The notes below the pieces were generated by a model that ran no database searches, was not told where the DNA came from, and worked only from the letters and a program-made list of their open reading frames with translations. A stretch of 34,346 nt of DNA, taken from contig JAQBTV010000012.1 in the NCBI GenBank assembly GCA_027624715.1, positions 1 to 34,346 on the forward strand, read 5' to 3'. Positions 1-34,346 of the stretch are shown here, in pieces (the first letter of the stretch is position 1; every line of letters begins with the position of its first letter). Source of the stretch: Pseudomonadota bacterium. Its GTDB lineage: Bacteria; Pseudomonadota; Gammaproteobacteria; Burkholderiales; Eutrophovitaceae. The translations under genes were made by a program, and so were the position numbers.

Positions 1-85
1 AGAAAACCGTGGCATCCTCCATCAAACCCTGCCGAAGACGAACGCAATGTCCGTCCTTAAGATCAATCGCTGGAATCAAAATCAT
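1..85 (-). CDS. hisA: HisA, N-terminal fragment (runs off the left edge)
   Basis: This is the start of phosphoribosylformimino-5-aminoimidazole carboxamide ribotide isomerase, the (beta/alpha)8-barrel enzyme that opens the ProFAR ring in histidine synthesis. Only about 28 codons lie in the window. The reading begins with ATG at 85 and gives [20 protein letters not shown] followed by a MEDATVF segment, which is the typical HisA N-terminus including the catalytic-type Asp in the AIDL strand. It lies 53 bases downstream of hisH on the same strand, the normal hisH-hisA order. The rest of the gene is outside the window, so integrity cannot be judged. Confidence 0.93.
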
Positions 86-138
86 AGAATTTAATTAAGT
101 TTTAAATTGTCCAAAACTACCAAATAGAATGAATAATG

Positions 139-786
139 CTAGCAAGTCCAATGGCCATCCCAATTCAAGAAATTAGACAATAATTTTAGCCCGGCCTGTT
201 GACTTTTCTCTGGGTGAAACTGAACGGCAACCAAATTTTCAGAGGCTACCGCACTCGCGAAGGTATTACAGTATGCCGTCTTACCAATGATCGTCTGAGA
301 CATAATTGGCTCAACAAAATAACTATGCACAAAGTAAAAATATTCTTGATTATCTATTCCATCAAAAATCGGGTGCGCTCGACAAATATCGACCTTATTC
401 CATCCCATATGAGGAACTTTGAATTTGGCGCCCGTAGCATCGAGCTTTCCTTGAGAAAACTTGCGAGCCTGACCCAACATTAACCCAAGACCGAGGACGC
501 CACCCTCTTCACTGCGCTCAAAAAGAAGCTGCAGCCCAATACAAATACCTAAAAATGGTTTTGTCTCCGCAGCTAACCGTATGGGATCAATTAATTTCCT
601 GGACTCCAGCTCTCTCATGCAATCTGGCATTGCCCCCTGACCCGGGAACACAATTTTGTCTGCAATTGCAATTTCGGCTGGATCACCTGAAATCTTGATG
701 ACATCAGATGTTCCCAAATGAGCTAGAGCCTTCTCTACTGATCGCAGATTACCCATTCCATAATCGACTACTACGACCAAAGCCAT
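139..786 (-). CDS. hisH: Imidazole glycerol phosphate synthase, glutaminase subunit HisH
   Basis: Class I glutamine amidotransferase subunit that supplies ammonia to HisF, which makes imidazole glycerol phosphate and AICAR. The 215 residues match the family length. The N-terminal VVDYGMGNLRS strand-loop, the oxyanion segment PGQGAMPDC (residues 48-56), the nucleophile Cys82 in PFLGICIGLQ and the His191/Glu193 pair in VQFHPEKS complete the catalytic triad. It starts with ATG, 17 bases after the end of hisB, and is followed by hisA. HisF, its partner, would be expected just beyond the left edge. No defect is seen. Confidence 0.97.
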   Translation of the reverse strand: MALVVVVDYGMGNLRSVEKALAHLGTSDVIKISGDPAEIAIADKIVFPGQGAMPDCMRELESRKLIDPIRLAAETKPFLGICIGLQLLFERSEEGGVLGLGLMLGQARKFSQGKLDATGAKFKVPHMGWNKVDICRAHPIFDGIDNQEYFYFVHSYFVEPIMSQTIIGKTAYCNTFASAVASENLVAVQFHPEKSQQAGLKLLSNFLNWDGHWTC

Positions 787-803
787 ATTAAACAGTCAAC
801 TGA

Positions 804-1394
804 CTAGAGTTGCCCCTTAGTTGAAGGGAGAGCACCACCACTGCGCACATCAACGGCCACGGCCATACGCAGTGCGCGGCCAAATGCCTTAAATACTGTT
901 TCAGCTTGATGGTGCGCATTGATCCCCTTCAAATTATCGATATGAAGAGTAACCTTCGCTTGATTCACAAAACCTTGAAAAAATTCTCGGATCACATCAA
1001 CATCAAAGTCACCGATGCGGCCTCGAACATAATTGACTGAATACTCTAGGCCTGGCCTTCCCGACAAATCAACCACTACTCGCGACAGAGCTTCATCGAG
1101 GGGAACATAGCAATAACCATACCTAAAGGTTCCCTTTTTATCAGGAAGCGCTTTAGCAAAAGCTTGGCCCAGCGTGATACCAATATCCTCCACCGTATGA
1201 TGGATATCAATATGGAGGTCCCCCTCAGCCTTTATGGAAAGATCAAATAACCCATGACGTGCAACTTGGTCAAGCATGTGATCGAAAAATCCAATTCCTG
1301 TACTGATATCAGACTTTCCAACGCCGTCCAAGTTAACCTCTACCGAAATTTGAGTTTCGAGCGTACTTCTTTCGACTTTAGCAATTCTATCCAT
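804..1394 (-). CDS. hisB: Imidazoleglycerol-phosphate dehydratase HisB (monofunctional)
   Basis: Manganese-dependent dehydration of imidazole glycerol phosphate to imidazole acetol phosphate. The protein has the duplicated metal-binding signatures [21 protein letters not shown] and, in the second half, [20 protein letters not shown], and ends in the usual PSTKG-type tail. It lacks the N-terminal histidinol-phosphatase domain of the enterobacterial fusion. The frame is open back to a TTG at 1406, but I chose ATG at 1394 (196 residues): this gives MDRIAKVER, matches the usual length of about 195, and has a GAAG-like sequence a few bases upstream. It sits in the operon between hisC and hisH. Confidence 0.96.
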
Positions 1395-1459
1395 GTGAGT
1401 CTTCAAGCTTTAAAATGATAGGTATAAAGAGTGCTATTTTATACGAATAACGTCATCCA

Positions 1460-2524
1460 TCAATGCGCGAGGATTAATTGCAAACGCTCGAGCATCTGCC
1501 CAACCATCTCCTCAGTTCCAACAGTGATGCGAAGAAAATCCTCAATTCGAGTTGGGCGAGTAAAGTGCCGCACAAGAATATCGGCTTGCCGAAGTTCATG
1601 GTACAGCACCCGAGCTGAGAACCGCTCATGACGCGCAAACACAAAATTAGTTGCCGAAGGCAAAACTAAAAACCCTAACGCCGATAATCCAGACGAGAGC
1701 CTTTCACGATTAAACATAATATCGAGTCGCACTTTATTCAAATAATCGCGATCTTCTATCGCTGCAATCGCTCCAGCTGAAGCAAGTCGATCAACAGGGT
1801 ACGAGTTAAAGCTGTCCTTAACTCGATGCAAAGCCTCTATCAAATCAGCATGTCCCAACGCGTACCCAACGCGCAGTCCTGCTAGCGCATGCGACTTCGA
1901 GAGAGAACGAGTCACCACGAGGTTCGGAAACTCTTGGATAAGTACCACAGAGGATGCCGCGCCAAAATCGACATAAGCTTCATCAATGACTACCGTTTTA
2001 TCAGATTGACTTTCCAACAATCTACGAATTGAAGGAAGTCCAATATCAATTCCAGTCGGCGCATTAGGGTTAGGCAGAATAATACCGCCATTTCCCTTTG
2101 AATAATCTTCTATGTCGATCAGGAAATCAGCATTTAGCGGAATTTCTTCATAGCATAAATCAAACAACCGGCAATAACTTGGATAAAAACTGTACGTAAT
2201 ATCTGGAAACAAAACCGGCTGGTTAGACTTAAAGAGCCCGCGAAAAACATGCGCCAGAACTTCGTCTGAACCATTGCCAACAAAAACATTATCGACGGTT
2301 AAGCCCTCCGAAGAAGCAATCGCCTCACGCAGCTTTGAGCAACGCGGATCTGGATACAACCGAAGGTCATCACCCACACACCTTGCAATCGCCTCGATCG
2401 CCTTTTTACTGGGTCCGTATGGACTTTCGTTCGTATTAAGTTTAATGACCGTTTTTGACTCAGCCTGCTCTCCGGGAACGTAGGGACTCAGCCGACTGAC
2501 CACATCACTCCAAAAACGACTCAT
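1460..2524 (-). CDS. hisC: Histidinol-phosphate aminotransferase HisC
   Basis: PLP-dependent class I/II aminotransferase converting imidazole acetol phosphate and glutamate to histidinol phosphate. Its 354 residues include the substrate-loop [12 protein letters not shown], the PNPNAPTG cofactor loop near residue 151, the DEAYVDF motif near 181 with the Asp that contacts the PLP nitrogen, and the Schiff-base Lys210 in [18 protein letters not shown]. The ATG overlaps the hisD stop by four bases (ATGA at 2521-2524), implying translational coupling. A HisC paralogue specific for aromatic acids cannot be excluded from sequence alone, but the his-operon location makes HisC by far the best call. Confidence 0.96.
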
Positions 2525-3816
2525 AGCTGAAATCTCTTTTCGGCCGATCGAGCGTGAGCTTCAAGCCCTTCCTCTCGCGCCAGCTTAGCGGCGATACGAC
2601 CTAGGTCTCGAGCTCCAGACTCGCTGACCTCAATCAAACTCGTACGCTTCTGAAAATCATAAACGCCTAACGGCGATGAAAAACGAGCCGTTCCCGACGT
2701 CGGCAACACATGATTAGGTCCAGCACAGTAATCACCAAGAGCCTCGGATGTATACCTACCCATGAAAATCGCACCCGCGTTATCAATCTGATCTAAAAGC
2801 AAACCAGGCTCCTCAACAGAAAGCTCCAGATGCTCTGGAGCAATGCTGTTAGCAATCTTACACGCCTCGCTAAGATCTTTAACTAGAATCAATGCACCGC
2901 GATCCTCTAACGATTTTTTGATCACTGACTTACGCGGCATCTCCGGTAGAAGTGCTGCAACCCTTTCTTGTACCCGACGCAAAAATAACTCATCGTTCGT
3001 AATCAAAATCGATTGCGCCAACTCGTCATGTTCAGCCTGAGAAAAGAGATCCATAACTATCCAGTCAGGATTAGTCTTCCCATCACAAATTATCAAAATC
3101 TCAGACGGTCCCGCGATCATATCAATGCCAACGACCCCAAAAACCTTTTTCTTTGCTAATGCTACGTATGCGTTGCCCGGGCCCACGATCTTGTCTACCT
3201 TATCAATCGTTTGGGTCCCGTAAGCAAGGGCGCCGATCGCTTGTGCGCCACCGATTTGATATACCCGGCCTACTCCAGCGATATGCGCCGCCGCAAGAAC
3301 GACAGGGTTAACGACGCCGTTAGGTGTTGGCACCATCATCACAATCTCTTTAACTCCAGCAACACGCGCTGGAATTGCATTCATCAACACAGAGGATGGA
3401 TAAGCCGCTTTACCTCCTGGAACATAAAGTCCAACCCGAGCTAGAGGGACAATCTTTTGACCCAGAAGACTTCCTGACTCATCCCGATAAGACCAGGAGC
3501 CCTGCACCTGTCGCTGATGGTAACTCTCTATGCGATGCGAAGCAGCCCTTAACGCTTTAATAACTTCACTGTCAACAGCACTGAGCGCCGACCGTAAACC
3601 CTCTCGGTCAACCGTTAAATCTTCGATCGATGCTGCTTGAGTCTGATCAAATTTATTCGTGAGTGCAATGAGCGCAGCGTCACCATACTTACGGACCTGC
3701 TGAAGTATGTCATCCACAACAACCTCAATGGCCGAAGCAGAGTTTTCCTCAAAAGCCAATGTCTTTCTCAATTGCTGATCGAAACACGCGTCCTCGTACC
3801 TAAGAACCTTAATCAT
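2521..3816 (-). CDS. hisD: Histidinol dehydrogenase HisD
   Basis: Zinc enzyme that oxidises histidinol to histidine in two NAD-dependent steps, the last reactions of the pathway. The 431 residues match the family. Visible signatures are [60 protein letters not shown] with the catalytic Glu-His region, and the C-terminal [19 protein letters not shown] and FQKRTSLIE segments that hold zinc and substrate ligands. It starts with ATG inside the end of hisG (8-base overlap) and ends overlapping hisC, so hisG-D-C is translated as a tight unit. Confidence 0.97.
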
Positions 3817-4483
3817 TAGACCTCTTTAATGTATTCACCGCCAGCCTAAAGGCATCTATAATCGGTTGCACCATTGCATGCTTTAACTTTAATGATGCAG
3901 CACTCACAATTAATCGGGAACTGATCTGACGAACCTCCTCTACAGCCACAAGTTTATTCGCCTTTAGTGTTTTACCACTCGATACAAGATCAACAATCGC
4001 ATCAGCCAAACCAACTAAAGGAGCGAGCTCCATTGAGCCATAAAGTTTAATCAAATCAATATGAACTCCCTTCTGGGCAAAATGATTCCGTGCGGCTTTT
4101 TCATATTTCGTAGCCACCCTCAGGCGCGCTCCAGAACGAATAACATTGGCGTAATCTACGCCCTCTGGCACCGCTACCATCAATTTGCATTGAGCAATCC
4201 CCAGATCTAGCGGCTCATACATGCCCTTTCCATCATGCTCGAGTAATACATCCTTACCCGCGACTCCAAGATCAGCAGCCCCTCTTTGAACATACGTCGG
4301 CACATCACTCGCCCGAACAATGATAATGCGCAATCTGGGGTCAGAAGTCCCGATAATTAGTTTTCTCGATTTTTCGGGATCATCAAGCAGATGTATCCCC
4401 ATGCCCTTTAAAAAAGGCAAGGTGTCCTCAAGGATGCGTCCTTTGGAAAGAGCCATCGTGACGCATTCACCAGATTTAACCAA
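3809..4483 (-). CDS. hisG: ATP phosphoribosyltransferase, short form HisG
   Basis: Catalyses the first committed step of histidine synthesis, joining ATP and PRPP. At 224 residues it is the short HisG(S) form: it has the periplasmic-binding-like catalytic core ([61 protein letters not shown]) but no C-terminal ACT-like regulatory domain. Short forms work with HisZ, a histidyl-tRNA-synthetase paralogue that is not in this window. I keep the TTG start at 4483: a GGGG-containing ribosome site lies about 8 bases upstream, and an ATG start at 4456 would remove residues (ECVT) that homologues normally have before ALSKGR. Confidence 0.95.
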
Positions 4484-4536
4484 TGCTATAACCCCAATAA
4501 TTTATGAAAAAAAGTAACCGAAAACTCGCACGTAAA

Positions 4537-5793
4537 CTAATTGGCAACGCGCTTAATTTTTGCTCCTAAACGCCCCAATTTTTCTTCGATCCGCTCATAA
4601 CCCCGATCCAGATGGTAAATACGACCTACAGCGGTCTCACCAGAGGCGATTAAGCCGGCAATGATCAAGCCAGCAGACGCACGAAGGTCGGTGGCCATTA
4701 CCTCGGCTCCAGTAAGTGAATTGACTCCCTGAATAACGGCCATATTACCTTGGATTTCAATCTTCGCGCCGAAACGTTTGAGCTCTTGTGCATGCATGAA
4801 TCTATTCTCGAAAATAGTTTCCGAGATAGTACTAGTGCCATCGGCAATTGTATCAAGAGCCATAAACTGCGCCTGCATATCCGTCGGAAACCCAGGATAA
4901 GGCGCAGTTTTTATGTCTATTGGATTCAGCTGGTGCGATACAGTTAAAAGTAAGTTATCCCCCTCATGCCTGATGACAGCACCTGCTCCTGTGAGCTTTA
5001 ACATGATAGAACTTATTATGCTCGCATCTACTCCTTTAAGTAATAGTTCCCCACGAGTTGCCGCCACTGCGCTCATATAGGTCCCAGCCTCGATCCGGTC
5101 AAACATAACAGCATGATCAAATCCATTGAGCGACTGAACGCCTTCAATTCTAATGGTCTCCGTACCTGCGCCCGTAATTTTAGCTCCCATAGCCGATAGG
5201 CACTTAGCAAGATCTAAAACCTCGGGCTCCATCGCAGCATTTCTCAAAATGGTGACACCATCGGCCAAGGTTGCGGCTAACATAAGGTTCTCTGTACCAG
5301 TCACCGTAACAAGATCAAAAACAATCTCTGCGGCTACTAATCGTTTGGCGGTAACATAAAGGTACCCTTGGTCAATTTCAACGCGAGCGCCCATGGCTTC
5401 AAGGCCCTTAATGTGCTGATCGACAGGGCGCTGCCCTATCGCACACCCTCCTGGCAAGGACACTTTCGCTTCGCCGAACCGAGCCACAAGCGGCCCTAAA
5501 ACCAGTACCGAAGCCCGCATAGTTCTCACTAATTCATAAGGCGCTTGCAACCGATTCACATCCTTCGCCGACAAGAGGACTCCCATCTTTTCATCGAGCT
5601 CAACATCAACACCGATATGCCCCAAAAGGGTCAGCATTGTTGTGACGTCTTGAAGATGAGGTAAGTTACGAATTCGGACAACTTCCGAGGTCAAAAGACT
5701 CGCACAAAGTATTGGAAGCGCAGCATTCTTCGCCCCCGACACGTTTACTTCGCCAAACAGCTCTACTCCGCCTTGGATTACAAGCTTCTCCAC
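4537..5793 (-). CDS. murA: UDP-N-acetylglucosamine 1-carboxyvinyltransferase MurA
   Basis: First committed step of peptidoglycan synthesis: enolpyruvyl transfer from PEP to UDP-GlcNAc in the cytoplasm. The 418-residue protein has the Lys22-Asn23 pair in [12 protein letters not shown], the fosfomycin-target Cys117 in [12 protein letters not shown], and the conserved GFPTDMQAQ segment and [14 protein letters not shown] loop. It starts with GTG one base after the ibaG stop, which suggests co-translation, and is followed by hisG after 53 bases. The ibaG-murA-hisG order is common in beta- and gammaproteobacteria. Cys117 implies ordinary fosfomycin sensitivity at this site. Confidence 0.98.
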
Positions 5794-5794
5794 A

Positions 5795-6037
5795 CTAGCC
5801 TTTTTGAGCTTCCCACTCAGTTGGACTAAATGTCTTCATTGATAGCGCATGAATCTCGCTTTTCATGCGATCACCCAAAGCTATATATACGATCTGGTGA
5901 CGCTGCAGCCGACTTTTACCATCAAAAGCCGCACTTACAATAACTGCCTCAAAATGTTGGCCATCGCCGATCACCGAAATGTGATTACAGGCTAACGAAT
6001 CCTCTATGTATGCTTTAACATCATCTGGAGTAACCAT
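5795..6037 (-). CDS. ibaG: BolA/IbaG-family protein
   Basis: Small BolA-fold protein of 80 residues. The conserved core [11 protein letters not shown], the basic-helix region [17 protein letters not shown] and the C-terminal [14 protein letters not shown] are the family signature; the invariant His lies in the IHALS segment. BolA/IbaG proteins partner with monothiol glutaredoxins to bind Fe-S clusters, and IbaG is linked to acid stress and envelope upkeep. The position between the Mla/exporter cluster and murA is the classic place of ibaG rather than bolA. No glutaredoxin is nearby, so the partner must be encoded elsewhere. Confidence 0.9.
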
Positions 6038-6052
6038 AAATTTAAACCCTGC

Positions 6053-6814
6053 TTAACCTCGGAGCTTATAACCACTCCGAATTAGTGACAAACATCCCAA
6101 TGATAAGATCAAACTCGCCATTGAGACAACACAAATACTGATTTCAACCGGCACATCAGACCTGCCAAAGAACCCAGCACGAAATCCATCATTCAAGTAA
6201 AAAAACGGGTTAGCATGCGAGATCATCTGCCAAAGCGGTGGTAGACTTTCTACCGAATAAAAAACTCCAGACAAAAAAGTCATAGGCAAAATAACGAAAT
6301 TTTGAAAGGCTGCAACCTGGTCAAATTTGTCCGCCCAAATTCCCGCAATGAGTCCCAGAGAACCAAGTATAACGCCACCGCAAGCACCAAAGAATAAGAT
6401 ATAAAAAATATTACTGATGGGAATGCTCACAAAAAACATTGACGCAATGATTACACCTGAAGCTACAATCAATCCTCTCAGGCAAGCTGCAGAGATATAC
6501 GCGGCAAAAAACGCGTGGTGAGATAACGGCGTAAGCAGAATAAAAACGATACTGCCCATCATTTTTGACTGAGCCAAACTAGATGACGTATTAGCAAAAG
6601 AATTTTGTAACAAACTCATCATGGCGAGCCCCGGTACTAAAAAGGTCGCGTAATCGATTTCTAAATCAGGATAAACACTGATTCTATTTTTGAGAGCATG
6701 AGAGAAAATCAGCAGGTAAAGGAGAGCGGTGAGGACAGGAGCGCCGAGAGTTTGAAGAGGCACTTTCCAAAACCTTAAAACCTCCTTCAAGAAAAGAGTA
6801 CTAAACCCCGACAT
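6053..6814 (-). CDS. ABC-2 type exporter permease (YadH-like)
   Basis: Inner-membrane permease of 253 residues with about six hydrophobic segments, beginning with a short basic cytoplasmic N-terminus (FLKEVLRFWKVP) and a first membrane span near residues 22-40. The sequence FLSGVFYSVESLPPLWQMISHANPFFYLNDGFR is the typical ABC-2/YadH C-terminal motif. It starts one base after the stop of the ATPase gene, so the two form a complete exporter. The substrate of YadGH-like systems is not firmly known; location between mla and murA suggests an envelope component, but that is inference only. Confidence 0.88.
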   Translation of the reverse strand: MSGFSTLFLKEVLRFWKVPLQTLGAPVLTALLYLLIFSHALKNRISVYPDLEIDYATFLVPGLAMMSLLQNSFANTSSSLAQSKMMGSIVFILLTPLSHHAFFAAYISAACLRGLIVASGVIIASMFFVSIPISNIFYILFFGACGGVILGSLGLIAGIWADKFDQVAAFQNFVILPMTFLSGVFYSVESLPPLWQMISHANPFFYLNDGFRAGFFGRSDVPVEISICVVSMASLILSLGCLSLIRSGYKLRG

Positions 6815-6815
6815 C

Positions 6816-7757
6816 TTATTCTGACCGCTCCGGGCTAGCTCTCATGATCGACAAAAAGACATCCTCGAGATCTTCGTTCTCCGTTTCCAGCGTATCGATG
6901 TGATACTCCAACTCACGCACTGACCGAAGAACACCCTCAATCTCCGATGGATTTGAAACTCTAACAAGATATTCCCCTGACTCGACACACACCGTATCAG
7001 GCAAGAGAGTTTCAAGAGGAGATAAACCTGCTTTCGCTGGTTGTTTCACCCGAAAACGAATCACACACTCTTTATCCCTTTGCAACAAACGATCCGTAGA
7101 CTCAATCATCACGAGTTCACCATTTTTCAGCATTCCGATGCGGCTACAAAGACTCTCAGCCTCTTCTAAGTAGTGCGTCGTGAGCACTATCGTGTGGCCC
7201 TCATCATTCAACTTTTGAATGAACAACCAAAGATTCTTTCTTAAATCCACATCAACCCCGGCGGTCGGCTCATCTAATATAATTACAGGAGGCCGATGCA
7301 CCAATGCCTGAGCAACTAATACTCGCCTCTTCATACCTCCTGATAGCGATCGCATATTGGCATTCGCCTTTTCTGTCAAATTTAAGCCAAACAGTATCTC
7401 GTCGATCCAAACATCATTTTTTTTAACCCCGAAGTATCCCGATTGAAACGTCAGTGTTTGTCTAACAGTAAAGAAGGGATCAAATACCAATTCTTGAGGA
7501 ACAACTCCTAAAGCATGTCGAGCAGATTGATAGTCTCCCAAAACGTCATGACCCATGACTTTTATTGATCCGCTATCCACGCGGCAAAGCCCTGCTACGG
7601 AATTAATCAACGTTGTCTTCCCCGCTCCGTTTGGCCCAAGAAGCCCAAAAAACTCACCACGAGGGACCGAGAAACTAACATTCCTCACCGCGTTAACAGA
7701 TCCGAATGATTTCGAAACTGCCTTGATCTCAAGAGCGGGGCATGCCGTACCATCCAT
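6816..7757 (-). CDS. ABC exporter ATPase (YadG-like)
   Basis: Nucleotide-binding subunit of 313 residues that pairs with the permease encoded next. Motifs in order: Walker [10 protein letters not shown] near residue 39, Q-loop VVPQEL, signature LSGGMKRRVLVAQAL, Walker B VIILDEPTAGVD, and H-loop TTHYLEEAE. A C-terminal extension of about 80 residues follows, as in YadG/CcmA-type exporters of the ABC-2 class. It lies 7 bases downstream of mlaB. A drug- or lipid-export role is possible; the sequence does not decide the substrate. Confidence 0.9.
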   Translation of the reverse strand: MDGTACPALEIKAVSKSFGSVNAVRNVSFSVPRGEFFGLLGPNGAGKTTLINSVAGLCRVDSGSIKVMGHDVLGDYQSARHALGVVPQELVFDPFFTVRQTLTFQSGYFGVKKNDVWIDEILFGLNLTEKANANMRSLSGGMKRRVLVAQALVHRPPVIILDEPTAGVDVDLRKNLWLFIQKLNDEGHTIVLTTHYLEEAESLCSRIGMLKNGELVMIESTDRLLQRDKECVIRFRVKQPAKAGLSPLETLLPDTVCVESGEYLVRVSNPSEIEGVLRSVRELEYHIDTLETENEDLEDVFLSIMRASPERSE

Positions 7758-7764
7758 AAATAAT

Positions 7765-8046
7765 TTAGTTCAGCTTAATCTTTAGGAGGTCGGTAACCCC
7801 GTACAAACTCACGAGCCCGCTCAACGCATTGGGCAACGACTTAAATACCACCTTATTGCTCGAAGCCCTTACACAGCCCAACATAAAAACGATTGCAGAG
7901 GAATCTAGTTCCTGCAGATCCGAAAAATCAATCGTGAGATGCCCTTGCGCCAAAGCGGCCTTAGCTTCCTCAAGCCGCTGTACATAAGTCATCATGGTTA
8001 ACTCACCCCGCAGCTTGAACGAACCGGCATTTCCTGCAATTATCAC
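7765..8046 (-). CDS. mlaB: MlaB-like STAS-domain protein
   Basis: Cytoplasmic STAS-domain subunit (93 residues) that binds the MlaF ATPase and stabilises the inner-membrane MlaFEDB transporter. The visible STAS pattern is an N-terminal strand GSFKLRGELT, a central HLTIDFSDLQELDSSAIVFML containing the Asp-Ser-Ser turn that in MlaB holds a functionally important Thr/Ser, and a C-terminal helix-strand. The GTG start overlaps the mlaC TGA stop by four bases, arguing for coupled translation. Sequence conservation in STAS proteins is low, so the name depends on the operon context. Confidence 0.85.
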   Translation of the reverse strand: MIIAGNAGSFKLRGELTMMTYVQRLEEAKAALAQGHLTIDFSDLQELDSSAIVFMLGCVRASSNKVVFKSLPNALSGLVSLYGVTDLLKIKLN

Positions 8047-8684
8047 CGCTTAGCTCCGCTGTCAGTGCTGACATTTTGGGCATTTTTCTGCTTCAGCGTC
8101 TCAATTAAACCTTCGATACCAGACGATTGGATCTCAGTTTGAAAAAGACTGCGGTTGTTAACAATCAAACTCGCACCATCGATTTGCAAATCGAATACTT
8201 TCCAGTTGCCATCGATCAATTCCATGTCGTAATTCAAAGCGATCGGCTGAGCCACCGCTGTAGGCAATTTAATTAATGATTCAACAAGCGCCCATTCTGG
8301 TTTTTCTGAAGCACGAAGGGGTAGAATCTGAATTTTGACCCCCTTGAAACGGGTGAACGCTGAGGCATACGATCTTACTAACAATGTTCGAAACTCCTGA
8401 ACGATTAGCGCCCTCTGCTTAGGCGTAGCCTCGCGCCATGACCTACCGACAGCCAACCGTGCCATTCTCGGAAAATCAAAATGGGGTGCAACTTGAGCTT
8501 CAACGAACTTAATTGTTTTTTCCATGTCCCCGGAAGCGATATCAGCATCGGTCTCAACCTTATGCATGATTTTAGCGACGACATCCCTCACAAGCACATC
8601 AGGCTTAACGTCTGCACCAAAAGCATTTGAAGCGCCAAGCGCGAACAAAAAACAAACACTAATTAATGGATTAGAAACTTTCAT
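8043..8684 (-). CDS. mlaC: MlaC, periplasmic phospholipid-binding shuttle
   Basis: Periplasmic carrier (213 residues) that moves phospholipids between the outer-membrane MlaA complex and the inner-membrane MlaFEDB complex. An N-terminal signal peptide of about 23 residues ends in SNAFGA. The body has the MlaC (Tol-Tol-ttg2) signature: VEAQVAPHFDFPRMARLAVGRSWREATPKQR, FRTLLVRSYASAF, and NWKVFDLQIDGASLIVNNRSLF. It is preceded by mlaD with a 41-base gap in which no mlaA is present and is coupled to mlaB. The likely function is retrograde transport keeping outer-membrane lipid asymmetry. Confidence 0.94.
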   Translation of the reverse strand: MKVSNPLISVCFLFALGASNAFGADVKPDVLVRDVVAKIMHKVETDADIASGDMEKTIKFVEAQVAPHFDFPRMARLAVGRSWREATPKQRALIVQEFRTLLVRSYASAFTRFKGVKIQILPLRASEKPEWALVESLIKLPTAVAQPIALNYDMELIDGNWKVFDLQIDGASLIVNNRSLFQTEIQSSGIEGLIETLKQKNAQNVSTDSGAKR

Positions 8685-8725
8685 TTAAAAACACCTAGCG
8701 CATTATAAGAAATTGGACCATGTAA

Positions 8726-9193
8726 CTAATCACTCTTTTTTTCAGACATTTTTCCATACAAGAACTGACCAATCACCTTCTCCAACACAATAGCAGATTG
8801 TGTAATACGAACACGATCCCCGTCCTCTAAGTTTTCAAGGGCACCTCCTGGATCGATCCCCACAAACTGATCCCCCAGGAGGCCAGACGTGAGAATCGAG
8901 ACTGAGCTATCTGCAGGAAACTGGAATTGCTTATCTAAGTTAAGATTAACCACAGCTCTAAGACTTTGGTTACTGAAAGTTACACTATCAACTCGCCCGA
9001 CAATAACCCCAGCGCTTTTGACAGGAGCTTTTGCTTTCAGCCCGCCAATGTTGTCGAACTCTGCAGACACCTTATAACCTTCTGATTTGATGATGGAGTC
9101 CACATTTCCAGCTTTAAGCGCCAAAAATAAAAGCGCTCCAATTCCCGCTGCCACAAACACTCCAACCCATAGGTCGATAACTGATCTTTCCAT
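8726..9193 (-). CDS. mlaD: MlaD, MCE-domain subunit of the phospholipid transporter
   Basis: Inner-membrane-anchored periplasmic MCE protein (155 residues) that forms the hexameric ring on MlaE. There is one N-terminal membrane span (roughly residues 8-25, rich in Gly, Ala, Leu) followed by one MCE domain: YKVSAEFDNIGGLKAKAPVKSAGVIVGRV, and the pore-loop ILTSGLLGDQFVGIDPG. A C-terminal helix ends in a polar tail. The ATG directly abuts the mlaE stop. Length and domain content match single-MCE MlaD. Confidence 0.95.
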   Translation of the reverse strand: MERSVIDLWVGVFVAAGIGALLFLALKAGNVDSIIKSEGYKVSAEFDNIGGLKAKAPVKSAGVIVGRVDSVTFSNQSLRAVVNLNLDKQFQFPADSSVSILTSGLLGDQFVGIDPGGALENLEDGDRVRITQSAIVLEKVIGQFLYGKMSEKKSD

Positions 9194-9988
9194 TTAATGT
9201 GCCCCCGTAAACATAAATGCGGTCAAAACAAAATCCAACGCTAACACAGCCAGCGCAGACGTCACCACGGTTCTTGTTACCGCTCTAGAGACACCTTCAG
9301 CAGTCGGCAGTGCGGCGTATCCCTCATAGACTGCTATGGCACTCACAGCAGTCCCAAAAACAACACTCTTAATAACACCATTCAAAATATCGTGATGAAA
9401 ATCAACACTCGACTGCATTTGGGACCAAAAAGCCCCTGAATCAACCCCAATCACCACAACAGTAATTAGGTAGCCTCCAATAATACCCATTGCAGAAAAA
9501 ATGGCCGCCAGCAAAGGCATCGAAATAAATCCACCCCAGAACATAGGAGCTAACACACGCGCGTGTGGATCGACCGCCATCATCTCCATTGCAGAAAGTT
9601 GCTCCGTTGTTTTCATGATGCCAATCTCAGCGGTTATCGCGGATCCAGCGCGACTCGCGAACAACAAGGCCGAGACCACTGGTCCTAGTTCGCGCACTAA
9701 TGAAAGCGCCACCAGTGTCCCCACAGCCCCGGTCGATCCATATCTTTTAAGCGTCTCATACCCCTGCAACCCCAGCACCAAGCCAACAAAAAGTGCAGAG
9801 ACGATAATGATCACCAAGGATAAGACACCCGCAAAGTGTATCTCTGCGACAAGCAGACTGGGACGACGCAGAACGATTGATGAGCGCGAGACAACTCGCA
9901 CCATAAAAATACTTGCTTCTCCAAGTCTCCATATCGAGTTAATAGTGGCCCTGCCGAGTTTTGACAGTATCTCGCGGAAAAAATTCAT
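9194..9988 (-). CDS. mlaE: MlaE, permease of the phospholipid transporter
   Basis: Integral inner-membrane subunit (264 residues) of MlaFEDB. It has an amphipathic N-terminal region then several membrane segments; the hallmark MlaE sequences are the VGLVLGLQGYETLKRYG turn, SLVRELGPVVSALLFASRAGSAITAEIG and the coupling-helix region TTEQLSAMEMMAVDP that contacts the ATPase. C-terminal spans follow to residue 264. It is three bases from mlaF upstream and adjoins mlaD downstream, so mlaF-E-D is a compact unit. Confidence 0.96.
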   Translation of the reverse strand: MNFFREILSKLGRATINSIWRLGEASIFMVRVVSRSSIVLRRPSLLVAEIHFAGVLSLVIIIVSALFVGLVLGLQGYETLKRYGSTGAVGTLVALSLVRELGPVVSALLFASRAGSAITAEIGIMKTTEQLSAMEMMAVDPHARVLAPMFWGGFISMPLLAAIFSAMGIIGGYLITVVVIGVDSGAFWSQMQSSVDFHHDILNGVIKSVVFGTAVSAIAVYEGYAALPTAEGVSRAVTRTVVTSALAVLALDFVLTAFMFTGAH

Positions 9989-9991
9989 AGA

Positions 9992-10807
9992 TCAGATCTG
10001 CCCATGCCCAATCTCCAAATCGTCCTCATAAGGTCTCGAAGGAAAATGAAACGGCACGGGACCATCTACCTCGCCATTGACGAATTGGCGCACTAGGGGA
10101 TCTTTCGAATCGAGTAACTCGCTGGGCGCACCTCTAACCGTTATAGATCCGCGAGACAGCAACACCACTTCGTCGGCCACCTTAAACGAAGCCTTTATAT
10201 CATGCGTTACAAAAATGGAGGTAATGCCCAAAGCGTCGTTCAGCGTCCTGATCAAGTTCCCTGTGATGGCAGTAGATATCGGGTCTAGCCCAGTAAAGGG
10301 CTCATCATAAAGCATCAAGCTTGGGTCCAGAGCAATAGCTCGCGCCAAGGCCACCCGCCTCGCCATTCCTCCCGACAGTTCAGCTGGCATCAGCTTAGAG
10401 ACCCCCCTAAGCCCGACTGCGTGAAGCTTCATCAACACTAAATCTCTAATTGCCGACTCTGGTAACGCAGTTTGCTCTCTCAAGGGGAACGCGACATTCT
10501 CAAAAACATTAAGATCAGTAAACAGTGCTCCATACTGAAAAAGCATACCAATTTTTTTACGATATGCAAAAAGTTCTCGGTGCTTCATTTGATTTACGAC
10601 ACTTGCTTCGCAAGTGACTTTCCCTTGCTGCGGGCGCACCTGCCCGCTAATCAGCTTAAGAATGGTCGTCTTTCCCGACCCACTACCGCCCATAATGGCT
10701 GTAACCTTACCCGCCGCAAAACCGACATCTAAATTCCGAAAAATTGTAGATTGCCCGTATGCGAAGTTCAGCGCTGAAAATTGTATTAAGTCTGTTGGTT
10801 TGTGCAT
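9992..10807 (-). CDS. mlaF: MlaF, ATPase of the phospholipid transporter
   Basis: ABC ATPase (271 residues) driving MlaE. Walker A is GGSGSGKTT near residue 40, the Q-loop lies in GMLFQYGALFTDL, the signature is LSGGMARRVALARAI, Walker B is LMLYDEPFTGLDP and the H-loop is FVTHDIKASF. The C-terminal extension (GPVPFHFPSR and following) is typical of MlaF and takes part in the handshake dimer. It is the first gene of the long minus-strand run, starting with ATG about 28 bases downstream of a predicted promoter. Confidence 0.96.
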   Translation of the reverse strand: MHKPTDLIQFSALNFAYGQSTIFRNLDVGFAAGKVTAIMGGSGSGKTTILKLISGQVRPQQGKVTCEASVVNQMKHRELFAYRKKIGMLFQYGALFTDLNVFENVAFPLREQTALPESAIRDLVLMKLHAVGLRGVSKLMPAELSGGMARRVALARAIALDPSLMLYDEPFTGLDPISTAITGNLIRTLNDALGITSIFVTHDIKASFKVADEVVLLSRGSITVRGAPSELLDSKDPLVRQFVNGEVDGPVPFHFPSRPYEDDLEIGHGQI

Positions 10808-10834
10808 TGATGAAAGCTTAAATTTGAGTAGACT

Positions 10835-10864
10835 ATTCTATCTACAATTGCCGAATTTTGTCGA
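10835..10864 (-). promoter_or_regulatory. Predicted sigma70-type promoter of the mla-his gene run
   Basis: On the minus strand the hexamer TCGACA (10859-10864; five of six matches to TTGACA) is followed after 18 bases by TAGAAT (10835-10840; five of six matches to TATAAT). Transcription would begin near 10828, leaving a leader of about 20 bases before the mlaF ATG. It is the only well-formed promoter I see on this strand between here and the left edge, though internal promoters are possible. Confidence 0.6.
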
Positions 10865-11011
10865 TTTATGCGTTATGACAATCTCGATAGTCATTCAGAA
10901 CGTCACGATTCAGTTTGAGGACTCTTTGATACCACTCAATAAAAAGATGTTTAAACCATCGCGCAACATCAAAGTGAGCAACTGGAACAAGCGATACGAT
11001 ATACTTCACTA

Positions 11012-11998
11012 ATGACTGATAAAACCACAGAACATTCTGACCCAGTGATTGCATACGCTCAGCAAGTACTCGAGATTGAAGCCAATGCTATATTAGAAAT
11101 CTCCGAACATTTGGATGAGTCATTTAGAAGAGCCTGCGACTTAATGCTGGCTTGCAAAGGACGGATTGTGGTTAGCGGTATTGGGAAATCGGGACACATC
11201 GCGCGCAAGATCTCCTCCACCTTATCTAGCACTGGCTCACCCTCTTTTTTTGTGCATCCTGCTGAAGCGAGTCACGGGGACTTGGGCATGGTGACCAGTG
11301 AGGATGTATTCATTGCAATCTCTTATTCAGGGGAAAGTGCAGAGCTCAATCTCATTGTGCCAGCACTAAAACGAGAGAGCACTAAATTGATAGCAATTAC
11401 TGGCAACAAGAATTCAACGTTATCGCGTCTTGCGGACATCACTATTGAGTGTCGCGTTTCTCATGAGGCCTGCCCGCTTGGACTGGCACCAACATCCACC
11501 ACAACAGCAATATTAGCCCTAGGAGACGCACTGGCTATTGCGCTGCTGCGCGCCAAAGGGTTCACGGAACGGGACTTTGCCAAATCGCACCCCGGTGGAA
11601 CACTTGGACGAAAATTATTAACACGAGTCAACGACATCATGCGCCACGGCGATGAATTTCCCCAAGTAACGCCCGACACAAGCATTCAAAACACCATCAT
11701 GGAAATAACCTCCAAGAAACTGGGGATGACTGCCGTCATGAGTAACAGGAAGCTCGTCGGCGTCATTACTGATGGAGATCTTAGGAGAATTTTCCAAATT
11801 AAAAACTCACTGGACAATATAGTTGCCCGAGAAATGATGACACCGCACCCCAAAACCATTAACGAAAACGCCCTAGCAGCTGAAGCTCTGCAAATCATGG
11901 AAGAGCATAGCGTAAACCAGCTGGTGGTCACAGACCAGTTAGAAACCCCGATTGGAGTTTTAGGAATGCACGACCTACTCAGAGCAAAAATCTTATGA
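11012..11998 (+). CDS. kdsD: Arabinose-5-phosphate isomerase KdsD
   Basis: Isomerises ribulose 5-phosphate to arabinose 5-phosphate, the first step toward Kdo for lipopolysaccharide. The 328 residues comprise a SIS domain (about 45-175: VVSGIGKSGHIARK, VHPAEASHGDLGMV, ISYSGESAEL) and two CBS domains (about 205-325: VGVITDGDLRR and IGVLGMHDLLRA mark them). It opens the plus-strand LPS cluster and overlaps kdsC by four bases. No Shine-Dalgarno sequence precedes the ATG, and a TATACT hexamer ends only eight bases before it, so the message may be nearly leaderless. Confidence 0.95.
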   Translation: MTDKTTEHSDPVIAYAQQVLEIEANAILEISEHLDESFRRACDLMLACKGRIVVSGIGKSGHIARKISSTLSSTGSPSFFVHPAEASHGDLGMVTSEDVFIAISYSGESAELNLIVPALKRESTKLIAITGNKNSTLSRLADITIECRVSHEACPLGLAPTSTTTAILALGDALAIALLRAKGFTERDFAKSHPGGTLGRKLLTRVNDIMRHGDEFPQVTPDTSIQNTIMEITSKKLGMTAVMSNRKLVGVITDGDLRRIFQIKNSLDNIVAREMMTPHPKTINENALAAEALQIMEEHSVNQLVVTDQLETPIGVLGMHDLLRAKIL

Positions 11999-12519
11999 AA
12001 AAAGAGATTTTAGAAAAAGCAAAAGTCATTGAAGGAATTCTATTTGATGTTGATGGTGTCATGACAGATGGAAAAATTTACTGCTCCGAAAATGGAGAAA
12101 CCCTTAAAGCCTTTAATGCCGCAGATGGCCTGGGAATCAAGCTGTTGCAGGACTTTAAAATCCTTACGGGCGTAATCAGCGGCAGAGACTCGGCTGCACT
12201 TCGATATCGACTAAACGAATTGAATATTCAACATCTTTATTTGGGTGTCGACGACAAACTTAATGCGTTCGAACATTTCTTGAAGCTAACCGGGCTTGCG
12301 CCAAACGCTGTGGCTTTTATTGGTGACGATCTACCTGACTTGCCCATCCTAACCCGCTGCGGCCTATCAATTAGTCCTTCAAACGGCTCTAGTGATGTCC
12401 TGTCTCGCGTGGACTACGTGACAACACGTCCTGGGGGAGATGGCGCCATTCGAGAAGTCGTGGAAATTCTTATGAAATCCAAAGGAATGTGGGGGAGACA
12501 TATTGAGGATCTTTGTTGA
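11995..12519 (+). CDS. kdsC: 3-deoxy-D-manno-octulosonate 8-phosphate phosphatase KdsC
   Basis: HAD-superfamily phosphatase (174 residues) that releases Kdo from Kdo-8-phosphate. HAD motif I is ILFDVDGVMTDG with the nucleophile and general-acid Asp residues, motif II is in TGVISGRDS, the conserved Lys is in VDDKLNAF, and motif IV is FIGDDLPDLP. The short C1-type without a large cap domain fits the tetrameric KdsC family. It is translationally coupled to kdsD (ATGA overlap), and its TGA shares a base with the ATG of lptC. kdsA and kdsB are not in this window. Confidence 0.95.
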   Translation: MKKEILEKAKVIEGILFDVDGVMTDGKIYCSENGETLKAFNAADGLGIKLLQDFKILTGVISGRDSAALRYRLNELNIQHLYLGVDDKLNAFEHFLKLTGLAPNAVAFIGDDLPDLPILTRCGLSISPSNGSSDVLSRVDYVTTRPGGDGAIREVVEILMKSKGMWGRHIEDLC

Positions 12520-13076
12520 TGCCAAAACTGACGACAAGGTTACTCTTCTTGGTGTTGCTGTCCATACTCGCCTCAGTATCTTGGTGGGCGCACCATGCTG
12601 CCCTGTTTTCACCGCATGTAACGCTCGCCTCGAAAACAGTACCAAAATTTTTCCTCAATAAGGTCGTATCCACTCGGTTCAACCAGAGCGGAGAAATTGC
12701 ATCAATCTTCGAGTTTGATTCTATTACCCAATCTGAATTGGAGAACGAATCGCAAACTATTAGACCAAAGCTCATATTTCACAACAGTCCCACATCCGAA
12801 TTCACTGTAACGGCGGACGCTGGTAGAGCTAAAAATAATGAAACAATCGACCTAATGGGGAATGTGACACTTAAAATTACAAGTGCGGAATCAGTGCCTA
12901 CAAGCGTCGCCACCGACTTCGTAATCGTAGAAATCCCTAGCCAGATTGCTAGAACAGACCACAAGACGACAATTACCCGTCAATCGTCGGTCGGCTTTTC
13001 TCACGGATTCATATATCATGCCAAGGACGGACTTCTTGATCTTTTATCGAACGTAACAATGACTTACGATGATTAA
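12519..13076 (+). CDS. lptC: LPS export protein LptC
   Basis: Bitopic inner-membrane protein linking the LptBFG ABC transporter to the LptA bridge. The 185 residues include one N-terminal membrane anchor (about residues 7-26, hydrophobic from RLLFLVLL to the WW pair) and a periplasmic beta-jellyroll of the OstA type. Identification relies on fold-like pattern, length and position between kdsC and lptA, since LptC is poorly conserved. I chose ATG 12519, whose first base is the last of the kdsC stop; two TTG codons just upstream are in frame but have no better ribosome site. Confidence 0.9.
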   Translation: MPKLTTRLLFLVLLSILASVSWWAHHAALFSPHVTLASKTVPKFFLNKVVSTRFNQSGEIASIFEFDSITQSELENESQTIRPKLIFHNSPTSEFTVTADAGRAKNNETIDLMGNVTLKITSAESVPTSVATDFVIVEIPSQIARTDHKTTITRQSSVGFSHGFIYHAKDGLLDLLSNVTMTYDD

Positions 13077-13629
13077 AAATAATTCAAAACTCGTACGAAA
13101 AGAATTAACGTCATGGAAAATTCTTCTATTGCTTCCTCTAATATTCAATCCTTTTCAGTCATTAGCCGAAAAAGCTGACAGGGAAAAGCCCATCAATATC
13201 GAATCAGATAGCGGATACATGGATGACAAAACAAGTACTGCGGTCTTTAAAGGGAACGTTGTACTCACGCAAGGAACGTTGCTAATCAAAGCAGATACGC
13301 TTACTGTTCTTCAGGAAAATGACGAGTTTAAGCAAGGGATTGCTCTCGGGGAACTCGCCTACTTCAGACAAAAACGTGAAGGCTATAAAGACTATATAGA
13401 GGGTGAGGCGAAGCGCATCGAATTCGATGCGATCACAGATCAACTGACGATGGTTGACAGTGCCAAACTTTGGCGCGATGGAGACCAAGTAGAAGGAAAG
13501 TTTATCCATTACGATGCCGTCACTGAAACATTTACGGTCAGGAGCGACGGAGGAAACAAAGATGCTAGAAACCCTTCCAACGGAAGAGTGAAAGTGATAA
13601 TTCAACCCAAACAACGCGTAGAACCCTGA
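13069..13629 (+). CDS. lptA: LPS transport periplasmic protein LptA
   Basis: Periplasmic OstA-like beta-jellyroll protein (186 residues) that polymerises into the bridge carrying LPS to LptDE. A basic N-terminus and a hydrophobic stretch ([16 protein letters not shown]) form the signal peptide, probably cleaved after SLA near residue 33. The mature part begins [25 protein letters not shown], the typical LptA start, and contains [12 protein letters not shown] and [12 protein letters not shown] strands. It overlaps lptC by eight bases and lies 43 bases before lptB. Confidence 0.94.
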
Positions 13630-13672
13630 GCCAGGCCAAGGAATATCACTGGTCTCTGGCCGTTATGCATCA

Positions 13673-14401
13673 ATGCGAACTGAAGCCAACATGCTTAAAG
13701 CTTTAAAACTAAACAAACAATATCGCACAAAAACCGTAGTCCATGACGTCTCTCTCGAGGTGGCGCGTGGCGAAGTAATTGGACTACTAGGGCCCAATGG
13801 CGCCGGCAAAACGACAACCTTCTACATGATTGTCGGCATTACCCCTTGCACCAACGGCAACCTATATCTCGATGGAACCGATATCACCCATCTACCCATT
13901 CATCGACGCGCGCAATTAGGTATTAGTTATTTGCCACAAGAAATGTCCATATTCAGAAAGCTCAATGTGGAAGAAAATATTCGAGCAATTCTTGAGCTAC
14001 AAGAACGCAGTGACATCGCCGAGCGTCTGGAGCAGTTGCTCGAAGATTTAAGCATAACGCACCTACGAAAAAACTCATCAGCATCCCTCTCTGGAGGCGA
14101 GCGAAGGCGAGTAGAAATTGCGCGAACACTCGCCACCGAACCCAGCTTCATACTTCTAGATGAACCGTTCGCTGGCGTAGCTCCTATTGCCGTTTTAGAT
14201 ATTAAGGAAATTATTCGATATCTTGTAAAACAAAAAATTGGAGTAATCATTACGGATCACAACGTTCGAGAAACTTTAGATATTTGTAATCGTGCCTATA
14301 TCGTCAATGAAGGGGTCGTTCTGGCAAGTGGGCCTTCTGAAGATATTATTAAAAATCCGTCGGTCCGTAAGGTCTACTTAGGTGATCAGTTCAGGCTATG
14401 A
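13673..14401 (+). CDS. lptB: LPS export ATPase LptB
   Basis: ABC ATPase (242 residues) powering LptFG. Walker [11 protein letters not shown] (40-49), Q-loop YLPQEMSIF, signature [14 protein letters not shown] (139-152), Walker [12 protein letters not shown] with Glu164, and the switch His195 in [10 protein letters not shown] are intact, and it ends [10 protein letters not shown] like other LptB proteins. One oddity: residue 170, in the D-loop, is Ala (codon GCT at 14180-14182) where the family normally has Asp (GVDPI). The partners LptF and LptG are not in the window. An in-frame ATG at 13691 is an alternative start. Confidence 0.96.
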
Positions 14402-14476
14402 AGAAAAAGCTCCCCAAGATTAAAAATACTCTCAATAAGACATTCTTAATTGTATTTCAGGATAGTTAATACTCCC

Positions 14477-15883
14477 ATGAGACAGCAATTAGTTGGCAGA
14501 CAAACACAAAATTTATCTTTGACTCCAGAGCTGAGGCAATCGCTGAGATTCTTGGGATTAGGAACCAATGAGCTTGTGGAAGAACTAAAGGACATAGCAC
14601 TAGAAAATCCACTACTTGACCTCGAGCAAGGAGACAAGCCGGAAGCGGAAAGACCGGAAGCAGCCAAGGCTAACGAACCGAGCGACTCGAATAATCTGGC
14701 ATACCCTGAGATAGAATCAGGAGTAGACTACACGACCCATACCATGTCGTCGTGGGGAGAAAATGGTTTTACTTATGATGGTTCAAACTCCAACGAGGTT
14801 GCAACGCACGTCGACTTTCGACAATATCTTAAAGAACAACTCATCTCAAATAACACTTCAAATGAAGACAAAGAACTAACCACCTATCTTATTGATAATC
14901 TTAATGAAGATGGTTTTCTAAAAGAAACATTTGAAGAGCTAAAACACAACTTCCCAGAAGGAAAAAACTGGGTAATTATCGACTTCGAGAGATGCCGCAA
15001 CCTTCTGCAGAATCTCGAACCAGTTGGTGTAGGTTCTAGACATCTTATCGAGCATTTACAATTGCAGGTGAAAAAAACCACGGTCAGTAATCACCTGAAA
15101 GTGCTCTCGAAAACTCTATTGGATCAGCACCTGAAGCTACTTGCGAGTTATAACTATAAAAAAATTGCCCGCATTATGGGCTGCAGAGTTATTGACATTA
15201 CTGAGGCAGCCAAACTCATCTCAAACCTAAGTCCAAAACCACTCAGTGCAGACTGGGAGGATCATGCGAGATACGTAAAACCGGACCTAATCGTAGAAAA
15301 ATATAACAAAAAATGGATAATGCGCTTAAACTATGAATGGATACCCAGAGTTGGAATCAATCAAGAGTACGCAGACCTTATCCAATATGGGAAAGACTCT
15401 GAATCAAACCCTCTCAAAGATTATTTAAGACAGGCAAAGAATATACAACGCAGCATTAATCAGAGACATGAAACATTATTAAGAGTCTCTCAAGAAATCT
15501 TTAAAGTACAAATAGATTTCTTAGAAAATGGGCCAAAAGGTCTCACTCCATTAAACTTACAAACAATATCTGACTCGCTTAATCTGCACGAATCTACAAT
15601 TTCTAGAGCAACGTCAGGTAAGTACATCAGCACACCCCGAGGAACATTCGAACTAAAATATTTCTTCAGTAATGCCATCGGAGATATGGGTAAGACATCG
15701 TCCACACATGTTAAAGATCTCATCAAAAGATTGATTCAATCTGAAGATTCAAAAGATCCGCTATCTGATAGTAAAATTCAAGCAGTTCTTTCCGGATCGG
15801 GGATCGAGATTGCTAGGCGCACAGTAGCTAAATACCGAGAAAATCAAAAAATTCTACCATCACAAATGCGAAAAAAATCTTAA
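14477..15883 (+). CDS. rpoN: RNA polymerase sigma-54 factor RpoN
   Basis: Sigma-54, which directs RNA polymerase to -24/-12 promoters and needs AAA+ activators. The 468 residues contain the Gln-rich-type region I (LSLTPELRQSLRFLGLGTNELVEEL), a short acidic region II, the core-binding domain, the helix-turn-helix region (SDSLNLHESTISRATSGKYISTPRGTFELKYFF) and the invariant RpoN box ARRTVAKYRE near the C-terminus. I chose ATG 14477, which aligns with the usual MKQ-like start; the frame continues to a TTG at 14450. It is followed almost directly by ptsN, with no hpf in between. Confidence 0.97.
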   Translation: MRQQLVGRQTQNLSLTPELRQSLRFLGLGTNELVEELKDIALENPLLDLEQGDKPEAERPEAAKANEPSDSNNLAYPEIESGVDYTTHTMSSWGENGFTYDGSNSNEVATHVDFRQYLKEQLISNNTSNEDKELTTYLIDNLNEDGFLKETFEELKHNFPEGKNWVIIDFERCRNLLQNLEPVGVGSRHLIEHLQLQVKKTTVSNHLKVLSKTLLDQHLKLLASYNYKKIARIMGCRVIDITEAAKLISNLSPKPLSADWEDHARYVKPDLIVEKYNKKWIMRLNYEWIPRVGINQEYADLIQYGKDSESNPLKDYLRQAKNIQRSINQRHETLLRVSQEIFKVQIDFLENGPKGLTPLNLQTISDSLNLHESTISRATSGKYISTPRGTFELKYFFSNAIGDMGKTSSTHVKDLIKRLIQSEDSKDPLSDSKIQAVLSGSGIEIARRTVAKYRENQKILPSQMRKKS

Positions 15884-15891
15884 TTTTGAGT

Positions 15892-16350
15892 ATGTCATCC
15901 AATATCAGTCTAATTAAACTGTTCGAGGAAGTGGAAGTCCTTCTGGATATAACTATATCTAGTAAGAAACGCTTATTTGAAGAAGTTGCCCTCTGTATCG
16001 AGGAAAAATACGGGGTGCCACGCTCTGAAACGTTTGAAGCGCTATTCGCACGGGAGAAGCTTGGATCGACGAATATCGGACATGGGATAGCTTTGCCGCA
16101 TGGAAGACTCGTGAAGCTAAAACGATTTGTGGGGGTTTTTGCCCGACTTGAAAAGCCTATTCAATTTGAATCTGGAGACAACAAACCAATCCAAATGATT
16201 TTCGCTTTATTAACTCCAGAGGTCAAACAACAAAATCAACATTTAGCATACCTTGCCCATTTAGCAGAAGTATTCAGCGAAAAATCTACGCGAGAACAAC
16301 TACTAAAAATATCCGATAAGGTGGAAATCATCAAACTCTTGGGAAAATAA
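15892..16350 (+). CDS. ptsN: Nitrogen-regulatory PTS enzyme IIA (PtsN)
   Basis: EIIA(Ntr), a phosphocarrier of the nitrogen PTS that regulates targets by protein contact, for example potassium handling and sensor kinases. The 152 residues form one PTS EIIA type-2 domain; the phosphorylated His lies in GIALPHGRL (residue 70 from the chosen start), preceded by GSTNIGHG. I prefer ATG 15892 over the in-frame TTG at 15886. The gene begins eight bases after rpoN and its stop abuts the hprK start. Its phosphodonors (ptsP, ptsO/HPr) are elsewhere. Confidence 0.95.
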   Translation: MSSNISLIKLFEEVEVLLDITISSKKRLFEEVALCIEEKYGVPRSETFEALFAREKLGSTNIGHGIALPHGRLVKLKRFVGVFARLEKPIQFESGDNKPIQMIFALLTPEVKQQNQHLAYLAHLAEVFSEKSTREQLLKISDKVEIIKLLGK

Positions 16351-17292
16351 ATGTCCACGATCTCAGTGAGTAAATTATTTGACGATAACCAAGAGGCTTT
16401 AAGTCTCAAATGGGAAATCGTGCATGGCGCTGATACTCGCTCTCTGGATTCAAGTGCAGTTAATAAATCCTCTAACGGATTAATTGGACACCTCAACCTC
16501 ATACACCCGAATTGGATTCAAATTTTCAGTCGAACAGAGGTTGCTTATTTTCAAGATATCCCCCTACAAGATCAAATCGAATCCCTCGAAAAGATAGCTG
16601 CTAACACTAACTGCTTTATTGTTTCAGACGGTGGAAAGTGCCCTTCATCAATCGTGCAAGTTGCCAATACAAATAATATTCCGGTCCTCTACTCTACGGT
16701 CCCAAGCCTCCAGATTATCTGGGTAATCCGAACATATCTGGGGAGAGCCCTGGCAGATTACGTCACGCACCATGGCGTTCTTTTAGATGTCCTAGGAGTG
16801 GGCGTGATGATCACAGGGGAAAGTGGTGTTGGAAAAAGCGAGTTAGCTTTGGAACTCATATCTAGAGGTTCTGGCCTTGTCGCTGATGATATTGTGGAAC
16901 TGTTCCACATTGCACCTAAGACACTGGAGGGCAGAAGCCCTGAACTACTAAAAGACTTCCTAGAAGTCCGAGGACTAGGCTTGCTTAACATTAGAACTAT
17001 TTTTGGAGAGACCGCTGTAAGGCGACGAAAAAATCTCAACTTAATTGTCGAATTAATGAAACCCACCCGAGGGCAAGCCGCTCAAGCAGAACGGTTGCCA
17101 CTACACGCCTCCTCACAAAATATCCTTGATGTGGATGTTCGAAAAGTGCAATTGCCTGTTGCCGCAGGACGCAACCTCGCTGTATTGGTTGAGGCTGCTG
17201 TGCGCAATTTCGTGTTACAACTCAGAGGTATAGATAGCACTCAAGAATTTATGGCGCGCCAAAGCAAAAGCATTACCGATCAACAGAGTTGA
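16351..17292 (+). CDS. hprK: HPr kinase/phosphorylase HprK
   Basis: Bifunctional enzyme that phosphorylates and dephosphorylates a regulatory Ser on HPr. The 313 residues have the N-terminal MurF-like domain and the C-terminal kinase domain with Walker A GESGVGKSELALELI (156-170), the conserved LVADDIVEL segment and the signature EVRGLGLLNIRTIFGETAVR. The family is usual in betaproteobacteria in the rpoN-ptsN-hprK-rapZ order, where it probably acts on a nitrogen-PTS-type HPr rather than in sugar catabolite repression. It starts immediately after the ptsN stop. Confidence 0.96.
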   Translation: MSTISVSKLFDDNQEALSLKWEIVHGADTRSLDSSAVNKSSNGLIGHLNLIHPNWIQIFSRTEVAYFQDIPLQDQIESLEKIAANTNCFIVSDGGKCPSSIVQVANTNNIPVLYSTVPSLQIIWVIRTYLGRALADYVTHHGVLLDVLGVGVMITGESGVGKSELALELISRGSGLVADDIVELFHIAPKTLEGRSPELLKDFLEVRGLGLLNIRTIFGETAVRRRKNLNLIVELMKPTRGQAAQAERLPLHASSQNILDVDVRKVQLPVAAGRNLAVLVEAAVRNFVLQLRGIDSTQEFMARQSKSITDQQS

Positions 17293-17316
17293 TGACTTTA
17301 TTAAAGTGCTGATGAA

Positions 17317-18153
17317 ATGAAGCTTTTTATCTTTACAGGCCTTTCCGGCTCGGGCAAAAGCGTTGCGCTCAAAACGCTCGAAGACCTCGAATTCTACTGT
17401 ATCGACAACTTACCAATCAAACTCCTTGATGCTTGCATCGAAACCCTAACAAAACAGGGATACTCCAATGTAGCTATCAGCCTTGATGTCAGAAACCCAT
17501 CCTTTCTAGGGACATTACCCGAAGAAGTTGAAAACCTGTCAAATCAAGGCATAGAAGTTAAAATAATTTTTCTTGATGCATCAAACGAATCACTACTACG
17601 ACGATATTCAGAGACTCGAAGGCCTCACCCTTTATCCAATGACAAAACAACCCTTATTGAGTGTATCGAAGTTGAGCGTAAACTCCTTGAACCACTTAAA
17701 ATCAACGCGGAGCACATCGACACCAGCAGATTAACTCCTCAGCAACTGAAGAATTCCGTGAGAGGTCTCGTCGAAAACAAAAATCAGCAATTCCAACTCA
17801 TCTTACAGTCTTTCGGATTCAAGCATGGCATACCACTAGATACTGATTTCACTTTTGATGTTCGCTGCTTACCAAATCCCTTTTACGAAGATGAGTTAAA
17901 ACAACTATCAGGCTCTAATCCAAAGGTGGCTGACTATCTGAACAGAAGTGCCGATACATTAAAAATAATAGACGACATTCATCAATTCATGAGTCGGTGG
18001 TTGCACTTATTCATCAATGAAGGTCGCGTAACCCTAGCGATTTCTGTTGGATGCACAGGAGGACAGCATCGATCGGTTTATGTTGTAGAAGAACTTGAGA
18101 AAAAATTCAAACAAGACTACCGTACGCTGATGCGTCACCGCGACTTAAGTTAA
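17317..18153 (+). CDS. rapZ: RNase adapter / nucleotide-binding protein RapZ
   Basis: P-loop protein (278 residues) of the RapZ/YvcJ family; in enterobacteria it guides RNase E to the sRNA GlmZ and so tunes glucosamine-6-phosphate synthesis. Walker A is GLSGSGKS (8-15), a Walker-B-like strand is ISLDVRNPSFL, and the C-terminal domain carries DVRCLPNPFYE and the signature SVGCTGGQHRSVYVVEEL. It follows hprK by 24 bases as the last gene of the plus-strand cluster. Its stop overlaps the mutY stop by four bases (convergent genes), so there is no room for a separate terminator. Whether GlmZ-like RNAs exist here is unknown. Confidence 0.95.
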   Translation: MKLFIFTGLSGSGKSVALKTLEDLEFYCIDNLPIKLLDACIETLTKQGYSNVAISLDVRNPSFLGTLPEEVENLSNQGIEVKIIFLDASNESLLRRYSETRRPHPLSNDKTTLIECIEVERKLLEPLKINAEHIDTSRLTPQQLKNSVRGLVENKNQQFQLILQSFGFKHGIPLDTDFTFDVRCLPNPFYEDELKQLSGSNPKVADYLNRSADTLKIIDDIHQFMSRWLHLFINEGRVTLAISVGCTGGQHRSVYVVEELEKKFKQDYRTLMRHRDLS

Positions 18154-19187
18154 TGCAGCAACTTAAATATCTTTTTAACAGGCACTGAAATAGGCAACTG
18201 ACTTTGGTCGTGAAGATTGATCCATTTCAATCCGGAATGTTCCAATTTTGTACGACGTAGAGAGACATTCACTCGCACGGGACGAACCAAATAATCAATG
18301 TGAGTAAGTCGATGACGAAACTTAGCGAGATGTGCAGTGGACTCCACCTCTAATTTAAACTCACTCGCGAGTCGATCCAAAATATCTGCAGAAAATATTT
18401 CAGAATCAATGAACCCCAAAAGCCCCGGCCATAACCCTTCACCTGAATTCTTAACCATTAAAGCCGTATCAGCATGCACGAAAACGATCATATAAATCGA
18501 TTTCTTAGTGATCTTTTGCCTATTGTTCGCAGCGGGGTAAATCCCAACAACATCCTCAAGTCGCGCTAGACACCTTTGTTTTAGAGGACACGATAAGCAA
18601 TTGGGATTGCGACGAACACATACGGTAGCCCCAATATCCATCAACCCCTGAGTGTAAGCATCTATATGCGTATTGGGCATCAGTTTCTCGGCAAGTGCCC
18701 ACAATTCTCGCATCGTCGAGCTTGCGTTGGGCGGGCCATCGACGCAAAACACACGTGCTAACACTCGTTTTACGTTTCCATCAAGTATTGGGTATTTTTT
18801 TCCATACGCTAACGCTAGAATTGCACCGGCGGTAGAACGGCCAATGCCAGGAAGGCTTATTAATGCATCGTACTCGGAAGGTACAATTCCCCCTTGAGCC
18901 GCGGCTATTATTCGAGCTGATTTGATCAGATTTATAGCCCTGGAATAATACCCCAATCCACTCCAAGCGCTTAAAACCTCATCTTCAGTGCTATTTGCGA
19001 GCGACGCGACGTCAGGAAACGTGGTCATGAAACGGGTAAAGTACCGGGTCGCAGTGCTCACTTGAGTTTGCTGCAACATAATTTCAGACACCCATACCCC
19101 ATATGGCGTTCGATTCACCTGCCACGGTAAATCATGTCGCCCATGCTTCAGCTGCCAATTAATTACATCGTCCGAAAAGTTGAGCAC
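18150..19187 (-). CDS. mutY: Adenine DNA glycosylase MutY
   Basis: Removes adenine mispaired with 8-oxoguanine. The 345 residues have the catalytic Glu in EIMLQQTQVSTATRY, the helix-hairpin-helix LPGIGRSTAGAILALAYG, the active-site Asp in PILDGNVKRVLARVF, the [4Fe-4S] ligands in C-x6-C-x2-C-x5-C (CVRRNPNCLSCPLKQRC) and a C-terminal NUDIX-like 8-oxoG recognition domain (about 220-345, with the FRHRLTHIDY segment). The start is GTG at 19187, giving MLNFSDDVINWQ. It is oriented against rapZ and divergent from thiS. Confidence 0.96.
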   Translation of the reverse strand: MLNFSDDVINWQLKHGRHDLPWQVNRTPYGVWVSEIMLQQTQVSTATRYFTRFMTTFPDVASLANSTEDEVLSAWSGLGYYSRAINLIKSARIIAAAQGGIVPSEYDALISLPGIGRSTAGAILALAYGKKYPILDGNVKRVLARVFCVDGPPNASSTMRELWALAEKLMPNTHIDAYTQGLMDIGATVCVRRNPNCLSCPLKQRCLARLEDVVGIYPAANNRQKITKKSIYMIVFVHADTALMVKNSGEGLWPGLLGFIDSEIFSADILDRLASEFKLEVESTAHLAKFRHRLTHIDYLVRPVRVNVSLRRTKLEHSGLKWINLHDQSQLPISVPVKKIFKLLH

Positions 19188-19412
19188 GTTTACAATCTCA
19201 TGTATAAGAATTCACCAACGAGTAGGCTTAAAATATCACCCCACACAACCGGTGAACACTTTTGGCTGCCCTCTCCGATGAGCTCGCCTACCGCATCTAC
19301 AATTAATTCGATTCTAAAGTAAAAAAACGTACTTAACGAAACTCAAGGATATCGATCTAGACTATGCCAGTGATAGAATATTGATCACAAAATAATAAGC
19401 CACTAAACTATT
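19188..19412. other. Divergent mutY/thiS intergenic region
   Basis: This 225-base A+T-rich gap must hold the promoters of both mutY (minus) and thiS (plus). I see TAGAAT at 19371-19376 as a possible plus-strand -10 element but no convincing -35 partner. I looked for the conserved core of a TPP riboswitch ahead of thiS and did not find it. No coding sequence is credible here. Confidence 0.4.
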
Positions 19413-19616
19413 ATGATTGCTGCGTATATCAATGGAGCTATTAAGGAAATAGAAACTGGAACAACCGTATCCGCCCTCGTCATAGACCTGGATATTGCAC
19501 ACAAAAAAATTGCACTAGAGATCAACGGAGAAATAATTTCCAGAAGTCAGTTTAAATCTCAAATATTACAAGATGGTGATCAAATAGAAATCGTTATGGC
19601 TGTAGGTGGCGGTTAA
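19413..19616 (+). CDS. thiS: Sulfur-carrier protein ThiS
   Basis: Ubiquitin-fold sulfur carrier for the thiazole half of thiamine. The 67 residues begin with a strand MIAAYINGA and end in the diagnostic Gly-Gly (VMAVGGG), which ThiF adenylates and converts to a thiocarboxylate. It is followed by thiG after 50 bases, the usual pair. No clear Shine-Dalgarno sequence precedes the ATG. ThiF, ThiE and ThiC are not in the window. Confidence 0.94.
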   Translation: MIAAYINGAIKEIETGTTVSALVIDLDIAHKKIALEINGEIISRSQFKSQILQDGDQIEIVMAVGGG

Positions 19617-19666
19617 ATTGTTCGTTTGATAAATTTTTCACATAGTATTGGGAACTCTTCAAAAAA

Positions 19667-20461
19667 ATGGATCTTTTAAAAATTGGCACTCGATCTTTTG
19701 AAAGTCGCTTAATCATCGGCACTGGTAACTATAGATCCTTCGAGGAAACGGGCGACGCAATTCAAGAAAGTGGGGCAGAAATAGTTACTGTCTCCATACG
19801 TCGAACAAATCTCGGACAGAATGCATCAGAAGCAAACCTACTCGACTTTATTGATCTTAAACACACAACATTACTTCCAAACACCGCTGGCTGCTATACC
19901 GCAAATGACGCCGTACGCATACTCAGGCTCGCGCGCGAACTACTAGACGGACATGATTTAGTTAAGCTGGAGGTTTTAGGAGACCCACAAACACTGTTCC
20001 CCAACGTATCCGAAACATTGGTTGCAGCTGATCAACTCGTAAAGGATGGCTTCCAAGTAATGGTGTATACGTCGGATGACCCAATAATTGCTAAACAGCT
20101 CGAAAATTTGGGTTGCGTCGCGATCATGCCACTTGCTTCATTGATTGGATCCGGAATGGGGATTCTCAACCCTTGGAACCTCAGCATTATTATTGAAAAC
20201 CTTAACGTGCCGGTGATTGTAGACGCAGGGGTCGGTACGGCATCGGACGCAGTAATTGCGATGGAACTAGGGTGTGATGCAGTACTTATGAATACCGCAA
20301 TTGCAGCAGCACAAGATCCCATCATGATGGCGCGCGCGATGAAGAATGCGGTTCAATCTGGCAGAGACGCTTTTCGTGCCGGCAGAATGCCGAAGAAGCT
20401 ATACCGCGCGTCACCAAGTTCACCCACGGCGGGGATGATACCCCCAGCATCTAAGAAATAA
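19667..20461 (+). CDS. thiG: Thiazole synthase ThiG
   Basis: Condenses 1-deoxyxylulose 5-phosphate, dehydroglycine and sulfur from ThiS thiocarboxylate to the thiamine thiazole. The 264 residues form a TIM barrel: [12 protein letters not shown] at the start, [15 protein letters not shown], the Schiff-base Lys100 in [10 protein letters not shown], the [15 protein letters not shown] phosphate loop and [27 protein letters not shown]. The gene directly follows thiS and precedes trmB by 43 bases, an order seen in many betaproteobacteria. Confidence 0.97.
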
Positions 20462-20504
20462 ACCTGGCTCAACTCAAGTTTTTTAACAACTTCAAAGCCC
20501 TCAA

Positions 20505-21176
20505 ATGGAAAAAAGAAAGGTTCGAAGTTACGTCCTAAGAGCCGGGCGAATGTCAGACGGGCAAAAAAATGCTCGGCAACAATTAGGTGGCAAATACCTT
20601 TTACCCTTACAGCTTAAATCTACACTTAATTTCAACACTATTTTTGGGAACAACAACCCCACTTATTTAGAAATTGGCTTTGGGATGGGCGATGCGACCG
20701 TAGAAGTTGCCCAATCCTACCCGGCACACAACTACATTGGGATTGAGGTACACCCGCCAGGCGTTGGCCGTTTACTTAAGTTAAGCGAGGATGCCGGGCT
20801 TTCAAATCTCAGAGTTATTGAGCATGATGCAGTAGAGGTGACGCGGCATATGTTCGCTGAAAAAAGTCTAAGCGGCATCCATATCTTCTTTCCTGATCCA
20901 TGGCCCAAAAAACGGCATTATAAGAGACGCTTAATCAATGGGGAGTTCATCAATCAAATGGCCCTGCTTTTAATGAAAACTGGGTATCTACACATCGCGA
21001 CTGACTGGGAACAGTATGCAGAGGAAATATTGGTCACATTGCTAGAAAATCATCATTTAGAAAATACAGCAGTCGATTTTTGTGAACGCCCCTCCTACCG
21101 ACCGACTACCAAATTTGAACGGCGCGGACTTAAACTGGGACATCAAGTGTGGGATATTATCTTCCAGAAACGCTAA
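20505..21176 (+). CDS. trmB: tRNA (guanine-N7-)-methyltransferase TrmB
   Basis: SAM-dependent enzyme that makes m7G46 in the variable loop of tRNAs. The 223 residues contain the SAM site YLEIGFGMGDATVEVA, the acidic IGIEVHPPGVGRLL and the family signature IFFPDPWPKKRHYKRRLI, plus the C-terminal RRGLKLGHQVWDI segment. The N-terminal RSYVLRAGRMS is also typical. It ends 11 bases before the convergent end of hemW. A short gap after thiG suggests that it may be co-transcribed with thiSG. Confidence 0.96.
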   Translation: MEKRKVRSYVLRAGRMSDGQKNARQQLGGKYLLPLQLKSTLNFNTIFGNNNPTYLEIGFGMGDATVEVAQSYPAHNYIGIEVHPPGVGRLLKLSEDAGLSNLRVIEHDAVEVTRHMFAEKSLSGIHIFFPDPWPKKRHYKRRLINGEFINQMALLLMKTGYLHIATDWEQYAEEILVTLLENHHLENTAVDFCERPSYRPTTKFERRGLKLGHQVWDIIFQKR

Positions 21177-21187
21177 GGCTCGCTAAC

Positions 21188-22336
21188 TCACAGAAACTCT
21201 TGCAATACCTCATTTAAAAATCGCATGCCCAATGGAGTCGTACATATGAAATCATCGGATACAGTCATAAGGCCTCGTCGCTCTAGTGCCATAAGTTGCG
21301 ACTTCACCAAATCAATGTGTAAAGCTGTTCTCTTTTCAAATAAGTCTCTAGGCACGCCACCATTTAACCGCAAAGCATTCATGAAAAATTCAAATGGTAG
21401 GGATTTAGAAGTCACGATCTCATTGCTGTATACACCATCTCCCAACGCAACCGCCTCCATATAACGCTTAGGCTGTTTATGCTTCACGATACGCATGACA
21501 CTCTGAGACGTCGTTATTTTCGAATGAGCGCCCGCCCCAATGCCAAGGTAATCACCAAACTCCCAATAATTCAAATTGTGCGAACATTGCCTATCCGGTT
21601 TCGCAAAAGCTGATACCTCATACTGTTTATATCCGTGTTCATGCGCTGCTGATTCAATTTCAAACTGCATTTCTGAAGCCAAATCATCATCAGGCAACTT
21701 TGGAGGATATCTAAAGAACCAAGTATTTGGCTCAATCGTTAATTGATAGATCGATATATGTTCAGGAGCAAACTCCAATACACGTAACAGATCAGTTTTC
21801 AGCTCTCCAAGCCCCTGCCCCGGTAGCGCGAACATTAAATCTATATTGATATTGTCAAAAATATATTTTGCATCTGAAATCGTCTCGATGGCTTCAGCAC
21901 TGGAGTGCACTCGCCCCAGCTTCTCGAGTAACTGATCATTAGTCGTTTGAACCCCAATCGACAGCCTGTTGACGCCGACTCTTCCGTAACCCTCAAACTT
22001 AATCCTGTCCGACACGCCAGGGTTAGCCTCCAACGTAATTTCTGCATCAGCCCTAAGCAGGCAATTTTCCTTTACATAATTAATGACAGCGCCGATTAAA
22101 TCCGGATCGAAAACGGATGGCGTACCTCCACCAAAAAAGATTGTTTGAATTTCGCGATCTTTAATCCAGTCTAGGTGCTGCTTCAAATCCTTAATAAGGG
22201 TATTGGTATATTCGTTCGGGGAAACATCACTTCTAAGAGGGTGAGAGTTAAAATCACAATACAGACATTTTTTAACGCACCAAGGTATGTGAACATACAA
22301 CGACAATGGTGGTAGACAGGTCACACTCACGCTCAA
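21188..22336 (-). CDS. hemW: Heme chaperone HemW (radical SAM, CPO-like)
   Basis: Radical-SAM protein (382 residues) once annotated as oxygen-independent coproporphyrinogen oxidase; HemW binds and delivers heme. The cluster motif C-x3-C-x2-C (Cys20, 24, 27 in WCVKKCLYCDF) is present, followed by IFFGGGTPSVFDP, RLSIGVQTTND, DLMFALPGQ and the HNLNYWEFGDYLGIGAGAHS segment typical of HemW. The extra N-terminal Cys of true HemN is not seen. The start is uncertain: the reading opens with TTG at 22336 and in-frame GTG codons follow at residues 3 and 5. It is downstream of rph-rdgB. Confidence 0.93.
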   Translation of the reverse strand: MSVSVTCLPPLSLYVHIPWCVKKCLYCDFNSHPLRSDVSPNEYTNTLIKDLKQHLDWIKDREIQTIFFGGGTPSVFDPDLIGAVINYVKENCLLRADAEITLEANPGVSDRIKFEGYGRVGVNRLSIGVQTTNDQLLEKLGRVHSSAEAIETISDAKYIFDNINIDLMFALPGQGLGELKTDLLRVLEFAPEHISIYQLTIEPNTWFFRYPPKLPDDDLASEMQFEIESAAHEHGYKQYEVSAFAKPDRQCSHNLNYWEFGDYLGIGAGAHSKITTSQSVMRIVKHKQPKRYMEAVALGDGVYSNEIVTSKSLPFEFFMNALRLNGGVPRDLFEKRTALHIDLVKSQLMALERRGLMTVSDDFICTTPLGMRFLNEVLQEFL

Positions 22337-22400
22337 TATGAAATTCGTAGCGTCTGAACAATAATCGGGCTACAGATCAAACCAAAATCAGATCGCACCA

Positions 22401-23003
22401 TCAATACGCCCCCGACTCTAACAATCGCCTCATGCTGTGGACTGCTGCACCTCTGTGGCTTACCACATTTTTTTGGGCCAAGGACATTTCCGCGCCAGTT
22501 AAGTCAAGGTTAAGATCCAAAAAAAGTGGGTCGTACCCAAAGCCTCCCTCCCCGCGCGGTTCGTCAAGTAACTCTCCAAACCATCTTCCATCGGTGACCA
22601 AAGGAGCAGGGTCATTATAATGGCGCACCAGCACGAGCGCGCAATAATAATATGCACGACGATTAACGACATTTCTCATTAATTCGATCAAATGATGATT
22701 ATTTTGAGCATCAATCGCATTCGCACCAGCAAAACGGGCCGAATTTACACCCGGCCGACCATCTAATGCAAACACACAAATCCCAGAATCATCTGCCAGC
22801 ACAGGCAACCCTGAATCTTTGGATACATGCCGCGCCTTCGTCAGTGCATTTTCCAAAAAAGTATCATAAGGTTCATCCACCTCACTCACGCCTAGGTCAT
22901 TCTGGCTCACAAACTCAATATCTAGGCCATGAAACATCAAATTAATTTCACGAATCTTGCCTAAGTTACCCGAGGCGATCGCGATTTTAGAGGGCAGCAT
23001 CAT
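22401..23003 (-). CDS. rdgB: dITP/XTP pyrophosphatase RdgB
   Basis: Ham1/ITPase-family enzyme (200 residues) that hydrolyses non-canonical purine triphosphates to monophosphates, protecting DNA. It has the N-terminal [55 protein letters not shown] and [11 protein letters not shown] motifs, and the C-terminal [14 protein letters not shown]. The ATG overlaps the rph TGA by four bases. The rph-rdgB-hemW order is common in beta- and gammaproteobacteria. Confidence 0.96.
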
Positions 23004-23722
23004 GAGTCATGTTCCAAAGACATTTTTTGTATCGCGATAAGCTCTGAAATACCCTTTTCTCCATAAGATAGCATGTTAGCTAACTGTGCTTTATTAAAAG
23101 CAACACCTTCAGCAGTCCCCTGTATTTCTATGATAGCGCCCGCTTCGTTCATAACGAGATTAAGGTCCGTGTCACATTTGGAATCCTCTACGTAGTCAAG
23201 ATCCAATAAGACTTGTCCGGATACGATGCCGACCGATATTGCAGCAACATGATGTTTAATGGGTGACCGCTGTAGTACACCTGTTTGTAGCAAATGATTG
23301 ATCGCCTCACATAATGCTACGAACCCACCCGTAACACTCGCGGTTCGAGTACCCCCGTCTGCCTCAATAACGTCACAGTCGATCTTAATTGTTCGCTCAC
23401 CAAGCTCCAGAAGCGAAATAGCCGACCTCAAGCTGCGGCCGATCAATCTTTGGATTTCTTGCGTTCTTCCCGACTGTTTGCCTTTTGAAGCTTCTCGATC
23501 CATTCTCGTGTTAGTGGATCGCGGCAGCATCCCATACTCAGCGGTAACCCAACCTTGGCCGGTTCCTCTTAGAAAAAGCGGCACCTTTTCCTCAACAGAA
23601 GCGGTGCAGATCACTCGCGTTCTGCCAAACTCAACTAGCACGGAACCCTCAGCCTGCCCAACAAACCCTCTCGTCAAACAAACCTTTCTTAAGCTGTCAG
23701 CATCCCGACCATTTCTGTTCAT
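23000..23722 (-). CDS. rph: Ribonuclease PH
   Basis: Phosphorolytic 3'-5' exoribonuclease that trims tRNA 3' ends. The 240 residues include the N-terminal [19 protein letters not shown], the RNA-binding [36 protein letters not shown] segment and the phosphate-binding [18 protein letters not shown]. Full length suggests an active enzyme, unlike the frameshifted allele of E. coli K-12. A good ribosome site (AAGGAG, five bases before the ATG) is present. It is divergent from yicC, with 114 bases between them. Confidence 0.97.
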
Positions 23723-23806
23723 TACCGCTCCTTCTTAAAAAAATGCGAAAACCATCATGATTCTTTGTTCCAGGTTCATCAGACGCGTGATATCTTATCA
23801 ACAGTT

Positions 23807-23812
23807 TATAAT
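23807..23812 (+). promoter_or_regulatory. Possible -10 element of yicC-gmk-rpoZ-spoT
   Basis: A perfect TATAAT hexamer lies 24 bases before the yicC ATG in the 114-base gap between divergent rph and yicC. The region 17 to 18 bases upstream (around 23784-23790) has no good TTGACA-like match, so the assignment rests on the -10 hexamer and location only. Confidence 0.45.
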
Positions 23813-23836
23813 TATTGACGAAATAGGAAATAATTC

Positions 23837-24700
23837 ATGACCACCAGTATGACTGGATTCGCATCTGCTTCATGCACAACTAAATTCGCTACCATCGTAA
23901 CGGATATTAAGTGTGTTAATCACCGATATCTAGACCTCCAGTTTAAAATCCCTGAAGAATTACGGCAATACGAAGTTAAATTTAGACGTACATTAGCCGA
24001 CTTCCTCAAAAGAGGGAAAGTAGAATGTAAGATATCGATCAGTCAGAATCATGATTTGGTATCGAAAAAGATATCCAACCAAGTTCTTCAAAACCTAAAA
24101 ACATTGGAGCAAACTCTTGCAACACACTGTCCTGAAGCGGCGAAACTCTCCATCAATGACATTCTGTGCTGGCCTGGGGCAATACAAGAGGAATCAATGG
24201 AGATTGAAATCCTAGTCGCTGCAGCTGAAGAAGCGCTCAGCACTGCAATTAGCGAACTTAGTATCGCTCGAAATGAAGAGGGTAAAAAACTAAAAAAAAT
24301 CATTCAAGAAAAAGCTAACCGCATCAAGGTGCTCATTCAAGACGTTAAACCACGGATAACCGACATTGTTGCGTCTTACGAAACAAAATTGAAAGATCGA
24401 ATCAAACAGCTTAATATTGAATTTTCAGAAGATAGAATTGCGCAAGAAGTTGTGATGTACTCGATAAAAGTAGACATCGAAGAGGAAATTCACAGACTAG
24501 AGGCACACACGTCCTCATTACTAGATATTTTAGAATCGAAGGAGGCGCAAGGTAAAAAACTTGACTTCCTCATGCAAGAATTAAATCGAGAAGCCAATAC
24601 GCTAGGATCCAAATCGACAAATATTGAGACGACTAATATCGCGATGGAACTAAAGGTAGCGATCGAACAGATCAGGGAACAAGTCCAAAATATTGAATAG
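23837..24700 (+). CDS. yicC: YicC-family endoribonuclease
   Basis: Member of the YicC family (287 residues), which in E. coli is an endoribonuclease linked to RyhB degradation. It starts with the hallmark MTTSMTGFASASC, followed by DIKCVNHRYLDLQFKIPEELR and a charged helical middle; the C-terminal GKKLDFLMQELNREANTLGSKS and ELKVAIEQIREQVQNIE are the conserved DUF1732-type end. The gene leads the yicC-gmk-rpoZ-spoT cluster and its stop lies within the frame opening of gmk. Confidence 0.93.
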   Translation: MTTSMTGFASASCTTKFATIVTDIKCVNHRYLDLQFKIPEELRQYEVKFRRTLADFLKRGKVECKISISQNHDLVSKKISNQVLQNLKTLEQTLATHCPEAAKLSINDILCWPGAIQEESMEIEILVAAAEEALSTAISELSIARNEEGKKLKKIIQEKANRIKVLIQDVKPRITDIVASYETKLKDRIKQLNIEFSEDRIAQEVVMYSIKVDIEEEIHRLEAHTSSLLDILESKEAQGKKLDFLMQELNREANTLGSKSTNIETTNIAMELKVAIEQIREQVQNIE

Positions 24701-24704
24701 ACCT

Positions 24705-25313
24705 ATGGCTAATATTTTTATTGTTTCCGCGCCCTCAGGCGCAGGCAAATCTTCATTGATCGACGCCCTGACCGAAAAAGATAACAGGCTAAAAAAATCC
24801 ATTTCGGTTACCACGAGACAACCTCGACAGGGAGAACAAAATGGTCAACACTACTTGTTTACCGATGAAATAGACTTTCAGAAACGTTTAAGCAATGGTG
24901 ATTTTTTAGAGTATGCGCAGGTGCATGGCAATTGGTACGGGACCAGCAGGCTCTTAGTCGAAAACGAGCTTAAGAATAATAATGACCTCGTCCTAGAAAT
25001 CGACTATCAAGGCGCTCAAATCATTAGAAGCCTCTATGCCGACAGCATCTCTATTTTTATACTGCCCCCCAATAAGGCTTTATTACGATCACGCCTCGAG
25101 AAAAGAAACACGGACGCCCCCACAACAATTGAGCAACGCCTGAAAGCTGCGAATACTGAGATTGCCCATATTTCTGAGTATCAATATGTTACTATTAACG
25201 ACAATTTCGACGATGCTGTAGCTGATTTGGAAGCCATTGTGCGATCGACGAGACTCGCAGCGCACAGGCATAAAAGCGAACACATCATACAAAACTTTTT
25301 AAAGGATGACTGA
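24705..25313 (+). CDS. gmk: Guanylate kinase
   Basis: Phosphorylates GMP to GDP. The 202-residue protein has the P-loop [11 protein letters not shown] near residue 8, the GMP-binding [19 protein letters not shown] and [17 protein letters not shown] segments, and [12 protein letters not shown] chose ATG 24705; the in-frame TTG at 24693 would overlap yicC and add four residues before the conserved start. Its place next to rpoZ and spoT is usual; gmk activity is a known target of ppGpp in some bacteria. Confidence 0.96.
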
Positions 25314-25315
25314 TT

Positions 25316-25516
25316 ATGGCTCGTATTACGGTGGATGATTGCTTGGAGTTCATTCCGAATCGCTTTGAATTAACACTAGCAGCGAGTTATCGCGCGCGGC
25401 AAATCTCTATCGGCAATACAGCGCTTGTAGAGAGGCACAATGATAAACCAACTGTTATTGCCCTCAGAGAAATTGCGAGTGGTAAGGTTGGTATTGAGAT
25501 ACTCAATAAAAAATAG
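25316..25516 (+). CDS. rpoZ: RNA polymerase omega subunit
   Basis: Smallest RNA polymerase subunit (66 residues), which helps assemble beta-prime and forms part of the ppGpp site 1. The N-terminal [19 protein letters not shown], the YRARQI helix and the [16 protein letters not shown] segment are diagnostic. It starts two bases after the gmk stop and precedes spoT, the enzyme that controls ppGpp level. Confidence 0.97.
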
Positions 25517-25531
25517 TCACTTTACTTGTTT

Positions 25532-25548
25532 CGACTCAGCATGAGTCG
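25532..25548 (+). other. Short stem-loop between rpoZ and spoT
   Basis: CGACTC and GAGTCG can pair around a five-base loop in the 76-base gap between rpoZ and spoT. No run of T follows, so it is unlikely to be a full terminator; it could slow polymerase or protect the upstream message. The pairing is seen directly, its role is unknown. Confidence 0.35.
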
Positions 25549-25592
25549 ATAACTACTCGTGTAGAAATCGGATTATCGGGATATGTGACGTC

Positions 25593-27752
25593 ATGGAGCA
25601 TGACTTTCCTGCAGTGTCAAACATTATCGAGGTAGACTTAGCCTCATCACTATTTGCACAGGCGGCGAATTACCTCAGCCCCCATGAGCTTGAAATGCTC
25701 AAAGAGGCGTACCAATACAGTCGAGAGGCACACCATGGTCAGTTTAGAAAAACGGGTGAGCCTTACATCTCACACCCTGTAGCGGTATCCCAAATTCTGA
25801 CGACCTGGAATCTTGATTCCACCGCGCTCATCGCGGCACTATTGCATGATGTGGTTGAAGACACCCGCATCACAAAAGGAGAAATCAGTCAAAAATACGG
25901 GAAAGTCGTTGCGGATCTAGTCGACGGCGTATCAAAGCTCGATAAGATCAGTTTCGAATCTCAAAAGCATGAGCAAGCTGAGAATTTCAGAAAAATGCTG
26001 CTTGCAATGGCCAAAGATGTGCGAGTCATGTTGATCAAACTGGCGGATCGGCTCCACAACATGCGAACGTTGACGGTAATGCAACCTCAAAAGAGGATGC
26101 GCATAGCTAAAGAGACTCTAGAGATTTATGCGCCAATTGCCAATCGCTTGGGATTGAATGATGTATATCATGAACTGCAAGAATTATCACTATCACACCT
26201 TTATCCCAATCGTTATAAGGTACTGTCAAAAGCTGTAAAACGGGCACGAGGAAACCGGAAAGAGCTGATCAGGAAAATTCTCGAGTCGCTACAGCAATGC
26301 CTCAAGGAACACGAACTTGAAGCCGAAGTATCAGGACGTGAAAAAGCGATTCACAGCATTTATCGAAAAATGACCAAAAAAACCTTATCTTTTGCCGAGG
26401 TCTTTGATATTTATGGTTTTCGCGTTGTAGTTAAAGACATTGCATCATGCTACTCGGCTCTCGGAGTATTACACCAACGTTATAAGCCTGTTCCCGGAAA
26501 ATTCAAAGACTACATTGCCATTCCAAAAGCAAACGGCTACCAAAGCCTGCACAGCACACTATTAAGCCCGGTGGGTACATCTATTGAAGTGCAAATTCGA
26601 ACAAAAAAAATGGATCAAATTGCAGAATCTGGGGTTGCGTCACACTGGCTTTATAAAGAAACTGACAAAACCTCTCTGACCGAGCTACAAACTCGCACAC
26701 ATCAATGGATGCAGAATTTACTGCAACTGCAAGCAGAACCAGGAAATGCGGCTGAATTTCTGGAGCATCTCAAGTTAGATTTATTCCCTGATGAAGTGTT
26801 TGTTTTTACACCTAAAGGGAAAATTATCTCACTTCCTCGAGGCGCGACGACCATTGATTTCGCTTATGCAGTGCATACAGATGTGGGAAATTACACCTCA
26901 TCCGCTAAAGTGAACCATGAGCCGGTACCTTTAAATACTGAATTAAGAAGCGGCGATCAAGTAGAGATCATCACTTCTGAACAAGCAACAGCAAATCCAA
27001 ATTGGCTCAGATTCATCGCCACCAGTCGGGCAAGGGCGCAAATACGTCATTCTTTAAGAAATCAACACCATGAAGAGTCTGCAGTGCTCGGTGAACGTTT
27101 ACTCAAACAAGCGGTGGATGATCTCAAAATGGAGCCAAATGCGATCACTCTGGATCATTGGGATCGCCTTGCCAAAGAATATGCTGGGAAAACTAAGAAT
27201 GAAATACTCTCTGAGATTGGTTTAGGTAAACAGTTAGCTATCGTTGTAGCCCGGCATTTATTAGCGCTGGATGACGACGAAGTAACTCAGACAAATGTAC
27301 AGAAGACCAGCTTAGTCATACACGGGACCGAGGGTATGGCTCTGCAGTTTGCAAAGTGTTGCCATCCAATTCCCGGAGACCCAATCATTGGTTATCTCAG
27401 AAAAGGCCACGGATTGATCGTTCACACCCATGACTGCCCTATAGCTAGAAGGTCTCACAACGATCCCCACAAATGGATTGATGTTGAATGGGACCCAAAC
27501 ACATCAAAATCTTTCCTAGTTAATATTTGTATACTAGCGAAAAACGGTCGAGGTATTCTTGGGAAAATTGCTACAAAAATTTCTGCAGCGGACGCCAATA
27601 TCGAAACAGGAAACTTCGAACAGAACGACATTACAAACTACGCTGAAATCAACCTATCCATTATGGTGACGAATCGTATTCACCTGGCTAGAGTAATGCG
27701 CAACCTTAGGTCCCTAGATGAGGTCTCCAGAATTATCCGACTCAAATCTTAA
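25593..27752 (+). CDS. spoT: Bifunctional (p)ppGpp synthetase/hydrolase SpoT (RSH family)
   Basis: Long RSH protein (719 residues) that makes and degrades the alarmone (p)ppGpp. The HD hydrolase domain is intact (HHGQFRKTGEPYISHP at 47-62, LLHDVVEDT with His85-Asp86, KLADRLHNMRT). The synthetase domain spans about 240-360, with YGFRVVVKD and a basic KFKD sequence before YIAIPKANGYQSLHS; the basic KxKD form is of the type found in bifunctional RSHs rather than the acidic ExDD of monofunctional RelA. TGS (about 400-460, FTPKGKIISLPRGATTIDFAYAVH) and a C-terminal ACT domain (about 640-719) follow. It ends the yicC-gmk-rpoZ-spoT cluster. Confidence 0.96.
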   Translation: MEHDFPAVSNIIEVDLASSLFAQAANYLSPHELEMLKEAYQYSREAHHGQFRKTGEPYISHPVAVSQILTTWNLDSTALIAALLHDVVEDTRITKGEISQKYGKVVADLVDGVSKLDKISFESQKHEQAENFRKMLLAMAKDVRVMLIKLADRLHNMRTLTVMQPQKRMRIAKETLEIYAPIANRLGLNDVYHELQELSLSHLYPNRYKVLSKAVKRARGNRKELIRKILESLQQCLKEHELEAEVSGREKAIHSIYRKMTKKTLSFAEVFDIYGFRVVVKDIASCYSALGVLHQRYKPVPGKFKDYIAIPKANGYQSLHSTLLSPVGTSIEVQIRTKKMDQIAESGVASHWLYKETDKTSLTELQTRTHQWMQNLLQLQAEPGNAAEFLEHLKLDLFPDEVFVFTPKGKIISLPRGATTIDFAYAVHTDVGNYTSSAKVNHEPVPLNTELRSGDQVEIITSEQATANPNWLRFIATSRARAQIRHSLRNQHHEESAVLGERLLKQAVDDLKMEPNAITLDHWDRLAKEYAGKTKNEILSEIGLGKQLAIVVARHLLALDDDEVTQTNVQKTSLVIHGTEGMALQFAKCCHPIPGDPIIGYLRKGHGLIVHTHDCPIARRSHNDPHKWIDVEWDPNTSKSFLVNICILAKNGRGILGKIATKISAADANIETGNFEQNDITNYAEINLSIMVTNRIHLARVMRNLRSLDEVSRIIRLKS

Positions 27753-27789
27753 CCCTTTAAGTGAGTCCCGACTCGCGCAATCCAGATAA

Positions 27790-27816
27790 CGGACCACTTA
27801 ACTTTTAAGTGGTCCG
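27790..27816. terminator. Palindromic hairpin between convergent spoT and the substrate-binding gene
   Basis: CGGACCACTTA and TAAGTGGTCCG form a perfect 11-bp stem with a five-base loop, centred in the 85-base gap between two convergent genes. Neither side has a good run of T in its own direction, so it is not a textbook intrinsic terminator, but its location and symmetry suggest transcript end formation or 3'-end protection for both genes. Confidence 0.6.
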
Positions 27817-27837
27817 CATTATGGCCTACAAAATCTG

Positions 27838-29091
27838 CTATGGCCGTACCATATTGCAAGTCGTCGCTAACACGGTATCGGCAGCCGCCACGACAACATC
27901 CGTTTTAGGACCGATTCCAGTGCGCTCCATATCGTTTCTGACGCCATCCTGACCCATTCTCCTAAACGTAGAAACATACAAAGGCTGGATCAATTGATGG
28001 TTGTCCTCTCTCATCCAAACTTCGCCAGTCACAGATTTATATCGAGCACCCTCTAATTTTTTTGCAACACTTAGAGGATCTGTAGAGCCTACTGCCTCAA
28101 TCGATTGAACTAAAAGGTCAATCGCATATTTAGGCGTAATGAAAATTAAGTCATCATTAAACTCTGAATATTTGTTTCGATACGACTCCACAATGGCATT
28201 TGACTTCTCATCCCCAACGTTGACATGCCACATGCTCACCATCTTTACTCGGTCCACGCCTGCCTCACCGATCGCCGTTGGCCCACCAACTACGCCAGCG
28301 TAATAAGTATAAAACACCACGTCTAATCCGGAATCCTTAGCTGCTTTAACCAATAACGCTAAATCAACACCCCAATTTCCAGTGATCACAGAATCCGCCT
28401 TAGATGCACGGATTTTAGCGATATAAGGCGCAAAATCTTTAACCTTTCCTAGTGGATGCAAATCATCCCCGACGATCTGTATGTCTGGACGTTTTTTCGG
28501 CAACATAGAATTAGCCGCTTTCTGAACTGAGTGCCCAAACGCGTAGTCTTGGTTAAGCAGATAAACCTTCTTAACTGATGCATCAGCCGCTATCATATCG
28601 CTGAGCGCGTGCATTTTCATCTCGGCATCTGCATCAAACCTAAAGTGCCAGAAATTGCAGCGATCATTGGTCAAAGCTGGATCCACAGCAGCGTAATTCA
28701 AGTAAATCATGGCTGAATCAGGATTACGCTCATTATGTTTTGCGACCGCCTCAGACAATGCGCCAGCGACTGCAGACGAATTTCCTTGAAACATAAATTT
28801 AACCTTTTGGTCGGCTAATTGCCTGAACGCAATTAGCGACTCTTGAGGGTTCGCCTTCCCATCGATCGGAACAATTTCAAATTTAGAGCCGTTGAGTACA
28901 CCCCCTTGCTCATTAATTTCATCTACAAAGAGACTAAGAGTTCGCAAACCATTTTGACCCACCGCGGCAAAAGGTCCCGAGAGGGGATCGATATAGCCAA
29001 TTTTGATTGTTTCCTGAGGTTGGTTACAACCTGATAACAAAAGACTAAGAACTGCTATAGCACTAAAAAAAACTCCCCTAATAACTCCCAT
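27838..29091 (-). CDS. Branched-chain amino-acid-type ABC transporter substrate-binding lipoprotein (orphan)
   Basis: Periplasmic binding protein of the LivJ/LivK (Peripla_BP_6) type, 417 residues. The N-terminus has a lipoprotein signal ending in a lipobox (LSLLLSGC), so the mature protein is probably anchored through Cys. The mature start IKIGYIDPLSGPFAAVGQNGLRTLSLFVDEINEQGG is typical; later parts include YLLNQDYAFGHSVQKAA. I chose ATG 29091 because an ideal ribosome site (AAAGGAGG) lies just before it; the open frame continues to 29121. No liv permease or ATPase genes are adjacent. It follows an FAA-hydrolase-family gene, so the ligand may be an aromatic or carboxylic acid rather than an amino acid. 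Confidence 0.9.
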   Translation of the reverse strand: MGVIRGVFFSAIAVLSLLLSGCNQPQETIKIGYIDPLSGPFAAVGQNGLRTLSLFVDEINEQGGVLNGSKFEIVPIDGKANPQESLIAFRQLADQKVKFMFQGNSSAVAGALSEAVAKHNERNPDSAMIYLNYAAVDPALTNDRCNFWHFRFDADAEMKMHALSDMIAADASVKKVYLLNQDYAFGHSVQKAANSMLPKKRPDIQIVGDDLHPLGKVKDFAPYIAKIRASKADSVITGNWGVDLALLVKAAKDSGLDVVFYTYYAGVVGGPTAIGEAGVDRVKMVSMWHVNVGDEKSNAIVESYRNKYSEFNDDLIFITPKYAIDLLVQSIEAVGSTDPLSVAKKLEGARYKSVTGEVWMREDNHQLIQPLYVSTFRRMGQDGVRNDMERTGIGPKTDVVVAAADTVLATTCNMVRP

Positions 29092-29187
29092 ATCGCCTCC
29101 TTTAAACTTACGTAAAAACAAACATTGACTTACCGCAAAATGTGCATGGTCTCTAGTTTGATCTTTAATAATGAGACACCTTTTCTA

Positions 29188-30024
29188 TTATACGACCCTA
29201 TTACTTAATGTTCTGAATCCTGTTACGCGGCATTCAACTTGGTCGCCAGATTGAATAACCGAAGCCCCAGGAGTCCCTGTACTAATGATATCCCCAGGAT
29301 ACAAGGTGGATATATGCGAAAAATGTGATACGAGATAGAATGGATTAAACGCCATATTAGAGACGGTATTGCTCCGATGCGGAGAACCATTTTTCCAAGT
29401 TGCCACATTTAGCGACATCAAATCCGGGACCTCATCTGGCGTAACCAACTCAGGCCCAAACGAGAAAAAAGAATCGAAGTTCTTTGACTTTGTCAAAAAT
29501 CGCGGATTACGCAGTAAAATATCTTCTGCGGTCATATCAATCACTAAACAGTAGCCAGCAATATAATCCACGGCCGCTTCTTCGCTAACAGAATGACATG
29601 GCTTGCCAATCACCACGGCAATTTCAGCTTCAGCTGTTACCCGATTAGACTCTCTAGGGAGCATAATCAAATCATCGTATCCAATAATGGTGTTGTCACC
29701 CTTCATAAATGAGGCTGGCTCTGTTGGATGCGGCGCACCCAAATCCTCCGCATGATTCAGATAATTCAACCCGATACCTATGATCTTTCTGGGATGCCGG
29801 TACAATGGAGCGATACGACATGCATCACGAGCAACTCGATCAGGCACCTGACAGGCTTGGTCATAAACCAATGGATTCAGTCCAGCATCAATCAACTGGA
29901 ATAGATTTGTGGGCCAGTTGGTATAAAAAATCTCATTAATCGAAACAATCGTAACCCATTGTTCATCAACCAAAATAGCAGCATGTTCTTGATCGTTACT
30001 CTCTTTAAGCGTACAAAATCGCAC
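29188..30024 (-). CDS. Fumarylacetoacetate hydrolase (FAH) family protein
   Basis: Enzyme of the FAH superfamily (278 residues), which cleaves or decarboxylates beta-diketo or oxo-acid substrates with a bound divalent metal. A short N-terminal domain (1-75) precedes the catalytic fold with KIIGIGLNYLNHAEDLG, FMKGDNTIIGYDD, the metal ligands Glu132 and Glu134 in AEAEIAVVIG and Asp163 in VIDMTAED, and GDIISTGTPGASVIQSGD. The exact reaction (for example acylpyruvate hydrolysis or oxalocrotonate decarboxylation) cannot be told from sequence. The start is GTG at 30024 with AAGGAG about seven bases upstream. The gap to the downstream binding protein is 96 bases; a joint uptake-and-degradation role is inference. 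Confidence 0.9.
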   Translation of the reverse strand: MRFCTLKESNDQEHAAILVDEQWVTIVSINEIFYTNWPTNLFQLIDAGLNPLVYDQACQVPDRVARDACRIAPLYRHPRKIIGIGLNYLNHAEDLGAPHPTEPASFMKGDNTIIGYDDLIMLPRESNRVTAEAEIAVVIGKPCHSVSEEAAVDYIAGYCLVIDMTAEDILLRNPRFLTKSKNFDSFFSFGPELVTPDEVPDLMSLNVATWKNGSPHRSNTVSNMAFNPFYLVSHFSHISTLYPGDIISTGTPGASVIQSGDQVECRVTGFRTLSNRVV

Positions 30025-30036
30025 TCTAGATCTCCT

Positions 30037-30243
30037 TCAAAATAACACTGATGATTCGTAATACTCAGCCGCATTAAACTAATCTTGCTTAACATCTTGA
30101 CCCAAGTAGTACATAACCCCTAGGCTGTAACACGCAGCTGCATCACCCTAGTCACAATCACGTTTCCAAGCATTTACGTCATCAACCTCTGCAAAACATG
30201 TGCTAGCAAATAACAGTATCAGTATTGGCGCTAGTTTATTCAT
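30037..30243 (-). pseudogene. Broken Sel1-repeat gene, diverged paralogue of the gene at 31516-32319
   Basis: From ATG 30243 the minus strand reads MNKLAPILILLFASTCFAEV, a complete signal peptide, then an AWKRDCD segment, an amber stop, GDAAACYSLGV, a YYLG-QD segment, a second amber stop and an AAEY segment, after which similarity fades and a TGA closes the frame at 30037. This parallels residues 3-63 of the intact Sel1/TPR protein, with Asn and Tyr codons replaced by TAG. A strong ribosome site (TAGGAGGG) remains before the ATG. Only the first Sel1 repeat survives; the TPR part is gone. It lies just upstream of the FAH-family gene, whose ribosome site is next to the remnant. Confidence 0.82.
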
Positions 30244-30348
30244 CAAGCCACCCTCCTACTTAAGTAGAATTTTATTGATGGGAGCTACTGTTCAACTGAC
30301 AAATCAAAATTAGCCTCAAATGTCCTATTAAGCAACACCCACGACAAG

Positions 30349-30376
30349 TGTCCTTTTGAAGGACATTTTTGTTTTT
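30349..30376 (+). terminator. Intrinsic terminator on the plus strand without an obvious gene
   Basis: TGTCCTT and AAGGACA form a 7-bp stem with a three-base loop (30349-30365), followed by TTTTTGTTTTT. This is a good Rho-independent terminator for plus-strand transcription, yet no plus-strand gene lies between spoT (ends 27752) and here. A TAGAAT hexamer at 30265-30270 could be the -10 of a short transcript of about 100 bases, but no convincing -35 accompanies it. Confidence 0.6.
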
Positions 30377-30631
30377 AATTTATTAACACCTTAATGGGAG
30401 CTCACCTTTAATCGTAACTGAGTTGCTCTGCTCGTCAAGCATTGAGCTGCTGTATTGCAGTTAAATCAATAGTGTGTATTTGGTACTTGCCGAAAAAAGG
30501 TAGGAGATATTCGTTGATTACACACCCATAGTCTTTATGACTAACTTTTTCTTATCTTTCTTTGCGCTGCGCCATAGCGTCTCAATGTAAAACAACTGAT
30601 AAAGAAAATGTATAGTAGGTGTACCCTGGCG
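30377..30631. other. Intergenic stretch without recognised features
   Basis: Together with 30244-30348 this forms most of the gap between the Sel1 pseudogene and tRNA-Lys. I find no credible coding frame, no repeat array and no further Sel1 or MORN remnants. The base composition is A+T-rich like other intergenic regions of the window. Confidence 0.4.
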
Positions 30632-30661
30632 AAAAAAAAGCGCCTACTATTGTAAGCGCTT
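30632..30661 (-). terminator. Intrinsic terminator downstream of tRNA-Lys
   Basis: Read on the minus strand, AAGCGCTTAC and GTAGGCGCTT form a 10-bp stem (one G-T pair) with a four-base AATA loop, followed by six or more T. It begins 17 bases after the encoded CCA of the tRNA, a textbook Rho-independent terminator for the tRNA transcript. Confidence 0.88.
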
Positions 30662-30677
30662 GATTTTGCTGGATTTA

Positions 30678-30753
30678 TGGTAGGCGGTGCGAGATTCGAA
30701 CTCGCGACCAATGGATTAAAAGTCCACTGCTCTACCGGCTGAGCTAACCGCCC
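30678..30753 (-). tRNA. tRNA-Lys (anticodon UUU), CCA encoded
   Basis: The minus strand holds a full cloverleaf of 76 bases. The acceptor GGGCGGT pairs with ACCGCCT (G1-U72 wobble), the D-loop contains AGCCGGTA, the anticodon loop is CTTTTAA with anticodon TTT at 30718-30720, and the T-arm has GTTCGAATC. Discriminator A and an encoded CCA follow. It has its own promoter and terminator. In many proteobacteria tRNA-Lys genes lie near cpoB and queC, as here. Confidence 0.97.
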
Positions 30754-30768
30754 ATACAAAAGCCAAGC

Positions 30769-30798
30769 ATTCTAGCGGCTTACTCCCCTGTTGGTCAA
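30769..30798 (-). promoter_or_regulatory. Predicted sigma70-type promoter of tRNA-Lys
   Basis: On the minus strand TTGACC (30793-30798) and TAGAAT (30769-30774) each match the consensus at five of six positions, separated by 18 bases. The start of transcription would fall around 30762, about nine bases before the mature 5' end, which is normal for a tRNA transcript. The -10 sequence and spacing equal those proposed for the mla promoter. Confidence 0.72.
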
Positions 30799-30838
30799 TC
30801 TAACCTGCACGACATTTAGGACTAAACCATGCTCTACA

Positions 30839-31519
30839 CTAAACATAAACAGTCGGGTCATCAATGCCGGCGTCTAAAAAACCTTCCTTACGAATTCGGC
30901 AAGAGTCACAGATCCCGCAAGCAGCCCCAAGGGGGGATGCTTGATAACATGAAACTGTTTGACTGAAATCAACACCTAACTTGTATCCGAGCTTAATGAT
31001 GTCAGCTTTTTTTAAATCAATTAACGGTGCGTGAATTCGAAACCCAGAACCCTCAACCCCAGCTTTTGTAGCTAAATTTGCGACGTTCTCATAAGCCTTT
31101 ATGTACTCGGGCCGACAATCCGGATAACCTGAATAATCAACTGCATTCGCACCGATAAATACATCCTGAGCACCAAGTACCTCTGCCCAACCTAATGCAA
31201 TAGAGAGCATGATAGTGTTTCGAGCGGGGACGTATGTGGAGGGGATTCCAACTGATTTTTCAGTTGGAATCTGTTGGCTAGAATCCGTCAAAGAAGATCC
31301 TCCTAGAGCTGCCAAATCCACCTTAATAATTTTGTGCTCAACCGCGTTAAAATGAGCGCATAGGCTTCTTGCGGAATTCAATTCTGAGATGTGTCGTTGG
31401 CCATAATCAATTGAGAGGGTATGACACAAAAAGTGTTTTGACTGCGCATAGGCAATGGTAGTGGCGGAATCTAATCCTCCAGAGACCAGAACAACCGCTT
31501 TGGCTTGCTCAATACTCAT
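30839..31519 (-). CDS. queC: 7-cyano-7-deazaguanine synthase QueC
   Basis: ATP-dependent conversion of 7-carboxy-7-deazaguanine to preQ0 in queuosine synthesis. The 226 residues have the PP-loop [12 protein letters not shown] near residue 10, the [15 protein letters not shown] helix, [17 protein letters not shown] and the C-terminal zinc-binding Cys cluster (SCYQ, then CGICDSC). The ATG at 31519 overlaps the stop of the Sel1/TPR gene (ATGA at 31516-31519), so translation is coupled; an in-frame TTG at 31528 is less likely. queE and queD are not in the window. Confidence 0.96.
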
Positions 31520-32319
31520 GGAGCGCAACGCCTTTTTAATTCTGCGAGCCTAATCTGAGCCAGCATTTGGTTTGTTGCTTCTTGATCACTACTGCAAATT
31601 TTTTCTGCTTCAATTAAGTATTTTCCGGCAGCACTACACTCACCCCTCTCAACATGAATAATCCCTGCCTCCAACATGGCTGCACAGTGCTTATTATGGT
31701 TCTTAAGGCGCGGTAACAATTGGGTCAATACAGTTAACGCCTGTTGGCTTTGTCCAGGCTCCTTATTCAATCCGATTGCGGCCCAGTACATTCCACTTTT
31801 AGCATATTGATTGTCAGGAAACTTCTCGTTGAGTGCATAAAATAGGTTTATAGCTTCTTTATAACTGCCTTTATCGAATAACTTGTTTTTCGCGTATTCA
31901 TAGAAAGCCTTTGCATCATTTTCGTCGCCCAAAGGAGGAGGAGCACTGTCGATAGAAATTTCCAATGGTTTGATATCTTTAGTCGCACGAGGCGGTCGAC
32001 CACCCGAATAGCCTTTTTTGTAAGCTTCAATCGCTTTAGAATAATCTTGCGTAACACCGTTTCCATTTTCGTACGCAAGTCCTAAGTTGTAACAGGCAAG
32101 TGCTTCACCACCCTCACAGCCTTTTTGGGAATACGCAGCCGCTTTAAAATAATCTTGCGTAATACCTTCACCACCCGTGTAGTAAACAAGTCCTAAGTTG
32201 AAACAGGCATTTGAATCACCGTTATCACAATCACGTTTCCAAGCCTTTAAGTAATCAGACTTAGCAAAACAGATGCTAGTAAATAACAGCATCAGTACTG
32301 CCGCTAGTTTATTCGTCAA
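31516..32319 (-). CDS. Exported Sel1-repeat/TPR protein in the position of CpoB
   Basis: Secreted protein of 267 residues. A signal peptide (1-19, ending CFA) precedes two Sel1-like repeats (about 26-105) with Cys pairs spaced as C-x7-C (31/39 and 68/76), as in disulfide-stabilised Hcp-type Sel1 proteins. A linker rich in Pro (106-132) leads to TPR-like helices (about 133-265) resembling the C-terminal half of CpoB/YbgF, for example [21 protein letters not shown]. CpoB coordinates peptidoglycan synthesis and outer-membrane constriction and often precedes queE/queC, so a CpoB-like role is plausible but not shown. The start is TTG at 32319 after AGGAG; the related pseudogene has ATG where this gene has ACG. 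Confidence 0.78.
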
Positions 32320-32503
32320 GCTGCACTCCTATTTTAGGTAATCTCGCCGTTCATCACACTACCAACAAACATAAAGCACTGGATAACATTGCTACACACT
32401 GCCCCAACCCTTGATGTTTTAATTGTGGTCGTATAAGGACGGTGGTCGGCAAAAGTGTGGCGATGGGCATTTTTTTGGTGGGTGTTGGAGCAGTTGAATG
32501 AAC

Positions 32504-34288
32504 TTACTCAATATTCTCGAACATGACTTTTTCTTCTGTCATCTCTTGCATTTGAGCTGACGTCATCCAGCAAGAGATGTAGTACGTCCCCTTTGTGATC
32601 TGATCACTAAGCTGACGCTTGTTAACAACTGAATCAGCCTCTTGGATCATGTTCACACGTTGACTATCGAGAATGCTACGGACGACACTCGACTTGATAC
32701 CAAAATTAGTATTCTCCGGAATAACGCCATGCTCATCTATTGCAAATTTTAAATCTAATTTTGCAACAGCAACCGCTATGACATTTCCAAATTCATCGAG
32801 AATGGGTCCGCCACTGTTCCCTGGTTGTAGTGCTGCATCAATTTGAATTTGTGAAAAATTATTTCCTAGTCCAGACTGAGCACTGACAATACCTTTCGTA
32901 ATTTTTATAGCTGAATTAAATGTCTCCCCAAACGGGAATCCCGCAACATAGACATCCTCCATCAACCCGGGGTTATCACGCCTAATAGGAAACACATGAT
33001 CCGGGGAAAAATCACCCTTCAATAAAGCTAAATCATTCTGCGTGTCGTAAGCTACAATCGTGACTGGGACAGCAACACCCTTATGGTGAATCACAACATT
33101 CTGACAGCCTTTGATCACATGATTGTTTGTAATGACATAGCCTTCTCGTGATACTGCAAAGCCACTGCCTGAGGAAGCCTGTAGCAGATCATTACTATCC
33201 GCTCTGCGTTGTTCTTCTACTGTAGGCCACTCGATGGCTACGCCGTCTCTGAATTCACCGACATATTTATCGCCATTTGCAGATGTTAAGGTGCCTTGAC
33301 CGTGATACTTATCGTGTCTCCATTCACCGACATATTTGTCACCATTTGCATATGTTAAGGTGCCTTGACCGCGATACTTATCGTCTCTGAATTCACCGAC
33401 ATACTGAGCACCATTTGCATATGTGTAGGTGCCTTGACCGTGGAACTTGTCGTCCCTGAATTCACCAACATACTGGGCACCTGCCCATTGTGATTCAGAA
33501 CCAAACATAAAGATACCTTGACCGTGCTTCTTATCGTCTCTGAAATCACCGACATACTGGTTACCATCTGCATATGTGTAGGTGCCTTGACAGTTATGCC
33601 AACGCACTTCAAGATCTTGTGGGCATAGAGGTAACGCATATTCCGCTCCACGCTGTTCTTCTACTGAAGGCCCCTCGATGGCTACGCCGTCTCTGAATTC
33701 ACCGACATATTTATCGCCAGTTGCAGATGTTAAGGTGCCTTGACCGTGATACTTGTCGTGTCTCCATTCACCGGCATATTTGTCACCATTTGCATATGTG
33801 AAGGTACCTTGGCCGTGATACTTGTCGTCTCTGAATTCACCGACATACTGAGCACCATTTGCATGTGTGTAAGTGCCTTGACCGTGGTACTTGTCGTCTC
33901 TGAATTCACCGACATACTGGGCACCTGTCCATTGTGATTCAGAACCAAATATAAAGATGCCTTGGCCGTGCTTCTTATCGTCTCTGAATTCACCGACATA
34001 TTTATCACCATTTGCTAATATGTAGGTACCTTGACCGTGGTACTTGTCGTCCCTGAATTCACCAACATACTGGGCACCCGCCCATTGTGATTCAGAACCA
34101 AATATAAAGATGCCTTGACCGTGCTTCTTATCGTCTCTGAATTCACCGACATACTGGTTACCATCTGCATATGTGTAGGTGCCTTGACAGTTATGCCAAC
34201 GCACTTCAAGATCTTGTGGGCATGGAGGTAACGCATATGCGGACGATACGCACGTCATGGTGGCTATCAGTAACAGTAGCTTGTTCAT
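32504..34288 (-). CDS. Secreted MORN-repeat protein with C-terminal trypsin-like (S1C) protease domain
   Basis: A 594-residue exported protein. Residues 1-19 form a signal peptide (cleavage likely after AYA). Residues 34-348 contain 12 MORN units (YVGEF/YVGEW followed by HGQGT), organised as two related modules (18-213 and 217-361), each opened by a C-x10-C element (CPQDLEVRWHNC). Residues 372-545 are a chymotrypsin-fold serine protease of the HtrA/S1C type with triad His390 (TNNHVI), Asp419 (NDLALL) and Ser492 (QPGNSGGP). No PDZ domain or membrane span follows; the tail (546-594) is unassigned. Start ATG 34288 is chosen for the signal peptide although the frame is open to the window edge. 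The substrate is unknown; MORN repeats often bind lipids or scaffolds. Confidence 0.85.
   Translation of the reverse strand: MNKLLLLIATMTCVSSAYALPPCPQDLEVRWHNCQGTYTYADGNQYVGEFRDDKKHGQGIFIFGSESQWAGAQYVGEFRDDKYHGQGTYILANGDKYVGEFRDDKKHGQGIFIFGSESQWTGAQYVGEFRDDKYHGQGTYTHANGAQYVGEFRDDKYHGQGTFTYANGDKYAGEWRHDKYHGQGTLTSATGDKYVGEFRDGVAIEGPSVEEQRGAEYALPLCPQDLEVRWHNCQGTYTYADGNQYVGDFRDDKKHGQGIFMFGSESQWAGAQYVGEFRDDKFHGQGTYTYANGAQYVGEFRDDKYRGQGTLTYANGDKYVGEWRHDKYHGQGTLTSANGDKYVGEFRDGVAIEWPTVEEQRRADSNDLLQASSGSGFAVSREGYVITNNHVIKGCQNVVIHHKGVAVPVTIVAYDTQNDLALLKGDFSPDHVFPIRRDNPGLMEDVYVAGFPFGETFNSAIKITKGIVSAQSGLGNNFSQIQIDAALQPGNSGGPILDEFGNVIAVAVAKLDLKFAIDEHGVIPENTNFGIKSSVVRSILDSQRVNMIQEADSVVNKRQLSDQITKGTYYISCWMTSAQMQEMTEEKVMFENIE
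33206..33640 (-). repeat. MORN module 2 (5 units) of the protease gene
   Basis: Second copy, residues 217-361, with five MORN units, one of them the long FGSESQW form. It begins YALPLCPQDLEVRWHNC, parallel to YALPPCPQDLEVRWHNC just after the signal peptide, and ends with VAIEWPTVEEQR parallel to VAIEGPSVEEQR of module 1. The protease domain follows at once. Confidence 0.85.
33650..34237 (-). repeat. MORN module 1 (7 units) of the protease gene
   Basis: First copy of the internal duplication, residues 18-213. It holds seven MORN units: plain units of 23 residues and two longer ones of 28 that include a FGSESQW insert. It is 51 residues longer than module 2, exactly one plain plus one long unit. 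DNA identity with module 2 is high at both ends, and the first block starts at the signal-peptide cleavage site. Confidence 0.85.
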
Positions 34289-34346
34289 CACATACGTTAC
34301 CTGTTCAAATCTAACTTGATAACTTCTACTTTCATCTCTGCACATA

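What the first reader, a model, noticed from the sequence alone, without database searches (positions are those of the whole stretch)
32504..34288. Secreted fusion of 12 MORN repeats to an intact trypsin-like protease
The sequence shows a signal peptide, 12 MORN units and an S1C-type protease with a complete His390/Asp419/Ser492 triad in one protein. MORN repeats are best known as cytoplasmic or membrane-proximal scaffolds; an exported bacterial protein that couples a long MORN beta-sheet to a protease and lacks PDZ domains suggests a surface- or lipid-targeted regulated protease. It neighbours a Sel1/TPR envelope protein. Function is inference; the architecture is read directly.
Basis: partly seen in the sequence, partly recalled or inferred. 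Interest (0 to 1): 0.62.

Follow-up and report, generated by a model that had tools for sequence, protein, structure and literature searches.

The report
Exported MORN-repeat trypsin-like protease
This bacterial gene encodes an exported protein-cutting enzyme carried on a sheet of twelve MORN repeats, and it belongs to an unnamed enzyme family, frequent in ocean bacteria, that swaps different repeat arrays onto the same cutting unit.

Summary
On the minus strand at 34288-32504 one uninterrupted 594-residue protein has a signal peptide, 12 MORN units (7+5, in two blocks that each begin with the same two-cysteine cap) and an S1 trypsin-like domain with His390, Asp419 and Ser492; Pfam finds no PDZ. 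It is not a one-off. Of the best 80 loci in a scan of named genomes, 18 join MORN repeats to the same protease family and 9 join Sel1 repeats; a prophage carries the two modules in reverse order. All three triad residues are present in 100 of 100 aligned members. The family has a C-terminal extension that none of the 60 listed PDB sequence hits covers, and a cysteine pair (Cys395, Cys573) that are the only domain cysteines in 85 of 100 members; I read it as a disulfide stapling the tail to the core. Best mechanism: a PDZ-less, HtrA-like periplasmic protease whose repeat array recruits a substrate or partner. Lipid or surface targeting is not specifically supported. Sel1-trypsin and MORN-metacaspase fusions are in print; six literature searches containing MORN showed no MORN-S1 fusion. 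New variant of a known kind.

The parts
32504..34288 (-). whole gene, 594 codons plus stop
   Evidence: open frame; Pfam
34232..34288 (-). signal peptide, residues 1-19, predicted cleavage after A-Y-A
   Evidence: read from sequence; hydropathy; no predictor run
34181..34231 (-). cap 1, residues 20-36 (LPPCPQDLEVRWHNCQG), two cysteines
   Evidence: the same cap precedes MORN arrays in 17 of 19 other MORN-protease members (16 by pattern, L133 by eye)
33674..34183 (-). MORN array 1, about residues 36-205, 7 units
33584..33634 (-). cap 2, residues 219-235, internal copy of cap 1
   Evidence: residues 18-116 and 217-315 are 272 of 297 bases identical
33230..33586 (-). MORN array 2, about residues 235-353, 5 units
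32660..33181 (-). S1 trypsin-like catalytic core, residues 370-543
   Evidence: Trypsin_2 374-506; AlphaFold2 10-residue pLDDT means 77-98; HtrA1/DegS Z 19-20
33119..33121 (-). catalytic His390
   Evidence: 100 of 100 members
33032..33034 (-). catalytic Asp419
   Evidence: 100 of 100 members
32813..32815 (-). catalytic Ser492 in GNSGG
   Evidence: 100 of 100 members
33104..33106 (-). Cys395, five residues after the catalytic His
   Evidence: invariant in 79-member alignment A3
32507..32659 (-). C-terminal extension, residues 544-594: helix 557-567, strand 568-576, helix 577-584 in the model
   Evidence: pLDDT means 92-98 for residues 551-580; none of the 60 listed of 122 PDB hits extends past profile position 184 of 237
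32570..32572 (-). Cys573 in the C-terminal strand, proposed partner of Cys395
   Evidence: bond not observed
31516..32319 (-). downstream neighbour: Sel1 repeats fused to a duplicated cpoB C-terminus
   Evidence: Pfam Sel1 2e-12; 95.4% identity over 153 bases to the cpoB end on contig C7

Best explanation
The gene makes an exported, probably periplasmic, serine protease of the S1C (HtrA-like) type that has no PDZ domain. Its N-terminal half is two capped MORN beta-sheets that serve as a recruiting scaffold: they hold a substrate, or a cell-envelope partner, next to the catalytic domain. The catalytic domain carries a family-specific C-terminal extension that folds back and is, I propose, fixed by a Cys395-Cys573 disulfide beside the catalytic His loop, taking the place that a PDZ domain holds in HtrA. 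The family keeps the protease constant and swaps the repeat module (MORN, Sel1, others), so the repeat decides what is cut and the job differs between lineages. Shown here: architecture, intact triad, recurrence, swapping, the conserved cysteine pair. Inferred: export, the disulfide, proteolytic activity, recruitment by the repeat.
For: Domains and triad. Recurrence: MORN in 20 of 100 aligned members including the window, 18 of them among the best 80 of 514 confirmed relatives in named genomes, Sel1 in 19 of 100, PG_binding_1 in 8, PDZ_2 in 2. Swapping on the protease tree: the MORN label needs at least 8 changes, 3 of them forced by supported branches, and Sel1 9 (4 forced); the window's group mixes MORN, Sel1 and pentapeptide members. 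The same two modules occur in reverse order (protease then cap then MORN) in L216, whose flanks match tail fibre, endolysin and integrase families, so the pairing is not an accident of one fusion. Fold: MORN1 and DegS are the leading PDB matches of the full model; HtrA1 Z 19.8 and DegS Z 19.4 for the protease alone. Cysteines: exactly two in the domain, both at 395/573, in 85 of 100 members.
Against: No activity, localisation or binding was measured. Export rests on reading a signal peptide. The paired absence of both cysteines (8 of 100) is one event on the tree (C395 2 changes, C573 1; independent-pairs test has no power), and three members (L037, L038, L047) keep only the tail cysteine. Array length varies from 2 to 20 units by the local profile, and two MORN members (L066, L067) begin inside the array with no visible cap or signal, so a fixed geometry is unlikely. 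Gene neighbours of 17 MORN-protease loci show no constant partner (the commonest Pfam family is in 4 of 70 neighbours).
Confidence: 0.5

Rival explanations
1. The MORN array is an anchor rather than a substrate receptor: it fixes the protease to lipid headgroups, lipopolysaccharide or peptidoglycan, and substrate choice lies in the catalytic pocket alone.
For: MORN was named for membrane occupation; 8 of 100 members carry a peptidoglycan-binding domain in other positions of the family; the window gene lies beside a Sel1-CpoB chimera and queC, next to where sister genomes keep cpoB.
Against: TbMORN1 did not bind lipid vesicles in vitro according to passages of PMC7725318. Sel1 and pentapeptide modules, which substitute for MORN in close relatives, are not lipid binders by general knowledge.
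Confidence: 0.25
2. It is a redox-gated protease in the manner of MarP: the Cys395-Cys573 staple holds the active conformation and its reduction switches the enzyme off, the MORN array only placing it.
For: NCBIfam MarP is the second-best model (E 8.3e-22, 77.7 bits, far under its cut-off of 250). The MarP structure 3k6y (Z 18.6, 168 residues) is the only one of 50 listed matches whose range runs past model residue 192, to 234. PMC4992679 passages say that MarP has a disulfide near its C-terminus that stabilises the active site.
Against: In MarP the partner cysteine (214) lies before the catalytic His, as I recall His235, whereas here it is five residues after it, so the two staples are not the same bond. 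A structural disulfide with no switching explains the conservation equally well.
Confidence: 0.15
3. An effector or cargo gene: a mobile-element-borne secreted protease used against other cells or phages, with fast-changing MORN arrays as recognition parts.
For: A prophage carries the reversed fusion; L209, from the viral collection, has a caspase-FGE-sulfatase gene and a Sel1 gene on the same strand nearby; the window copy has an internal duplication and sits where 7 of 7 sister genomes with queC have cpoB directly adjacent; an integrase-like remnant (E 9.7e-4, below the cut-off) lies by tRNA-Lys 0.8 kb beyond queC. A decayed relative is present in one sister genome.
Against: PADLOC matches are only the generic trypsin part. 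Relatives are chromosomal in many marine lineages. No immunity-like partner recurs.
Confidence: 0.1

Closest known systems
HtrA/Deg proteases (DegS, DegP, HtrA1; MEROPS S1C as I recall)
   Same: S1 core, triad order, GNSGG, best solved folds
   Different: no PDZ domain; N-terminal MORN arrays; conserved C-terminal extension and cysteine pair; under every NCBIfam cut-off
MarP (Rv3671c), periplasmic S1 protease
   Same: PDZ-less, tail cysteine, 3k6y aligned from 13 to 234 of the model
   Different: [quoted passage not shown] partner cysteine at another site
Tryp-(Sel1)6 architecture, survey of prokaryotic serine proteases 2008 (PMC2605481, passages)
   Same: trypsin-like domain joined to a tandem repeat; the family here also has Sel1 members
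   Different: one protein, Sel1 not MORN; the term MORN does not occur in that main text
MORN-metacaspase fusions in aquatic bacteria (PMC4933709, one table passage)
   Same: MORN or Sel1 repeats before a peptidase in aquatic bacteria
   Different: caspase-fold cysteine peptidase instead of S1 serine protease

Membership tests
Trypsin-like S1 peptidase | Trypsin fold domain above curated cut-off | tested here: met
   Trypsin_2 94.4 bits against 27.6; HtrA1 Z 19.8
Trypsin-like S1 peptidase | His/Asp/Ser triad in order | tested here: met
   His390, Asp419, Ser492, each 100 of 100
Trypsin-like S1 peptidase | proteolytic activity | not testable with these tools
   needs an assay
HtrA/Do (DegP/DegS/DegQ) | at least one PDZ domain after the protease | tested here: not met
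   no PDZ in Pfam scan; PDZ_2 in only 2 of 100 relatives
HtrA/Do (DegP/DegS/DegQ) | NCBIfam cut-off of TIGR02037 or DegS/DegQ models | tested here: not met
   88.5 bits against 416.2 and lower for the rest
MarP family | NCBIfam NF033740 cut-off | tested here: not met
   77.7 bits against 250
MarP family | disulfide from the C-terminal tail to the core | tested here: inconclusive
   conserved cysteine pair, but other position and no bond measured
MORN-repeat protein | repeats above Pfam gathering score | tested here: met
   235.6 bits against 22.5
MORN-repeat protein | lipid binding (often assumed) | not testable with these tools
   not shown for this protein; disputed in PMC7725318
Known anti-phage defence protein | match to a defence model outside the generic trypsin part | tested here: not met
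   all 5 PADLOC matches lie within residues 368-510

The most novel reading that the evidence does not exclude
A large unnamed family of exported, PDZ-less serine proteases in SAR11, SAR116, SAR86 and other ocean bacteria replaces the PDZ of HtrA by two devices: a disulfide-stapled C-terminal tail that gates the active site according to redox state, and an interchangeable N- or C-terminal repeat (MORN, Sel1, pentapeptide) that reads a specific envelope signal. The MORN form would then be the first case of a MORN sheet acting as a protease's sensor outside the cytoplasm.
Probability: 0.2. Interest if true: 0.72.

Novelty: new variant of a known kind. Interest (0 to 1): 0.5.

Why it matters
MORN repeats have no settled function. 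Here a MORN array is welded again and again, in both orders, to one catalytic domain whose activity can be assayed, which turns 'what do MORN repeats bind' into a testable question (what does the protease cut with and without the array). The protease family occurs in some of the most abundant ocean bacteria and has no name in NCBIfam; its tail and cysteine pair suggest a way to regulate an HtrA-like core without PDZ.

Tried and rejected
Artefact or frame error: rejected, the frame is open and the architecture recurs in independent contigs. One-off fusion in this species: rejected, although within the window's surroundings it is rare: no full-length match in 100 relatives; in 369 genomes of the class only L040 and the window among the 13 loci I examined (L036-L048; I left the other 16 fetched loci, L049-L064, unexamined because they match only the front of the model) had MORN; of 21 further loci from 398 genomes of the phylum sample none had MORN and 5 had Sel1. 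No plasmid record (751 with a match) or phage record (18) covers 80% of the protein.

Plasmid hit H13 (one piece across residues 201-542) was fetched but gave no GNSGG frame on the strand looked at and stays unresolved. Plasmid hit H3 is annotated 'peptidase C13', so MORN next to another peptidase class, not followed further. Gene-neighbour analysis gave nothing constant. L011 and L097 are one gene counted twice. The claim that a VIA range beyond 192 means a shared tail is not made: a range gives end points only.

Literature: searches that contained MORN are (listings of at most 20, out of 64 and 1,165 papers); I read passages only of PMC7725318, PMC4933709, PMC7159879, PMC2605481 and PMC4992679. 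The structure paper of MarP is not held. InterPro architecture lists were not available, and may well list this combination.

Two of my own notebook lines are wrong and are mended here: 'cpoB next to queC in 8/8' is 7 of 7 sister genomes, and protease pLDDT '92-98' is 77-98 over the core.

Full report
Observation. The minus-strand frame 34288-32504 encodes 594 residues without interruption. Pfam gives MORN at E 1.6e-72, Trypsin_2 at 1.4e-26 over residues 374-506 and no PDZ. Twelve MORN units are present by motif, seven at residues 46-194 and five at 245-342; Pfam's own count of stretches is nine. Residues 1-19 read as a signal peptide (for hydropathy; no predictor was run). The contig ends 58 bases upstream and the frame is still open there, so the start is likely but not proven.

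The MORN region is an intragenic duplication. A cap, LP-x-CPQDLEVRWHNCQG, stands at residues 20 and 219. Residues 18-116 and 217-315 are identical at 272 of 297 bases, the last part of both arrays at 336 of 363, and a further 51-residue step inside array 1 at 144 of 162 (periods 444 and 153). Block duplication of cap plus array is not unique to this gene: L070, L077, L079, L080, L084 and L095 show more than one cap-like match (pattern search; some matches in that output are chance).

A family, not a one-off. They come mostly from marine alpha- and gammaproteobacteria by record title (SAR116, Pelagibacteraceae, Rhodospirillaceae, SAR86, Halieaceae, Porticoccaceae), the closest at 63% identity over the whole 240-residue C-terminal half. 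On a quick protease tree of 97 rows the MORN label needs at least 8 changes (3 forced by supported branches) and Sel1 9 (4 forced); the window's nearest rows are MORN members, but the same branch holds Sel1 and pentapeptide members. Repeat modules have therefore been exchanged on one catalytic domain. In the window's own surroundings the MORN form is rare (see Tried and rejected).

Reverse order. Among 19 relatives in the viral collection, two have MORN by the local profile. L216 has the protease first, then the same kind of cap (LPPCPSDTSVLWTNCVGT) and a MORN array; its neighbours match tail fibre, endolysin and integrase families, so it is prophage cargo. L209 has MORN then protease, near a caspase-FGE-sulfatase gene and a Sel1 gene; I did not test whether its contig is truly viral. 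The same pairing in both orders argues that cap-MORN and this protease work together.

Tail and cysteines. AlphaFold2 gives mean pLDDT 79.3 for the whole protein and 10-residue means of 77-98 from residue 361 to 580, including a C-terminal helix-strand-helix at 557-584; arrays have weak stretches below 50 at the GSESQW insertions, so the relative placement of arrays and protease (pTM 0.52) is not reliable. The protease alone gives pTM 0.82 and aligns with HtrA1 (Z 19.8) and DegS (Z 19.4), ranges ending at residue 186-192 in 49 of 50 rows and at 234 in one, MarP 3k6y (Z 18.6). No listed PDB sequence hit (60 of 122) passes profile position 184 of 237. Cys395 and Cys573 are invariant in the 79-member alignment A3. 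In A2, 86 of 100 have both, 8 neither, 3 only Cys573, and 3 only Cys395, the last three being cut off by contig ends. In 85 of 100 they are the only cysteines of the domain. Against over-reading: the joint absence is one event on the tree, so co-variation is not an independent test; and no distance could be measured.

Context. Downstream lie a Sel1 gene whose second half duplicates the end of cpoB (95.4% over 153 bases to the cpoB end at the start of contig C7; C7 carries tolQ, tolR, tolA, tolB and pal-like genes upstream, read, TolB and OmpA domains) and queC. In 7 of 7 sister genomes with a queC match, cpoB lies directly next to queC. So in the window's genome the MORN-protease and the chimera probably lie in a tol-pal-cpoB-queC region that was rearranged. 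The two contigs do not overlap, so their adjacency is unproven. One sister genome has a MORN-less relative with 44% identity (L011) and a decayed fragment with 73%.

Mechanism. I judge a recruiting role of the repeat most likely (0.5): modules with different fold but a common habit of binding protein partners substitute for each other in front of an unchanged protease. Lipid anchoring (0.25), MarP-like redox gating (0.15) and a mobile effector (0.1) remain. S1 pocket by position: Leu487 stands where DegP has Ile205 (alignment recalled, not run), which would suit small aliphatic P1 residues.

Novelty. Passages read: Tryp-(Sel1)6 in the 2008 survey PMC2605481, whose main text has no MORN; MORN- and Sel1-metacaspase in PMC4933709. 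Six searches containing MORN listed no paper on a MORN-S1 fusion; open-access papers only, titles and abstracts seen. I call it a new variant of a known kind: known domains, known type of repeat-peptidase fusion, an unreported pairing in a family without a name.

Noticed in passing
window 31516-32319 (-) and L158 3-623: Sel1 repeats fused to a duplicated cpoB C-terminus, while the ordinary cpoB lies at the broken end of contig C7; the assembly probably broke at this repeat.
   Followed up: partly
window 30055-30243 (-): Fragment with two TAG stops, 56% identical to the first 65 residues of the Sel1 neighbour, between queC and an FAA-hydrolase gene: a decayed relative.
   Followed up: no
window 30430-30580 (-), next to tRNA-Lys 30678-30753: Stop-riddled remnant resembling an integrase N-terminal domain (E 9.7e-4, 19.8 bits under the 22.6 cut-off) by a tRNA gene: possible old integration site.
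   Followed up: partly
L002 1477-2187 (-), contig C11 of the same genome: 237-residue MORN protein with an N-terminal hydrophobic segment and the same cap (CPEDRAVTWNNCQGT), 61% identical to the window's array over residues 19-177: a likely relative or donor of the array.
   Followed up: no
L209 1071-7636: Same-strand cluster of a caspase-FGE-sulfatase-SH3 protein, MORN-protease and Sel1 protein on a contig from the viral collection.
   Followed up: partly
L031 1115-1351 (sister genome G004): Isolated decayed piece of the protease C-terminal half, 73% identical, between a nitroreductase-like and a MarR-like frame as read by eye.
   Followed up: no
L135, SAR116 member: N-terminal part reads like a PDZ domain before the protease, the reverse of HtrA order (by eye; PDZ_2 in 2 of 100 by Pfam, members not named).
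   Followed up: no
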